This document shows, one piece after another, positions 1 to 64,000 of a DNA stretch of 64,000 bases. The DNA is taken from positions 1,612,001 to 1,676,000 of the forward strand of contig NZ_CP007201.1 of the NCBI RefSeq assembly GCF_000568815.1. The letters are read 5' to 3'. The notes beneath the pieces are model-generated. The model saw nothing but the letters and a program-made list of their open reading frames with translations, was not told the DNA's origin and did no database searches. Position numbers and translations under genes: made by a program. Positions within the stretch are counted from its first letter, which is position 1. Each line of letters starts with the position of its first letter. Origin of the DNA: Sulfurospirillum multivorans DSM 12446 (lineage in GTDB: Bacteria > Campylobacterota > Campylobacteria > Campylobacterales > Sulfurospirillaceae).

Positions 1-430
1 CCACACGCTCTTCTTCGCCTTTGAGACGAAGGGCATTACCTTTTTTAACATTGGGCGAGAGAACAATGTTGTGCTCATCGTACGAGAGGCAATCTTCAAA
101 AGGGATAATCGTATCCGCATCGCTTGGAACTTTCGCACCCGTCATGATTTTATAGCACTCATTGTTACTCAAACATGGCTCAACCACACTGCCTGCTAAA
201 ATCGTTGTTTTAATAGCAAGTTCACTCAAACCTTCTTGGTATTTGAAAGCAAACCCATCCAAGGCAGCGTTGTTGTAAGAGGGGAGATTTTTCTTACATA
301 TAATCTCACACGCAAGAGTACGACCCAGTGCTTCAAAGACACTGACCCACTCGTGATGGGGCTTTGTGCGAGCAAGATCTTCACTTAAACGCATCGCCTC
401 ATCAAAACTAACTACATGCTCATTGCCCAT
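1..430 (-). CDS. moeA: Molybdopterin molybdenumtransferase MoeA (N-terminal part)
   Basis: Inserts molybdate into adenylylated molybdopterin in the last step of molybdenum cofactor synthesis in the cytoplasm. Only the first 143 codons are present; the gene runs off the left edge. Reading from the ATG at 430 gives NAALDGFA, then IMTGAKVPSDADTIIPFE and a later RLKGEE, the usual order of MoeA signatures. The start lies 3 bp after the murA stop, so the two are probably cotranscribed, murA first. The family assignment is firm; whether this is the molybdenum or a tungsten-specific paralogue cannot be told. Confidence 0.9.
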   Translation of the reverse strand, partial: MGNEHVVSFDEAMRLSEDLARTKPHHEWVSVFEALGRTLACEIICKKNLPSYNNAALDGFAFKYQEGLSELAIKTTILAGSVVEPCLSNNECYKIMTGAKVPSDADTIIPFEDCLSYDEHNIVLSPNVKKGNALRLKGEEERV

Positions 431-433
431 GGT

Positions 434-1702
434 TTACTCCTCAAGCCTTTCGATGTGCGCACCGAGTTTGGAGAATTTACCTTCCAAATCTTCATACCCA
501 CGATCCAAGTGATAAATTCTGTGAATTTTTGTCGTTCCATCCGCCACGAGGGCTGCTAAAATAAGCGCCGAACTTGCGCGAAGATCGGTTGCCATGACAT
601 CAGCCGCATTCAGTTTTGCTTTGCCCTCAACGGTTGCACTGTGCCCTTTGAGTTTGATGTTCGCACCCATACGCGAAAGCTCACTGACGTGCATAAAGCG
701 GTTTTCAAACAGACGCTCATCGATGATGCTCGTTCCTTTTGCTTGGGTACACAGTGCCATAAATTGTGCTTGAAGATCGGTTGGAAAGCCTGGGTATTCG
801 GAAGTTTCAATATCAGAAGGGGTGATTTTCTCCGCAGGATGAAGGGTGAGCGTATCGTCTTTTTCATCGATCTTAAAGCCCATCTGTTCTAATTTTAAGA
901 TCACCGCATCGAGGTGTCGTGGATTGACGTTTTTAAGGGTAATTTTTGACTTTGTAATCGCTCCTGCGCACAAATACGTTCCCGCCTCAATACGATCAGG
1001 AATCACGCTAAAATCAGGAATATCCAAAAGTTTTCCACCACTACCTTGTATAATCAGCTTTGAAGAGCCAATGCCTTCGATGCTGACCCCAGCTTCGGCT
1101 AACACTTCGCACACTTGAACCACTTCGGGCTCTTTGGCGACGTTGACAAGTGTGGTCGTTCCATGCGCCAAGGCTGCTGCCATGATGATATTTTCACTGC
1201 CTGTTACGGTGACTTTATCAAAAATGATCGTAGCACCTTTGAGTCCTTTAGGCGCTTTGGCTAAAACATACCCTTGCTTGATCTCGATCTCCGCGCCCAT
1301 TTGTTCCAACGCTTTTAAGTGAAGATCAATCGGTCGCTGACCAATGGCGCAACCACCTGGTAATGAAACTTCGCAGTGTCCAAAACGTGCTAAAAGAGGT
1401 CCAAGCGTTAAGATGGAAGCGCGCATTTTACGCACGATGTCATAGTTTGCACACGCAGAATTGACCGTTGTGGCATTGACTTCTACCACATTTTTATCTT
1501 TACATGTAAAGCTTGCACCTAGGTTTGTCAGCAGTTGTAAAAGTGTTTTGACATCGGCAACTTGAGGCATATTTGAAATCGTAATCGTTCGTTTTGAGAG
1601 GAGGGTTAACGCTAAAAGGGGCAGTGCGGCATTTTTTGCTCCTGAAATCAGAACCGTTCCGCTAAGTTTTTGTTTCCCTTTGATCGCTAAATAATACATC
1701 AT
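434..1702 (-). CDS. murA: UDP-N-acetylglucosamine 1-carboxyvinyltransferase
   Basis: Transfers enolpyruvate from PEP to UDP-GlcNAc, the first committed step of peptidoglycan synthesis in the cytoplasm. The 422-residue length is normal. The substrate-binding [10 protein letters not shown] is at residues 21-30 and the catalytic cysteine, the target of fosfomycin in this family, is Cys118 in [10 protein letters not shown]. The protein begins MMYY, and either Met could be used. It is followed at 3 bp by moeA. A copy of the dispersed palindrome TTTACATGTAAA lies in frame at 1499-1510, where it encodes FTCK near residue 65. Confidence 0.97.
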
Positions 1703-1805
1703 TCGTCTGTTCCTTTTTAAATATTAAAGTATTGTAGTTAAAAAATGATTAAATTTTCTATGAATTTGGGTAGAATTTGGATTACTATGATTGTGAGGAA
1801 TTTGG

Positions 1806-3707
1806 ATGCTTTTAGAACAGTTTTTGCATGAAACGCGCTATCTTTCTATCGCTCACCTCTATTTTGACGAAGAAAAACTCACCATTTTGAGTCGCGCCAA
1901 AAAAGAACACACCTCATTTCAATCGTTTGATCTTGCAAAAGATCTTAAAACCATTCCGATGGCAGACATACTTTTTATCGAAATAGGCGAAAGCAGCAAA
2001 GACAAACTCAAACTTCTGGTCAGTCTTTTTGCCAAACATAAGCCAATTATTGCCTATATTTTCGCCGATGATGTGGAAAATAGACTTTTGCTTAAATTTG
2101 CACTGCACTTTGGCATTACCGATGTTTTGCCTCTGAAAAATGAAGAAAATCTCCTCTTTTCCATCTTCTCAAAAAATGCCAACAAACTTGATGACAAACT
2201 CTACACGTTCCAAAAAATTGAACTGGAAAAAAAGATAGAACACTTTTTCCCTTTTCTCGTCTTTCAAGGCGAAACGCTCACCTATGCTAACGCCAAAGCG
2301 AAAATGCTTTATGAGACCAATGATCTTACTGCCCTTCAAGCCAAACTAAACCGTGACGAAGAGCTCTGTGAAGCGCTCAAAGGAGATGAAGATGCGCAAG
2401 GAAGCATCGTCATCGAAACGGCTTCGGCTGACAAAGAGGTCTATCTGTGCATCATCAAATCGTTTCCGCAAAGTAGCGAAAAGATCGTGACACTCATCAA
2501 TTACGATCCTGAGAGTGAGACCAAAAATTGCTCGTCCATTTTAAACCGTTTTGATTTTGTCGACAAGCTCAAAGACCGTTTAGCACAACAAAGTGTGACA
2601 CAAGCGCCTATTTCATTGGTGTTTATTAACATCTCCAACCTTGACAAACTGAGCAAAACCTTCACGAGCACAACGCTTTATGACGCCTTTAAAAACTTGA
2701 TGCTCAAACTGTTTCAACTCAAAGAAGAGAACCAAGATGTCATCCAATGGAGCCCCAATCTCTATATTTTAATGGGAGAAGAGCGAAGTTTTGAACATGC
2801 ATGCGAGCAGACGAAACACCTACAGCAAGAGTTGATTCGAGCCACCATCAATGAAAAAATTACGCCAATTATTTTGACTTCTGCATTTCATGTGGAATCC
2901 GATGATCTTAATGTTGTCATCGACTATATCGAAAAGATCAATACCAAAACACTTCTGCCACACGACATTGAAAAGATCAAATATTTTGAGTTAGAGTACC
3001 TCGATAATGTCATCGAAGAGCAAGAGCAGATTGCGTACCTTATGCACAACTGTGTCAATAACAAAATTCCGATCAAACTGCTCAATATCTACAAAGGGCT
3101 TTGCATCAACACCATATCATTCATTCAGAAAATGGCGGAAGACAGCTATCAGATGAGTTGCGAAAACCTCCAAGGTTACGCGATGCAGATCGAAAAAGAG
3201 ACGGTTTTACAAGCGCCAAACTTCCCCAAAGACATCAAAGCAGAGGTCTCGTTGGTTGACATTAAACGCTCGTTTGTGGTTATTCGAAATCTCTCGTTTA
3301 TGCCAAGCAGTGCTAACAGTAGGCAACACACACGCGTTCAAACCAGCATCCGAACACCCGTGCTCATCAAATACGCCCAACGCTCATCCGCCCAAGGAGA
3401 CATTCTCGACATTTCGGTCACTTCGATTGCGATGAAAGTCGGCAAATCGTTCCGCGAAGAGGAGATGCTCAACCAAAAAGTCCGCCTCAATTTTTCCCTG
3501 CCCAACGAAGAGGGCGAAAATGGCTACGTCATTATGGACATTGAGGCAAAAGTTACCTACATTTCGCAAAAAGATGACGCCACAAAAATCGTCGTCTTGC
3601 TCGGGAACCTTCCAAAACCGTATGATGACTATTTGCTTCGTTACATGTATAACCGCCAAAAAGAGCTGATTTTTGAGATCAAAAAGGCAACTAAAGCATA
3701 TAATTGA
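1806..3707 (+). CDS. Receiver-like / degenerate GGDEF / PilZ domain protein
   Basis: 633 residues, no signal peptide or membrane segment seen. The N-terminal ~115 residues look like a receiver-type fold but lack a clear phospho-acceptor pattern. A PAS-like stretch follows (about 140-235), then a region (about 250-400) with the size and layout of GGDEF but no GGDEF motif. The C-terminus (about 520-625) is PilZ-like: RQHTR supplies the RxxxR arginines, while the second motif is DISVTS, where the usual (D/N)xSxxG glycine is absent. Likely a cytoplasmic c-di-GMP effector or relic signalling protein. It is divergent from murA, with a GAGGAA ribosome site before the ATG. Function is inferred from domains only. 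Confidence 0.6.
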   Translation: MLLEQFLHETRYLSIAHLYFDEEKLTILSRAKKEHTSFQSFDLAKDLKTIPMADILFIEIGESSKDKLKLLVSLFAKHKPIIAYIFADDVENRLLLKFALHFGITDVLPLKNEENLLFSIFSKNANKLDDKLYTFQKIELEKKIEHFFPFLVFQGETLTYANAKAKMLYETNDLTALQAKLNRDEELCEALKGDEDAQGSIVIETASADKEVYLCIIKSFPQSSEKIVTLINYDPESETKNCSSILNRFDFVDKLKDRLAQQSVTQAPISLVFINISNLDKLSKTFTSTTLYDAFKNLMLKLFQLKEENQDVIQWSPNLYILMGEERSFEHACEQTKHLQQELIRATINEKITPIILTSAFHVESDDLNVVIDYIEKINTKTLLPHDIEKIKYFELEYLDNVIEEQEQIAYLMHNCVNNKIPIKLLNIYKGLCINTISFIQKMAEDSYQMSCENLQGYAMQIEKETVLQAPNFPKDIKAEVSLVDIKRSFVVIRNLSFMPSSANSRQHTRVQTSIRTPVLIKYAQRSSAQGDILDISVTSIAMKVGKSFREEEMLNQKVRLNFSLPNEEGENGYVIMDIEAKVTYISQKDDATKIVVLLGNLPKPYDDYLLRYMYNRQKELIFEIKKATKAYN

Positions 3708-3723
3708 GCTTTACATGTAAACG

Positions 3724-3885
3724 TTAGTCGGTTTTTTTCTCGATGTATTTAGCCCCATCATTGACCTTTTCCTTGCTCCACTGAGCACCATCAGACGTGT
3801 CTTGTTTGACACCACGCCACGTCTCACAACCACTCGCCAGAAATGCCACAAACAGAAGCATTAGAAATAGTAAACTTTTTTTCAT
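3724..3885 (-). CDS. Small entericidin-like lipoprotein
   Basis: 53 codons. The product begins MKKSLLFLMLLFVAFLASGC, a lipoprotein signal with lipobox ASGC and the modified cysteine at residue 20. It continues ETWRGVKQDTSDG, close to the short pattern of the entericidin A/B family (CNTxRGxGxD). The mature peptide is about 34 residues, charged and probably anchored in the outer membrane. The stop lies only 16 bp from the stop of the convergent PilZ gene, and that gap is almost entirely one TTTACATGTAAA palindrome. Entericidin-type toxicity is not shown; the assignment rests on a short motif. Confidence 0.7.
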   Translation of the reverse strand: MKKSLLFLMLLFVAFLASGCETWRGVKQDTSDGAQWSKEKVNDGAKYIEKKTD

Positions 3886-3897
3886 TGTAAATCCTTT

Positions 3898-4113
3898 TTA
3901 CTTTTTAAGGAAAAGATAGATGCCAACCACAAAACTGATAGCACCAAAAATATAATAGGTCATGACTTTATCGGTATCGGCACCTGTCACAGCTTGGGTT
4001 ACTTGCGAACCAACAGAACCCGACATCTGAAATCCCCATACGGCAAAACCAATCCCTAGAACGACCAGAATAAGACCAATGATTTTGCTAGAAGAGCCAA
4101 AATTTGCTTGCAT
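3898..4113 (-). CDS. DUF3185 small membrane protein
   Basis: 71 residues with two hydrophobic segments (about 10-27 and 52-69) separated by a short linker containing GSVGSQVTQAVTGADTDK. This resembles the DUF3185 family of small inner-membrane proteins: GxxAxxWGF, then a G-x-Q loop, then a second helix. The role of that family is unknown to me. It lies 12 bp upstream of the small lipoprotein on the same strand, so the two could be one envelope-related unit. The ATG at 4113 has GGAG upstream on the minus strand. Confidence 0.7.
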   Translation of the reverse strand: MQANFGSSSKIIGLILVVLGIGFAVWGFQMSGSVGSQVTQAVTGADTDKVMTYYIFGAISFVVGIYLFLKK

Positions 4114-4316
4114 AGTAAACTCCTGTATTTAAAGAAACTGAAATGATGTACATTGCAGTTAACTACACTATACATCAATATTTCTTGTTTGATGTCGTAA
4201 GATTTAGATTTTAAAATAGCTTTATTTATCCTTTGTTTTATTTCCTGTTGAACCATTAAAATGAGTTAATTTTTTGAGGTAGAAGTTGAGTTTTTTACAG
4301 TATAGAAGTTTCTAAA

Positions 4317-4352
4317 AGCGTTAGAATCAGGTGTATTACCTTTTCTAACGCT
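4317..4352 (-). terminator. Intrinsic terminator of the NifX/ATPase operon
   Basis: AGCGTTAGAA (4317-4326) pairs with TTCTAACGCT (4343-4352), and the intervening bases add a nested AGGT/ACCT stem around GTATT. On the minus strand the hairpin is followed by TTTT. It begins 28 bp after the stop of the last gene of the operon. Confidence 0.75.
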
Positions 4353-4379
4353 AAATCTTCCAAAAGAGCAGGGTGATTT

Positions 4380-4748
4380 TTAATGTTTATGGTTACAGCT
4401 GTGGTTAGGGTCTATTTTGGCCGTTTTACCTGCTAAAAAATCATGAAGAGAATCTTCAAGGTTTTCATTTTTGTCATCAAAAAAGACATCAATATTGGCA
4501 GCCAAAAACTTTTTCAAAGGCTCGCCACCTATGCCTGAAACAACCAGTTTATCGGCACCTAAAGATTGTATGTTTGCAACTGCATCCGCACATCCTCCTG
4601 TAACATGTCCTGGATTTTTGTGAACACTTACCTCTTTAACCATGCCATCTTCTACATTCACAAGGGTGTAAAAATTGGCTCTACCAAAGTGAGCACCGCG
4701 TTTTGCTTTCAGTCCGTCTTCTTTCATGGTTGGAAATACTATCATCAT
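4380..4748 (-). CDS. NifX/NafY-type dinitrogenase iron-molybdenum cofactor domain protein
   Basis: 122 residues of a single RNase H-like NifX/NifB C-terminal domain, a family that binds and carries Fe-Mo or Mo-Cu clusters. It shows MKEDGLKAKRGAHFGRANFY, VKEVSVHKNPGHV and the GGCADAV / GADKLVVSGIGGEPLKKF pattern. The C-terminus ends DPNHSCNHKH, a cysteine/histidine tail that could bind metal. It is the last gene of a co-directional set with two Fe-S ATPases and a second NifX-like protein. No nitrogenase genes are visible, so a role outside nitrogen fixation is more likely. Confidence 0.8.
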   Translation of the reverse strand: MMIVFPTMKEDGLKAKRGAHFGRANFYTLVNVEDGMVKEVSVHKNPGHVTGGCADAVANIQSLGADKLVVSGIGGEPLKKFLAANIDVFFDDKNENLEDSLHDFLAGKTAKIDPNHSCNHKH

Positions 4749-4895
4749 AACGTATCCTTTATATCTATTATTTGAGTTTTTGCAAAACTCTGAACACGCC
4801 TTTAAAGCTTTGCTTTAAAGGCTACACTAACGCTGTGTTTTCCTCGGCGGAAAGCCCACGCACCTTTGGTACTTTTACATTTTGCCACACTCTTT
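4749..4895 (-). other. Hairpin-rich spacer inside the NifX operon
   Basis: The two NifX-like genes are separated by 147 bp, whereas all other gaps in this operon are below 30 bp. The spacer holds a perfect 11-bp hairpin with a TTT loop at 4798-4822 and a 7-bp stem around GAGTTTT/AAAACTC near 4774-4790. A CACACT/AGTGTG stem at 4886-4903 overlaps the end of the upstream gene. None has a strong T-run. It could be an mRNA processing or attenuation site, or a small dispersed repeat; I cannot decide. Confidence 0.4.
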
Positions 4896-5243
4896 TTAGT
4901 GTGAACTCAATTTCTCAAGCCTATTTTCTTGATAAGCTTTATACGCATTACTAACCGTTAACTCACCAGCACCTACAAATATCGTTGTTCCCATCTTCTC
5001 AAGTACGGCAAGTGCATTAGCACCAGGTCCATTACCCGTGATAATTACATCTGCTTTCAAATCAGCCATTGCTTGAGCCATTTTGGGACCTGCTCCGTGC
5101 TCTTGATTTGCAATGTCCGCGTTATTATGAATAGTGATACCACCACTTTGCTCATCGTACATGACAACATATTCAGCACGCCCAAATCGTGCTTCCATCA
5201 TAGAATCCCATGAGGGCTCTTTGGTTGTAAAGGCTAGTGTCAT
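4896..5243 (-). CDS. NifX-like dinitrogenase iron-molybdenum cofactor domain protein
   Basis: 115 residues, one NifX/NifB-C fold. Visible features are MMEARFGRAEYVVMYDEQSG, HGAGPKMAQAMADLKADVII and TGNGPGANALAVLEK, matching the GRA and glycine-rich turns of the family. The start is 1 bp from the stop of the upstream Fe-S ATPase, indicating translational coupling. It differs strongly from the second NifX-like protein at 4380-4748, so the two are old paralogues. A metal-cluster carrier or scaffold working with the two ATPases is the natural inference. Confidence 0.8.
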   Translation of the reverse strand: MTLAFTTKEPSWDSMMEARFGRAEYVVMYDEQSGGITIHNNADIANQEHGAGPKMAQAMADLKADVIITGNGPGANALAVLEKMGTTIFVGAGELTVSNAYKAYQENRLEKLSSH

Positions 5244-6122
5244 TTAAACTCCTAATGTTTGTTTAATGGTTTCAAAACTCTCTTCAAGTAATCTTTTTAG
5301 TTCAGGATCGCTGTATTCACTCACCGTTTGACCCTGAATCATAGCGTGAGAAAACGCTTTCGTATAAGGAATATTCTTTACATGTAAAATAGCCTCTTCC
5401 TCTAAAAACTCCTCTATTTGGGCGCAAACCGTTGCATTAAGGTCGGATTTATTGATGATGCAACCCGCTTTTATGCGAAATCGTTTGACCACTTCATAGA
5501 CTCTTTTTAAATCATGAAGCCCTGAGAGTGTTGGCTCGGTTACCAGCAAAACAAAGTTCGCACCACTCAAAGAAGAGACCACAGGACAGCCTATACCAGG
5601 GGAGCCATCTACAATCATGAGTGATTTATGCTGAGCAAGCGCCATCGCTTTTCCCTCTTTTTTCACTTTGGCAACCAACTTGCCAGAATTTTCAGCCCCA
5701 ATGCTGAGTTTTGCATGCACCATGTCACTGCCGTATTTTGTCTTTGACGTGTACCACGCTCCCACAAGGCGCTCACGCATCTCAATGGCACTGGGTCGGC
5801 AAACCCTGGCACAGTAACCGCATCCCTCGCATAAAAGCTCATCAATAACATAATGTCCCTCTTTAAAGCCAATCGCATCAAAACGACACACATCCGCACA
5901 TCGTCCGCAATTTCGGCATAACATTTCATCAATCTTCGCAACTTGCCCACTGTAAAAATCTTCTTTGTGTGCAAAATCAGGTTGCAATAAAAGGTGCATA
6001 TCCGCCGCATCCACATCACAATCCACAACAACACATGACTGCTGTGCTAAGCTCGCAAGTGCTGCGGTAATAGACGTTTTGCCTGTTCCGCCTTTTCCTG
6101 AGATAACCACAATCTCTTTCAT
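5244..6122 (-). CDS. MinD/Mrp-type ATPase with 2[4Fe-4S] ferredoxin insert (second)
   Basis: 292 residues. The deviant Walker A is GKGGTGKTS (9-17), with the signature lysine after the first glycine. A ferredoxin-like insertion has CxxCxxCxxxC twice (Cys69/72/75/79 and 98/101/104/108), which should hold two [4Fe-4S] clusters. A later VDGSPGIGCPVV carries the switch/Walker B region. This architecture is common in sulfate reducers and methanogens beside NifX-like proteins and is thought to serve metal-cluster assembly or insertion. Its ATG overlaps the stop of the preceding ATPase. In-frame palindrome at 5377-5388 (LHVK). Confidence 0.88.
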   Translation of the reverse strand: MKEIVVISGKGGTGKTSITAALASLAQQSCVVVDCDVDAADMHLLLQPDFAHKEDFYSGQVAKIDEMLCRNCGRCADVCRFDAIGFKEGHYVIDELLCEGCGYCARVCRPSAIEMRERLVGAWYTSKTKYGSDMVHAKLSIGAENSGKLVAKVKKEGKAMALAQHKSLMIVDGSPGIGCPVVSSLSGANFVLLVTEPTLSGLHDLKRVYEVVKRFRIKAGCIINKSDLNATVCAQIEEFLEEEAILHVKNIPYTKAFSHAMIQGQTVSEYSDPELKRLLEESFETIKQTLGV

Positions 6123-6988
6123 TGCACCACCTCTTCTTGTGAAAGTGTTTTGATAAAAGTGGCAATTTCTTCCAAAGCTTGTTTAAAAGAATCAACCTCT
6201 GGATAAATCAATTTTCCCGCAGAATAACATTGCGCAATTTCAAGCAAATGCGGAATTTTAGCAAGGATAGCAATATTTTCGTTTTGACAATACGTCTCCA
6301 CAGCATCATCACCCATGCCATAACGGTTGATAACCACGCCAAATTTTTTACCCAACGCTCGTGTTGTTTCAACCGCAAGGGTTAAATCGTGCAAACCAAA
6401 AGGGGTAGGTTCGGTCACTAAAATCACAAAATCCGCATCTTTAATGGACTCAATGACAGGGCACGATGTACCTGGAGGCGAATCATACAATGTAATAGTC
6501 TCATCATAAAAATGCTTTTCAACATATTTTTTTGTCTGTGCGATTAACGATACAGCTTGTTCTTCGCCTATGTTTAAACGACCTTCCACAAACTCTATGG
6601 GGTGTGCTAAAAAGTGGCTTAATTCTCCCATCTTTTGAGCTTCCATAGGAAGTGAGTGGGTCGGGCATAACTCAGAACACGCATAACAGCTATGGCATAA
6701 ATTGGGAAAAATCAAAATTTCATTGCCAAGGCAAATGAGCGCATGAAAATTACACAGCTCAACACACTCGTTGCACAGCGTACACGAACCGCTTTCCCAA
6801 CGAGGAATCATCTTCATTTTATCTTCCTTCCTCAAGAGTTCGCTCTTGAGAAAAAGATGGGAATTGGGCTCTTCGACATCTAAATCAACCAGTACAACCG
6901 ATTCGCTTTCGCCTAAAAACATGGCAAGATTGGTGGAAAGGGTTGTTTTACCCGTTCCACCTTTGCCACTTGCAATGGCTATTTTCAT
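6119..6988 (-). CDS. MinD/Mrp-type ATPase with 2[4Fe-4S] ferredoxin insert (first)
   Basis: 289 residues with the same plan as its neighbour: Walker A GKGGTGKTT at residues 8-16 and paired CxxCxxCxxxC motifs at Cys69/72/75/79 and 98/101/104/108, exactly the same spacing. YDSPPGTSCPVIES follows near residue 165. The similarity is in architecture rather than sequence, so this is an old pair that may act as a heterodimer. The gene overlaps the zinc-ribbon gene upstream and the second ATPase downstream by 4 bp each (ATGA), so the three are translationally coupled. Confidence 0.88.
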   Translation of the reverse strand: MKIAIASGKGGTGKTTLSTNLAMFLGESESVVLVDLDVEEPNSHLFLKSELLRKEDKMKMIPRWESGSCTLCNECVELCNFHALICLGNEILIFPNLCHSCYACSELCPTHSLPMEAQKMGELSHFLAHPIEFVEGRLNIGEEQAVSLIAQTKKYVEKHFYDETITLYDSPPGTSCPVIESIKDADFVILVTEPTPFGLHDLTLAVETTRALGKKFGVVINRYGMGDDAVETYCQNENIAILAKIPHLLEIAQCYSAGKLIYPEVDSFKQALEEIATFIKTLSQEEVVQ

Positions 6989-7242
6989 GCTTGAATGACA
7001 CTTTCTTTAGCGTGTAAAAGTTCTTCTCTTACCAGTGTGTGCCCACATGATGGGCATTTTTGCGTGGTGCATTTAACCCCTCGTTCATGAGCAATTTTTG
7101 CGCCGCATTTGGAGCAGACACAAAAACCTCCCTCTCCAAATGCACCACCATGGTTACGTCCACCATGATTGCCATTGCCATTCATACCTCTTCTATTTCC
7201 ATTACCGTTACCGCATTGGTTACGATTTGTTTTTCCGAACAT
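6985..7242 (-). CDS. Gly/Asn-rich zinc-ribbon protein
   Basis: 85 residues. The first 40 are a low-complexity Asn/Gly/Arg stretch; the rest holds two CxxC pairs, CSKCGAK and CPSCGH, forming a rubredoxin-like zinc ribbon. Small proteins of this layout occur with NifX/NifB-like and Fe-S ATPase genes, where a metal-handling role is assumed. It sits between the DUF134 regulator and the first ATPase and overlaps the ATPase start. No enzymatic motif is present. Confidence 0.65.
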   Translation of the reverse strand: MFGKTNRNQCGNGNGNRRGMNGNGNHGGRNHGGAFGEGGFCVCSKCGAKIAHERGVKCTTQKCPSCGHTLVREELLHAKESVIQA

Positions 7243-7267
7243 TGTAAACTCCTATTTTTTTTAAACG

Positions 7268-7723
7268 TTAGCATTCATTTTTACGTGCTTTTTTATGACA
7301 ACATCTTCCATGCCCAAAGCCTTTTGCAAAATCAACTAAGTGCTCAGAATGACACAGAGGACACTTCTCTTTCTCTTCGTGAATTGTTGATTTAAAAAAA
7401 TGGTGACAATCAAGACATTGATACATATTTTCTTTAAAATGAATACTTCCACCATCAATCATGAGTTTTAACCCATCGATTAACATTGAAGCCAATTTTT
7501 TACGCGCACGCTCTACCAGTCGTGTAAACGTAGAGCGTGAAATTCCCATCGCCTCAGCCGCTTGCTCATGCTCAAGACCTTCATAATCAGCCAATCGAAT
7601 AGCCTCATATTCGTCAAGCTCCAATATCACCGTTTCTAACTTCATACCACCAATGCCTGCAGGTTTAAAGGTGGTAAACAAAGGAGGGTGACTCACTAAA
7701 CGCTCTTTTGGATTTCTAGCCAT
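7268..7723 (-). CDS. DUF134 family helix-turn-helix regulator
   Basis: 151 residues from the ATG at 7723. A longer open frame to 7756 exists, but it would begin inside the -10 box of the promoter at 7755-7784, so MARNPKER is preferred, with AGGATG upstream. The HTH is sigma-factor-like (DEYEAIRLADYEGLEHEQAA, then MGISRSTFTRLVERARKK). A C-terminal CxxC zinc knuckle pair (CLDC, CPLC) and a Cys/His-rich end (GRCCHKKARKNEC) follow. DUF134 genes are typically beside Fe-S ATPases and NifX-like genes. First gene of the operon, probably autoregulatory. Confidence 0.85.
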   Translation of the reverse strand: MARNPKERLVSHPPLFTTFKPAGIGGMKLETVILELDEYEAIRLADYEGLEHEQAAEAMGISRSTFTRLVERARKKLASMLIDGLKLMIDGGSIHFKENMYQCLDCHHFFKSTIHEEKEKCPLCHSEHLVDFAKGFGHGRCCHKKARKNEC

Positions 7724-7754
7724 TGAACATCCTGTTTTCTTATAAGATGCAAAC

Positions 7755-7784
7755 ATTATAATACACTTATGTGCATAATGTCAA
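7755..7784 (-). promoter_or_regulatory. Near-consensus sigma-70 promoter with an operator in the spacer
   Basis: On the minus strand TTGACA (7784-7779) and TATAAT (7760-7755) are separated by 18 bp. The spacer contains TTATG-CA-CATAA (7767-7778), an inverted repeat placed where a repressor would block RNA polymerase. The predicted start site is near 7748, leaving a short leader before the DUF134 start at 7723. The match to consensus is seen directly; the operator role is inference. Confidence 0.7.
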
Positions 7785-7920
7785 GACATTGCTCAAAATA
7801 TTTTAGGGAATAAAAGAGAGAAAAATTGTTTTACATGTAAAGATTATTATTGACATATGTTCATATTAAAAGATGGTACAATGTGATAGAATAAACAAAA
7901 GAAGAAAGGGAAAATCCCTT

Positions 7921-8667
7921 TTAGAGATGGTTGATAATACTCGCGTTATACGCTGCGCCAAAGCCGTTGTCGATGTTGACGACACTGACACCACTCGCAC
8001 AGCTGTTGAGCATGGACAGAAGCGCTGCGATGCCTCCGAAACTAGCACCGTAGCCGACACTGGTGGGAACAGCGATGACGGGTTTATCGACCAAGCCTCC
8101 GATGACACTTGCAAGAGCTCCTTCCATGCCAGCGATGACGATGACCACTTTGGCGTTTTGGATGACCTCTAAGTGTGCAAACAGACGGTGAATTCCCGCC
8201 ACGCCCACATCGACTATTTTTTTGACGTGATTGCCCAAGATGCGAGCTGTCTCATAGGCTTCTTCGACCACGTACAGATCGGACGTTCCTGCCGCGACAA
8301 TGGCGATGTAACTGGGAGGTGGTGTCGTGATCTCGCGCTCGATGGTGATGGTTCGTCCCATCACATTGTACTTGGCTTCAGGTGCGATGCTTTGAACGGC
8401 TTGATACGCCGCTTCATTGGCGCGAGTGATGAGAATGTTATTGTCACGATCGAGCAATTTTTGGGTAATTTGAGCGATCTGATCGGGTGTTTTGCGCTCA
8501 CCGTAAATCACTTCGGGATAGCCCAAACGAACTCCCCGATGATGGTCGATTTTGGCAAAGTCTAACTCTTCAAAGGGTTGTGCTTTGATCTTTTGGAGTG
8601 CGTCAGCAACGCTGACTTCGCCGTTTTGAACGGCTTCTAAAAGTTTTTCAATGCTTTGTCCACACAT
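7921..8667 (-). CDS. larB: Nickel-pincer cofactor synthesis carboxylase LarB
   Basis: Carboxylates and hydrolyses nicotinic acid adenine dinucleotide to pyridinium-3,5-biscarboxylic acid mononucleotide, the first step of nickel-pincer nucleotide cofactor synthesis. 248 residues is the normal LarB length. The PurE-like C-terminal half shows VVAAGTSDLYVVEEA, GVAGIHR and AGMEGALASVIGGLVDKPVI, all family hallmarks. It is the last gene of larA-larC-larE-larB and starts 2 bp after larE. No lar nickel transporter is present here. Confidence 0.95.
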   Translation of the reverse strand: MCGQSIEKLLEAVQNGEVSVADALQKIKAQPFEELDFAKIDHHRGVRLGYPEVIYGERKTPDQIAQITQKLLDRDNNILITRANEAAYQAVQSIAPEAKYNVMGRTITIEREITTPPPSYIAIVAAGTSDLYVVEEAYETARILGNHVKKIVDVGVAGIHRLFAHLEVIQNAKVVIVIAGMEGALASVIGGLVDKPVIAVPTSVGYGASFGGIAALLSMLNSCASGVSVVNIDNGFGAAYNASIINHL

Positions 8668-8669
8668 GG

Positions 8670-9473
8670 TTAGGCTCTCAAACTAAGTGATTCTGCAACA
8701 GAATTGTGTCGATAGCCTTCAAGATCAAGCGTTACATGTAAAAAGCCTAGCGACTTGAAATAAGCACACATTTCGCTCAATCGTTGGTCTTTTAAAAGAT
8801 GAATTGCATGCGATTGTGGCATTTCAATCCTTGCCAAACCCTCTTCATAGCGCACGCGTATGTTGCCATAGCCTTGTTCTATCATGTAGCCCTCAGCCAT
8901 TCCTACCATGCCCAGTGCTGTTTCATCGATCGTTTTACCGTAAGGAAACCGCGTCAACAAGCACGCATAGGAAGGTTTATCCCATGTGGAGAGCTCCATA
9001 TCTTTGGAAAGGGCGCGTATCTCATCTTTGGTTAGACCTGCATCGAGAAGGGGTGTTTTGATGCCAAGCTCTCCTAGTGCCACACGACCAGGTCGGTACT
9101 CTTTGGTGTCATCGACATTGCTTCCCTCAGCGACAGCGCTGAAACCTTTTTGGTGTGCTACTTCAAGTAAAGAGGAGAAGAGGGCGTGTTTGCAGAGGTA
9201 ACATCGGTTTTTTGGGTTCTCACGAATTGCTTCGATCCAAGGTTTTTCAACGACTTCATGACGTGCACCGATCTCATCGGCGATGCAAATCGCATCTTTA
9301 ACTTCCCAATCCGCAATATACGGCGTTGAAGCCGTAATACCGATGGCTTTTTCACCCAAAACATCATGCGCCGCTTTGAGCAAAAAACTGCTGTCAACAC
9401 CACCCGAAAAAGCGACCACAAGGCTGTCGTAAGAGCCGATAATTTCCACTAAACGTTCGTATTTTTTATACAT
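8670..9473 (-). CDS. larE: Sulfur-transferase LarE for the nickel-pincer cofactor
   Basis: ATP-dependent enzyme that adenylylates and thiolates the biscarboxylate precursor made by LarB. 267 residues. The PP-loop ATPase signature SGGVDS is at residues 23-28 and GSNVDD near 118. Cys171 in PSYACLLTRF sits where the sacrificial-sulfur cysteine lies in LarE proteins. A further CxxC (Cys91/94) is present, so a cluster-dependent, non-sacrificial mechanism is possible. It overlaps the end of larC by 8 bp. Confidence 0.95.
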   Translation of the reverse strand: MYKKYERLVEIIGSYDSLVVAFSGGVDSSFLLKAAHDVLGEKAIGITASTPYIADWEVKDAICIADEIGARHEVVEKPWIEAIRENPKNRCYLCKHALFSSLLEVAHQKGFSAVAEGSNVDDTKEYRPGRVALGELGIKTPLLDAGLTKDEIRALSKDMELSTWDKPSYACLLTRFPYGKTIDETALGMVGMAEGYMIEQGYGNIRVRYEEGLARIEMPQSHAIHLLKDQRLSEMCAYFKSLGFLHVTLDLEGYRHNSVAESLSLRA

Positions 9474-10653
9474 TTTCTTTTCCCATCGCTAAAGTGACAC
9501 TCTCATAGACCAATGCTATGGAGACATTATACTCACGTGCGGCTTTTTTGCACTCTTCGTATTCGGCTTTGTATTTCACGCGTTTTCCCTCAAAATAGGC
9601 ACATTTAACGCTGATTTCACCGTAAGGCGTTTTTACATGTAAAACGTTACGCTCCAACGCAATTTTTTGAACCAACGAACGTCTAAGACCGATGGAGGTT
9701 GTCTCCGAAAAGATAATGCGCTTCGCCTCAGCCTCTTTGTCCAGACCGACTAAGACGCTGAGCTTCACGCCCATTCGGTTTTTCTTGGTCGTAATGGCGG
9801 TCGTATAGACATCTTTCACACCCAATTCAAACAGTCGCTCTTGCACATAAGAGAGTATTTCAGGGCTCATATCGTCTATATTTGTCTCTAAAATAACCTC
9901 TTCGTCCACGCTTTCATCTTCCTCACCTAAATAGACACGCAAAACATTGGGGATACTAAAATCCTTATGCCCGATGCCATACCCGATTTTCTCAATCACC
10001 AAAGAGGGTTTGGCTTCATACGCATTGACATTGGCTTTGAGAATGGCCGCACCGGTGGGTGTTGTTGTCTCAAAAGGAACGCGATTTAAGGTAACAGGTA
10101 CGTTTTGAAGAATTTCCACTGTCGCAGGAGCAGGCACAGGAAGTGTGCCATGCGCGCAGGTGACAAACCCACCGCCTAGCTCAATTTTGGAAGCGATAAT
10201 TTTCTTTACATGTAAAGCTTCTAAACAGATGGAAGCGCCCACAATATCGACGATAGAGTCAATCGCACCGACTTCGTGAAAACCAACGTCATAAGGCTCT
10301 TTACCGTGGATTTTCCCCTCCGCTAAAGCGACTGTCCAAAACATCTTTAAACTTCGCTCTTTGATGCTTTGAGCCAGCGTACTGGCATTGATGATCGCTT
10401 CGATACTTTTGAAAGTTCGATGTTCATGAGTATGCGGATGTGCGTGCCATTGAGGGGTGAGTTTGACCGTCACTTTGGTGCCGCTAATGCCCATTTTACT
10501 GGCTTTTTCAACCACCAATTCAAAGGCAGCATCCAAAGAGAGCTTGAAGAGTTCTTGCCTTAAATGCGCTTCATCGACACCCAAATCCAAGAGAGCTCCT
10601 AGATTCATATCGCCGCTGATACCGCTAAAGCAGTCGTAGTAGAGAACTCTCAT
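9466..10653 (-). CDS. larC: Nickel insertion protein LarC
   Basis: CTP-dependent cyclometallase that puts nickel into the pincer cofactor. 395 residues in one uninterrupted frame, unlike the programmed-frameshift larC1/larC2 of some lactobacilli. The start MRVLYYDCFSGISGDMNLGA is diagnostic. A histidine-rich segment (WHAHPHTHEHR, about residues 70-80) could bind nickel, and ETNIDDMSPEIL with TTKKNRMGVKL mark the C-terminal catalytic half. Two in-frame copies of the dispersed palindrome occur (9632-9643 and 10205-10216), both read as LHVK. Confidence 0.95.
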   Translation of the reverse strand: MRVLYYDCFSGISGDMNLGALLDLGVDEAHLRQELFKLSLDAAFELVVEKASKMGISGTKVTVKLTPQWHAHPHTHEHRTFKSIEAIINASTLAQSIKERSLKMFWTVALAEGKIHGKEPYDVGFHEVGAIDSIVDIVGASICLEALHVKKIIASKIELGGGFVTCAHGTLPVPAPATVEILQNVPVTLNRVPFETTTPTGAAILKANVNAYEAKPSLVIEKIGYGIGHKDFSIPNVLRVYLGEEDESVDEEVILETNIDDMSPEILSYVQERLFELGVKDVYTTAITTKKNRMGVKLSVLVGLDKEAEAKRIIFSETTSIGLRRSLVQKIALERNVLHVKTPYGEISVKCAYFEGKRVKYKAEYEECKKAAREYNVSIALVYESVTLAMGKENV

Positions 10654-10667
10654 ATTTATCCTTGAAC

Positions 10668-11927
10668 TTAATTACTCACAACTTTAGGAACGGTGATCGA
10701 ACCAAAAGGAAGCACGATGATGCTTGCATTTTCACCTTTTTCTTTGATGGCATCCGCCAAAGCTACATGTAAATCATGATACGGTTTTAGATGCACCGCT
10801 TTCATCTCTTCATCGCTCAGTTCGCTGACCGCCCAACTTTGCGCCCAAAGGTTGATCTCTGCCATTTTAGCTGCTTTATGGTAGCCTAGTTTGTAACCAC
10901 ATTTGATTTTATTGAGCACTTCTTGTGGACAGTGGGCTGAACTCATCAGATTAAAGAATCCCTCTTCACCAATTCCTGTACGACACTTCGCAACCATAAT
11001 GAGAATGCCTTTGTCTTTAAGCGCAAGTTTACCATTATCAAGTGCTTTTTGAGACTGATAGAGGTCAATGTCCATAGGATAGGGCGCGACAGAGATGACG
11101 ATGTCTGCTTTTTGAGGGATATTCACACAAAAAACTTCATCGGCTTTATCAATCGCAGCGTAAAAGGAGTCACTCAAGTCACCTGCTGTTACGGCACAAA
11201 TGTCATGATCGCTGTCCAAAACGGTCATAATCGCAAAGACATCAATGTGCGTTAACACTTTCATCGCGTCCATCATATCTTCATGCACAGGATTCCCTTT
11301 TAAAGAGAGTGCTTGAGCATTGGGATGAAGCGCTAAAAGGTGATTTTGCTCAATCGTCTCAAATGCTGCGACACCGGGTAAAAAGGCTTTGCGACCACCC
11401 GTATAGCCAGCAAAATAGTGCGGTTCTACAGAGCCGATCGCGCAGACTTTTTTCGCTTCGGCGACGATTTTATTGAGGTACATCTCTGTGCCATTGGTGG
11501 ATTTTCCAAGATAAACCATCGCATCCTTGCGTGAGTCGTGGCTCCAGAGACGATTCTTTACATGTAAATCTTCATAGATCTCTTTGCCCAAGATAAAATG
11601 CCACTCTTCTTCGCTTGGCGCTCTATGACAGCCCGTTGCCACGATAAAATAAATATCTTTTTCTTTAATTTTCGGATAAATTCGTGCGAGCACTTTACGC
11701 GTTGGAGTAGGGCGCGTGCCATCATTGACAATGAAGACGATGCGCTCATCGGTATCGATAAAATGATCAAAACTCTCTTTGCCAAGAGGCTGAACAAGTG
11801 CTTCATCAAGTGCTTGATTGTAGTCAATTTTAGAAACACTATTGGGGTTATAAACACCCACCAGTTGTTTCTCGCTAATCTCTAATTCAAATGTTTCATC
11901 CCTGCCATAACCAACACTGACCTTCAT
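10668..11927 (-). CDS. larA: LarA-type nickel-pincer 2-hydroxyacid racemase
   Basis: Racemase or epimerase that uses the nickel-pincer cofactor to interconvert 2-hydroxyacid enantiomers through hydride transfer. 419 residues. Expected active-site residues are present: H101 (ATGCHRAPS), H170 (SVEPHYFAGYTGG), the cofactor-binding lysine K180 (GGRKAFLPG) and H196; DGTRPTP is at 69-75. LarA homologues include lactate and malate racemases, among others. Here the neighbours are fumarase and DcuB, so malate is a plausible substrate, but this is inference. First gene of the operon; palindromes at 10762 and 11557 lie in frame. Confidence 0.92.
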   Translation of the reverse strand: MKVSVGYGRDETFELEISEKQLVGVYNPNSVSKIDYNQALDEALVQPLGKESFDHFIDTDERIVFIVNDGTRPTPTRKVLARIYPKIKEKDIYFIVATGCHRAPSEEEWHFILGKEIYEDLHVKNRLWSHDSRKDAMVYLGKSTNGTEMYLNKIVAEAKKVCAIGSVEPHYFAGYTGGRKAFLPGVAAFETIEQNHLLALHPNAQALSLKGNPVHEDMMDAMKVLTHIDVFAIMTVLDSDHDICAVTAGDLSDSFYAAIDKADEVFCVNIPQKADIVISVAPYPMDIDLYQSQKALDNGKLALKDKGILIMVAKCRTGIGEEGFFNLMSSAHCPQEVLNKIKCGYKLGYHKAAKMAEINLWAQSWAVSELSDEEMKAVHLKPYHDLHVALADAIKEKGENASIIVLPFGSITVPKVVSN

Positions 11928-11960
11928 TGGGCATCCTTCTTTTTTACTTAATTTTATTTA

Positions 11961-11998
11961 TGCGTTTTCGCAAACAGATATATGTGATATTTTATCAC
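11961..11998 (-). promoter_or_regulatory. Inverted repeats upstream of larA
   Basis: Two inverted repeats lie 34-71 bp before the larA start: TGCG-TTTT-CGCA at 11961-11972 and GTGATA-TTT-TATCAC at 11984-11998. The second has perfect 6-bp arms and looks like a dimeric regulator site, loosely of CRP/FNR style but with non-standard spacing. The symmetry is seen; the regulator is unknown. Confidence 0.4.
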
Positions 11999-12078
11999 CG
12001 TTTAGAACTCTGGAAAAATATTTATCGAAACGAGTGAATCCAAAAAAATCAAACACGTTTTAATAAAAATTTTCGATC

Positions 12079-12113
12079 AAAAAAAGATGCGAGAGCTAAT
12101 GAGCCCTCACATC
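12079..12113 (-). terminator. Intrinsic terminator after the fumarase genes
   Basis: On the minus strand GATGTGAGGGCT pairs with AGCTCTCGCATC (two G-U type pairs, loop CATT) over 12086-12113 and is followed directly by seven T. It starts 17 bp after the stop of the beta subunit. Confidence 0.85.
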
Positions 12114-12130
12114 GTAACGCAAACTGTAAC

Positions 12131-12691
12131 CTAAAATACTTCGTATTGTGCGCGACCAATTTTATAAAGATCGGCACCATACGTATCGTTGATAACGGTC
12201 AAAGGGAAGTCAACGACTTCGAGTCTACGAATCGCTTCAGGGCCTAGTTCTGGGTAGGCAATCACTTCAGCACTTTTGATTTGACGCGCAAGAAGTGCAC
12301 CCGCACCACCCGTTGCACCAAAGTAAATGGCTTTAGAGTTAACACATGCATCAAGAACTTCTTGACTTCGTTTACCTTTACCAATCATACCTTTAAGACC
12401 TTGCTCATTGATAAGTTTTGGAGAGTAGGAATCCATTCTGTAAGAAGTTGTTGGACCCGCACTTCCGATTGGATCGCCCGGTTTTGGCGGCGTTGGTCCA
12501 ACGAAATAAATCACCGCACCTTTCATGTCAAAAGGAAGGGCTTGACCTGCATCTAAAAGATCAACCAATTTTTTGTGTGCTGCGTCACGTGCTGTATAAA
12601 CAACACCGGTTAAATAGACAATGTCGCCCGCTTTTAATGGTGTAATATCTGCGTCACTGAGTGGTGCTGTTAAATGATATGTTTTGCTCAT
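12131..12691 (-). CDS. Fumarate hydratase class I, beta (C-terminal) subunit
   Basis: With the alpha subunit forms the oxygen-sensitive [4Fe-4S] fumarase interconverting fumarate and L-malate. 186 residues, the usual size of the beta subunit. It shows GDIVYLTGVVYTARDAAHKK, YFVGPTPPKPGDPIGSAGPT, GKGKRS and ATGGAGALL, all typical of the fumarase/tartrate-dehydratase beta fold. It starts 10 bp after the alpha gene. An L-tartrate dehydratase cannot be excluded from sequence, but the DcuB neighbour favours fumarase. Confidence 0.93.
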   Translation of the reverse strand: MSKTYHLTAPLSDADITPLKAGDIVYLTGVVYTARDAAHKKLVDLLDAGQALPFDMKGAVIYFVGPTPPKPGDPIGSAGPTTSYRMDSYSPKLINEQGLKGMIGKGKRSQEVLDACVNSKAIYFGATGGAGALLARQIKSAEVIAYPELGPEAIRRLEVVDFPLTVINDTYGADLYKIGRAQYEVF

Positions 12692-12701
12692 GATAGTCTC
12701 C

Positions 12702-13553
12702 TTATAGCTTGATATGCATGTGACGTGAACTGTGGCATTGAACGTTAACGCTCACTGGCAAGCTCGCAATATGGCAAGGGTTTTTCTCGATGTGAACACC
12801 AAGAACCGTATTCGTTCCACCCATACCCATAGCACCGATACCTAAGTTGTTAAGAAGTACCATTAACTCTTCTTCCATTGATTCTAAAACAGGATCTGCA
12901 TTTTTGCTTCCAAGCTCTCTGAAAAGTGCATGTTTAGAAGAAATTACCGCTTTTTCAAAGGTTCCACCAATACCAACACCCACAGTGAGTGGAGGACAAG
13001 GATTTGGACCAGCGTCTGAAATCACTTGTTTAACGTATTCGATAATACCTTTTCTTCCTTTTGCAGGAGGAAATACGGTTGCACGAGAGACGTTCTCAGA
13101 ACCGCCACCTTTTGCAGCATACTCAATGTCTAAGCTATCGCCTTCAACAAGGTCGAAATGGATGATCGCAGGAAGGTTGTAACCGACTTCGTCTTTAAGG
13201 TTAGCACGTGTGTCCCAATGACAGGTAGACGCTCTTAAATAGCCCTCTTTATACCCTTGTTCTGTTCCCTCGTTGATCGCTTTTTTCAAGCTACCGCCAA
13301 CCACTTTAACATCTTCGCCGACTTTGACAAAGAAGACGGCTAAGCCTGTATCTTGACACAAAGGTCTCTCTTCATTTTTGGCGATGTCTGCATTTTCCAA
13401 AATCTGCTTCAACACTTGTTTACAGACTTCACTTTTCTCATTTTTATAGGCATCTTCCAATGCTTTGTAAGCATCTTTTGGCAAGTTGGTTGCGCTGAAA
13501 AGGATCATATCCTTTACACTCTTGACGATCTCTTCGTACTTGATTTCTCTCAT
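12702..13553 (-). CDS. Fumarate hydratase class I, alpha (N-terminal) subunit
   Basis: 283 residues. Cysteines expected to ligate the catalytic [4Fe-4S] cluster are visible in ERPLCQDTGLAVFFV, in DAGPNPCPPLTVGVGIGG and in the C-terminal HIEKNPCHIASLPV. KGGGSENVSRATVFPPAKG is another family block. It is encoded upstream of the beta subunit and downstream of dcuB on the same strand, an order that recalls the dcuB-fumB pair of enteric bacteria used in fumarate respiration. A 211-bp spacer with several inverted repeats separates it from dcuB. Confidence 0.93.
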   Translation of the reverse strand: MREIKYEEIVKSVKDMILFSATNLPKDAYKALEDAYKNEKSEVCKQVLKQILENADIAKNEERPLCQDTGLAVFFVKVGEDVKVVGGSLKKAINEGTEQGYKEGYLRASTCHWDTRANLKDEVGYNLPAIIHFDLVEGDSLDIEYAAKGGGSENVSRATVFPPAKGRKGIIEYVKQVISDAGPNPCPPLTVGVGIGGTFEKAVISSKHALFRELGSKNADPVLESMEEELMVLLNNLGIGAMGMGGTNTVLGVHIEKNPCHIASLPVSVNVQCHSSRHMHIKL

Positions 13554-13634
13554 TTTACCTCTCCGAAAAAGTTGGTTTTTGGTTAAAACTGATTTTAAGC
13601 ACTTAAAAAGTACCTGAAATCAATTTTATCATCT

Positions 13635-13753
13635 TCTACCCAAAATGATGGGGTAGAGGTGCTTAGTTGAGTTTACATTAAAAGGGGAGCACCTCTAGAG
13701 ATCTTTACATGTAAAGATCTCCAAAAGCTTCTGCCCCAAATATCGGGGCAGAA
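13635..13753. repeat. Cluster of four inverted repeats between dcuB and fumarase
   Basis: Within 119 bp are four symmetric elements. TCTACCC/GGGTAGA (13635-13641 with 13651-13657) comes first. GAGGTGCT/AGCACCTC (13656-13663 with 13688-13695) follows. The third is a perfect 24-bp palindrome at 13698-13721, built around TTTACATGTAAA. The last is TTCTGCCCC/GGGGCAGAA (13729-13737 with 13745-13753), a 9-bp stem shortly after the dcuB stop that probably acts as a terminator or attenuator on the minus strand. The second repeat shares bases with the first, so the folds could compete. Confidence 0.65.
13698..13721. repeat. 24-bp perfect palindrome centred on TTTACATGTAAA
   Basis: The dispersed 12-mer (13704-13715) is extended by six symmetric bases on each side, GAGATC to the left and GATCTC to the right, giving the longest perfect version of this palindrome in the window. 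It is intergenic, about 45 bp past the dcuB stop. Confidence 0.9.
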
Positions 13754-13764
13754 AAGGGATTATG

Positions 13765-15126
13765 TTAGATCAAACCGTAAAGTTTTGCAAACAAGAAACC
13801 ACAACAACATGCAGTCGTTACACCCACAAAGCCTGGTAAGATAAAGCTGTGATTGATAACGAATTTACCGATTTTAGTTGTACCGGCACGATCAAATGCA
13901 AGGGCTGCAATGTCGCTTGGGTAGGTTGGAAGAATCCAGTAACCATAAGCTGCCGCAGCAAACGCAGCGATCATACCTGGTGCTACACCCACTGCAAGAG
14001 CGATAGGAACCATAGCTGAAACAGCCGCTGCTTGTGAGTTGATGAGTTTAGAGATAAGGATCAAAACAATCGCATATGCCCATGGATAGACTTTTACAAG
14101 ATCACCCATGCTTGCTTTAATATCTGCTGTGTGCGCACCAAACATTGTTGAAGTCATCCAAGCGATACCAAAAACAGCGATAACCGCAGTCATACCAGCT
14201 TTGAAAACGTCACTCTCAACAAGTGTTTTTGATTTAAGATCAGCGACGATATAGATAAGAGCTGCTGCTGCTAACATAAACATTTGGATAGCATCAACCA
14301 TTGAAAGAGGTGTTAATTTACCTTTAATGGTAAAGGTTGGAACCAATGAAGGGAACATACCAAGGATGGCAATCAGTGCAATGGTACCAAGGAATAACCA
14401 TACAGAAGCGTATTGTTTACCTGTAAATTCTTTACCGATTAAAGTAGCCGTTGAACCATAAACATATTTTTTAGCTTCAGGATCTTTGATAAGCTCTTGG
14501 AATTCAGGATCTTTATCCAAGTCTTTACCTCTGAACATACTGACAAAACCAACCACTAGAACACCGATCAATGCTGAAGGCATCGTAATTTGAAGGAGTT
14601 GAATCAAACCAAGATCTTGACCATTAACTAAAGGGTGTCCTTTCATAAGTGCGATCATAGAAACAACCGCAACCGATGCTGGAGAAATCATAATACCCAT
14701 TTGAGCGGCAATTGTACTTGCTGCCATGGCACGTTCTGGTCTATTACCTGTTTTGATAGAGATATCATAGATAATAGGAAGCAATGTATAAACAACGTGA
14801 CCTGTACCACAAAGGAAGGTTAAAACGATGGTTGTAAGCGGTGCCAAAATCGTAACATAACGAGGATGTTTTCTGAGTAATTTTTCCGCTTGTTGTAACA
14901 TAACATCCAAACCACCAGACGCTTGAAGAGCCGCACCTGCACAGACGACAGAAAGCATAACGAGCATAACAGCAATCGGTGGCTTACCTGGTGCCAAACC
15001 AAAACCAAATACGAAAATAATAACACCAATACCGCCAATAAGACCGAGTGCTATACCACTTTTTCTTGCTGCAAAGAACAAGATAGCTAGTACTACAAGC
15101 AACTGTATCCAAAACATGCTTGACAT
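13765..15126 (-). CDS. dcuB: Anaerobic C4-dicarboxylate transporter DcuB
   Basis: Inner-membrane antiporter exchanging fumarate or malate for succinate in fumarate respiration. 453 residues with about ten to twelve hydrophobic segments. [18 protein letters not shown], the cytoplasmic [30 protein letters not shown] and [12 protein letters not shown] match DcuB rather than DcuA. The fumarase genes follow on the same strand. A two-component system starts 142 bp away on the other strand, with a tandem TTTAAC TTTAAC at 15156-15167 between them that might be a regulator site. Confidence 0.93.
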
Positions 15127-15268
15127 GAAAACCCCTTTGAGATAATTTTTTATATTTTAACTTTAACTTAGAGCTAAAATATAATTTTCAGGTAGCATTA
15201 TATTCTCCAATTTAGGATATAAATGAGACCTTTTTGCTAATATAACAAAAAAATAAGTCTGGAAACCC

Positions 15269-17455
15269 ATGTTAAACTTAAAAATAATTATTATTTTATT
15301 TATTTACAGCTCTTTTTTATTTTCGAATGAAATTTTGCTGCTTCATTCCTATAACAAAGGACTCAAATGGAGTGATGGCATTTCGCGTGGTGTGGAAAAC
15401 ATTATGCAAAAGCATCCACAATATGAACTTACGACGGAGTATATGGATAGTAAAAAAATAGAATCAGACCATTACTTTGAAGAGCTCCTTGATCTTTATA
15501 AAAAGAAATTTAGAAATCGACGCTACAAAGCCGTCATCGTAGCCGATAACTATGCTTATGAATTTGCCCTTAAATATCAGCAAGAACTTTTTCCTAAAAC
15601 GCCGATCATCTTTTGTGGTGTTGAGAACTTTAATCCCAAAGATATTAATGATACGATGAAGCCATATGTAACGGGTGTGGTAGAGTACAAAGATATACGT
15701 AAAAACCTCGAATTGATCTATCAACTCTTTCCTGCCATTAAAATGGTATACATTATAAGCGATGATGCGTACTCTTCTTTGGTGATCAAAGATCAGATTA
15801 TTGATGAGTCCAATAATTTCCAAGATAAATTCCGTGTCGTGTTTGACAATCAGATCAATTTTGATGCAATTGACGATAAAATTGAAAAACTCCCGAAACA
15901 CAGCGCCATTTTGTTTACCAGCTTTTATCGAGACATGAATGATAAGTATGTTCCGTATTACAAGCTCCAAGCCTTTTTCCAACGCTCGCCTTATCCTATC
16001 TTTGCACTCAATCATATCCATGTTGGCGAAGGTGTCATTGGCGGCTATATGGTCAATCCTTATGAACAAGGCATGCTTGCTGCTAAAAAAGCGTTTGAGC
16101 TGATTAATGGTAAAAAAACCAGTTCACTGCCTGTCGAAATACCAAAAGGTACCTACTTTTTTGATAATAATATTTTGCGAAAATTTGGTATTTCTCTTAA
16201 CGATATTCCAACCCCCGCAGAAGTGCTTAATGGCGTTGAAAGCTTTTACGAAAAACACCGTAAATTTGTAGAGAATGCGTTTGCCCTGATGCCACTACTC
16301 CTTTTGCTTACAACGATTTTGGTTTTAAACATTATCAAACGTATTTCACTGGAAAAAGAGCTTCTGCGCCAGAATAAACTGGACTATGTTCTGCTTAACA
16401 ACATCCAAAGTGCCATTTTTTGGAAAGCAAACGATGGTATTATCTTAGGATGTAATGATCTTTTATGCCATATTTTGGAGCATGAGAAGATTGATATTAT
16501 TGGAAAACATGTACGTGACGTGATGCCAACCATTTGCGATGCGGTTCAAGAGGTGCCGCTTGATTGTCCTACGAGTGCTGAAATTGAGATGCACATTCCC
16601 TATAAAGATAAGATCATTTTCTCTGTTCGCAGAACCTATTATACGGATGAAAACAACCAAGAAGCAGGCGTTGTCACCATTCTTACGGATATTACCGAGA
16701 AAAAACGCATCGATACCGAACACAAGCGCCACGAGCAGTTTGTCATTCAACGCTCCAAACAATCCGAAGTAGGGGAGATGATCGCCAGCATTGCACACCA
16801 GTGGAAAACACCGTTGGTTGAGATCTCTGCGATTGCGCAAGAACTCATCTACAAACGGCGTAAAAAAGCATTGGATGAAGAAGATACCCAAAAATTTGTC
16901 GATGACATTATGACCCAAGTCAAATACATGTCCAATACCATCGATGATTTTAGACAATTCATCAAACCTTCATCGATGCAAACCGCCTTTGATGTCAGAG
17001 ACGCGATCGATTCGCTTCTTGCCGTTGTCAACCATAATGTCAAATATAACTATATTACGATCCACATCGTCCAAAAACAGCAAGGAATACTCTTAGCTTT
17101 TGGTTACCCTAATGAATTTAAACAGTGCGTTTTAAACATCATTAATAATGCAAAAGATAGTATTGTGAAAAGAAGAGAGACACAAAGCATTGATGGTATT
17201 ATTGACATTGAGCTTGATAGTGATGAAAACAACATCTATCTCTCCATCAGTGATGATGGTTGTGGAATTGAAAAAAGTAAACTCGAATCCATTTTTGATC
17301 CGTTTATGAGCACTAAAGCCAATGGCGATGGCTTTGGACTCTATATGGCACGTTTGATTATTGAAGATAAAATGGGCGGTAAAATTATCGCTAAACAAAA
17401 AAAGAGTGGCGCACAAATCTTTATCACCATTCAAAAAGCTAAAGGAGATGCATGA
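15269..17455 (+). CDS. Membrane sensor histidine kinase with ABC-substrate-binding-like sensor
   Basis: 728 residues: signal/anchor at 1-20, then a periplasmic region to about 330 of the ABC sugar/amino-acid-binding type (EILLLHSYNKGLKWSDGI and FCGVENFNP are typical). A membrane helix at about 340-360, a PAS domain (about 370-490) and a kinase core complete it. The phospho-acceptor is His510 in SIAHQWKTPL; the ATPase has NIINNAKDSI, ISDDGCGI and GFGLYMAR. It overlaps its response regulator by 4 bp and is divergent from dcuB, so sensing a dicarboxylate or related acid for dcuB control is possible but unproven. Confidence 0.9.
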   Translation: MLNLKIIIILFIYSSFLFSNEILLLHSYNKGLKWSDGISRGVENIMQKHPQYELTTEYMDSKKIESDHYFEELLDLYKKKFRNRRYKAVIVADNYAYEFALKYQQELFPKTPIIFCGVENFNPKDINDTMKPYVTGVVEYKDIRKNLELIYQLFPAIKMVYIISDDAYSSLVIKDQIIDESNNFQDKFRVVFDNQINFDAIDDKIEKLPKHSAILFTSFYRDMNDKYVPYYKLQAFFQRSPYPIFALNHIHVGEGVIGGYMVNPYEQGMLAAKKAFELINGKKTSSLPVEIPKGTYFFDNNILRKFGISLNDIPTPAEVLNGVESFYEKHRKFVENAFALMPLLLLLTTILVLNIIKRISLEKELLRQNKLDYVLLNNIQSAIFWKANDGIILGCNDLLCHILEHEKIDIIGKHVRDVMPTICDAVQEVPLDCPTSAEIEMHIPYKDKIIFSVRRTYYTDENNQEAGVVTILTDITEKKRIDTEHKRHEQFVIQRSKQSEVGEMIASIAHQWKTPLVEISAIAQELIYKRRKKALDEEDTQKFVDDIMTQVKYMSNTIDDFRQFIKPSSMQTAFDVRDAIDSLLAVVNHNVKYNYITIHIVQKQQGILLAFGYPNEFKQCVLNIINNAKDSIVKRRETQSIDGIIDIELDSDENNIYLSISDDGCGIEKSKLESIFDPFMSTKANGDGFGLYMARLIIEDKMGGKIIAKQKKSGAQIFITIQKAKGDA

Positions 17456-18102
17456 AGCTATTGGTCTTAGAGGACAATGAACGCTTAGCCAATCTGATTG
17501 TCGAAGCATTGGAGCAAAAAAAATACCATGTCGATCTTTTTAGTGATGGTAAACTAGCGCTTGAAGCCATTGACAATGGTTATGACTGCTTTATCCTAGA
17601 CATCAACGTTCCAGGCATGGATGGGCTCAGCCTTCTCAAAGAGATTCGCAGTATGGATGATGCCACTCCAGCCATTATCATCAGCGCCAATGTTGAACTA
17701 GACACGATCCAAGAAGCATACAGCAAAGGATGCGATGAGTACCTCAAAAAACCGTTTTACATGTACGAATTAGAGACGAAGATAGAGCGGCTCTGTAAAC
17801 CCAAAATTTGCCTTATTGCTTTGCCGGATGGTTTTACCTACTCCATGGAGCACGAACAGTTAGTCGATGGCAGTGGTGAAGAGGTTAAGCTTGCTAAAAA
17901 AGAGATTCTTCTGCTCAATCTTTTTACCAAGAACCTCAATAAAAACATCTCGTTTGAACGTATTGAGCAGTATGTTTGGGGTGGAGAACTTACCACCACA
18001 GAGAACATTCGAGCGTTAGTGAAGCGTTTACGCAAAAAACTCCCTGAAGACACCATCGAAAATCAAGGTGGCATCGGATACAGACTCAATTATGAACATT
18101 AA
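17452..18102 (+). CDS. OmpR/PhoB-type response regulator
   Basis: 216 residues: receiver domain with acidic pocket (LEDNE), phospho-acceptor Asp50 (CFILDINVPGMDG) and the switch lysine in LKKPFYMYE, then a winged-helix DNA-binding domain ending GGIGYRLNYEH. It is the partner of the adjacent kinase (4-bp overlap). A variant of the dispersed palindrome at 17758-17765 is read in the third frame (FYMY), which is allowed only because its last bases are TAC instead of TAA. Confidence 0.93.
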   Translation: MKLLVLEDNERLANLIVEALEQKKYHVDLFSDGKLALEAIDNGYDCFILDINVPGMDGLSLLKEIRSMDDATPAIIISANVELDTIQEAYSKGCDEYLKKPFYMYELETKIERLCKPKICLIALPDGFTYSMEHEQLVDGSGEEVKLAKKEILLLNLFTKNLNKNISFERIEQYVWGGELTTTENIRALVKRLRKKLPEDTIENQGGIGYRLNYEH

Positions 18103-19252
18103 AGCCTTCTTTTCCACACGTGAACAACTGCTCTACTTGTTTGCAGCAGCCGTTCCGATCGCGTTTACCGCATGGAATTCACTTCTCAATAACTTTGCGA
18201 TTGAATCCGCACAATTTGATGGTGAAAAGATCGGTCTGCTTCAAAGTATTCGTGAGGTTCCTGGACTTTTAGCCTTTAGTATCGTCTTTGTTTTGCTCAT
18301 CTTTCGTCAGCAAAATGCAGCGTACCTTTCACTCTTTCTTTTAGGACTTGGTACGCTTTTAACGGGATTTTTTCCCACGACACTGGGGCTTTACACCACA
18401 ACGCTGATTATGTCCGTTGGCTTTCACTACTTAGAAACGCTCAATAACTCGCTCAGTCTGCAATGGATCGACAGAAAAAATGCTCCCTCTTTTTTGGGTA
18501 AACTCTCAGCCATTCGCTCCTTTATTGGGCTTGCAACATTAGGCACTCTGTATGTGCTGATGAAATTTTTTGATGTCGGCTATATTGGTATTTACCTGCT
18601 CAGCGGTGGTATGACGATGTTTTTAGCCCTTGTCGCATGGCTCGGGTTTGAACATTTTAAAGACGATGTATTGCAAGAAACTAAACTCTTTATGCGCAAA
18701 AAATATTGGCTTTTTTACGTATTGACATTTTTAGCAGGGGCGCGTCGTCAAATTGTCGTTGTCTTTGCAGGCTTTTTACTCGTTGAAAAATTTCACTTTA
18801 CGGTCGAAAACATGGTACTTTTGCTGATCACCAACACCGTGTTAAATATGATTTTTGCCCCTTATGCAGGTAAGCTGATTGAACGTTTTGGTGAAAAACT
18901 CTCCTTGCGCATCGAATATCTAAGCATTGTTCTCATTTTTATCCTGTATGGTTTGGTACAATCACAAACAATGGCGGTGTCACTTTACATTCTAGACAAC
19001 CTCTTTTTTACGATTGCCATCGCCCTGAAGACCTATTTTCAAAAAATAGCCGATCCCAAAGATATTGCGATCACTTCAGGAGTGGGGTTTACGATTAACC
19101 ATATTGCGGCGGTTTTTCTACCGTTTACCTTGGGTATTGTTTGGATTTATTCGCACAGCGCTGTCTTTTTTATAGGGGCTGCCATTGCAGTGGTTTCGTT
19201 TGTTTTGACATTTTTTATTGCAAAAAAGGAGCAGGGTTGCGTTTACATGTAA
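18092..19252 (+). CDS. MFS-type transporter
   Basis: 386 residues from the ATG at 18092, which overlaps the response-regulator stop by 11 bp; a longer frame start at 18068 would only add residues inside the regulator gene. About twelve hydrophobic segments with the usual central loop (LGFEHFKDDVLQETK...FMRKKYW). The substrate is unknown. No family-specific motif was recognised beyond the MFS-like layout. Overlap with the two-component genes suggests cotranscription. The final codons lie in a TTTACATGTAA palindrome (19242), whose TAA is the stop. Confidence 0.8.
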   Translation: MNIKAFFSTREQLLYLFAAAVPIAFTAWNSLLNNFAIESAQFDGEKIGLLQSIREVPGLLAFSIVFVLLIFRQQNAAYLSLFLLGLGTLLTGFFPTTLGLYTTTLIMSVGFHYLETLNNSLSLQWIDRKNAPSFLGKLSAIRSFIGLATLGTLYVLMKFFDVGYIGIYLLSGGMTMFLALVAWLGFEHFKDDVLQETKLFMRKKYWLFYVLTFLAGARRQIVVVFAGFLLVEKFHFTVENMVLLLITNTVLNMIFAPYAGKLIERFGEKLSLRIEYLSIVLIFILYGLVQSQTMAVSLYILDNLFFTIAIALKTYFQKIADPKDIAITSGVGFTINHIAAVFLPFTLGIVWIYSHSAVFFIGAAIAVVSFVLTFFIAKKEQGCVYM

Positions 19253-19515
19253 GCGAAGATTTTTTACAATTAGAGTACACTAAAGAGCTTAAAAACTACG
19301 ATGAAGAACGCTATTTTGAAGAAGAGGGCAATGAAGCATTTGATGCACACTCTTTAAAACAGATGCAGATCATGATGACACGCATCGGCGAAGCAATGGA
19401 ACTTGATGAGTACTCTTTGAAAAAACTTGAGGTTTTTTTGCGCACAGAGCTTCCATTTTTTGCGGTGACACGACGACTCGTTTTTCAATGGGTCACAAAG
19501 AATTTTTTATATTAA
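19237..19515 (+). CDS. Small hypothetical acidic protein with TTG start
   Basis: 92 residues if translation begins at the TTG at 19237, which has AAGGAG at a suitable distance inside the end of the MFS gene; no ATG lies between there and the conserved-looking body. The product is acidic and probably helical (DEERYFEEEGNEAFDAHSL, MELDEYSLKKLEVFLRTELP). No family recognised. Overlap with the transporter gene suggests coupling. Confidence 0.6.
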   Translation: MRLHVSEDFLQLEYTKELKNYDEERYFEEEGNEAFDAHSLKQMQIMMTRIGEAMELDEYSLKKLEVFLRTELPFFAVTRRLVFQWVTKNFLY

Positions 19516-19559
19516 TCTCATATAATCTCATTATAATGCTTCAAGCGTAAAGGATAGTA

Positions 19560-20060
19560 ATGAAAAAAATTTATTTAATCAGACATGCAAAATCAAGCTG
19601 GAAAGATACAATCCTCAATGATTTTGAAAGACCCCTCAATAGTCGTGGTAAACGTGATGTTGTCTTTATGGGGAGACGTTTAAAGATGTTTAATGTACTG
19701 CCAGATATTATCTATGCCAGTCCTGCGAAAAGAGCGGAGAGAACGGCGAAAGAGCTCGCACGTGAGGTTGATTATGATAAGAAAAAAATTAAAAGTGTGG
19801 ATTCCCTTTATGAAAGCTCATATGAGAAGTATCTTGAACTGATTCATGCGACCGATGACAAACATGAGTCCATTTTCATCATCGCACACAATCCTACCAT
19901 TACAGAAGTAGGTGAACGCCTTAGCGGAGCCATTTTGAGCAATATCCCCACATGTGCGATTGTCTGCATCAGTTTTGATGTGCACAGCTTCAAAGAGATC
20001 TGCGAAGAGAGCGGTCACATCCTCTTTTTTGACTACCCCCAAAAACACCTCAAAGATTAA
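19560..20060 (+). CDS. sixA: SixA-like phosphohistidine phosphatase
   Basis: 166 residues of the histidine-phosphatase superfamily. The catalytic LIRHAKSSW is at residues 6-14, RPLNSRGKRD follows, and the second active-site histidine is in IIAHNPTITE. SixA removes phosphate from phosphohistidine in HPt or PTS proteins. It is monocistronic by spacing, with AAGGATAG upstream of the ATG, and convergent with the broken CorA-like gene (4 bp between stops). Confidence 0.88.
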   Translation: MKKIYLIRHAKSSWKDTILNDFERPLNSRGKRDVVFMGRRLKMFNVLPDIIYASPAKRAERTAKELAREVDYDKKKIKSVDSLYESSYEKYLELIHATDDKHESIFIIAHNPTITEVGERLSGAILSNIPTCAIVCISFDVHSFKEICEESGHILFFDYPQKHLKD

Positions 20061-20064
20061 GCGG

Positions 20065-20850
20065 CTAGAGTCTCTTTTTCAAAAAGAGAATCAACCCAGC
20101 CATCGCTATGGCACAACTTGCCATAATCAGCGTTACCAAACTTGTACCATACGCAATATCACTAAAAGGCAGTCCTTGGCTGTTCATGCCAAAGTAGCCT
20201 GCCACAAAATGCAGGGGTAAAAAAATGCCTGAGAGAATCGTCAAAAGGTAGATCGTGCGGTTCATCTTTTCATTGCTACGACTGGTGTAGAAGTTGTATA
20301 AGTTGTTCAGTTTATCGGTTGCAAGAAGGGCAGAGCGATTGGTTCGTCCGATATGTTCGTGAATATCTTGAAAATGAATCGCTAGAAAATCCTCTGCTTT
20401 AAGATACGTCTCAATAAATTGACTCAGCACCTCATCGCCCAAGGTGAGTACTCTTTGAATGCGGCTTAGATCTTTTTTATTGGAAAGCTAATAGTGCATA
20501 AAGTTTGAAAAATTGGCATTATCGTACAGCGCCTCTTCCATCAAATCAATACTTTCGTGCATCGAAGCAACCAATTTCATGACATGATTGGTCTTTTCAT
20601 TCAAAAATTCATACACGCGTTGCATCGTCTCAAAATTGACAAATTCAGCTTTTTGTTTATCGAAATAGTAGTACGATTCATGGTCAAACACAAACGCATG
20701 CGACTCCATTTTCAGGTGTTTTCCCTCTTTATAAGGAAGCACTAAAATCAAAATATCATACGCAGATTCTTCAATAAAAATAGAAGGATGCGTAGGATTT
20801 TTTATATCCGATAAGTGGAAACTGTCGACTTTTTCAAAAAGATTTTTCAT
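20065..20850 (-). pseudogene. CorA-like Mg2+/divalent cation transporter interrupted by an in-frame TAG
   Basis: Two open frames, 20488-20850 and 20065-20442, lie in the same reading frame and together make one CorA-type protein of about 261 residues. The upstream part is the soluble domain, ending NANFSNFMHY; the downstream part carries the helix before the pore, two membrane segments and the selectivity motif YFGMNS. Only a TAG at 20488-20490 separates them, and the residues after it (LSNKKDLSRIQRVL) continue the expected helix without a shift. A TGG-to-TAG change would explain it. The upstream ATG overlaps the xerH stop. Confidence 0.8.
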
Positions 20851-21911
20851 TCCATACCATCCATTGTGTCAGCTGCAATTTTAAGACGTTCTTTATCGAA
20901 ATGGGTATAAATACGCGACGTGTTCAAGTCTGCATGTCCAAGGGCTTCTTGCACCAAAATCAGGTCGTGATTTTTTTGGTAGAGCAAGGTTGCAAAGGTG
21001 TGGCGAAGCATGTGCGCACCGTTTTTCTCTTTGCGAATGCCCGCATGAAGCAGCATCTTCTCCATAATATAACTCACATACGCCTGCGTCAGAGGCTTAC
21101 CCGTACGACTTTGGAACAACAGCATACTCTCAGAGCTTCGATACCCCATCCACTCTTCCAAATCATGCGCGATGTGTTCCACTTTGATCATCGCCGTTCG
21201 AGGCTTATTGCCTTTTCCACGAATCTGAAAGACAAAATACTCTCCATCTTTGACCATATCTTTGAGCCGCATCCCAAGCGCCTCGCTCACACGCATCCCC
21301 GTATAGATAATGAGTTTGATCAAAAGCCTGTTTTTGGCTTGAGCGTAAGGTTTGAACTCGGTCTCTTCGATCGCTTTGAAAAAACGGGAAAGCTCTTCTT
21401 TGAACATGTGCGCAGGCAATTTCTCACCTTTGCGCCCACCAAGCCCGCCCCAGTTTTTAAGCTCAATGCGAAATTGATACGAACTGCCAGTGTCATCTTC
21501 ATTCTGTTTATCGATAAATTTAAAAAGCCCCAGCAATGCAATCCGGTAGTTCTTTTTCGTCGCATCGGAGAGGGAGCCTGTTTGAGAGGCTAAAAATTCG
21601 CTTAATAGCTCCTCATCGATCTCTTTTAAAGAGCCTAGCTTCATAGGAGTGAGGTAATGGTAAAACTTCTCCAAGGGATTGATAAAAAGGTTGATCCCAA
21701 TCAACCCAATATTGCGTGCTTCCTTGGCAAGATTTTTAAGATCATCCATGCTTTCGCTTCCATGGTTGAGCGAACCGATAATAGCAGAGAGTTTAGCATT
21801 TTCTTCGACATGGCGGTTGGAAAGAGAGGTGAGTTTTGACTTGATAAAACGATCGAGCCAAAAAAGCAGGCTTTGCTCAACATTCTCTTTCACATCCACC
21901 TTGTAGCGCAT
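20847..21911 (-). CDS. xerH: Tyrosine recombinase XerH
   Basis: Single-recombinase chromosome-dimer resolvase of Campylobacterota, acting at difH with FtsK. 354 residues from the ATG at 21911, 1 bp after the tgt stop; an in-frame start at 21968 would overlap tgt by 56 bp and is less likely. Catalytic residues are visible: Arg in GMRVSEALG, HMLRHTFATLL supplying HxxR, LGHADLNTSRIYTHF giving His and the Tyr nucleophile. The N-terminal SAM-like domain is present. It may also be relevant to the element that starts near the dif-like site at 49736. Confidence 0.88.
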   Translation of the reverse strand: MRYKVDVKENVEQSLLFWLDRFIKSKLTSLSNRHVEENAKLSAIIGSLNHGSESMDDLKNLAKEARNIGLIGINLFINPLEKFYHYLTPMKLGSLKEIDEELLSEFLASQTGSLSDATKKNYRIALLGLFKFIDKQNEDDTGSSYQFRIELKNWGGLGGRKGEKLPAHMFKEELSRFFKAIEETEFKPYAQAKNRLLIKLIIYTGMRVSEALGMRLKDMVKDGEYFVFQIRGKGNKPRTAMIKVEHIAHDLEEWMGYRSSESMLLFQSRTGKPLTQAYVSYIMEKMLLHAGIRKEKNGAHMLRHTFATLLYQKNHDLILVQEALGHADLNTSRIYTHFDKERLKIAADTMDGME

Positions 21912-21912
21912 C

Positions 21913-23052
<1,140 letters not shown>

Positions 23053-23076
23053 TCATATTTTAGGGAGTCGCTTACA

Positions 23077-24480
23077 ATGAAAAAAATTTTGATCATCGCT
23101 GATGGCATTCTAGCAAAACAATTTTTAGAAAAGGTTATGGAAACCGAGGCTGGAGAGAATAGCTATACCATTGTGACCTATAAAGAAGAGACTTTACCTA
23201 AAAAGCGCCCTGAAAACTTTAAATTTTTTGAATTTGACCCAACCAGTTACGAAAAACTCGCCATCGTCCTCAATGAACAATTTTTCCAAGTGATGATTAT
23301 GATGTCCAATGAACTCGATGTCAAAGCCACCTACACGAATATCAGACGCGTGGATGGCAAAGTGCGTATCGTGATTATGGACAGATGGGATTTAAAGATC
23401 GAAGATAAACGCCTTTTGATGCTCAACTCTCGCGAGATCCTCGCCTCTCGTTTTACTGACCACCTTCCAAACACGCCGATTGTCGCGCAAAACATCGGTC
23501 TGGGCATTGGCGAAATCATGGAAGTTTCCGTACCTGTGGGAAGCTCTTACGCGTACCGCCATCTTGCCTCCATCGAGCAGAGCAGGTGGAAAATCGCAGC
23601 GGTGTATCGCTCCAACACGCTCATTTTACCTCGTCCTGCGCTCATGCTTTTACCCAACGACCTTTTGTTGCTTGTGGGCGATCCTAAGGTGCTGCAGAGT
23701 GTCTTTAAAAGCATCAAGCGTGAGCTCGGTCAGTTTCCTTCACCGTTTGGTAGCAGTATCTACTGTTTGATCGACATGTTGCGCATGAGTGACAAAGAGA
23801 TCGATGTACTTCTGAATGACGCACTGTTACTGCACTCAAAACTGAACAGCAATAAGTTACATGTAAAGATTATTAACCCGACCTATTCTAAAGCACTCGA
23901 TAAGGTCAAAAGCTATAGCAACCACCACATCAACGTCATGATCGACTACTTTGAGACCAATCCACGTAAAGCACTCAGAGAGGATACCGAGAGCATGGAT
24001 ATTGGGTTGATTGTTGTGATGAACCGCTTTTTCCAAAAAAATAAACGCACTCTGTATAAAACCAAACTACCTATCTTCAAAATGGGAAAACAGGGCTTTG
24101 CAAGCCTCAACCAAGGCGTTGTGTTAAGCAATGACGCGCATGAAATCGAACAAGAGTCTTCCGTCATTTTTGACGTCGCAACCCAACTCTCACTCGATCT
24201 CAAACTCTACTCCTACAATCCTGACCATGAGAGTGAGAAAAACAGCCTTATTGAGCACTTTGATAACCTCTCTAAGATCTTTGGTCGCGAAGTCGATGTC
24301 ATCCAAAGCGACAAAAACCCACTGGTAAAACTGCGTCACAAAGATAATATTTTGCAATTTTTACCGTTCAGTCCCAAAATTTTGGAAACCAATATCCTCT
24401 CGATTTTCTCAACCGATATGGAAAAATTACACTTTAAACTTGCCGACAATTACCAGCTATTCATCCCAATCAATGCATAA
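23077..24480 (+). CDS. TrkA-N/TrkA-C (RCK) potassium-transport-related protein, COG3400-like
   Basis: 467 residues from the ATG at 23077; a longer frame to 22960 runs through the start of tgt and has no ribosome site. The N-terminus [17 protein letters not shown] is a Rossmann-like RCK domain without the strict GxGxxG. A TrkA-C-like segment at about 145-225 ([11 protein letters not shown]...[18 protein letters not shown]) follows, then a long C-terminal part. No membrane segments are seen. It probably gates or regulates a K+ channel or transporter. The family appears mainly in Campylobacterota; function is inferred. Confidence 0.75.
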
Positions 24481-24524
24481 TTAAGTGCTTTTTGAGTAAG
24501 ATAGAAATAAAAAACGGAAAGAAC

Positions 24525-25571
24525 ATGCACGTCAATGTTGTCTTAAACAAAACCACTTCAAAAGATTACAGTGTCATTATTGGCCCATTAGAAAAACTCG
24601 TCTTTGAGACCAAAGTGATGATAATCACCAACTCCACAGTAGCAGCACTTCACCTCTCAAACCTTCAAGCACGCATCGAGGCGAAAGAGCTTCATACGCT
24701 CATTCTTCCTGATGGCGAAATGTATAAAAATTTTGAGAGCTTAAACCTCATTTTAAACGCCTGCTTTGAGCACCGATTGGATCGCAAATCCATTTTGATC
24801 GCTTTTGGCGGTGGCGTCATTGGCGATATGACAGGTTTTGCCGCTTCAATCTATCAGCGAGGCATTGATTTTATTCAGATTCCTACCACGCTTTTAGCCC
24901 AAGTCGATGCCAGTGTAGGTGGCAAAACGGGCATTAACAACGACTATGGCAAAAACCTTATTGGCTCATTTTGGCAACCACGCGCCGTGTATTGTGATAG
25001 CGCATTTCTTAAAACTTTGCCCAAACGTGAATTTGCAGCGGGTGTGGCGGAGATCATCAAAATGGCAGTCACGTTTGATAAAGCCTTTTTTGAGTGGTTG
25101 GAAAGCCATGATCTGTTTGATGAAGATAATATCAAGATGGCGATTCATAAAAGTATCTCCATTAAAGCTGACGTCGTTTCACAAGACGAGACAGAGCAGG
25201 GCATACGCGCGGTGTTAAACTACGGACACACGTTTGCGCATGTCATCGAGAACCAAACCCATTACACGACTTACTTGCACGGTGAAGCTGTTGCAATTGG
25301 AATCATGATGGCAAATGCCCTCGCCCAAAAACTAGGGCTTTTAAGCCACGAAGAGGTGTTGCGCATTCAAGCACTTCTTGAGCGTTATGCGCTTCCAACT
25401 CACTATGCCATCGATGATTTAGAGACATTTTACGATGCCTTTTTCTTAGACAAAAAAAGTGCCAACGATAAAATCACCTTTATTTTAGCCAAGGGAATTG
25501 GCGGTCATGTGATGCGAAACAATATCCCAAAAGAGACCGTTCTTGAAGCGCTAAAGGATCTTAATGCCTAA
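24525..25571 (+). CDS. aroB: 3-dehydroquinate synthase
   Basis: Converts DAHP to 3-dehydroquinate, the second step of the shikimate pathway, using NAD and a divalent metal. 348 residues from the ATG at 24525 with GGAAAG upstream; a TTG frame start at 24492 is less likely. It shows [46 protein letters not shown], and metal ligands in [12 protein letters not shown] and LHGEAVAIG. The end overlaps the MscS gene by 8 bp. Confidence 0.95.
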
Positions 25572-27174
25572 AAAAATCCTGTGGCTTATTTTTCTTACAT
25601 GTAACCTTCTTTTAGCCGAAACCAACACGACATCCAAGCTTGAAGATAGCATCAAAACCGAAGCACTGCGCCAAAAAATCACGGCAATTGATGAAGCGAT
25701 TAAAGACAACTTGTGGTTTAAGCGCTATGGCAACTACTTAAGTTACCAAAAGCTCATCGAAGAGCTCTCTACCGTTGATGCTGAAGTCAAAAAAATCAAA
25801 AATGCGAAAGATAAAGCCTCGATTGAAAAACGCGAACGATTGGTGAGTAAACAAGAGTCGCTTGAAAAACAGATCGAGCTGTTGCAGGAGTTTAAAAACT
25901 CACCGTTTAGCAAGATGGTTGAATCCATTGAGCTGGAGAGTTACCCTAAAATCACCAACCCTTTTGCGATTATTTCAGCGCTTTCATACATTAAAAAAAT
26001 CAAACAAGAGAGTGCTGACTACCATGCGCGCATCGATCGTTTGGACTTTTTGGTTGGAAAACTTAGAGAAAAACTCGCGTTAATTGAAGAGATCAACCAG
26101 ATCGAGCCGATCATCACGAACGAAGATATGGCGTATGAAGCGCAAAAAGAGCTTAACGCGTTTATCGCCGCGCAAGAGATTGCGAGTACGAGTTACTCTT
26201 TACATGTAAAGAAAGTGGACGAGGCAAGCATTCGCATTACCCAAGACATTACGTTGCAAATGAAACGGGCGTTCAACATCGGTATTTTCATTATCGTGGT
26301 CATTGTCATCACGCTTTTACTCAAATTTGTTGCCAAACGTTACATCAAAGACAATGAGCGTTTTTACACCGCCAATAAGATCATCAATTTTCTTAACGTC
26401 ACGCTGATTTTGCTGATTTTGCTCTTTTCGTACATCGAGAATGTCTCCTACCTTGTCACCGTTGTAGGATTTGCCTCTGCGGGTATCGCGATTGCGATGA
26501 AAGACTGGTTTATGAGCATCTTAGGATGGATGGTCATTATTTTTGGTGGTAGTTTTCATGTGGGAGATCGCATCAAAGTCAAAAAAGATGGGCTCTCGTA
26601 TGTGGGCGACATCATCGATATTTCACTGCTTCGTATGACGTTACTTGAAGATATTACGCTCACATCGTACATGGAAAACACACGTTCAGGAAGGGTTTTT
26701 TTTATTCCCAATAACCTTATATTTTCCTCCGTCATTTCCAACTACACCCATGGCACGATGCGTACGGTTTGGAATGGCATTAACATCTACATCACGTTTG
26801 ATTCCAACCACAAAAAAGCGGTGCATTTAGCGCGCGAAATCACGAAAAAATACGCCAAAGGCTACACCGACATTGCGCGAAAACAGCTCAACTTACTGCG
26901 CAATCAGTACAGCCTTAAAAACACCAATGTCGAGCCTCGCATCTTCTCATTTGTCGAGGCACAAGGATTTTGTATCAACTGCTGGTACATGACCAATTCG
27001 TATGCCGCGCTTTCCCTTCGTGGTACCATTGGTTGCGAAATCATCGATGCGTTTAATCAAGAAGAGGACATCACGATCGCTTACCAAACACAAAATATCA
27101 ATATAGCTCAGCAACAACGCCCCTCATCTCCACCAGATGAGCCAAAGAGTCCTGATGAAAAAAGTCTTTTTTAA
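25564..27174 (+). CDS. MscS-family mechanosensitive channel with long periplasmic domain
   Basis: 536 residues: signal peptide [19 protein letters not shown], a coiled-coil periplasmic part to about residue 225, then membrane helices (about 235-258, 275-295, 297-330). The pore helix region contains [21 protein letters not shown], as in MscS. A beta domain ([21 protein letters not shown]) and a cytoplasmic vestibule complete it. The hydrophilic tail is Pro/Ser/Asp-rich. The palindrome occurs twice, once inside the signal peptide (LTCN, 25594) and once at 26199 (LHVK). Confidence 0.9.
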
Positions 27175-28399
27175 AACCTTCGGGTGTCGCACCAACATCT
27201 ACGACACCCAAGTCATGATGGCAAATCTGAGCGATTTTGAAGTAACCGAAGTTGAAAGCGAAGCGCAGATCATCGTGGTTAACTCCTGTACGGTGACCAA
27301 TGGTGCGGACACGGGTGTGCGAAGCTACATCAACCACGCGACGAAAGAGGGCAAAAAAGTCATCATTGCAGGGTGTGGCGCGATCAGCAAAGGGGAGAGT
27401 CTCTTTAGCCAAAACAAGGTGTTTGGCGTTATGGGACACTCCGAAAAAGCGCAGATCAACACACTTCTAAAACAAGAGAGCCCATTTTACGAAATCGGCG
27501 ATCTAACCTCTTTAGATGAGACGATCGTTCACGAATACACGGGCAAAACCAAAGCGTTTATCAAGATTCAAGAGGGGTGCAATTTTAGATGTTCTTACTG
27601 CATCATTCCCTACGTCAGAGGCAATGCCAGAAGTCAAGATGAAGCCAAGATCATCGAACAAGTGCAAAAACTCGCCCTCAATGGCTACGGTGAATTTGTG
27701 CTCACGGGTACGAACATCGGCAGCTACGGCAAAGACAAAAGCAGTTCCCTTGGAAAACTCGTCCAACGTTTAGGCGCCATTCGAGGAGTTCGTCGTATTC
27801 GTTTGGGAAGCATAGAGCCTGTGCAGATCGATGAGAGTTTTCGTGAGATTTTAAGCGAGCCGTGGTTAGAGCGCCATTTACATGTAGCGCTTCAACATAC
27901 TTCTGAGCGTATGCTAGAACTGATGCGAAGGCGCAATAACGTCAAACGTGACTTGGAGCTTTTCCACGAACTCAGTGAGCGTGGCTTTGCACTTGGAACC
28001 GATTTTATTACAGGGCATCCAGGCGAAAGTGACGAGATTTGGCAAGAAGCCTACACAACGTTGGAGCAGTTTCCACTGACTCATCTGCACGCATTTACCT
28101 ACTCCAAACGCGATGGAACGCCCTCAAGTACGATGAAACCAGAGGTCAAAGGCGATGTGGCGAAAGAGCGCCTCAAGAGCATCGAAACGCTTGTAGAGTC
28201 GAAAAACATTACTTTTAGGCAAAAAAAGAGTGAAATACCTTTAAATATCCTCGTCGAAGAGCACAAAGACGACCACTACATCGGTTACGACCAGTTTTTC
28301 AATAAAGTCATCATCCAAAGCAATCGCGACTTGCTTAAAGAGTGGGTTACGATCGAAAACTACGAGATTCAACAGGAGGCGAACTATGCGCACTTTTAA
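27155..28399 (+). CDS. mtaB: tRNA (t6A37) methylthiotransferase MtaB
   Basis: Radical SAM enzyme that makes ms2t6A at position 37 of ANN-decoding tRNAs. 414 residues from the ATG at 27155 ([14 protein letters not shown]); an in-frame start six codons earlier is also possible, and both overlap the MscS gene. N-terminal cluster cysteines lie in FGCRTN, NSCTVT and GCGA. The radical SAM motif is GCNFRCSYCIIPY. A TRAM-like C-terminus follows. The next gene overlaps by 14 bp. Confidence 0.92.
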   Translation: MKKVFFKTFGCRTNIYDTQVMMANLSDFEVTEVESEAQIIVVNSCTVTNGADTGVRSYINHATKEGKKVIIAGCGAISKGESLFSQNKVFGVMGHSEKAQINTLLKQESPFYEIGDLTSLDETIVHEYTGKTKAFIKIQEGCNFRCSYCIIPYVRGNARSQDEAKIIEQVQKLALNGYGEFVLTGTNIGSYGKDKSSSLGKLVQRLGAIRGVRRIRLGSIEPVQIDESFREILSEPWLERHLHVALQHTSERMLELMRRRNNVKRDLELFHELSERGFALGTDFITGHPGESDEIWQEAYTTLEQFPLTHLHAFTYSKRDGTPSSTMKPEVKGDVAKERLKSIETLVESKNITFRQKKSEIPLNILVEEHKDDHYIGYDQFFNKVIIQSNRDLLKEWVTIENYEIQQEANYAHF

Positions 28400-30047
28400 G
28401 TCCCCAAAACTGATGCTCTCCCTTATGGCGCTGAGCATTTTTGCGGTACTGCTCGCTTTTGGGTATTTACGCATTACGCCAAAGATCATTGATCTACCGA
28501 CGTATCACGCACTTTTGGACAGCGGAAGCATCAAAAAAGCCAAAGTCGAAGAGAACGAAGTGTTTCTTTATGGGATTAATGACGAGTTTGTCATCATCAA
28601 AGACGGCATCGACATCGAAGCACTTCTTAAAAAAGTGCCCATCGAAGTGCAACGCTCCCATCCATTTTTTGAAGATCTGATCATTTTAGGTATGCTTGGA
28701 AGTCTGCTTTTTGCACTTGTTTTTTATGCACGCAAAAAACGCGCAGAAGATCTCAAAAAAGAGCAAGAGACCAGCCAAAAAGCCTATGCTTCGTACGATC
28801 CATTTATGAGTAGCATCATCCGACCCGTAAGAGCAAACGTGAGCTTCAAGGACGTTGCGGGCATTCAAGATGTCAAAGAAGAACTCGAAGAGATCGTGGA
28901 TTTTCTCAAAAATCCTGCACGCTACAAACGCTATGGCATCACGCTTCCTAAAGGTGTGCTTTTAGTAGGCCCTCCAGGTGTGGGTAAAACGATGATCGCC
29001 AAAGCCGTCGCAGGCGAGGCGAGTGTGCCTTTTTTCTACCAAAGTGGCGCAACCTTTGTACAGATTTACGTGGGAATGGGCGCAAAGAGAGTCAAAGAGC
29101 TCTTTTCACAAGCCAAAGCCAACGCTCCTTCCATCATCTTCATCGACGAGATCGACGCTGTAGGACGCGCGCGTGGTGGCATGCGAAACGACGAGCGTGA
29201 ATCCACACTCAATCAACTACTGACTGAAATGGATGGCTTTGAAGACAGCAGTGGCGTCATCGTCATCGCCGCGACCAATAAAATCGACATCATCGATGAA
29301 GCACTGCTTCGCTCAGGCAGATTTGATCGACGTATCTTCATCTCGCTTCCCGATAAAAGCGATCGCTTAGAAATATTAAAAGCCTACATGCGCAACAAAC
29401 CGACCGAAGTGGACTTAGAAGCGCTCGCCAATATGAGCGTTGGTTTTAGTGGTGCAGCACTGGCAACCTTTGTCAACGAAGCCGCTATCAACGCGCTTCG
29501 ACGAGGTTCCACCATCTTAGAACTGGGCGACTTCGTGGCAGTGCGTCAAAAAGTGCTCATGGGAAAGAAAAAAGTACTCAGTTTCTCCGACGAAGAGAAG
29601 AAAATCCAAGCGCTCTACCAAGCCGCAAAAGCGCTGTGTGCGTACTGGTTTGAGATAGACTTTGACAAAATCACCATCGTCAATGACCGCCTCAAAGACA
29701 TCGACCGTGAGATCGAGTCTAAAACGCAAATGCTCTCCAAAATCAAGGTCTATCTAGCAGGTATGGTTGCAACCAAACTGGCGTACAATGAAAAATTTAC
29801 CAACGCCACCGAAGATTTAGAGCGTGCTACCACCATAGCCAAAGAGATGGTCGAAGTCTATGGCATGGGCGAAAAGCTTATACCGTATGACAATGATGTT
29901 TTGATCATCCTAGAAAACGCCCAAAAAGAGCTCGAACACTTTCTAGAAGGGATGAATGCCATTTTAGAGAAAATATCGCATGAACTCTATACGGTGGAGA
30001 GCATCTCCAAAGTGCGTCTTAAAGCCATCATCGATGAAGTTCTTTAG
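28386..30047 (+). CDS. FtsH-like membrane AAA+ ATPase lacking the zinc-protease motif
   Basis: 553 residues. Membrane helices at about 14-30 and 98-114 flank a short periplasmic loop, as in FtsH. The AAA+ module is complete: Walker A GPPGVGKT (195-202), Walker B IIFIDEID (250-257), pore loop YVGMG (228-232) and GRFDRR arginine fingers. At the protease site the HEAGH helix reads YQAAKA (411-416), so both zinc histidines and the glutamate are lost, though the downstream [10 protein letters not shown] aspartate region remains. It should unfold or remodel proteins but not cleave them. It overlaps bioV. Confidence 0.88.
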
Positions 30048-30543
30048 TGGATTTTGCCTTGCAAACGAGCAAGAACTCTTTACTCCGTATCTAAACCAAA
30101 GCGATTTCACCGTCGCTGGGTTTAGTTACGGAGCCATCAAAGCATTCGAATACGCCCTTACATGTAAAGAGCGCATCGACACCCTCCAACTCTTCTCACC
30201 CGCCTTTTTCGGGGACAAAAACGCAAAATTTAAAAAACTTCAAACGCTCTCCTTTTCCAAAAACAGTGACCTTTATACACAAAATTTTATGCGAAATTGT
30301 GTGTATCCATCCACGTTTGATATACAATCATTTTTTCAAAAAGGAAATCTTGAAGAGCTGAATGAGCTTTTGAACTACACATGGGAAAAGGAGCGTTTAC
30401 GCACTTTGCAAGAGCGAGGCATGAACATCGAAGTCTATGTTGGCGAATGTGACACCATCATTGATGCTTTACATGTAAAAGATTTTTTCGTACCTTACGC
30501 AAGCGTTTACTACCTCAAACGAGTAGGGCACATCTTAAAATGA
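30034..30543 (+). CDS. bioV: Pimelyl-ACP methyl ester esterase BioV
   Basis: Alpha/beta-hydrolase that frees pimelyl-ACP from its methyl ester in biotin synthesis, the Helicobacter-type alternative to BioH. 169 residues from the ATG at 30034 ([16 protein letters not shown]), which overlaps the FtsH-like gene. The nucleophile elbow is GFSYGA with Ser as nucleophile, and the C-terminal catalytic histidine is in RVGHILK. The ORF continues upstream but only as an overlap frame. Two in-frame palindromes (30157, 30468) encode LTCK and LHVK. Confidence 0.85.
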   Translation: MKFFSGFCLANEQELFTPYLNQSDFTVAGFSYGAIKAFEYALTCKERIDTLQLFSPAFFGDKNAKFKKLQTLSFSKNSDLYTQNFMRNCVYPSTFDIQSFFQKGNLEELNELLNYTWEKERLRTLQERGMNIEVYVGECDTIIDALHVKDFFVPYASVYYLKRVGHILK

Positions 30544-30902
30544 TGCAACCTTTAGATGAAGCCGCCGTTTTAAAACGCTTACACGAGCCTTCTCCTCGTG
30601 CTTTTTTCCTTCTGTTCTACACCAACCAATGCAGTCAATGCAAAATCGCCCGCGCAAGAGTAGAACGAGTGATGCAAAAAAGTAAGTTTGAAGTGGATTT
30701 TTTCAGATGTAATCTCGATGAAGCTCCCGCAGTAGCCGAATATTTTAACATGCGCTCTGTACCCGTTTGTATGACATACAACCAAAAAGGCGAGCAGCAA
30801 AGGGTTGAATACGGTCTAAAATCTGAGGCCGTTTATGAGAGTATGGTATTGGGAGTTAATACGCAAAAAGGCGACCCGAAGTCTCGGTTGTTGGGGTTTT
30901 AG
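30540..30902 (+). CDS. Thioredoxin-like protein with CSQC active site
   Basis: 120 residues of thioredoxin fold. The active-site tetrad is CSQC in LLFYTNQCSQCKIAR, unlike CGPC of thioredoxin, and the cis-proline is in RSVPVCMTY. No signal peptide, so cytoplasmic. The first ATG overlaps the bioV stop (ATGA type). The redox partner is not evident. Confidence 0.8.
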   Translation: MMQPLDEAAVLKRLHEPSPRAFFLLFYTNQCSQCKIARARVERVMQKSKFEVDFFRCNLDEAPAVAEYFNMRSVPVCMTYNQKGEQQRVEYGLKSEAVYESMVLGVNTQKGDPKSRLLGF

Positions 30903-31038
30903 GGGTATGATGATGTTTTTACATGTAAAAAAATTCTGACCCTATTTTTCTATTTTTATTTCTTTAATGCAACAAAATATTTGATAAATTACCCTACAGC
31001 TAATTTGTTTCTCAATCTCAATGTTAGGATAGTAAAAA

Positions 31039-31749
31039 ATGGTTATTAATTCAGAAAGAAAATATTCATCAATTGAATCACAAATTGATGAAGAATTTAT
31101 GCATATTTCAGATTTCATATGGAAAAGTAACTACTTAATATTAGAAGAGAAAAAACGTGAAAAAGAAATATATAGTATGTATGAAGAAGCTGCCATTGAT
31201 ATGATAACTGCAAACCTTAGATGGGAATATGAATCATTCAAGATAAATAAAATTTTTCCTTATCTTACTAATGTTAGTAATTTATTCACACTAATCTCAA
31301 TTCTTGAACATAACTTATTAAAGCTTGCAAAAGAACTAGAAAGTAGAGATAGTTCCTTACTAATAAGTGATATCAGAGGAGTAGGAATTAATAAACTTTT
31401 TGAATACTTTAAAAAGAAAAATATTAATCTAGAAAAAGTAACTTTGTTTAAACAAATACAAGCATCAATAAAAATTAGAAATTGTTTTTTTCATGCAAGT
31501 GGTGTTATTTCATGGTCAAAAGATGATATCGAATTAAAAAATATTGTAAAGAATAAACTTTATTTTGATCAAGAGTTTAGAGAAAAGCCAAATATAAAGA
31601 ATAATAAAGAGTGGATAATTTCAATAGTTAAATCAGACTATGGTCAACAATTACAATTAACTCATAAATACACATTTATTTTATCAAGTTATATTAAAGA
31701 TTTTTTAAAGGAGTTATGCCGTGTTTTGTCTGAAAAATATGTAGTATAA
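31039..31749 (+). CDS. AT-rich orphan protein with HEPN-like RN-x3-H motif
   Basis: 236 residues, mostly helical and charged, no signal peptide or membrane segment. R147-N148-C-F-F-H152 fits the Rx4-6H motif of HEPN ribonucleases, often found in toxin, abortive-infection and CRISPR-linked proteins. Codon use and base composition are markedly AT-rich compared with flanking housekeeping genes, suggesting transfer. It stands alone, with no antitoxin-like gene next to it. The HEPN assignment rests on one motif and predicted helices. Confidence 0.5.
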   Translation: MVINSERKYSSIESQIDEEFMHISDFIWKSNYLILEEKKREKEIYSMYEEAAIDMITANLRWEYESFKINKIFPYLTNVSNLFTLISILEHNLLKLAKELESRDSSLLISDIRGVGINKLFEYFKKKNINLEKVTLFKQIQASIKIRNCFFHASGVISWSKDDIELKNIVKNKLYFDQEFREKPNIKNNKEWIISIVKSDYGQQLQLTHKYTFILSSYIKDFLKELCRVLSEKYVV

Positions 31750-31808
31750 CAGGAACAGATTACTTTAAATCTTTAACTAAAGAAAATAATATAAAAAGTA
31801 GCCTCTCA

Positions 31809-32819
31809 TCACTCAAACCAAACCCCCGAAATCAACTCATAAGATTTTATTCTATCCTCTGGGTTATAGATCATAGAGTTTATCATCACTTCATTCGCAC
31901 CCGTTCGCTTAATAAGGCTTTCAAGTTTTTCTTTCACAAATTCGGGCGTTCCCCAGATGGACTCACGTGTTTTATGTCGTATGCTCTTCTCTTCCCACGG
32001 TTCCCATAAACGACTCATATCGTGTGTTGGCTTACTTAACGGACTATTATCACCACGTTGGAGATGAAGAAACTTTTGAAGTTCTGTTGTCGCTAAGTAG
32101 TGTGCTTGTTCCGTTGTTTCGGCACAGACGACATTAATGCAGATGATGATATAAGGCTCTTTTAACGAGGAAGAGGGTTTAAAGTTTGCACGATAGAGTT
32201 TTATGGCATCTTCCATGGCATCAGGTGCAAAGTGTGATGCAAATGCAAAAGGCAATCCCTTTTCTGCCGCTAATTGCGCGCTAAACGTGCTCGAGCCAAG
32301 CAACCAGATGGGGATGTCGAGTCCGTATCCAGGGACTGCTTTGATCCCTTTTGTGCCTGCACGATCTGATAAAAAGTATTGCAACTGTTCAAGCATCAGA
32401 GGAAAGTCTGAGCCGTCATTGTTTATGTCACGTCTAAGGGCAAGCATGGTTTGTCTATCGGTTCCTGGAGCTCTTCCTAAACCCAAATCTATTCTATGTG
32501 TATATAAAGACTCTAACGTTCCAAATTGCTCAGCAATAACGAGTGGTGCATGGTTTGGTAGCATGATTCCACCTGAGCCTATTCTGATCGTTTGAGTTTT
32601 TGCTCCAATGTAACTTAATACGACCGATGTTGCGGCACTAGCAATTCCGCTAAAATTGTGATGTTCTGCTACCCAATACCGTCTATATCCAAACGCTTCA
32701 ACCCCTTGGGCTAGTTTTGTGCTGTTTTCGATGGCTTGAGCTATGGTGAAGCCTTCTCCTACGGGAATTAAATCTAAAACCGATAATGGTATTTTTGGAC
32801 TATTCATGTTTTTCTCCAT
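31809..32819 (-). CDS. Luciferase-like (LLM) flavin monooxygenase
   Basis: 336 residues, MsnO8-like. The start region SVLDLIPVGEGFTIAQAIEN and the core YWVAEHHN, RIGSGGIMLPNHAPLVIAE and RIDLGLGRAPGTD are standard for F420/FMN-dependent LLM oxidoreductases in bacteria. The substrate is unknown. It follows an SDR and an NTF2-like gene on the same strand but with a 160-bp gap, so cotranscription is uncertain. A TTTACATGTAAA palindrome lies in that gap at 32937-32948. Confidence 0.9.
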   Translation of the reverse strand: MEKNMNSPKIPLSVLDLIPVGEGFTIAQAIENSTKLAQGVEAFGYRRYWVAEHHNFSGIASAATSVVLSYIGAKTQTIRIGSGGIMLPNHAPLVIAEQFGTLESLYTHRIDLGLGRAPGTDRQTMLALRRDINNDGSDFPLMLEQLQYFLSDRAGTKGIKAVPGYGLDIPIWLLGSSTFSAQLAAEKGLPFAFASHFAPDAMEDAIKLYRANFKPSSSLKEPYIIICINVVCAETTEQAHYLATTELQKFLHLQRGDNSPLSKPTHDMSRLWEPWEEKSIRHKTRESIWGTPEFVKEKLESLIKRTGANEVMINSMIYNPEDRIKSYELISGVWFE

Positions 32820-32979
32820 TTAAAAGCATCGCGTCTAAACATTTCTCTCACTATAGTCAAATAAGATTAAGAATAACATTACCTAAAGATAGAACGTTTG
32901 CGCCTTCAGGAAGAGAAGAGGGCTAAACTTTTGACCTTTACATGTAAAGAAAAAATAGCTCATCTTCACTCACTACAGA

Positions 32980-33762
32980 TTAGGCTGTGGGAACAGTCCC
33001 ACCATCAATCACATATTCCATGCCCGTTATGGATGCGGCACGAGGGGAGACCAGAAACGTGATGAGATCAGCCACTTCTTGCGTCCGAGCGGGGCGACCA
33101 AGTGGAATGCCACCTAAGGCGTCCATGATAATCTTTTTTCCACCTTCGTAATCAGTCTTGGCTTGATCCGCGAGCCGTTCGGCAAGTTGAATAGCCGCCT
33201 CGGTCTCAACCCACCCTGGAGAGACACGCACCACGCGGATACCTTTTGGCGTAATCTCTTTAGAGAGACTTTTACTGTAAGTGGATAACGCCGCCTTTGC
33301 CGCCGCATAAGCGGTTGTTGATTCGGGTAATGGCAGTTCGTGTTGTATGGATGTCACATGAATGATAACACCTGAGCCTTGCGCAATCATAGAGGGAATT
33401 AAACCTCTGTCAATGCGCACAGCAGGCATCAGATTTTGATTGATCGCGGCATCCCATTCACCGTCATTGAGAGCTAAAAATCCGCCGCCTGGGGCGTTCG
33501 AACCACCGAGGACATTGACAATGACGTCAACGCCTCCGAGGCGGTCAAGAACAGCTTTTGTAACGGTTTGACATCCCTCTGCGCTCGTAAGATCTGCCGC
33601 TATGTAGATGATGTCAGAAGGTGCCGTGTCAGGGATCGAACGTGCCGTTGCAACGACCGTCATACCAGCATCATGCAATGACTCAACGACGGCCGCACCA
33701 ATCCCTTTTGTGCCACCTGTCACAAGAGCCCTGAGTCCCGTGAGTTCAAGGTCGAAGCTCAT
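32980..33762 (-). CDS. Short-chain dehydrogenase/reductase
   Basis: 260 residues. The cofactor motif [11 protein letters not shown], the NVLGGSN segment, the active-site Ser and YAAAK ([10 protein letters not shown]) and the VSPGWVET element identify a classical NAD(P)-dependent SDR. The substrate is unknown. It overlaps the NTF2-like gene upstream by 4 bp, so these two are translationally coupled. GC content looks somewhat higher than neighbours, which may indicate acquisition. Confidence 0.92.
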
Positions 33763-34091
33763 AGGATGACTTCTAGGGACGCTATTTTAGTGCCCTCTAA
33801 GGTAAAGAAATAGCGAAGGTCAACGGGGCTACCAGGAAAGTTACCTTCAACGCGACTCGTGACCATTGTTATACCATCTTTTTCTTCGCATGCGAAGGGC
33901 ACACACGTGTAGGTATATTTCGCTGAAGAATCTATTTTCCATTGTTTGATGGCGGCTAAACCATTGTAGGTGTTGCCTTCATCTTTTACTACGGCGTTGT
34001 CAGTGAAACATTTGCCAACAGTCTCACTATCACCTCTGTCTGCGGTGAAATAGTCGTCGATGGGTTGTGGAAGATTGAGAGACTTATTCAT
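33759..34091 (-). CDS. NTF2-like (SnoaL-type) protein
   Basis: 110 residues of the cone-shaped NTF2 fold: [36 protein letters not shown] is the typical opening, with a later [14 protein letters not shown] strand. Such proteins act as small enzymes or binding subunits; no catalytic residue can be assigned. It overlaps the SDR gene. On the minus strand TATAAT lies at 34144-34139 ahead of the gene but without a good -35 box, as expected if the WYL regulator next door activates it. Confidence 0.8.
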
Positions 34092-34169
34092 AATTTTAGT
34101 TCCTTTCTCGTTCGTAGATGTGCCAAATGGCTGTATCCATTATACAAACGATAACTGGACTACATTATG

Positions 34170-35084
34170 TCATGTTATAAATTTTCTCTGATATTTTTTA
34201 AAAATTTTCTCTGATTGCCTATACATTTCATCACGAATGTGTTGCGGTTCAACCACTTCTAAATCATCTCCAAAAGAGAGCAGATAGCGCATCAGCCACT
34301 TATTATCTGGTAAAACTGTCTCTATCCTTAACGAACCGTCTTCATTTTTGCTGATACTTTCCTCATTGAACTCTTCATACGCCTTATATGCACCATCGTG
34401 AGAAATTTTCAATTTGATAGTGATCCATTGTTCATGCCCGTTATCTTGAGGCTCTTCATTCTGTTCAGCACGTTTGGTAAAACATTCTTGTGTGACACCA
34501 ATACTTGATATGCGTGAAATCTTAAATGTTCTATAGCTATTTTTAGATAAGCAAAACCCATAAAGATACCACGCATTGACCTTATACACAAGCTTTATAG
34601 GTTCAATCTTTCGTCTGCTTTTTTCTCCAAAGCCGTTTATATAGTCAAATTCGATGATCAAACTGCCAAGAATGGCATCTTTAAGAGTGGTAAATTGAGA
34701 TATTTGATTTTGATTGCTCCCCCAAGGAGAAAAGTCAACCTCAATCCAATTTACCCCATTTTTTTTAAATAAACCACTTAACCTTGAAAGTACCTTATCG
34801 TCTTCTAAATGATGCGTTATGCTCAAGCTCTGCAAGGCATACAGTATTTCGTTTTGTTCCTTGTCTGAAAGAACAGATTTGTTCAGTACATAACCATCTG
34901 TTATTCCTATACCGCCACCTTTTCCACGACTCGCATAGATAGGTATCCCCGCGGAAGAGAGCGTGTTGACGTCACGATAGATTGTTCTGATGGAAACCTC
35001 AAAATGCTCAGATAGTTCGCTCGCCGTTATTGTTTTTTTATCCAGAAGGATATAGACAATTTCAAATAATCGATTGATTTGCAT
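34170..35084 (-). CDS. YafY-type HTH/WYL-domain transcriptional regulator
   Basis: 304 residues. N-terminal winged HTH (KKTITASELSEHFEVSIRTI, YRDVNTLSSAGIPIYASRGK), then a WYL domain with the pattern VNAWYLYGFC, and a C-terminal WCX region (LPDNKWLMRYLLSFGDDLEV). It lies upstream of, and in the same direction as, the NTF2-like and SDR genes and may control them. The ligand is unknown. Confidence 0.9.
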   Translation of the reverse strand: MQINRLFEIVYILLDKKTITASELSEHFEVSIRTIYRDVNTLSSAGIPIYASRGKGGGIGITDGYVLNKSVLSDKEQNEILYALQSLSITHHLEDDKVLSRLSGLFKKNGVNWIEVDFSPWGSNQNQISQFTTLKDAILGSLIIEFDYINGFGEKSRRKIEPIKLVYKVNAWYLYGFCLSKNSYRTFKISRISSIGVTQECFTKRAEQNEEPQDNGHEQWITIKLKISHDGAYKAYEEFNEESISKNEDGSLRIETVLPDNKWLMRYLLSFGDDLEVVEPQHIRDEMYRQSEKIFKKYQRKFIT

Positions 35085-35185
35085 TCTTTTCCTTCAATTT
35101 CTTTACATGTAAAGATAGAAACACGATAAAATATAAAAATAGTCTATCCTCATTATTTTATCGAAAACGCCAAGGAATCCTCCTC

Positions 35186-35764
35186 ATGAATGCAACACCA
35201 AGCGATTCCAGAGAGCTGTTTGCCCTCAACAAACCAAAGGGCTATCTAGTCACACGCTCTGACGATCTTGGGCGAAAAACCGTTTATGATCTTTTGCCTG
35301 AGTGGGCTTTTAAGGAGGGATGGATGCCCATCGGACGGCTTGATCTTGAATCAAAAGGGCTTTTACTCTTTACGACCAACAGCAAAATAAACCACGCATT
35401 GACCACGCCTAAAAATTGCATCAAGGTCTATGAGATTTGGGTGAGAGGTCATGTGAGCGATGAGCATATCGCAGAAGCATTAAAAGGGGTGGAAAGCCCG
35501 CAAGGGTTACTGAAAGCGCTTGAAGTCGTAAAAATGGGCATGGGAGGTGCTAAAACAAAACTCAGGATTATCATTGACGAGGGGAAAAATCGGCATATCC
35601 GCAGACTGTTTGGAGCACTGAAAGACCCAAAATTTGGCACGCCTTTAAAGGTCTTAGAATTGTGTAGAATCAGCATTGGCAGCTTTAAACTCGATATTAA
35701 AAGTGCTCAGTGGCGTTTTCTCTCCGTTGAAGAAGAAAAACTGCTCATTAAAAATCTTGATTAA
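35186..35764 (+). CDS. RsuA/RluE-type rRNA pseudouridine synthase
   Basis: 192 residues without an S4 domain, like RluE. Opens FALNKPKGYLVT, with the catalytic aspartate in GRLDLESKGLL and a downstream EGKNRHIRRLF. Modifies uridine in rRNA; which position cannot be told. AGGAAT lies before the ATG. Two palindromes follow the stop. Confidence 0.9.
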   Translation: MNATPSDSRELFALNKPKGYLVTRSDDLGRKTVYDLLPEWAFKEGWMPIGRLDLESKGLLLFTTNSKINHALTTPKNCIKVYEIWVRGHVSDEHIAEALKGVESPQGLLKALEVVKMGMGGAKTKLRIIIDEGKNRHIRRLFGALKDPKFGTPLKVLELCRISIGSFKLDIKSAQWRFLSVEEEKLLIKNLD

Positions 35765-35772
35765 TACAAAGC

Positions 35773-35819
35773 GTTACATGTAAACATTTTATGACTCAAA
35801 AGTCTTTACATGTAAAGAC
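35773..35819. repeat. Pair of TACATGTA palindromes after the pseudouridine synthase gene
   Basis: GTTACATGTAAA at 35773-35784 and TTTACATGTAAA at 35805-35816 are 32 bp apart, about three helical turns. The second is extended to a perfect 18-bp palindrome at 35802-35819 and is followed by a short A-run. Both lie between two co-directional genes. Confidence 0.85.
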
Positions 35820-35934
35820 AAAAATAGCTTTTTTCACCAACCCTTATTTTCCAAAATCAGACTCAATATTTTATCTCCATCAAGCATAAAAGGATTACAA
35901 TGGCGTCATGTCAACGAGATAGAAAGGATTTTTC

Positions 35935-37659
35935 ATGAATGACAACATTGCGATGTACTTTGCTAAGCTTTTAGCCGAAGTAGGGATTAAGAGAATATGG
36001 GGAATTACAGGTGATTCTTTAAATGGATTGAGTGATAGTTTGAAAAAATTGGGACAAATTGAGTGGATGGGAACGCGTCATGAAGAAACAGCAGCTTTTG
36101 CGGCGGGTGCTGATGCGAAAGTGAGTGGTAAAATCGCCGTTTGTGCAGGCTCTTCAGGGCCTGGAAATTTGCATCTGATTAACGGTCTTTTTGATTGTCA
36201 CCGAAATGGCGTGCCTATTTTGGCGATCGCTTCGCATATACCTTCGAGTGAAATCGGAAGTGGGTATTTTCAAGAGACGCATCCTGAAAATTTATTTAAA
36301 GAGTGCAGTGTTTATTGTGAGTTGGTCTCGACTCCTGAGCAGATGCCTTATATTTTAGAAACAGCTATCAGACAAGCCATCTTAAAAAAAGGGGTTAGTG
36401 TCATCGTCATACCAGGGGATATTTTGCTTCGCCCTATGCCAAAAGATGCCAAATATTTGTGGAGCGAACCGCGTTTTCCAAAGGTGATACCAAGCAGTGA
36501 GGACATCAACGAACTTGCAAAAATTTTAAATGACAATCAAAAAGTAACATTCCTGTGTGGGGCAGGGTGCAGTGATGCCCATAATGAAGTGATGCAGCTT
36601 GCAAAACTTCTGGGCGCTCCCGTTGTCCATGCACTCGGAGGCAAAGACTCCATGGAAGGAAACAACCCAAATAGCGTCGGCATGACAGGACTCATCGGGT
36701 ATGAATCGGGTTATTATGCGATGGAAAGCTCCGATGTTTTGCTCATTTTAGGCTCAGCATTTCCATATAAAGCGTTTTACCCACAAAAGGCAAAAATCGT
36801 TCAAATCGACATCAAACCTGAAGCGCTAGGAAGACACACCCAAATCAATCTAGGAATGGTGGGCGATATAAAATCGAGCTTGGAACTTTTAGTGCCCAAA
36901 ATCAAACAAAAAGAGAATGACACCTTTTTAAAAAGTGCCTTGGAACACTATAAAACAACGGTTGAAAAGTTTGATAAATTAGCCAGTGGAGACAGCAAAG
37001 AGGGGTTGATTCACCCACAATATTTGACAAAACTGCTTAACACCTATGCGAGTGATGACGCGATATTTACATGCGATGTCGGCACACCTACGGTTTGGGC
37101 GGCGCGGTATATAAGCATGAATGGAAAGCGAAAACTGATCGGTTCGTTCAGTCACGGTTCCATGGCAAATGCCCTTCCACAAGCCATCGGCGCAAAAGTG
37201 AGCAGTCCTGAGAAACAAGTCATTGCCTTGTGTGGCGATGGCGGTTTTGCGATGCTCATGGGCGATATATTGACACTGACTCAGCATAACATCAAAGCAA
37301 AAATCGTGATTTACGATAACAGTTCATTAGGATTTGTCGCCATGGAGATGAAAGCAGGTGGCTACTGGTATGACAACACAGAATTAACCAATCCAGACTT
37401 TGCCGCAATCGCCAATGCCGCTGGCATTAAAGGCATGAGAGTCGAAAAACCTGAAGATTTGGAAGAGCGCGTCAAAGAGTTCCTTGCCTATGATGGCGCC
37501 GCTTTGCTTGATGTAACCATAGCAAAACAAGAATTGGCAATGCCTCCAAAAATCTCTTTTGAAAATGCAAAAGGGTTCGGCATCTACATGTTAAGAGCGA
37601 TTATTAATGGCAAAGGCGATGAATTGATCGAAGTGGCAAGAGAGAATTTGATACGATAA
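35935..37659 (+). CDS. poxB: Thiamine-diphosphate pyruvate oxidase/dehydrogenase (PoxB-like)
   Basis: 574 residues, the size of PoxB. N-terminal WGITGDSLNGL and catalytic glutamate in THEETAAFAAGAD; central FAD-binding-type domain; C-terminal ThDP motif GDGGFAMLMGDILTL with NSSLGFVAMEM. The usual product would be acetate and CO2 from pyruvate with electrons to quinone, but related ThDP decarboxylases share this architecture. AGAAAGGA lies upstream, and a strong terminator follows. Confidence 0.88.
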   Translation: MNDNIAMYFAKLLAEVGIKRIWGITGDSLNGLSDSLKKLGQIEWMGTRHEETAAFAAGADAKVSGKIAVCAGSSGPGNLHLINGLFDCHRNGVPILAIASHIPSSEIGSGYFQETHPENLFKECSVYCELVSTPEQMPYILETAIRQAILKKGVSVIVIPGDILLRPMPKDAKYLWSEPRFPKVIPSSEDINELAKILNDNQKVTFLCGAGCSDAHNEVMQLAKLLGAPVVHALGGKDSMEGNNPNSVGMTGLIGYESGYYAMESSDVLLILGSAFPYKAFYPQKAKIVQIDIKPEALGRHTQINLGMVGDIKSSLELLVPKIKQKENDTFLKSALEHYKTTVEKFDKLASGDSKEGLIHPQYLTKLLNTYASDDAIFTCDVGTPTVWAARYISMNGKRKLIGSFSHGSMANALPQAIGAKVSSPEKQVIALCGDGGFAMLMGDILTLTQHNIKAKIVIYDNSSLGFVAMEMKAGGYWYDNTELTNPDFAAIANAAGIKGMRVEKPEDLEERVKEFLAYDGAALLDVTIAKQELAMPPKISFENAKGFGIYMLRAIINGKGDELIEVARENLIR

Positions 37660-37667
37660 AATTGATT

Positions 37668-37704
37668 AAAGGTGACAGGTTCTTATATCTTGTCACCTTT
37701 TTTA
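37668..37704 (+). terminator. Intrinsic terminator after poxB
   Basis: AAAGGTGACA (37668-37677) pairs with TGTCACCTTT (37691-37700) around a 13-nt loop and continues into a T-run. It starts 9 bp after the poxB stop. Confidence 0.9.
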
Positions 37705-37837
37705 CGCTTAGAATTTTACGACACTCAATGACCTTTTTTTTCTCTTCATTTCAATTTGCATTAACCTAAGTCAAGATAAAATTTCGCTCGAAATATGTTC
37801 AGGTGATTCATTTTCACTAAGAAATTTAACGTGATTT

Positions 37838-37912
37838 TGGGGTGTCGCCAAGCGGTAAGGCTCTGGTTTCTGGTACCAGCATTCAGGGGTTCGAATCCCT
37901 TCACCCCATCCA
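37838..37912 (+). tRNA. tRNA-Gln (anticodon CTG)
   Basis: Complete cloverleaf: acceptor TGGGGTG/CACCCCA, D stem GCC/GGC, anticodon stem CTGGT/ACCAG around the loop TTCTGGT, T arm AGGGG/CCCTT around TTCGAAT, and an encoded CCA. The anticodon is CTG, so it reads CAG only; a TTG-anticodon tRNA-Gln is presumably elsewhere. The sequence GCCAAGCGGTAAGGC is typical of glutamine tRNA. The 355-bp gene-free stretch between poxB and glsA otherwise holds the poxB terminator and a palindrome at 37954-37965. Confidence 0.96.
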
Positions 37913-38014
37913 CTTTTTTACTTCAAACAAACCTTATTAAACGCTCACAATATTTTACATGTAAAGCGATTCTCACTTGCTATAATAGTGTATCTTAAAA
38001 AATAGGGCGATGTG

Positions 38015-38926
38015 ATGTTAGAGTATCAAGCGATTCTTGACGAAATTTTGCATGAGATCACGCCATATTTAGGTGAGGGAAGGGTGGCTTCGTACATTCC
38101 TGAGCTTGCGCGCGTTGAGCCTAGTTCCTTTGCGATGTCGCTTATGTGCGTTGATGGAAGAGAGTTTCATGTGGGAGCGTATGAAAAACGCTTTTCGATT
38201 CAGAGTATTTCCAAGCTTTTTACGCTCACTTTGGCGATGCAATTAGCGAATGATTCGCTTTGGGAGCGCATCGGTAAAGAGCCTTCGGGCACGCCTTTTA
38301 ATTCACTCGTCCAGCTCGAATACGAACATGGCATCCCCCGCAATCCTTTTATCAATGCAGGCGCCCTTGTCGTCACCGATGTCATTTTAAGCCACCTTCA
38401 AGACGCGCACCAGAGTGTTTTGGAGTTTATTCGCACACTGTGCGCAAAAGATGACATCAATTTTGATTTTAGCGTGGCAAAGTCCGAGGCACAAACAGGT
38501 TTTCGCAACCACGCCATGGCAAACTTTCTCAAAAGCTTTAACAACCTAGAACATGAACCCTCACGTGTGCTGAATGCCTACTTTCATCACTGCTCCATCG
38601 CCATGAATACCCAAGAATTAGCCAAATCGGCACTCTTTTTAGCCAACGGCGGCATTCAACATTGGAGCAATACACCCATCTTAAACGCACGCCAAACCAA
38701 GCGCATCAACGCGCTTATGCTAACCTGTGGCACGTACGACTCAGTCGGAGATTTCCGTGTGGGATTGCCCGCCAAAAGTGGCGTCGGAGGAGGCATCTTA
38801 GCCACACTCCCTGGCAAATTCAGCCTCTGCGTCTGGTCGCCACGGCTCAATGAAAAAGGCAACTCGTTTGCAGGCACGAAAGCGTTAGAGCTTTTTACCA
38901 CTAAAACGAAGCTTTCGATCTTTTAG
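38015..38926 (+). CDS. glsA: Glutaminase
   Basis: Hydrolyses glutamine to glutamate and ammonia. 303 residues from the ATG at 38015; a GTG one codon earlier is in frame. Beta-lactamase-like fold with the SxxK nucleophile in FSIQSISKLFTL, EYEHGIPRNPFINAGALV, and the C-terminal GLPAKSGVGGGILA. Serine-dependent glutaminase family, cytoplasmic. By chance or otherwise it follows the tRNA-Gln gene. Confidence 0.95.
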   Translation: MLEYQAILDEILHEITPYLGEGRVASYIPELARVEPSSFAMSLMCVDGREFHVGAYEKRFSIQSISKLFTLTLAMQLANDSLWERIGKEPSGTPFNSLVQLEYEHGIPRNPFINAGALVVTDVILSHLQDAHQSVLEFIRTLCAKDDINFDFSVAKSEAQTGFRNHAMANFLKSFNNLEHEPSRVLNAYFHHCSIAMNTQELAKSALFLANGGIQHWSNTPILNARQTKRINALMLTCGTYDSVGDFRVGLPAKSGVGGGILATLPGKFSLCVWSPRLNEKGNSFAGTKALELFTTKTKLSIF

Positions 38927-39027
38927 TGGTTTGATTTTTGATACAATAATTTGGTGAAAGTAAGAAAAAAATCTTTACATGTAAATAAAATTAAAATTCA
39001 GCCTTAACTCTTCTGGAGACTTATACT

Positions 39028-39552
39028 ATGCACAGCTTTACCGAACTTGTAAATAGATGCGCAATCTTTACCCTTAAAACCTTAAGTGATACGAACGAAC
39101 GAACCATTGAAGCGTTACAAACGAATGGCGCTACTTCTTTAGTAAAAACTCTTCAGATGATACAGCTACAAAAAGTGATTTTGGCAGTCGGTATGTTCTC
39201 TATTTTTGAAGCTAACTTGCAAGAAGGGTTAGATTGTACCGATGGATTTGGAGAGGCTAAAAAAATCTTAGACAATGAAGGGAAAACAGATCTGAAAGAG
39301 TGCTTTGATAATCTTATTCTAGCTATCAACGTACTCAAACATGGACGCGGTCGCAGTTATGATACGCTCATAGCAAAGGCTAATACGTTACCTTTCAGAA
39401 TAAAACTACCTGACGAATTTTTCTTTTCCGAAGGTGACGTATCGGAGGTATCGACATTGATTGAAGTTAACGATATGTTCGTCCAGCATTGTGGCAAAGT
39501 AATTAATGATGTGTCCAGAGCAATTCGTCAAATACGTCCAGAGTTCATATAA
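39028..39552 (+). CDS. Hypothetical helical protein with N-x-x-KHG motif
   Basis: 174 residues, predicted all-helical, cytoplasmic. The only recognisable feature is NVLKHGRGRSYDTL (101-114), a motif I associate with uncharacterised HEPN-like or defence-adjacent proteins, without certainty. GGAGAC stands before the ATG. Monocistronic. No function assigned. Confidence 0.6.
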   Translation: MHSFTELVNRCAIFTLKTLSDTNERTIEALQTNGATSLVKTLQMIQLQKVILAVGMFSIFEANLQEGLDCTDGFGEAKKILDNEGKTDLKECFDNLILAINVLKHGRGRSYDTLIAKANTLPFRIKLPDEFFFSEGDVSEVSTLIEVNDMFVQHCGKVINDVSRAIRQIRPEFI

Positions 39553-39595
39553 GATCAACCAAAGTAAAAAAGAACTAAACTTTTAATTTTGCCTC

Positions 39596-40657
39596 TTATA
39601 ACTCTCTCTTTACATATAACCCCAACCAAACCTTCGGGCTTACCCCATACCACTTCTTAAACGCCCGTAAAAAGGGGCTGGGTTCGGCGTAGCCTAGGTA
39701 GGACGCGATGGTGGGGGTGTCCAGTCCTTTTTGGAGGTAGTGTGTTGCTAGCTTTTGACGTACTTCACCTAAAAGCGCTACAAAACTGACTCCTTCTTCT
39801 TTGAGCTTTTTTTGAAGGGTTCGTGGGTGCATGCCGATTTTGCGTGCTACGCTCTCTAATGAGACGTCGAGCTCTCCTGTGGCGATGAGAATGTAACCTA
39901 AGACTTGATCTTTGAGGCTTCCGTGTACGCTCATTCCCAAACTTTGTTCCGCCTCTTTTTCAAAGACGCTGAGCAGATACGGATTGTCATAACTGGTTTG
40001 CATCGCCAATTGTGTTTTATCAAAAAAGAGGGCGTTTTCGACCTCATCAAAGAGAATTGTCTCACCAAATATGCTCTGATAGGCTTTTACATGTAAAGGT
40101 TTTGCATGCCGAAAAGTTGTCTGTTTTGGGAAAATAGGATTGGGGATGATTTTGTTAATGAGATGGAGCAGGGCACTTAAATGAATCTCGGCACTGTACT
40201 TTTCAAGATGCGTCATCTCTCCCTCTTTGTGAATGAAAAGCGTGAGTTTTGCCCCTTCTTTTTCAGCCACAAAAAGAGGTTTGAGCGTTTTTCCGATGAG
40301 CGGATAGTAACGACACAACTTAATGATCGCCTCTTCAACCGTGCGCGAATGCAGCATCAAATAGCCCAAAACACCCAGATTACTAGGCGTAACGGACTCG
40401 GCAAATTTAAAGAGTAATCCCGCATCGCCTGAGCGTGCGATCGCTTCTTCGATCAGTTCATGAAGATACGACGCTCTGATCTTACCACCTTTTACATGTA
40501 AGGATTGCAGAGTGATGTCGCGCGCCTTCATAAACGCTGTTGCATCATACGCATAGTTCTTGGTTAAAAAAGAGAGAATCACCAAAAACGCTTCCGCAGG
40601 AGCCTGCTTAAAGTCATCGAGTCGCAAAATGTCATCCCTTGAGTCGTAAAATGTCAC
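39596..40657 (-). CDS. AraC-family transcriptional regulator
   Basis: 353 residues. The N-terminal ~190 residues resemble the arabinose-binding-like domain of the OruR/ArgR group; the C-terminus carries two AraC HTH motifs (LESVARKIGMHPRTLQKKLK and IASYLGYAEPSPFLRAFKKW). It is divergent from hemJ with 61 bp between starts. Targets unknown. Palindromes at 40086 and 40491 are in frame (LHVK). Confidence 0.9.
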   Translation of the reverse strand: MTFYDSRDDILRLDDFKQAPAEAFLVILSFLTKNYAYDATAFMKARDITLQSLHVKGGKIRASYLHELIEEAIARSGDAGLLFKFAESVTPSNLGVLGYLMLHSRTVEEAIIKLCRYYPLIGKTLKPLFVAEKEGAKLTLFIHKEGEMTHLEKYSAEIHLSALLHLINKIIPNPIFPKQTTFRHAKPLHVKAYQSIFGETILFDEVENALFFDKTQLAMQTSYDNPYLLSVFEKEAEQSLGMSVHGSLKDQVLGYILIATGELDVSLESVARKIGMHPRTLQKKLKEEGVSFVALLGEVRQKLATHYLQKGLDTPTIASYLGYAEPSPFLRAFKKWYGVSPKVWLGLYVKREL

Positions 40658-40718
40658 TGGAAATTTCTGGGCAGATTATATACTAACGAGCATTAACCCT
40701 GCTTAATAAGGAACCAAA

Positions 40719-41144
40719 ATGGATACCTACAGCGTTGTACTCGCATTTCACGTTATCTCCATCGCGACATGGATGATCATGCTTGTGTATCTTCCCAAAC
40801 TCTTTGTCTACCACATCACGGCAACCCATGATGCACAGGCACAAATTGCCGTACAAGAGAGCAGTCTTTACAAAGTGGGAACCATTGCGATGATCTTATC
40901 GATCAAGTTTGGGCTTATCTTACTCTACCTCAATCCTTATCTGCTCAAAAGTGGAGGGTGGTTGCATCTAAAGCTTACGTTGGCGGCATGTATGGTCGTT
41001 TATCACTTTACATGTAAGAAATTCATCACGCAATTTACCAAAGAGGGCGTCTCTCAAAACCTGCTCTTTTTCAGGGTTTTTCGAGTGATTCCTGAGATTA
41101 CGACAGCACTCATTATACTTCTTACGATCATCAAGCCATTTTAA
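40719..41144 (+). CDS. hemJ: HemJ-type protoporphyrinogen IX oxidase
   Basis: 141 residues with four membrane helices. HVISIATWMIMLVYLPKLFV supplies the conserved His near the start, and GGWLHLKLTLAACMVVYH has the conserved Lys of the family. It oxidises protoporphyrinogen IX in heme synthesis, replacing HemG/HemY. Start ATG at 40719, stop before a TetR-controlled operon. Confidence 0.85.
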   Translation: MDTYSVVLAFHVISIATWMIMLVYLPKLFVYHITATHDAQAQIAVQESSLYKVGTIAMILSIKFGLILLYLNPYLLKSGGWLHLKLTLAACMVVYHFTCKKFITQFTKEGVSQNLLFFRVFRVIPEITTALIILLTIIKPF

Positions 41145-41163
41145 AAAATGGCTTGAAATTCCA

Positions 41164-41219
41164 TTGACAATCTTCTTTAAAAAATGTAGTATTTCAAAAA
41201 TGAATGACCGTCAGTCATT
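41164..41219 (+). promoter_or_regulatory. Promoter and operator of the TetR-RND operon
   Basis: TTGACA (41164-41169) and TAGTAT (41187-41192) are 17 bp apart, a good sigma-70 promoter. Downstream, AATGAC-CGTCA-GTCATT (41203-41219) is a perfect-armed inverted repeat over the early transcribed region, as expected for autorepression by the TetR protein encoded from 41235. Confidence 0.7.
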
Positions 41220-41234
41220 ATTGAAAGGGAGTAG

Positions 41235-41858
41235 ATGGCACGTATTATAGACAAAGAAGAAAAACGACTCGATATTGCCAGCGCATCGATTGAATTATTT
41301 GCACGAAAAGGCATTGCACAGACCAGCATCGAAGAGATTGCCAAAAGTGCGGGTGTTGCCAAAGGAACGATCTATCTCTACTTTAAAAATAAAGAGGAGA
41401 TTATTTTTGCTATTTGGGACATGTTAGCCTCACGTCACCAAGAGACATTTCAAGCACGTATTACCGAAACAATGAGCGCTAAAGAGAAAATCTTGGAGCT
41501 TTTTAATTTCAGTGAATGCAAAGAAGAACACGACAAAGAAGACCTCTTGACCCTTTACCAACACTTCCTAAGTACCATGCTCATTGATAAAACAGGGCTT
41601 TACACCAATTATTTTGCAACGATTTGTCAAAGAGATTACGACATTATCTTTCAGTGTATTCAAGAGGGTATTGCCAAAGGAGAGCTTGAAGTACACGATG
41701 TGGACAAACTCACCAATACCATTATTATTTTCATGGAAGGTGTTGTCATTCGATCCAAAATGAACAATTTTAATTTTGAACAAACACAATTACATTTAAC
41801 CCAACATATTGCCTTTTTACTCGATCAATACCTAAGGAAAGAACCATGCAAAAACTAA
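41235..41858 (+). CDS. TetR-family repressor of the efflux operon
   Basis: 207 residues. HTH is ARKGIAQTSIEEIAKSAGVA followed by KGTIYLYFKNKEEI, the family hallmark. The C-terminal ligand domain is unassigned. It overlaps the outer-membrane gene by 13 bp and sits just behind an inverted-repeat operator, so autoregulation and control of the RND pump are likely. Confidence 0.92.
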   Translation: MARIIDKEEKRLDIASASIELFARKGIAQTSIEEIAKSAGVAKGTIYLYFKNKEEIIFAIWDMLASRHQETFQARITETMSAKEKILELFNFSECKEEHDKEDLLTLYQHFLSTMLIDKTGLYTNYFATICQRDYDIIFQCIQEGIAKGELEVHDVDKLTNTIIIFMEGVVIRSKMNNFNFEQTQLHLTQHIAFLLDQYLRKEPCKN

Positions 41859-43075
41859 CCCTTTTATGCCTCTTTCCACTGTTTGTTTTTGCGGGAAATT
41901 TACCTGAACTCGTAAGCCTTGCAGAACAAAACAAACACGTGGAAGCTTCACGTTATAGCTTAGAAGCGGCAAAAGAAAAAGAGTATGCCACGAAAAGTGG
42001 TTATATGCCCAGCCTCAGTTTAGGGGCAAATCAAACCTACAACCAAGAAGAGAGCATACTTTATCCAGAGCGTAGCAGGACAGGTTCTGCCACACTCTCC
42101 TTTACCATTTACGATGGTGGGAAGCGTGAAGCACTGTTTGACCAACAACAAGCCCTTGTTAAATCCGCTACGTTTTCACTCTCATCGGTGCAAAATGATG
42201 TCTCTTTGAACGTCATCTATTATTATTACAACTACATCAGCACACTGGCTAGCAGAGAATCAACCTTGCAAAAGATGGAACAGCTTGAAGCGGAGCGTTA
42301 CCGACTTGACAAATACCTCTCTGTTGGCAGTGCAACCGCCGATGAGCTTCAAAAGATCATCTCAACCATCGAGCAAACCAAGGTCGATCTTTTAACCCTA
42401 GACAACACGCTCAATAACATCTCAAACACCCTTGAATACCTCACAGGTAAAGAGGTAAGTGTAGAATCAGGCTCTATCATAGCCTTTCAAGAAGGAAAAG
42501 TGGAAGATGCCACACGTTTTGATATTTTGGCATTAGAACAGAGTGCGCAAAGTGCCAAAGCCGAAGCCAACGTCGCCAAAGCGCCACATCTTCCAACCAT
42601 CAAAATAGAAGACACCTACTCACGTTTTAAATACGACTACGCCAACCCTGCATGGGACTCAAACGCCGATCGTCAAAACACCGTGCAACTTTCCATGCAA
42701 TGGAAGATTTTTGACTTTGGTTCCACTTCCGCGAGTTATCAAGCGGCACAAAAGACGTACCTTTCCAAAAACAGTGATTTGGCGTATGAAAAAGCCAAAG
42801 CCAAAGCGAGTTTTAAAAGTGCTCAAAACAGCTATAAAACAGCGCTTGCAAAAATTGAAGCAGCTCATGCAAAACTCACCGCATCTGAAATGACCTACGA
42901 ACTCGTCAAAAAGAAATTTCAACAAGGTATCGTCAACAACGTCACGTATCTTGACGCCCTTAGCGATAAATTCAATGCCAAATCCCAGCTTCAAACAGCC
43001 TTGAATGAAGTGGAATACCAAAAAGCCGTCTTACTCTACGAAATGGGTAAAGAGATAAAAGGAGCCATCCAATGA
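41846..43075 (+). CDS. TolC-family outer-membrane efflux protein
   Basis: 409 residues with signal peptide MQKLTLLCLFPLFVFAG and two repeats of the OEP coiled-coil/beta structure: SGYMPSLSLGANQTYN and KAPHLPTIKIEDTYSRF mark the two strands. It forms the outer-membrane channel of the tripartite pump encoded with the two following genes. Its stop overlaps the fusion-protein start by 4 bp. Confidence 0.9.
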   Translation: MQKLTLLCLFPLFVFAGNLPELVSLAEQNKHVEASRYSLEAAKEKEYATKSGYMPSLSLGANQTYNQEESILYPERSRTGSATLSFTIYDGGKREALFDQQQALVKSATFSLSSVQNDVSLNVIYYYYNYISTLASRESTLQKMEQLEAERYRLDKYLSVGSATADELQKIISTIEQTKVDLLTLDNTLNNISNTLEYLTGKEVSVESGSIIAFQEGKVEDATRFDILALEQSAQSAKAEANVAKAPHLPTIKIEDTYSRFKYDYANPAWDSNADRQNTVQLSMQWKIFDFGSTSASYQAAQKTYLSKNSDLAYEKAKAKASFKSAQNSYKTALAKIEAAHAKLTASEMTYELVKKKFQQGIVNNVTYLDALSDKFNAKSQLQTALNEVEYQKAVLLYEMGKEIKGAIQ

Positions 43076-43770
43076 AAAAAATTTTAATCACTACTCTGTT
43101 TATGTTTCAAGCCCTCATTGCAGGGGAAGTTTATGCAACGTTTGATGTTGTCAGCGAGAAAAGTTCCGAGCTTGGTCTTTCCATTTCAGGCGTTGTAGGT
43201 GCTTTACATGTAAACGTTGGCGACCGTGTCAAAAAAGGTGATTTGCTCCTTGCTTTAAATAATGCACAAGAGAAAAATGAGTATGAAAGTGCTCGTAAAA
43301 ATGCAGAACATTCGGTTAAAACATACGAACGCTACGCCAAGATAGCAGATGTCATCGACAAAGAGAAGATGGAAAATTACCTCTATGATAGAGACATTCA
43401 GCTCTTGAACGCCCAAAACAAAGAGATTATCTTCAAAAAAACAGAACTTCGCGCTCCGTATGATTTGGTGGTGAGTAAGAAAAACACGGAACTTGGCAAC
43501 ATCGTCCTAGGTTCACAAACCAAACTTTTGAGCGTTGAAAGTACCCACGATGTCAAGCTTGTGCTTAAATTCGATGAAAAGTACTGGACCCAAATCAAAG
43601 TAGGGCAAAAATTTACCTATAAAGTTGATGGTAGCGATAAAAAACATGAAGGGGTCATCAGTAAAATCTACCCAACCATTATAGCCAGTACGCGTGAAAT
43701 GCAAGCCGAAGTCAAAGCGGTCGATCTGATGCCAGGTCTATTTGGCAACGGCACGATCAGTGTGGAATAA
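43072..43770 (+). CDS. RND membrane fusion (periplasmic adaptor) protein
   Basis: 232 residues, short for the family (usually about 350), lacking the C-terminal membrane-proximal domain. Signal peptide at 1-18, lipoyl-like half GVVGALHVNVGDRVKKGDLL, a short alpha-hairpin and a beta-barrel portion. Connects inner pump and outer channel. A palindrome at 43203 falls in the lipoyl segment (LHVN). Overlaps the OMF gene and lies 3 bp before the pump. Confidence 0.88.
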   Translation: MKKILITTLFMFQALIAGEVYATFDVVSEKSSELGLSISGVVGALHVNVGDRVKKGDLLLALNNAQEKNEYESARKNAEHSVKTYERYAKIADVIDKEKMENYLYDRDIQLLNAQNKEIIFKKTELRAPYDLVVSKKNTELGNIVLGSQTKLLSVESTHDVKLVLKFDEKYWTQIKVGQKFTYKVDGSDKKHEGVISKIYPTIIASTREMQAEVKAVDLMPGLFGNGTISVE

Positions 43771-43773
43771 GCA

Positions 43774-46700
43774 ATGTATAAATTAGCGATCAACCGTCCC
43801 ATTACGACCCTAATGGGGGTTTTAACCTTCATCGTCTTTGGTTTGATGTCCTACAACACGATGCCCATCAACCTTTACCCTAATGTTGACTTTCCAATTG
43901 TCACGGTTCAGACTATTTACAATGGCGCTGATCCTTCCACGGTCGAGACCAAAGTCACCGACAAGATCGAAGAAGCAGTTTCTGGCGTGGATGGCATCGA
44001 CAAGCTTATGTCGACCAGTTATGAAGGCTTTAGTGTTGTTACGATTCAGTTTAAGCTGACCAAAAATATCGATATCGCAACCAACGATGTCCGCGATAAA
44101 ATCGGCGCACTCAATCTTCCCAGTGAAGTTGAAAAACCTGTGGTTAAAAAACTCGGTGCAACGGGTGGTGTTATAAACCTTTTTGTGGCGAGTGATGGTA
44201 AAAATGACATCGCTTTGATGCGGCTTGCCGATGAAAAGCTCAAACCAAAACTCCAGAGGGTTAAAGGTGTCGGTGAAGTCAACATCATCGGTTTTCAAGA
44301 GCGCGAAATTCGCATCTTTCTTGATCCTTTTTTGCTGAACAAATACAACCTCAGTGCCTCCGATCTTAGTGGCATTGTTTCGGTGCAAAATGTGAAGCAA
44401 GGTGCTGGAAAGATGATCAACAAAGATCAAGAGATCATCATCAAAGCTGAAGGCGACGCGGAAAATATTCAAGAGATTGAGAATCTTTTGGTCAAACCAG
44501 GCGTTCGTCTCAAAGATATAGCAACTATCGTCGATGGGCTCAGCGATGCGAAAAGTTTTTCTTCCTACAACGGACAAAGAGGGGTTACGCTCGAAGTTAA
44601 AAAAATCGCAGGTGAAAATGTGCTCAACATCATCACAGGCGTTAAAAAAATCATGCCTGATTTGCAGCTTCTTGCAGGGAAAAGCAACGAAATTAAGATA
44701 TTGCAAGATCAGTCTGAAAAAATTATGGTCAACATCGACAATGTACGCTTTGACCTTATTTTTGGTGCTTTTTTATCGATTATCATCGTTTTTGCCTTTT
44801 TACGCAATGTAACGGCTACAATTGTCTCCGCACTTGCCATTCCTACGTCGGTCATTGGTACGTTTGCGATTATGAACGCGTTAGGATACGATCTTAACCG
44901 TCTGACACTCATTGGTCTCACCCTTGCCATTGGTATCTTCATCGATGACGCGATCGTTGTGATTGAAAATATTATGAAAAAGATGGAAGAGGGCATGAAA
45001 CCTTTTGAAGCCTCGTTTGAGGGTATTAAAGAGGTGGCATTTTCCATTTTGGCGATCTCTTCCGTACTTTTAGCGGTATTTATTCCTGTCGCGTTTATGG
45101 ATGGCATCGTGGGTATGTTCTTTAACTCCTTTGCGATGACCGTGGCTTCGGGTATTGTCATCTCGTATCTGGTGGCGGTTATGTTTGTTCCCTCTATTGC
45201 AGCGCGTCTTTTAAATGCCAAAGAGAGTAAATTTTACCATGCCACAGAGCCCATCTTAAAAGCAGTCGATAAAGGGTATGTGGCACTTTTAAAACCACTG
45301 CTTCGCTTTAAAACGCTGACGGTTTTGGTAACATTTGGATTTTTGATTGCCTCGATGACACTCAAAGTGGGCATGGACTTTCTTCCGATGCAAGACAACA
45401 GCGAATTTCAGATCACCATTAAAGGTCCTGTAGGTATCAATCTTGAGACAATGAAACAAAAAGTGATTCCGATTGATGAGATGCTTAAAGGAGATGCTTC
45501 TATCGAATATTCTATTGTCTCTATTGGGTATGATTCTGCGCAAAGTATCCATAAGGCACGTATTTACGTGAAGCTAAAACCGGTTAAAGAGCGCACGATT
45601 TCACAACTTACGCTGATCGAGCAGTACCGCAACAAGATGAAAAATGCCAAAGATTTGGTTATTGCAGTTGAAAAAGTCGATGATTTCAACACAGGTGGCA
45701 CCACCGCACCGCTGCAAATCGTTCTCACGGGTGATCGTTTTGAAGTCTTGGATGAAACGTCTACGAAACTGATGGAGTTTTTAAAATCCAATCCGGGCAT
45801 TGTCGATGTCGATCAAGACTACGAGAGTGGCAAGCCTGAGATGAAAATAAGCATACTTAGGGAAAATGCCCAAAGAGTCGGCGTGAGTGTCAAAGAGATC
45901 GCCGCTGTTTTAGGCTCAGCGTACTCAAGCGATAGCGCCATCTCGTACTATGAGGACAATGGCAAGCAATTTGACATTACGATTCGTTTTAGGGATGATT
46001 TTAGAATGTCGTTGGAAGATATGAAAAAACTTCAAGTCAAAAATGCGAATGGCGATTTTGTGGCACTTGAAGGGTTGATCGCCTTTGAAGAGAGTTTAGG
46101 CACAGCGTCCATTAACCGTTTTGATCGTGAACGAAAAATCTTAATTACCGCCAATATCGTAGGAACATCTCTCGATAAAGTCGTTGCGCTTGTCGAAGAG
46201 AAGATGAAAGAGATCTTACCAGAGGGCTATCACTACCGTTTTACGGGCGATGTTGAAAACATGAATGACACAGCAACAGCCTTTGGTGCCGCGGTTCTTT
46301 TGGCGGTTATTTTGATCTATTTGATCTTAGCCGCACTCTATGAGTCACTGATTCAGCCTTTTATCATTATGATCTCTATGCCACTTTCGTTAACGGGTAT
46401 TATGGTGGCGCTTTATTTAAGCGGGTATACGTTCAGTCTTTTTGTTATGATTGGTATTATCTTGCTTTTGGGAATGGTGGGGAAAAATGCCATTTTGGTG
46501 GTTGACTTTGCAAACCGTGCGATCAAAGAGGGCAAAGCGATCGATGAAGCACTGTTAGAAGCGGGCGAAAAACGTCTTCGACCGATTTTGATGACCACCT
46601 TTGCGATGATCGGCGCGATGATGCCACTCGCTTTTGGCAGTGGAGCAGGGCATGAAGCCAACGCACCAATGGCACTTGCCATTATCGGTGGACTTTTAAG

Positions 46701-46800
46701 TTCGACTGTTTTAACCTTACTGGTCGTTCCTGCCATCTATAAGTTTATGTATCCAATGGATGCGTGGCTTCGTAAATGGTACGAAAAAGGTACGATTTAA
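43774..46800 (+). CDS. RND-family efflux pump (HAE1-like)
   Basis: 1008 residues with the RND layout: TM1, large periplasmic loop, TM2-6, second loop, TM7-12. The proton-relay aspartates are in LAIGIFIDDAIVVIEN and the relay lysine side in LLLGMVGKNAILVVDF. Drug or lipid-like substrates cannot be inferred. Last gene of the tetR-OMF-MFP-RND operon; terminator follows. Confidence 0.95.
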   Translation: MYKLAINRPITTLMGVLTFIVFGLMSYNTMPINLYPNVDFPIVTVQTIYNGADPSTVETKVTDKIEEAVSGVDGIDKLMSTSYEGFSVVTIQFKLTKNIDIATNDVRDKIGALNLPSEVEKPVVKKLGATGGVINLFVASDGKNDIALMRLADEKLKPKLQRVKGVGEVNIIGFQEREIRIFLDPFLLNKYNLSASDLSGIVSVQNVKQGAGKMINKDQEIIIKAEGDAENIQEIENLLVKPGVRLKDIATIVDGLSDAKSFSSYNGQRGVTLEVKKIAGENVLNIITGVKKIMPDLQLLAGKSNEIKILQDQSEKIMVNIDNVRFDLIFGAFLSIIIVFAFLRNVTATIVSALAIPTSVIGTFAIMNALGYDLNRLTLIGLTLAIGIFIDDAIVVIENIMKKMEEGMKPFEASFEGIKEVAFSILAISSVLLAVFIPVAFMDGIVGMFFNSFAMTVASGIVISYLVAVMFVPSIAARLLNAKESKFYHATEPILKAVDKGYVALLKPLLRFKTLTVLVTFGFLIASMTLKVGMDFLPMQDNSEFQITIKGPVGINLETMKQKVIPIDEMLKGDASIEYSIVSIGYDSAQSIHKARIYVKLKPVKERTISQLTLIEQYRNKMKNAKDLVIAVEKVDDFNTGGTTAPLQIVLTGDRFEVLDETSTKLMEFLKSNPGIVDVDQDYESGKPEMKISILRENAQRVGVSVKEIAAVLGSAYSSDSAISYYEDNGKQFDITIRFRDDFRMSLEDMKKLQVKNANGDFVALEGLIAFEESLGTASINRFDRERKILITANIVGTSLDKVVALVEEKMKEILPEGYHYRFTGDVENMNDTATAFGAAVLLAVILIYLILAALYESLIQPFIIMISMPLSLTGIMVALYLSGYTFSLFVMIGIILLLGMVGKNAILVVDFANRAIKEGKAIDEALLEAGEKRLRPILMTTFAMIGAMMPLAFGSGAGHEANAPMALAIIGGLLSSTVLTLLVVPAIYKFMYPMDAWLRKWYEKGTI

Positions 46801-46809
46801 ACGTTACAT

Positions 46810-46834
46810 GTAAAGGGGTGAAATTCCCCTTTAC
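46810..46834. terminator. Bidirectional terminator between RND and 46838 gene
   Basis: GTAAAGGGG (46810-46818) pairs with CCCCTTTAC (46826-46834) around TGAAATT. Its left arm begins inside a GTTACATGTAAA palindrome (46803-46814). Genes converge here. Confidence 0.8.
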
Positions 46835-46837
46835 GCC

Positions 46838-47050
46838 TTATTTATTGCGTTTGCGATCTTTCTTGACTTGCTTCGCTTTGGCTTTTGCTTTGGCTTTTTG
46901 AGCATCGCTCGGTTTTGCTTTATCCGAGTTTACCGCTCCAACATTGGTCTGTTTTCCCTCGTAAGGAACGGTATGCTTTTGGAGTGTTGCTAGACCTGCA
47001 AGTTTGTAACCATTTTCCATTTTAACGCTATTGTTGAGTAATCCACCCAT
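46838..47050 (-). CDS. Small basic hypothetical protein
   Basis: 70 residues. The N-terminal half is neutral (MGGLLNNSVKMENGYKLAGL); the C-terminal half is a Lys/Ala repeat (QKAKAKAKAKQVKKDRKRNK) typical of nucleic-acid-binding tails. No family recognised. AAGGAC precedes the ATG on the minus strand. Stop abuts the bidirectional terminator. Confidence 0.55.
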   Translation of the reverse strand: MGGLLNNSVKMENGYKLAGLATLQKHTVPYEGKQTNVGAVNSDKAKPSDAQKAKAKAKAKQVKKDRKRNK

Positions 47051-47156
47051 ACTATGTCCTTCATGATAATTAAATGTGATTGGAGAAAAATCGTTGAGAG
47101 TTTCGTAACGATAAGCGCTATTATACTTTATCCTTGCTTTAAGCCATGTAAAAGCG

Positions 47157-47231
47157 TTTACATGTAAAGAAGAGGGCTCTTTTTTCAGCCTAATTGATTA
47201 CAATATCGACGACTATTTTTTTACATGTAAA
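47157..47231. repeat. Two TTTACATGTAAA palindromes between divergent genes
   Basis: Perfect 12-mers at 47157-47168 and 47220-47231, 63 bp apart (about six helical turns). They lie in the 190-bp gap between the basic protein (minus) and the small HTH-like protein (plus), the second only 9 bp before the start codon and covering the likely ribosome-site region. Confidence 0.85.
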
Positions 47232-47240
47232 AGGGAACGT

Positions 47241-47540
47241 ATGTTAGAGCAAAACCTCATAACGATGCAACAGTACGCCGTAAAATACAAAATGAGCACC
47301 TTTGGCGTTGTGAAATTGGTCAATGCCAAAAAACTTAAAACGATTAAAAAAAACGTGGAGGGCGAAGAGCGTGAGTTTATCATTGATGAGACAGTTCCAA
47401 GTTTAAAACCTCTCAAAAGTGAAACACCCACAGAGTCAAACGATGAGACAACAATGAACTACGAGGTCGAATTTCACAAACTTTTAGCCAAATACATCGA
47501 ACTTCAAGACAAATACACGAAGCTGATTGAGTCTAACTAA
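47241..47540 (+). CDS. Small HTH-like hypothetical protein with coiled-coil tail
   Basis: 99 residues. ITMQQYAVKYKMSTFGVVKLVNAKKLKTIK looks like an excisionase/MerR-type helix-turn-helix with wing, followed by a short linker and a helical C-terminus (FHKLLAKYIELQDKYTKLIE). Probably a DNA-binding protein, target unknown. GGGAACG lies before the ATG. Confidence 0.6.
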   Translation: MLEQNLITMQQYAVKYKMSTFGVVKLVNAKKLKTIKKNVEGEEREFIIDETVPSLKPLKSETPTESNDETTMNYEVEFHKLLAKYIELQDKYTKLIESN

Positions 47541-47561
47541 GAAACATTACATGTAAACAGA

Positions 47562-47586
47562 AGAGGGCACGCAAAATGCCCTTTTG
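47562..47586. terminator. Bidirectional terminator between HTH-like and chemoreceptor genes
   Basis: AAGAGGGCA (47562-47570) pairs with TGCCCTTTT (47578-47586), loop CGCAAAA, one G-U pair; T-run on the plus side and A-start on the other. An ATTACATGTAAA palindrome (47547-47558) lies just upstream. Confidence 0.8.
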
Positions 47587-47593
47587 AACCTGT

Positions 47594-49594
47594 TTAATGG
47601 CTGTTGAGAATGCTCAGAGTTTTTTCATATACACTGAGTTTGCCAAGTTCCGCTTTGAGTCCATTGGTCAATTGAGATTGCGATCGTAGCTCTTTGGATA
47701 TGATCTGACTTTTTTCTGCCAAATTTTCCATATCGGAAGAGAGCGCGTTGCTTTTGGAGGAGACTTCTAAAAGTCCGCCACTCACACTACTCATCGTTTT
47801 GCTGATATTCTCAACTGCTTGGATGATGGTACTCACCGACACATTGGTCTCAGAGAGGCTTTTTTGCGTGCGTTCTGCAAGTTTGCGCACTTCATCGGCA
47901 ACGACGGCAAAACCACGTCCATGCTCACCCGCACGCGCCGCTTCTATCGCCGCATTGAGTGCTAGTAAATTGGTTTGATCGGCAATGTCAGAGATGACAC
48001 TTAAAACAACGCGAATATCGCGGACATTGTTGGTAAGATTTTCCACTTCATGGAGAAGATTGGCATTGTCAACACTCCCTTTTTCCATGCTCGAAGCAAA
48101 CACAACAAACTCTTTTTCCACCGATGAGAGTTGCGTTTCAATCGCATCGATGGCACTCACAGCATTTTGAAGCGTTGATCCCATCGTCTCAATAACAGGC
48201 ATGCTCTCTTTCATTTGAGCCAACATCGCTTTGTTGATGGTATCGACCATATTTTGGCGATTGATCTTTCGTAAAAGAAAATAGCTCTTAAATCCAGCGT
48301 ATTTCTGCACAAAATTATCAACATAGTCATCTTCAAAATTAGCACCTTCTACCTGATAGAAAAAGATCGCGGTCAAGGTTTGGTTGACATTGACCCCTAA
48401 AAGCTCGCCAAAGGTCGAAAAACCAGCCACAGGAATCTCATTAAAGACAGAAAGCTGATTGATCTCACGCGTATTGCACAAACGTCTTAAAATACAGTCA
48501 TTGAAAATTGCGCCAATAGCTTTGGGCTTGTTATGGCAAAACTGCGCAAAGTCATGGTTCGTGGTCTGAACAAAGTCCGTTTTTTCAAGCAAAAGAAGCT
48601 CTTCACCCGCTTCGATGTCACAGTAAAAATGAATCGTCTCATTGGGCACATCAAGCGATGCAATGGAGCGAATATAGATCTCACCATCAATTTCAATCCC
48701 AAACGTATAATTGGCAAGCTTAGCATTGAGCTCACTCGCAGAGCATCTAAAATGGGTTGTTAACGCAGAGATGCCGCCAACACTCATATTCGTACTTCGA
48801 TCGAGAAAGGCACGCACGGTACGCGTAATCGGATTGGCATCCAAAACGGTAAACGACGTAGACGTTTTTCTAAAATTTTGACTCTTAAAAACACCAAAAC
48901 GGTACTGCGGCGTGAGTTTGATAAACGTCACCACCGCATGGTGCCTTAAGGTACGCGTTCCATCGTAAATGTAGGTATTTTGGAAATCCAGTTTACCACC
49001 CGCACTTCCACCGATAAGCAAACAAGGGAATTTCGCCACATGGTACACCGCTTCCATAAAAAAACTCTCACTCGCACTGAGTCCATCAATGAGCGTATAG
49101 CCTAGCGTATCATCCGAGCGCATTTTAAAAGGCACACGTACCTTTTTAACCTCTTCTGCAATCAAAGCAGAACGTTGCGCCGCTGTTTTGCCACTCGTTG
49201 CCATATCTTCACTTTTGAGAGGTATTGAAGCAACATACACATCACTGATCATTTCGGGAGAAAAAAGCATTAAAACAATGTTATCGCCTTCACCAGCGCC
49301 TGCCGAGGAATAGAGTGAGGGAAGGGGGTTTGTGCCACTGAGGCTACACAGTTCGCCCGCTGTTGTTGAGAGAATCAATGTTGTCTCAGGAGGAAGCGCT
49401 TGTTTGAGCTTTGAAGCAATCGCGTTAAAATCCAAAGAAGGAGAGACAAAACCTAAAACAACTTTTGGTTTAAACGAAATGGTTTTAAAAGCGGTGGAAA
49501 TGGATTGTTCTTGAAGACTTAAAGTTACAATAACATGACCCGTAGATGAGGCGTTAAAGGCTGTTTGTTCGGATGGACGAAAAAAACTAAACAT
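47594..49594 (-). CDS. Cytoplasmic methyl-accepting chemoreceptor with FIST sensor
   Basis: 666 residues, no membrane segment. FIST_N/FIST_C sensor over about residues 20-400 ([42 protein letters not shown]), then an MCP signalling domain with hairpin tip [20 protein letters not shown] and [24 protein letters not shown] domains are believed to bind small ligands such as amino acids. Signals to CheA/CheW. It is the last chromosomal-looking gene before the AT-rich element. Confidence 0.93.
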
Positions 49595-49735
49595 GGCACT
49601 TCCTTATTAGAATAACTTATGTTTTTCATAGTAAATTCATACTAACTCACCAACCATAAAGATGTACTTAAACATCTTTTGCACACACACATTGACAAAT
49701 AGACCATCTCAATTCAGTAACGATCGTTTTTATTA

Positions 49736-49763
49736 ATTATTGAAAACTGTAATTTTCAAAGTT
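49736..49763. other. dif-like 28-bp inverted repeat at the element boundary
   Basis: TTGAAAA (49740-49746) and TTTTCAA (49753-49759) flank a 6-bp centre CTGTAA; with outer bases this has the 11-6-11 layout of Xer sites. As I remember them, XerH difH sites of Campylobacterota share GAAAA...TTTTC inner arms. It stands in the 296-bp gap between the chemoreceptor and the first element gene, exactly at the change in base composition. That gap also holds GATGT/ACATC at about 49650 and no other clear signal. Confidence 0.45.
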
Positions 49764-49890
49764 AAAGCAATGTCGTCATTAATAGAAAAATCTTTAAAAA
49801 ATAGCTTCAAAAACAAAATAAACACTTATTTTACCTCAAAAAATATTCATAACCTTAAACAGACTAAAACTATCTTAAAAGGAGTTTCCC

Positions 49891-50085
49891 ATGCATAATG
49901 GTGAGCTTAATCTTGGTGATTACAGTTCAATTGGCTTTAAAAGATTACGAAACGTTCTACCGTTTGATTTAACACAGATTCAGCAGTGCTTTATTAAAGG
50001 TGACGTATTTGAAACGATAAACAAAAATGGTGAGTTATTAACCTACCCGGCACGCTTTATTGTTTTAAAGAAAAAAGCATCATAA
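49891..50085 (+). CDS. Small hypothetical protein, first gene of the element
   Basis: 64 residues: LNLGDYSSIGFKRLRNVLPFDLTQIQQCF and ARFIVLKKKAS, a compact basic protein with no known family. A perfect AAGGAG ribosome site precedes the ATG. It lies 2 bp before the HD-domain gene, so it opens the operon. Confidence 0.6.
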   Translation: MHNGELNLGDYSSIGFKRLRNVLPFDLTQIQQCFIKGDVFETINKNGELLTYPARFIVLKKKAS

Positions 50086-50087
50086 CC

Positions 50088-50798
50088 ATGCTAGTAAAAA
50101 ACAGCCTACCTGAATTTTACGTGAAACTTGCTGCAACAGTTGAAATTTTCAGAACGATTAATAAGACAAATGAAAGTCTTGAGAAATCCATTGTGGACGC
50201 AATCCCCGTAATCCAAGAAAAAGACTTAGATCCAATTAGAAAAAATGGATTAGACGATTATCAAGATTACATTCTGTCTCGAATTAAAACAGAGGAGTTC
50301 TCAAATCTTGCAAAATATCTAATGCTCTGTATGCATGAGTTCAATTTTAAAGGAGTTTCAAGTGTTCCAAATAATACGACTCTTATTTCTGAATTCTCCG
50401 CTCTCTCTGATTATGAGATTCTTTCTAAGACTAATTTACATAATCATACGTTGAATTGCGCATTATGCTCTTTTGAGATATGCAAAGATCAACCGCAAGT
50501 CATTAAGGACATCGTTGTCAATATCTGCTTACTGCACGATTTTGGTAAATCTCCAATTGTGCAAAAACGATTTAAAGACAAAAATGAAAGACACGATCAA
50601 ACCAGTGCTAGATTTGCGATTGATGTCTTAGAAAAATTTGGACTCTCAGAAGAACTCAAAAAAATAATCTACACAACACTTTTTAATCATCACAGTGAAG
50701 AGAAAAACAAAGAACAAACTATTTATTCACCATTCCTAATTCAATCTGATATTGCAGCTAGAACTATTGAAAAAAGATTTTCAAAGGCTAAGCGATGA
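50088..50798 (+). CDS. HD-domain metal-dependent phosphohydrolase-like protein
   Basis: 236 residues. A full HD constellation is present: H118/H120 in LHNHTLNCA, H150-D151 in LLHDFGKSP, H169 and H201/H202 in FNHHSEE. It could hydrolyse nucleotides; alternatively it may be a small relative of the HD-fold MOBH relaxase (TraI_2) domain seen in SXT/R27-type elements, where HDxGK is also kept. The position upstream of a tra operon makes this worth testing. Overlaps the next gene by 4 bp. Confidence 0.7.
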   Translation: MLVKNSLPEFYVKLAATVEIFRTINKTNESLEKSIVDAIPVIQEKDLDPIRKNGLDDYQDYILSRIKTEEFSNLAKYLMLCMHEFNFKGVSSVPNNTTLISEFSALSDYEILSKTNLHNHTLNCALCSFEICKDQPQVIKDIVVNICLLHDFGKSPIVQKRFKDKNERHDQTSARFAIDVLEKFGLSEELKKIIYTTLFNHHSEEKNKEQTIYSPFLIQSDIAARTIEKRFSKAKR

Positions 50799-51340
50799 CA
50801 GCAAAAGGGCACATGTTATTAGCTTCAACCATAACGTTTGGCGCATTAACTTATGTTAAACAGCACTACCCTATTTACTCGCCCTCCTCACTTGTATCTG
50901 TTGTGATAATCCTAAGCGGAATAATTGTTGGCTCAATCTTTCCAGATATTGACGAAGATGAAAGCTATATTGGGAATAAGTTGAAGCTATTCAGTGTTGT
51001 TATATCGTCTCTTTTCAAGCATAGAACGTTTACGCACTATCTCATAACCCCGATACTTTGCCTAACTTTAACATATTTTTTTGTGGAACCCCATAGTTAT
51101 ACCCAACTTTTCTTTTACTCTTTTAGCATCGGTATTTTGATGCATGATTTAGGTGATATGTTAACCAACGGAGGAATTAGAGGATTTTTCTTCCCCCTCT
51201 TCCCAAATACGCGTATTGCATTGCTTCCTTCATTTTTGCGATTCGGAACATTCAGTTTAACGGAATATGTATTTATTGGGCTTATTCTGTTTCCATCACA
51301 CACATATTTAGTACTCCATTATTTCAACATAATCCGATGA
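50795..51340 (+). CDS. YdjM/DUF457-type membrane metal-dependent hydrolase
   Basis: 181 residues with about four membrane segments. Conserved polar motifs are MTAKGHMLLAS, the acidic FPDIDEDESYIG and KHRTFTHYL, as in YdjM-like inner-membrane proteins. The substrate is unknown. Coupled by 4-bp overlaps to the HD gene before and the 80-residue gene after. Confidence 0.75.
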   Translation: MTAKGHMLLASTITFGALTYVKQHYPIYSPSSLVSVVIILSGIIVGSIFPDIDEDESYIGNKLKLFSVVISSLFKHRTFTHYLITPILCLTLTYFFVEPHSYTQLFFYSFSIGILMHDLGDMLTNGGIRGFFFPLFPNTRIALLPSFLRFGTFSLTEYVFIGLILFPSHTYLVLHYFNIIR

Positions 51341-51579
51341 AACATCTTGCCAATCCTGAATCAAACCTACTTTTTACGGCAGTTATTCTAGTGGAGTCTG
51401 CCATGAATAAATTGCAAAAAAAGTTCGAGGACAGCGAAATAAGTCCAGAAAATTACATTGCAACTAGAAAAAAGATTCTTAGTTTGGTTCAAGAGTGTTC
51501 TGAATCAATAGAACATGAATGCATGAAAAACGTATCTAAAAAACCTCATTTAAACAGAGTAAAGGCTAATAATGAATAG
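51337..51579 (+). CDS. Small hypothetical helical protein
   Basis: 80 residues, helical, charged (MNKLQKKFEDSEISPENYIA, KKILSLVQECSESIEHECMK). No family recognised. Start overlaps YdjM-like stop, end overlaps the next gene by 8 bp, so it is a real operon member. Confidence 0.6.
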   Translation: MKHLANPESNLLFTAVILVESAMNKLQKKFEDSEISPENYIATRKKILSLVQECSESIEHECMKNVSKKPHLNRVKANNE

Positions 51580-52474
51580 TTCTGGCGGACATACAAACGA
51601 CAATAGCACACATCAATATTCCGGTGGTCACAATATTGCTCAATCACAACAAAATATTTTTTCAGGATCAGACCAAAGAAATGTACCGAAAGACCCACAT
51701 CATTACTGGAAAGAAACACTTGGTGATAAAAGCAGTCAACGAGAGAACTCATGGTTTAAAGATTTCATGTTGCATTGGTCAATTCAAATGCTTGAGCAAC
51801 AACTACAGCAGGTTGCATCATCAAAAGTTGATTTTGTAGCAAACACAAGTGCTTTGATAACTGATGTTGATTTTAGATGGCTCGGTATTAGGAATTTACG
51901 AACAATATACATTTCAGTCCTATCTCTAATAGTTGGTATCGCCCTCTTCCTTGGTATCTCGCTTTTTACGAAAAGTATCTTAAGTGCCTACTGTGCTTTA
52001 TTGTTTGTGCTCTCACATAGTTTCTTTCCAGGGTATATCACATTCAGGATGAGAAAGTTTATTTTGGGTCCTGCGAAAACCAAAAGATACGCTGACATTT
52101 TGAGAAAAAGTTGGATGGTTTTTGAATTAGTCTACATTGCCACTACGGTATTAGTTTATTGGTCAATAAGCGCAATAAATTGGATAATCGTAAAACAACA
52201 AACACTTCAATTGCTTGAATCACACAAAGTACTCAAAAGGCTTCTTTATCGTTTTATTGAACCCTTGCCTATTGACAAATTAGATTTCATTTTAAGTCAT
52301 CTTCTTAACGGGTTATTGCTTGCAGGAATTTTTTATATTTTGATGGTCTTTTTGGTCAATAAAAGAGCCAAACAAGAACAAAAAAGAATTCATCGTGCTG
52401 TAGATAAAGAGCATTTGAGACCTGCTGAAATCGTGCGAAAAATGGCAAGTGAAGACCAAGGTGCGACACTATGA
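51572..52474 (+). CDS. Membrane protein with Gly/Ser/His-rich N-terminus
   Basis: 300 residues. Residues 1-60 are hydrophilic, rich in Gly, Ser, His, Asn and Gln; then a region WFKDFMLHWSIQMLEQQLQQ; then four hydrophobic segments (about 108-125, 130-150, 185-210, 245-270) and a basic tail. No family recognised. The lack of a Walker motif excludes TraD. Could be a plasmid stability or entry-exclusion protein. Confidence 0.6.
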   Translation: MNSSGGHTNDNSTHQYSGGHNIAQSQQNIFSGSDQRNVPKDPHHYWKETLGDKSSQRENSWFKDFMLHWSIQMLEQQLQQVASSKVDFVANTSALITDVDFRWLGIRNLRTIYISVLSLIVGIALFLGISLFTKSILSAYCALLFVLSHSFFPGYITFRMRKFILGPAKTKRYADILRKSWMVFELVYIATTVLVYWSISAINWIIVKQQTLQLLESHKVLKRLLYRFIEPLPIDKLDFILSHLLNGLLLAGIFYILMVFLVNKRAKQEQKRIHRAVDKEHLRPAEIVRKMASEDQGATL

Positions 52475-52550
52475 TTACGCTAAGAAACGTTCTTAAACCT
52501 CCATAAAAAAGCACTAGCAAAAAAAATTCAATATAAAAAAAGGAGCACTC

Positions 52551-52880
52551 ATGGTTAAAGTCGTTACCAATACGGATGGATACCAAGTAATTGGACATGT
52601 TGCCGTCAACAAATTAGCGCAACCAAATCTGGTCAAGCTAAGTGTAAAAATAAAAGAGTTGTTTGGTCGTTTAAACGGTACCACGAGAGAAATGTACCAA
52701 GGTCATATTGACGATGCAAACCAAAAGGCAGATGAAGCGTTTGACAAACAATTGAAAGATATGGGTGCTGATGCAGTCACACAGATTCGCACAAATACAC
52801 AAATGTTTGAAATCAGAAGTGATGTTTACATTCTTTCTACGATTGAAGCTGTCGCTTTAAAAGAAACCAAAGTGGAGTAG
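52551..52880 (+). CDS. YbjQ/UPF0145-like protein
   Basis: 109 residues: GYQVIGHVAVNKLAQPNL and AFDKQLKDMGADAVTQIRTN match the heavy-metal-binding-like YbjQ fold, although no clear metal residues are kept. Role unknown. AAGGAG before the ATG; 3 bp separate it from the pilin gene. Confidence 0.6.
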   Translation: MVKVVTNTDGYQVIGHVAVNKLAQPNLVKLSVKIKELFGRLNGTTREMYQGHIDDANQKADEAFDKQLKDMGADAVTQIRTNTQMFEIRSDVYILSTIEAVALKETKVE

Positions 52881-52883
52881 CTA

Positions 52884-53243
52884 ATGAGCACATCATGTAT
52901 TTACAGACCAAATTCTTTAACACCGGCAGAAGAGTATAAAAAAATTTTAAATGTGACAGTTTTGGTTTTTGGAATCGTCGCATTGATTCTTTTTGCACCC
53001 ATTGATCTTGTTGCGGCTGACCCATTAGAAAGTCTCAAAAGTATTTTCAAACAAGAGGCTTCTGATCATGCCTTCCCAGTAATCATCATGTGGCTACTCA
53101 TTGCGGGTATTGTTGCTTCCGTGATTATGTCACGTTGGCTTCCATTTATTTTTGCGATTATTGGATGTGTTGTTATCGGTGTTGCCCCAGAGGTATCCGA
53201 TGCCTTCACTTCAACAAACATCAAACCAGCAGCAGGTTGGTAA
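52884..53243 (+). CDS. traA: TraA-like conjugative pilin
   Basis: 119 residues. A long leader with hydrophobic core (VTVLVFGIVALILFAPIDLV) ends near AADPLESL, a probable cleavage site; the mature part has two hydrophobic helices (FPVIIMWLLIAGIVASVIMS and WLPFIFAIIGCVVIGVA) joined by a short turn, the F-pilin pattern. Position directly before traL supports it. Sequence similarity alone is weak. Confidence 0.65.
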   Translation: MSTSCIYRPNSLTPAEEYKKILNVTVLVFGIVALILFAPIDLVAADPLESLKSIFKQEASDHAFPVIIMWLLIAGIVASVIMSRWLPFIFAIIGCVVIGVAPEVSDAFTSTNIKPAAGW

Positions 53244-53287
53244 AACAAGGGTGGTTAACACCCTTGTTTATTATCTAGGAGGATCAA

Positions 53288-53644
53288 ATGCGACATAAAC
53301 GAGTACAGTTTTTAAGGCATTTTAACGACTTTAGAATGCTCTCAATGTTTACTATTGATGTGGTAGGTATAACACTCTTCGTATTTGTTGCATTTTACTC
53401 TGTATTAACATTTGGTGGAATACCTATTTTGCTTCTAATGCCTTCCTCTATGGCTGTGACTTGGGTTGTTGTTTATGTTTACGTAAAAGCAAAAAAGAAT
53501 TCATCTAAAGGTTATTTAAGACATTGGTTATTCAATAAAGGGCTATACCAACTTCATCATGATGAAGAAAAATGGCCTGAATTAAAACACGCAGATACTA
53601 AAAATTATCTTCCTCATGGAAGTGATAAATTTTTTGCTGATTAG
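53288..53644 (+). CDS. traL: F-type T4SS protein TraL
   Basis: 118 residues, N-terminal RHFNDFRMLSMFTIDVVGIT then one or two membrane helices at 25-70 and a cytoplasmic tail. The order pilin-TraL-TraE-TraK-TraB is diagnostic of F-type systems. TraL is an inner-membrane component of pilus assembly. Confidence 0.75.
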   Translation: MRHKRVQFLRHFNDFRMLSMFTIDVVGITLFVFVAFYSVLTFGGIPILLLMPSSMAVTWVVVYVYVKAKKNSSKGYLRHWLFNKGLYQLHHDEEKWPELKHADTKNYLPHGSDKFFAD

Positions 53645-53656
53645 AGAGGAGGAGAA

Positions 53657-54268
53657 ATGAAAAATTGGTTTATCATAAAAGCTGGAACTGATTACGAAGA
53701 CATCAATTCAGCATTAATTGAAGTCAACGAAATACTATGGAAAACATGTATCTTTTTTATCATCGTAATTATCGCACTTGTCATTGGATACTTAAATTTA
53801 AAAGATACCGTCACTGTAAATGTTGAAATGCCGTCAACTATTTATCAATCCAAAGATCTCACAATTAGACGTGGGCTTAACTGGGCAGACGCTTCATACT
53901 ATGATGTTTGGGGTAGATACTTAGCAGATGAAATGACCAACTTTGAGGCAGGAGATATAGCACACAAATACGCAATTTTACAAAAAATGATGCGCCCCTC
54001 TCTTGCAATTAAAAAAGATGCCCAAATCCAAGAATTTGTAAAAAATATCGTTACCAACAAGATCAAACAAACGTTCACAATTATGCAAGCATCTGAACCA
54101 CAGGAACTTGAGAAAAATAAATTCAGACTAATCTATAACGGCATTTCTCAGATATCAATCGGTACTAAGACTATGCCCAAAAAAGAATGTCATTTTGCGG
54201 TTGATTTAAAAATATACGATGATGGAGTTTTATATGTTGAAGATTTCGGCACTAACTGCTTACAGTAG
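53657..54268 (+). CDS. traE: F-type T4SS protein TraE
   Basis: 203 residues: short cytoplasmic N-terminus, membrane helix CIFFIIVIIALVIGYLNL (31-48), then a periplasmic VirB8-like fold (SYYDVWGRYLADEMTNFEAG...). Inner-membrane scaffold of the pilus apparatus. GAGGAGG precedes the ATG. Its end overlaps traK by 35 bp. Confidence 0.8.
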   Translation: MKNWFIIKAGTDYEDINSALIEVNEILWKTCIFFIIVIIALVIGYLNLKDTVTVNVEMPSTIYQSKDLTIRRGLNWADASYYDVWGRYLADEMTNFEAGDIAHKYAILQKMMRPSLAIKKDAQIQEFVKNIVTNKIKQTFTIMQASEPQELEKNKFRLIYNGISQISIGTKTMPKKECHFAVDLKIYDDGVLYVEDFGTNCLQ

Positions 54269-55121
54269 CATTATCGCTCTTGCTTTGATAACAAGTCAAG
54301 CTCAGGCTAAGGACATCCCTATTGTGCGTAAAATCACTTTTTTGCTCCCTCTAAAAGAGTTTAGCACTATTGAGTTTCCTTTTGAAATAAAAAGCCATGA
54401 TTTTACGCCATTTGTATCTTTATCATCTGCTAGTGCGAATAAAGATGGTTTGACTGACAATCATTCTTCAAGCGAATCTCAGGATTACGCATTACCAAGC
54501 CTTGATGATAAAAAAAATCCTATGCAGGCAACACCAAATGGGCTAAAGCAAACTTCTTCCACGCCACCATTGCCACCTATGAATGGCAATAAAAAACCGA
54601 TCGAATGGCAAAAAGGAGGAAATTTTTTCAAATTCTATCCTCGCAAAGTCGGTGAAACGCAACTGATTGTTTTTGGATACGAAAAATACCCCATTATTAT
54701 CAACTTAAGTGTTGTAGAAAATAAAGATGATGTGCAGGATAGTGTTTACAAATTTGTAGATTATGAAGCAAAAAAAGATGTTGCTCAAAAATTTGAGTCA
54801 ACCAATCATGATAAAGTCGTTGTAGGTATCACGAAATCACTTTACAACAATGAGCCCCCAAAGGGATACGAGGTTATATCAAAGCAAGGCGAATTTACGA
54901 GTCAAGGGTTGCATTTTCGTTTAATAAAAGAATTCCAAGGCAAGAATTATTCAGGTGTCGAATACATTATGCAAAATACAACAAAAGACACGATCAATAC
55001 TGATGCAGGAATCTTTAAAGGACAAAAAGGAATCTATGGTATTACCTTTGTCCACGACATCTTAGAACCAGGAAGAAGCACGCGCTTATTCATCGTGAAA
55101 CAAAGGGGAGCAGATGATTAA
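54234..55121 (+). CDS. traK: F-type T4SS secretin-like protein TraK
   Basis: 295 residues from the ATG at 54234, chosen for its GGAG and because it opens a clear signal peptide MLKISALTAYSSIIALALIT ending AQA. A VirB9/secretin-like body follows, interrupted by a Pro-rich linker (PPLPPMNGNKKP). The C-terminus has YGITFVHDILEPGRSTRLFI. It should form the outer-membrane part of the channel with TraB and TraV. Overlaps traB by 8 bp. Confidence 0.75.
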   Translation: MLKISALTAYSSIIALALITSQAQAKDIPIVRKITFLLPLKEFSTIEFPFEIKSHDFTPFVSLSSASANKDGLTDNHSSSESQDYALPSLDDKKNPMQATPNGLKQTSSTPPLPPMNGNKKPIEWQKGGNFFKFYPRKVGETQLIVFGYEKYPIIINLSVVENKDDVQDSVYKFVDYEAKKDVAQKFESTNHDKVVVGITKSLYNNEPPKGYEVISKQGEFTSQGLHFRLIKEFQGKNYSGVEYIMQNTTKDTINTDAGIFKGQKGIYGITFVHDILEPGRSTRLFIVKQRGADD

Positions 55122-56736
55122 TCCCTTCAAAAAAGGTTCTATCTATGATCGAGATGTAGATGAAAATACTTTACCTAATGCAGATCCCGATCAAACAAAA
55201 AATTCTTTAATGAACTTCACAGATAAGGCATTAGAATTATTAAAAAAACTGAATAAATTCTCTGTTCCAAATGACCAAAATAAAAATTCTGAAATGGATG
55301 CTTTAGCTGAATTATCTACGCTTGATCAAAAAGTGAGTGACATTAGAAAAAAAACATTACAAAGAATTTTTGGTGTCATGATGTTTCTTTCCTTTGGCCT
55401 TTTCCTTATTTTTGTATTTGCCAAATGGGGCTTATTCATGTGGCGTGATTCTAAACGACCAGAGGTAGAAACCAAAGTTCAAGAACTCAAACTTGAAGTC
55501 AATCCATTAAATAAATGGCAAGAGATCAAAGATCAGCAAATTAATCAATTAGGTGAAGATATTAAAAAAGTCGAAGCTAACGTTGATAAAAAAATGAATG
55601 AAGTGCAAAACACCATTTCTTCAGAACTTAATGATACAAAAGCCAGTGTGACACAAAGTCTTGTGGTTTTACAAGAGGCAAATAAGCAAACCATAACTGA
55701 TGCCCTCTCTGATATTAAAAATGAGATTAAGAGCATCGGTGATGATGCAAAACAATATACCGATCAAAAAAACTTAACAATTTCAGAAAAAATTGCTCAA
55801 ATTGAATCAAGAAAAAAAGACACTAATACCTCTTCTTTAGACTACAGCAAACTATCTCTCCCTCCACTTCCACAAATGGAGGGGAAACAAGGAGATATGT
55901 CACCAAGTCAAATACAACAAAAATTAGCTCAAATCAATCAGAAGCCTCAATATGTCGAGGATGATATCAACGACAATTCTGCACCTCTTAATTTTTCTAC
56001 AATGACAATAGAAGACAATAATACCACTATTGTTATGCCAAAAATGACCATGATGGCTGGTGTACAAAGAGCGACACTTGTCGCTGGTGCAGATGTTCCA
56101 ACACTTCAAAAAGGAAATGATCTAACCCGTGTTGTGTGGCTTTCAACTTCTGGTGAAATGCTTATATCAAATGGTCACACTGCAAATATCAGAGAGTGTA
56201 TTCTTCAAGCCGCTGCAACGGGAAATTTTGCTACGTCTAGTGCAGATATTAGACTTACTAAAATTTCTTGTTCTGCATTAGATAATGATGGAAAATATTA
56301 CAAACTTGTCGGCAATGTAAAAGGTTGGGTCAATGGAGAAACAGGCAAACAAGGATTAAAAGGTCGCCTTGTAACGAAAGAAGGTGAACTTATTGAAAAA
56401 GCAGTACCTTTAGCAATACTAGAAGGCGCGATTAAAGCATTAGAAAACTCAACGAAAAGCAGTAGCACTGTTTACACTTATCCTGGTGCAACATCCACTA
56501 CTACAGCAGATAATTTAAAAGATTCATTCACAGAAGGAACCACTAAAACTGCATCAACAACGCTTGATAAATTTAGTGATTATTATTTAATGATCTTGGA
56601 ACAACTCAACCCAACAATTGAATTAAAAGCAGGTAGAGAAGTCTCAATATGGTTTGAAGGTGGTGAACAATTAACCATGGAAGAATACACACCACTTGAT
56701 GTTGATTATTTTGAACACAAAGGATTTGAGCAATGA
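55114..56736 (+). CDS. traB: F-type T4SS protein TraB (VirB10-like)
   Basis: 540 residues: cytoplasmic N-terminus, one membrane helix (MFLSFGLFLIFVFAKWGLFM, about 90-110), a coiled-coil with Ala/Asn/Lys repeats, a Pro-rich stalk (LSLPPLPQMEG) and the VirB10-like C-terminal domain (TLVAGADVPT, ANIRECILQAAATG). Spans inner to outer membrane. Overlaps the following lipoprotein gene by 4 bp. Confidence 0.88.
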   Translation: MINPFKKGSIYDRDVDENTLPNADPDQTKNSLMNFTDKALELLKKLNKFSVPNDQNKNSEMDALAELSTLDQKVSDIRKKTLQRIFGVMMFLSFGLFLIFVFAKWGLFMWRDSKRPEVETKVQELKLEVNPLNKWQEIKDQQINQLGEDIKKVEANVDKKMNEVQNTISSELNDTKASVTQSLVVLQEANKQTITDALSDIKNEIKSIGDDAKQYTDQKNLTISEKIAQIESRKKDTNTSSLDYSKLSLPPLPQMEGKQGDMSPSQIQQKLAQINQKPQYVEDDINDNSAPLNFSTMTIEDNNTTIVMPKMTMMAGVQRATLVAGADVPTLQKGNDLTRVVWLSTSGEMLISNGHTANIRECILQAAATGNFATSSADIRLTKISCSALDNDGKYYKLVGNVKGWVNGETGKQGLKGRLVTKEGELIEKAVPLAILEGAIKALENSTKSSSTVYTYPGATSTTTADNLKDSFTEGTTKTASTTLDKFSDYYLMILEQLNPTIELKAGREVSIWFEGGEQLTMEEYTPLDVDYFEHKGFEQ

Positions 56737-56969
56737 AAAAAATCTATTTAACTCTGTTATTTATCCCTTTACTTTTTACAGGCTGTATCGGAAAGATAAT
56801 CAACATTGGTGAAGAAAAAGGCTACTGCGAAGAGAACGGATGCGATTACTCCGACGCAGGTATTTGTGGTGACGCATATTTACTCTTTAAAAATAAGAAA
56901 AAGGTTGCATCGACAGCTTACCAAAATATTCAATGTGATTGTGCAGGAGAATTTGATGTCAAAAAATAA
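56733..56969 (+). CDS. TraV-like N-terminal cysteine-module lipoprotein
   Basis: 78 residues. Lipoprotein signal LLFIPLLFTGC, lipid cysteine at 17, then CEENGCDYSDAGICGDAYLLFKN, the spaced cysteines and Gly-x-Cys of the TraV N-terminal module. It is much shorter than TraV (about 170-200) and ends before the C-terminal domain, which appears in the next gene. Overlaps traB and the next gene, so it is an integral part of the operon. Confidence 0.6.
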   Translation: MKKIYLTLLFIPLLFTGCIGKIINIGEEKGYCEENGCDYSDAGICGDAYLLFKNKKKVASTAYQNIQCDCAGEFDVKK

Positions 56970-57444
56970 TATAAGAACAACCATCTTGATATGCCTAATT
57001 CCTCTTTTAATCTCAGGTTGCTCCAGAAAAAATGATGCACCTAAAAAAACTGAGCCAACAATTGAATACAAAGTTGTTATGCAAGAAAGGGAGGAGAAAA
57101 AGGTTTATGATCCAGTCATGAGAGATAATTCGCCCACACAGCGTGCGGTGATTGACATGGGAGTCGTTTTAAAAACACGTATTACCTCTTACAAAGACAA
57201 CAATCATGTTTTAAATGAGGAACATAATGTCTTTTTCTTTGCCGTGCAACCTGATTTTGTTGTGACGAATTCATTGCCAAAAGAAAAATCAAAATACAGT
57301 TATCAAGGGCCTATCGTTGATTTTAGTGAATCAAAATTCATTGATCCAGAACAAAAAGTTAACACTGAGAGTCGTGTCTTAGAGCGCGAAGCGGAGTTTG
57401 ATAAAAAAATTGACTCCTTTTTAAACACTCAAAATGGCAAATAA
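56956..57444 (+). CDS. TraV-like C-terminal lipoprotein
   Basis: 162 residues from the ATG at 56956, opening a second lipoprotein signal (LICLIPLLISGC). The central part (VIDMGVVLKTRITSYKDNNH followed by VFFFAVQPDFVV) resembles the C-terminal segment of TraV. With the preceding 78-residue gene it looks like a TraV split over two lipoproteins. The first 50 codons of the longer frame belong to overlap with the upstream gene. Confidence 0.6.
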   Translation: MSKNNIRTTILICLIPLLISGCSRKNDAPKKTEPTIEYKVVMQEREEKKVYDPVMRDNSPTQRAVIDMGVVLKTRITSYKDNNHVLNEEHNVFFFAVQPDFVVTNSLPKEKSKYSYQGPIVDFSESKFIDPEQKVNTESRVLEREAEFDKKIDSFLNTQNGK

Positions 57445-57453
57445 GAGGCGGAC

Positions 57454-58020
57454 ATGGAAGAACTAATGACTAAACTTGATCTCGCTAAAGCCATTGGTGT
57501 ACACAGGACAACAATCACGCATTGGGTTAAAAGCGACAAAATTCATCCTGAACCGAAGCAACAAGGTAAACCACAACTTTTTTCTTATCGTAAAGTCATG
57601 ATGGAATTAGGCAGAGAACCTAAAGAGTTTTATACCTTGATCTACTTAAGTGATGTTACATGTAACGAATTCACACCAGAGGAAGAGTTGCGTTTATTAA
57701 AAAACTTCTGTGTGGGTAATGGTTGGAGATTTAAAATCATCATAGACTCCATACTAAGTGCAAATTCAAATGAGCTCTTTAAAGCATTGCTGAGTGGTTG
57801 CGTAGAGCGAATGATTATCTCATCAATGAGTTCAATTGGATTTGTTGAGTTCAAATATCTCAAATCGCTTTGTGATGAAAAGCTAATACCCATTATTCCC
57901 TTACAACAAATCACAAATGAAACACTTGACTTTTGTAAGCATGCAATTTTGGTAGTAAAAAAACTTGCTGGTACCAATGAAGAAATCCTAGAGGACATAA
58001 GAAATGAATTCTGTAAATAG
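57454..58020 (+). CDS. IS607 TnpA-like MerR-HTH protein with degenerate serine-recombinase domain
   Basis: 188 residues: MerR-like HTH (TKLDLAKAIGVHRTTITHWV, residues 5-24, plus wing to about 50), then a resolvase-like domain. Aligning to the IS607 pattern YARVSS, this protein has YLSDVT, so the Ser nucleophile and neighbouring Arg are lost; the later DRLARFGF-type motif reads SMSSIGFVEF. Helix FKALLSGCVERMIISS and the LCDEKLIPIIPL end are clearly of the fold. No transposon ends seen. Likely a domesticated DNA-binding protein of the tra operon; contains the only TACATGTA of the element (57655). Confidence 0.75.
   Translation: MEELMTKLDLAKAIGVHRTTITHWVKSDKIHPEPKQQGKPQLFSYRKVMMELGREPKEFYTLIYLSDVTCNEFTPEEELRLLKNFCVGNGWRFKIIIDSILSANSNELFKALLSGCVERMIISSMSSIGFVEFKYLKSLCDEKLIPIIPLQQITNETLDFCKHAILVVKKLAGTNEEILEDIRNEFCK
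57655..57666. repeat. Single TACATGTA palindrome in the element
   Basis: GTTACATGTAAC, in frame in the IS607-like gene. Only one copy was found after 49.6 kb. Confidence 0.8.
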
Positions 58021-58498
58021 AGCGTTCAAATTCCTAATTACCGCCCTTCTCTTTTGGTTGTTAATAAATTTATTTATTGCGGCACACTCACCATTGATCC
58101 CGAGTATTACAAAATTACTTGCACATGTACCAATGGAGCTCCTCATGTTTGTCACATTAGGTATTAGCGCAATTCATTATATTAATGAAGATACCTTTCA
58201 AACACTCATTAGTGCTATAAATTTGAAGAATCGTAAATCGATGAAACAATCGCTACCTATTCTAAAAAATCTTCCCAAAAAAGACAAAGTATTAATGGTC
58301 GCATTGATCACCTATATTGTGGCTCTTTTACTGACAACAGGGGCGTTGCTTTCAGTTTTTTTCTCACTTAGAAATACTTTTTTTATGTGGGTTTTTTATG
58401 TGTTATCACTTGCAGTTATTTCACTGGTCATCAAAAAAATAATCGCTTCTTGGGCAGACCACTATCTCAATTTTCCAGAGACAATGAGGAGTAAATAA
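58004..58498 (+). CDS. Small membrane protein upstream of traG
   Basis: 164 residues, four hydrophobic segments (about 9-28, 42-60, 101-121, 124-143), basic cytoplasmic loop between (KNRKSMKQSLPILKNLPKKDK). No family recognised. Overlaps the IS607-like gene by 17 bp and shares TAATG with traG. Confidence 0.6.
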   Translation: MNSVNRAFKFLITALLFWLLINLFIAAHSPLIPSITKLLAHVPMELLMFVTLGISAIHYINEDTFQTLISAINLKNRKSMKQSLPILKNLPKKDKVLMVALITYIVALLLTTGALLSVFFSLRNTFFMWVFYVLSLAVISLVIKKIIASWADHYLNFPETMRSK

Positions 58499-61400
58499 TG
58501 TTGATGAAATTTGCCATTTTGGTTTCACTTTTTATTGTAAATGCAAGTGCTTACACCATTGATACTTCAAGCACTTCGGTGTACCGAAAAGATTTTGGTA
58601 TTTTTGTCTATGGGGATATTGAAAGTATAGAAAACGCATTTATTTTAATTCAAGCTGTTTCAACCAGTAGCAAGCTACAAACGATTATTGCCCTTTTTAT
58701 GCTTTTTTTCTTGCCTTACACTGCCTATAAAATGAGTTCCTCTGGAACATTTAAACCATTGTTCACAAATTTAACCTATGTAACAGCAAGCATCCTTACT
58801 ATGTCAACGGCTACAGTTCCATCTGCTTCCATGCACATAGAAGATTTACGGACAGAAACGATCTACGCTGGATTACCTGCGCAAACATACGCGAAGATTG
58901 ATAATATCCCCTATCCTATTGCATTAGTGACCAGTACGGTCTCAACAATAACTGATAGCTTAATGATACTCTATGAAGATGCAACAGCATTATTAAAACC
59001 TGATTTGGCTAGTGCTTCATCTACAGCTATTGGATCAGGCAATGCAATTAATGACCTTATAAAAATTTTACAATTTAGCTCATTTGATAGATCGAATGAT
59101 GAAGCCACAAATCTCTTTGTACGCTCCTTCACTGCCTATGTGGAACAATGTGGTTTAAAGCAAGCATTGAATGTTAACCCAGATCTTGTCATCAATTTTA
59201 AAAACCCATCAAAGGATCTTTTTAAATCAATTGATCCATCAAGTTTAGGTATTACAGGAAGTTCTTATACACTCAGTTTCATCGACTCAATAAATGGTGA
59301 AAAAAGCTATCAATGCGATGTTTTTTGGAATAATAATGTCATTTCTCATTACTCGACCATTGCCGCAAAATTAAAAGAAAGGCTAAGTAAAGTTCTAACT
59401 GGGAACCTTAATTCACCTGATGTTGTACACTCCTATTTAACGCTTGGTGGAACAATCAACGATACTGTTATCTCCAGTGAGATTGGCAAGATGGATGCCT
59501 TCATCATCAATGCCGCATCAAGAGCACCTTTAAGTAAAGCATTTGCCAATACTGCAATCGATATGTCTTCAGGTCAAGATTTAGCGAATAGAATCACAGC
59601 AGGAGCATCGTTGGCTGAAATGCAAATGCAAGGTGCAGGACAGATGAAATGGGTATCTGAAGTCTTGCCTTTTGGGTACCACTACATGTTAGGAATCATT
59701 TACTCAATATCCATGTTAGTGATGATAGTGGCTACAGCATTTGGATATGAAAAAGGTTTTGTCATTTGGAAAAACTTCACAAAAGGTCTTACAACCTATG
59801 AATTCATCAAAATATCGCTCGTACTTGTAAATTCAAGTGTCAATCAATATACCTCAAAACATGCCGCGGATTTTATAGCTTCACTCGGATCAAACCCTGC
59901 GACAGTAGATTCAATTCCTTATTACTACAACTATATGGCAACGATGTCAGGTGTAGCAGGTACACTTGGAGTAATTGCCATTTTATCAATCCCTGCAATG
60001 GTATTTAGCGGTGAAGTATCTATGGCAATGAGCGCATTAGGTTCAATCGCGGGTAAATACAAAGGTAATGATACAAGAACAGCACAGGAAGTCACTGCTG
60101 AACAAAAATCAAAACAAGAAGCTTATGAGCGAGAACTCCAAGATCAAGCGATGCTTGATCATTTAGGCATATCGGCACCCGCAGGTATGGGAGCCTCTGA
60201 GTTTTACAGCATGTACAAAAAAGGTGCAGAAGTCGCAAATTCAAGTTGGGGTGCTCAGCGAATGGGTACTAATGCCTTAGCTGATGCGGGTTTAGCTATT
60301 AAAGGTCAAACCATGCAAGGCATCAGTGCAGGGGCAACATTAGGAACACACACCGCGATGGGTGAGTTTGTATCATCGGGTGTATCAGGCGGTTTACGTC
60401 ACTCAGGTGGCATTAAAGGAGAGGGAAACGCTCTAGCAGACTTTGGAGAAGATTCGATAATGCTTTCAGCAGAGTTGGGAGCATATACGCAAAGTGCAGA
60501 GGGTGTCAAAATGACAGAGGGGCGAGTTAATGCAGGTCTTGCGAATGGCTCGGATGGAAGATTAACCTCAAAAGCTCTCAAAAGCATGGGTAGACGAGCA
60601 GGGTTTGACTCCGCAAATTTAGCGGCTATGGCAGATGCAAAATATACTGATAAAAATGGTAATGCGCTAACGGATGAAGATGCCTTTGCACTCAGAGGTA
60701 AAGCCGCCGCAGGACAATCCGCAGAAATGCCGATAAAAGATGCCGCTTACATCAAAACTGCCATGGATTCGAGTGGAGGATTGAATCACAAATACGCTTC
60801 AGGTCTCGGAACATCAGAAGAAGCAAAATTTGCTTCGGTCAAAGGGGTCGGTGCGCTTTCAAGTGCGAATCAAGATAGGTATGTCAAAGCTTCAGAGAAT
60901 GCATCTACTATTAAAGCAGCTCAAACCATTGGTGATACTGAAGGACAGATGAAGCAGTATGGTGATGAAGCCAAAAAAGCAGGAAAAGAGCTCGCTGATG
61001 TTATTCGTGATGTTGCTAATACCGTTGCACAAGGTAAAACAGCATCAACATTTGGGTCAATTGAAGGTGCTGGTGGAGCACAAGGTTATATTGATACATC
61101 AAGACGAAAAGCATCTGCTGATATGAGTGCGCTTACCACGACAATGAGTACTGCGGATAAGGAATATGTAGGTGGATATGAAGCTTTTGTAAAAGACAGC
61201 GCAATGGTAAGCGCTGAACAAAGTGTTGGTAATGTTGGTGGTCTATTAAATACTCCAAAAGAGCATAGAGCAAGTTTCATTCAAAAAGCATTAGAAAAAG
61301 CAGAAAAAGATGGCAGGTATGACGAGGTTAGATCAGATTTCGAGAGAGCTGGATTAGTGGACAAAAATGGTGTTGCAAATCCTGATAACTGGATTAGTGG

Positions 61401-62985
61401 CACTTCATTTCTCAAAGCAAACAATATGAACGCTCATAATGCACTTGTTGCTGGCGGCATGGTGTTTTCAGGGGCATTAGGCGAAAACGCAAGTGTTCAA
61501 GCTTCTTCATTGAGTAGCTTGACGTCAGGGGATAAAACTACCGTAGATAATCAGAGTATTGAAAAAGGTGGTGCAATCTATGACATAAGCAGTGATAAGT
61601 TGCAAAAAGTCATAGCATTTAATATGCACCAACAAGCTCACAGTGGAAAACAAATATCTTACGATAAAGCAACTGGTAAATTTAATATGCCAGATAAAGA
61701 AACTGCGCAAGAATTTGCAGATTTCACAGGAGATGCAAATTTAATTAAAAATACTAGACAAAATGCGTTAGATGAAACGTTAGCGGAAGTAGCTGATTTC
61801 TTAGGTGTAAGTCCAACTGGGATTGTTGCAGGAGTGGGTGGAACAGCTGTTGGATTAGGGGGAATAGCCCTAGGAAGGCAATTAGGGCTATCTGGCAAAA
61901 AATCTGAAATAAATAAAGCTGGAGATAAAACAAAACAATCCAAAACCAATGATGTAGATTCCCAACATGGTGGCTCCTTTCACGATGATATAAAAAATTA
62001 TACCGAAGAATATGGTGCAAGTAAAGAGCTTTTTGACAAAGAATCACGAAATTTGGATGATTTAAAAGGACAAAGAGGACGCATTGATGATGACCATCCA
62101 AGAGCGCATAAATTAGATGAGCAAATTGCTGAGAGTGAAAAACGTATGGGTGAGCATAAAAATGACATGGAAATTGCAGATAGGAATGTAAAGGCAACTA
62201 AACATCTTGCAACCCAAGATATTCATGCAAAAGCATCTCACTCTAAATTCGGGTTTTTAGGTCAGGCGTTAACCTCTATTGCTGCTTCAGTTGGTATTGC
62301 AAATGCAGGTGAATTTGGAGAAACACTCGAAAACACAATGAATGCCATAGATCCTATGAGCAATTTATTAATTGGTCAGCCTCTTGGTGCAGGGAGTGAC
62401 ACTTTTAAACCTATGAGCGCTCAAAGACAAGATATAAAAAATATTCCAGTTATGACCTTAAATGCCGCACAAAATGATTCAGGACTTGCTCCAGCAATTG
62501 ATGAATATAACAGTCAACAAAACGTATCAGCATTGCAAAAAATGCAACCAAACACTATCGCAACCATGCAAACAAGAGGCGGAGAAATGAGTTTAATGAA
62601 AAACTCTAAATCAGGCAATTTAGATATCCATTTACCAGGGCAGTCTTTTGCTGAAAACACAGGTATCCCCTACTCTAACTTTCAAGATTTTATGAGTAAT
62701 CCTGCACAAGCTCAACAATTTGCACAAATGGCCGCAAAAAGCAACTTTGATGGACAAAGTGGTGGTGGTGTAGCAAGTGCTACGGATATGGAACAACTTA
62801 AAAATGAAATGAACACAAATTTTCAACGTAGCACCGTGCAAACAATGAATTTACGTTCTAGCACTTCAACGTCTGCTATGGAAATTGAAAATACACGCGA
62901 AATTATTGAAGACCAATTAACTTCGTCCATTGATTCAATTGAAGAGACATTGGAAGACGTTCAAAAACGCTTAGAAAGGCGGTAA
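58498..62985 (+). CDS. traG: TraG-like mating-pair stabilisation protein
   Basis: 1495 residues. Signal-like N-terminus (LMKFAILVSLFIVNASAYTI), several membrane segments up to about residue 530 (among them HYMLGIIYSISMLVMIVATA and TLGVIAILSIPAMVF), then a very long Ala/Gly/Ser/Lys-rich hydrophilic part with coiled-coil propensity. TraG N-termini take part in pilus assembly and entry exclusion; the C-terminus stabilises mating pairs. It is longer than F TraG (about 940). Confidence 0.8.
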   Translation: MLMKFAILVSLFIVNASAYTIDTSSTSVYRKDFGIFVYGDIESIENAFILIQAVSTSSKLQTIIALFMLFFLPYTAYKMSSSGTFKPLFTNLTYVTASILTMSTATVPSASMHIEDLRTETIYAGLPAQTYAKIDNIPYPIALVTSTVSTITDSLMILYEDATALLKPDLASASSTAIGSGNAINDLIKILQFSSFDRSNDEATNLFVRSFTAYVEQCGLKQALNVNPDLVINFKNPSKDLFKSIDPSSLGITGSSYTLSFIDSINGEKSYQCDVFWNNNVISHYSTIAAKLKERLSKVLTGNLNSPDVVHSYLTLGGTINDTVISSEIGKMDAFIINAASRAPLSKAFANTAIDMSSGQDLANRITAGASLAEMQMQGAGQMKWVSEVLPFGYHYMLGIIYSISMLVMIVATAFGYEKGFVIWKNFTKGLTTYEFIKISLVLVNSSVNQYTSKHAADFIASLGSNPATVDSIPYYYNYMATMSGVAGTLGVIAILSIPAMVFSGEVSMAMSALGSIAGKYKGNDTRTAQEVTAEQKSKQEAYERELQDQAMLDHLGISAPAGMGASEFYSMYKKGAEVANSSWGAQRMGTNALADAGLAIKGQTMQGISAGATLGTHTAMGEFVSSGVSGGLRHSGGIKGEGNALADFGEDSIMLSAELGAYTQSAEGVKMTEGRVNAGLANGSDGRLTSKALKSMGRRAGFDSANLAAMADAKYTDKNGNALTDEDAFALRGKAAAGQSAEMPIKDAAYIKTAMDSSGGLNHKYASGLGTSEEAKFASVKGVGALSSANQDRYVKASENASTIKAAQTIGDTEGQMKQYGDEAKKAGKELADVIRDVANTVAQGKTASTFGSIEGAGGAQGYIDTSRRKASADMSALTTTMSTADKEYVGGYEAFVKDSAMVSAEQSVGNVGGLLNTPKEHRASFIQKALEKAEKDGRYDEVRSDFERAGLVDKNGVANPDNWISGTSFLKANNMNAHNALVAGGMVFSGALGENASVQASSLSSLTSGDKTTVDNQSIEKGGAIYDISSDKLQKVIAFNMHQQAHSGKQISYDKATGKFNMPDKETAQEFADFTGDANLIKNTRQNALDETLAEVADFLGVSPTGIVAGVGGTAVGLGGIALGRQLGLSGKKSEINKAGDKTKQSKTNDVDSQHGGSFHDDIKNYTEEYGASKELFDKESRNLDDLKGQRGRIDDDHPRAHKLDEQIAESEKRMGEHKNDMEIADRNVKATKHLATQDIHAKASHSKFGFLGQALTSIAASVGIANAGEFGETLENTMNAIDPMSNLLIGQPLGAGSDTFKPMSAQRQDIKNIPVMTLNAAQNDSGLAPAIDEYNSQQNVSALQKMQPNTIATMQTRGGEMSLMKNSKSGNLDIHLPGQSFAENTGIPYSNFQDFMSNPAQAQQFAQMAAKSNFDGQSGGGVASATDMEQLKNEMNTNFQRSTVQTMNLRSSTSTSAMEIENTREIIEDQLTSSIDSIEETLEDVQKRLERR

Positions 62986-62999
62986 AAATTCACAATCTA

Positions 63000-63022
63000 A
63001 GGGTAGAACATACTTCTACCCT
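63000..63022 (+). terminator. Hairpin after traG
   Basis: AGGGTAGAA (63000-63008) pairs with TTCTACCCT (63014-63022) around CATAC, a perfect 9-bp stem shortly after the traG stop. No T-run follows, so it may terminate poorly or protect mRNA. Confidence 0.55.
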
Positions 63023-63070
63023 ACTTTGACGGAAAACGCTTTATTTTAAGCGAATTTAATTTAATGAAAT

Positions 63071-63105
63071 TCAATAGAGCAGACACCTTGTGTACTCTCT
63101 ATTGA
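63071..63105 (+). other. Nested stem-loop upstream of the replication gene
   Basis: TCAATAGAG (63071-63079) pairs with CTCTATTGA (63097-63105); inside lies ACAC-CTT-GTGT (63083-63093). A composite hairpin in the gap between traG and the replication gene. Confidence 0.6.
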
Positions 63106-63142
63106 GTTTCCTTGTGTAACTCAAAAAAAACAATATGCCTTT

Positions 63143-63197
63143 ATATGAGGACAAACCGCATTAATGCCCTTTTTTGGGTTTGTCCTTGTCCTCATAT
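63143..63197 (+). promoter_or_regulatory. Mutually exclusive inverted repeats ahead of the replication gene
   Basis: ATATGAGGACAA (63143-63154) is the perfect complement of TTGTCCTCATAT (63186-63197). The overlapping GGACAAACC (63149-63157) can instead pair with GGTTTGTCC (63177-63185). Only one pairing can form at a time, 19 bp before the start codon at 63216. This layout suits copy-number or translational control; the function is inference. Confidence 0.6.
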
Positions 63198-63215
63198 GAA
63201 GCAAAAAGGGCAAAA

Positions 63216-63815
63216 ATGAAATCAAATATGTGTATTCCTTGGTTCAAATTAAACCAAGATTTTTTTAAAGATCGTTTATCCCAAAAAATGCTTTTACAAG
63301 ATAACGGGCATGAAATGATGTGTTCATATCTACAAATGCTCATTCTTTCAGGTAAAAATGATGGAGAAATTCATGTTGACATTGAAGAATTATCAATATC
63401 TGAACATCTTACTATTGCACTTGATACACAAAGTGAAGTAATTGACAAGTTGCTTTTATTCTTAAATAACAATCATGCTATCAAATATGTAAATGATGTA
63501 TGTATTGAAATGACACTATATAAAGATTGTTTAAAATCTGGCTCTGAATCCCTTCATCGAGTGCGTAAACACAGGACAATAAAACAAAAAAAACATAGTA
63601 ACGTTACTGAAACGTTACGTAACGTTACGTCAACAGATTGTAACGTTACAGATGAAGCAAATGCCCTAAATACCGAACTTGATGTCAATAGTCCAATTAG
63701 TGAAGATAATCAGTACTCTACTCCTGAATGTAACGTTACTGAAACGTTACATAGCCCAATATTACCAATCATTGAAGTTATTTATGAAACCCCTAATGAG
63801 GAGAAAGGCAAATGA
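63216..63815 (+). CDS. Phage/plasmid replisome-organiser-like replication protein
   Basis: 199 residues from the ATG at 63216 with AAGGG upstream. The first 120 residues (CIPWFKLNQDFFKDRLSQKM, MCSYLQMLILSGKNDGEI, TLYKDC) resemble the N-terminal domain of phage replisome organisers and Lin1244-like proteins. The rest is a low-complexity linker that reads NVTETL twice, encoded by iteron-like palindromes, so protein and DNA repeat coincide. Overlaps the next gene by 4 bp. Confidence 0.65.
   Translation: MKSNMCIPWFKLNQDFFKDRLSQKMLLQDNGHEMMCSYLQMLILSGKNDGEIHVDIEELSISEHLTIALDTQSEVIDKLLLFLNNNHAIKYVNDVCIEMTLYKDCLKSGSESLHRVRKHRTIKQKKHSNVTETLRNVTSTDCNVTDEANALNTELDVNSPISEDNQYSTPECNVTETLHSPILPIIEVIYETPNEEKGK
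63598..63750. repeat. Iteron-like GTAACGTTAC palindromes inside the replication gene
   Basis: GTAACGTTAC occurs at 63598-63607, 63619-63628, 63640-63649 and 63730-63739; AAACGTTAC occurs at 63610-63618 and 63742-63750. The 21-bp block at 63598-63618 is repeated exactly at 63730-63750. Such clusters inside initiator genes commonly mark replication origins. Confidence 0.8.
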
Positions 63816-64000
63816 AAGAAGGTTATTATTTCCCACATTTTCAAGATGCAAGAAGAGACATTAAAATTTTACGCTTAAGGCGTGACCTTGGTATTGAAGG
63901 ATATGGAATTTATTTCATGTTGCTTGAGATACTTCGTGAACAACCTGATTTTAAATTTCCGATCTCTGATATAGGGATTCTTGTGAGCGAACTACAAACT
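63812..64000 (+). CDS. Lin1244/DUF4373-type replication protein (N-terminal part)
   Basis: 63 codons to the window edge. MKEGYYFPHFQDARRDIKIL followed by YGIYFMLLEILREQPDFKFP is the typical N-terminus of Lin1244/Lin1753-like proteins that work in phage or plasmid replication. Overlaps the previous gene (ATGA). Confidence 0.8.
   Translation, partial: MKEGYYFPHFQDARRDIKILRLRRDLGIEGYGIYFMLLEILREQPDFKFPISDIGILVSELQT

Follow-up and report, generated by a model that had tools for sequence, protein, structure and literature searches.

An open reading frame in the F-type tra operon of Sulfurospirillum multivorans DSM 12446 encodes a protein (hereafter, P0001) that descends from an IS607-family transposase (TnpA) of the Campylobacterales type, as shown by profile and direct sequence comparisons. 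Alignment with the family also showed that the residues needed for DNA cutting have been lost. We put at about one half the probability of the whole explanation proposed here, namely that this TnpA descendant now works as a DNA-binding dimer that regulates or organises the DNA of the element in which it lies. Positions given without a locus label refer to the window, a stretch of 64,000 nucleotides of contig NZ_CP007201.1 (Table 1).

The gene lies where the original prediction had placed it, inside an F-type operon between the TraV-like lipoproteins and TraG, with tra genes as its neighbours. The predicted ORF is present, with 188 codons on the plus strand and a frame open throughout, and its codon usage is of the coding type and matches that of the tra genes around it, scoring 0.16 where no other frame exceeds -0.10. 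The ATG is preceded by AAGAGG. Coupled overlaps to the neighbours had also been claimed. This is correct for the downstream side, where the 3' end of P0001 overlaps the membrane protein gene by 17 nt (and the stop of that gene overlaps the traG start), but not for the upstream side, where a 9-bp gap follows the second lipoprotein gene (stop 57444, start 57454). Genes resembling TraC and TraD, and more ORFs of conjugation type, follow beyond the window; they were named by reading, most of them without a profile test. Towards the distal end of the conjugation genes, a 400-aa ORF (L046:18317-19519) resembles, by reading, IS256-type (mutator) transposases.

Table 1. Positions in the window of P0001, its domains and the surrounding tra genes.
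Feature	Position	Strand	Remarks
TraE, TraK and TraB genes	53657..56736	+	Mark the F-type operon upstream of P0001 (Pfam/NCBIfam)
TraV-like short lipoprotein	56733..56969	+	Conserved at 41-54% identity in three related elements
Second lipoprotein, upstream of P0001	56950..57444	+	Homologues in related elements
P0001, 188-aa IS607 TnpA-derived protein, catalytically dead by its residues	57454..58020	+	Between the TraV-like lipoprotein pair and the membrane protein/TraG
P0001, N-terminal winged HTH (MerR/Xis/BldC-like)	57457..57624	+	Residues 2-57
P0001, serine-recombinase-like core	57628..57915	+	Residues 59-154, b-a-b-a-b-a-b
P0001, C-terminal helical hairpin	57916..58017	+	Residues 155-188, where IS607 has helix E; modelled with low confidence (pLDDT about 50)
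164-aa membrane protein	58004..58498	+	25% identical to a traG-adjacent protein of a Malaciobacter mytili plasmid
TraG-like protein	58498..62985	+	33% identical to an M. mytili plasmid protein annotated as TraG N-terminal domain

The IS607-type origin suspected from the sequence was borne out by the HMM searches. P0001 was matched by the IS607 TnpA profile NF033518 of NCBIfam (E 1.3e-6, 28.1 bits, residues 10-154) and by PHROG 6620, annotated as transposase (E 1.7e-10, residues 8-152). These profiles cover both domains of the protein, with a match over positions 3-156 of 187 in the profile, and the score of 28.1 bits is below the curated family cut-off of 110 bits. When 298 genomes of the class were scanned with NF033518, full IS607 TnpAs scored 160-224 bits and were set apart from fragments and from resolvase-type matches lacking the HTH. 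P0001 was the sole match below 50 bits that starts in the HTH, all others beginning at profile position 19 or later. The order of its domains, with an N-terminal HTH followed by a serine-recombinase domain, was seen in the profile match, the direct matches and the structural model alike, and it is the inverted order of IS607, not that of canonical serine resolvases and invertases, which have an N-terminal catalytic domain and a C-terminal HTH.

Among 399 genomes of the order, the closest relatives are intact Campylobacterales IS607 TnpAs (best E 1.8e-11, 26% identity over residues 1-159), with direct matches spanning E 1.8e-11 to 4.7e-10. Matches to P0001 (E 2e-7 to 2e-11) were found in four other genomes of this set, and by reading all four carry IS607 TnpAs with YARVSS. 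Also by reading, these relatives have DRLLRFG wherever their sequence extends over that region (one copy is cut off by the end of its contig), and ORFs resembling TnpB are located behind TnpA in these loci. The two plasmid matches (H1 and H2) are likewise intact IS607 TnpAs. The recombinase half alone retrieved the same Campylobacterales TnpAs (best E 2.2e-6 at Z 1e5). Scored with a model made from close IS607 recombinase domains, it reached 18.8 bits. The best of 20,000 shuffles scored 14.7 bits and none reached the score of the real sequence, which excludes chance similarity. An earlier model of the recombinase domain, built from more distant IS607 rows, was moderately significant, with 6 of the 20,000 shuffles scoring as high. 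Domain-only scans of the core named the IS607 transposase alone (NCBIfam 0.095, PHROG 0.029).

The MerR-like HTH and resolvase-type fold that had been read from the sequence were recovered by structure prediction. With seven viral IS607 TnpAs in the input alignment, the model had a pLDDT of 73 and a pTM of 0.55 and showed an N-terminal HTH and a serine-recombinase core; since IS607 sequences went into it, the fold is supported, not independently proven. The single-sequence model was poor (pLDDT 36), and its core nevertheless had the expected order of strands and helices. The best match in the PDB was the core of ISC1926 TnpA (Z 11.2, 2.7 A over 90 residues, VIA-align), and other serine recombinases trailed it by no more than 1 Z unit. 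Residues 2-55 matched the HTH fold of small MerR/Xis-like proteins. In the helix E region, C-terminal helices were predicted at residues 150-172 and 176-187. Foldseek also listed LacI-type repressors and other Rossmann-like folds; LacI-type and other Rossmann-like chains at Z 7-10 in the fold comparison were set aside as sharing a common arrangement.

The catalytic residues were compared in a profile alignment with 30 IS607 TnpAs. The arginine of the YxR motif is Asp67 in P0001, and the position of the catalytic serine is occupied by Thr69, or by Val68 if a one-residue insertion is disallowed. The KDRLxR motif reads MSSIGF at residues 125-130 (M125-F130), and the GSG/KG loop is shortened, part of it being missing. 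Both catalytic motifs (YxRVS and KDRLxR) are thus absent from P0001 but intact in its nearest relatives. The segment YLSDVT in the nucleophile position and the missing catalytic arginines, on which the original prediction was built, are real. The HTH has changed as well, with 'TLR' of IS607 replaced by TIT (its arginine changed) and 'RRY' of the MerR wing replaced by QLF. These changes suggest that the DNA specificity of P0001 is probably altered. The 'LAGTN' turn of the C-terminal hairpin was aligned with 'LYGSR' by MAFFT.

P0001 was found in one genome. No orthologue was detected in 397 genomes of the class, 399 genomes of the order, or the plasmid or phage collections, and TraG-anchored scans found nothing. 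A pattern search revealed no close orthologue in genome or viral contigs, nor was there one in the genomes of the genus. A look for orthologues between traV and traG in other Campylobacterota elements had been suggested; the related tra operons of three other genomes (G037, G240, which is the M. mytili plasmid, and G420) have other genes there and lack a homologue of P0001 in this slot. The M. mytili plasmid has a 151-aa hypothetical protein (L015:11348-11803, minus strand) of no significant family and without convincing similarity to P0001, and in the other two the slot is occupied by a different short protein. As these three elements do without it, P0001 is an accessory and not a core tra component. 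Its own genome has no TnpB above the cut-off and no detected intact IS607 TnpA. A companion tnpB is frequent in IS607 transposons, though not universal, and to our knowledge the ends of these transposons have no terminal inverted repeats.

How such a protein might have arisen and now act can be outlined from what is known of active TnpAs. The architecture of the dimer has been described (PMC4058570). On direct repeats, dimers of IS607-family TnpA bind with cooperativity and extend into a filament, and on these repeated motifs the active sites are kept off the DNA, in a conformation that does not permit chemistry (PMC6188088). As the filament forms in a chemistry-free state, binding and assembly are separable from catalysis, and loss of the chemistry could leave a DNA-binding dimer. 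An IS607-family TnpA gene would have landed in the tra operon unaccompanied by TnpB, and selection would have held its fold and reading frame as the catalytic residues disappeared. We infer as most likely that P0001 dimerises, binds DNA and has a regulatory role: its HTH would contact sites on the element, the dead core and C-terminal helices would keep the subunits together, and the protein would repress or tune the element's own promoters or coat a short stretch of DNA, adjusting transfer or maintenance. A more specific proposal is offered tentatively. In it, a bacterial serine transposase was exapted through its chemistry-free cooperative binding and, no longer catalytic, forms nucleoprotein complexes by which it regulates or maintains a conjugative element. 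Counting against a regulator are the changed TLR and RRY residues, the restriction to one genome, the related elements that manage without P0001, and the phased-repeat scan, in which no TnpA-type phased site array was found in the tra intergenic regions.

A competing possibility, which we consider unlikely, is that P0001 is a non-functional passenger, a captured and inactivated transposase gene kept open by translational coupling to the membrane protein and traG genes. Its presence in a single element fits this, and with a 17-nt overlap with the downstream gene, frameshifts or premature stops could have polar effects. The divergence of P0001 speaks for selection. In a midpoint-rooted tree its branch has about 5.8 changes per site, versus 0.2-0.4 for the nearest intact relatives; it was placed beside the Campylobacterales TnpAs, a placement made unsure by the long branch. 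Neutral drift simulated to 26% identity left 12 stops on average, and none of the 2000 runs stayed open (the simulation ignores indels, and counting them would make the test stricter). Since the frame of P0001 is open at this divergence and the neutral runs never were, selection probably acted on the protein for most of that divergence. Moreover, the pattern of the core and HTH fits the profile over 150 residues, and coupling alone would not keep a fold. A decaying pseudogene was rejected, as the frame is open after roughly saturating divergence, and the word 'relic' used in the original prediction is for the same reason disfavoured in the sense of decay. We regard P0001 as probably a selected inactive derivative, its sequence coming from one genome.

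A role in replication or partition is somewhat less probable again. Here P0001 would bind a phased repeat array, or a centromere near a ParM-like gene, and aid maintenance. The sole strongly phased array in the scanned stretch consists of six 10-bp repeats (GTAACGTTAC/GAAACGTTAC) at 63598-63750, mostly 10-11 or 21 bp apart where adjacent, and the rest of the 3.18 Mb genome has no copy of the exact GTAACGTTAC motif. The array looks like an iteron-type origin, and sits about 5.6 kb downstream of P0001 inside a replisome-organiser gene (Phage_rep_org_N, 63174-63815). Arrays within such genes are usually binding sites of the gene's own product, as in phage-type origins. The repeats are thus more simply read as belonging to the replisome organiser than as a target of P0001, to which they have no direct link. 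The helical spacing does recall the TnpA of IS1535, an IS607-family protein whose binding sites are 9-bp direct repeats set in helical phase (PMC6188088). Nearby on the same side, beyond the window, a ParM-like gene (L045:16883-18106, minus strand; phrog_691 partition protein, E 4e-17) adjoins a 97-aa gene, which suggests plasmid-like maintenance. Elsewhere in the window, the palindrome TTTACATGTAAA or near copies of it occur several times at 46804-47561, between an AcrB-type efflux gene and a FIST/MCP gene, and are possible candidate operators.

It is improbable that P0001 is a dominant-negative inhibitor of IS607 transposition, mixing with active TnpA or occupying its ends and so shielding the element or host. 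Dead subunits often inhibit oligomeric recombinases, and the class commonly carries intact IS607 TnpAs (19 of the 298 genomes exceed the family cut-off), but none was detected in the genome of P0001, and its 26% identity to the nearest TnpA, with changed wing, recognition residues and helix E, makes mixed dimers or shared sites unlikely. Convergence, in which an HTH protein of unrelated origin, with a C-terminal domain of Rossmann-like fold, came to resemble TnpA, is the least credible reading, for the LacI-type and other Rossmann-like folds listed by Foldseek and the poor single-sequence model are outweighed by the collinear match over both domains (E 1.8e-11) and a recombinase domain that is significant alone.

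P0001 resembles several known systems in part. In the open-access literature we found no account of a catalytically dead IS607 TnpA that has been retained by a bacterial operon. Domesticated TnpB derivatives are also transposon-derived proteins turned regulators (a putative role for P0001), but they descend from TnpB and are RNA-guided, whereas P0001 comes from TnpA. BldC, phage Xis and the terminase small subunit HTH resemble residues 2-55 in fold; unlike small proteins of the BldC/Xis type, P0001 has an additional recombinase-like core. Poxvirus F16, a 'predicted inactive serine recombinase' (PMC11980589), is likewise a retained relative of serine recombinases, although it belongs to a eukaryotic virus and the likeness to P0001 is one of description. 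The IS607-family TnpAs themselves (OrfA; NF033518; PDB 6dgc, 3lhk and 3ilx) have the same unusual domain order and gave the best PDB match for the core, but P0001 differs from them in lacking the catalytic serine and arginines, in its shortened loop, its altered wing and helix E, the absence of TnpB and its location in a tra operon. If the proposal is true, it shows that a serine transposase can be recruited for its DNA-binding and assembly half while its chemistry is left behind, and P0001 would be a small protein with which to test such recruitment.
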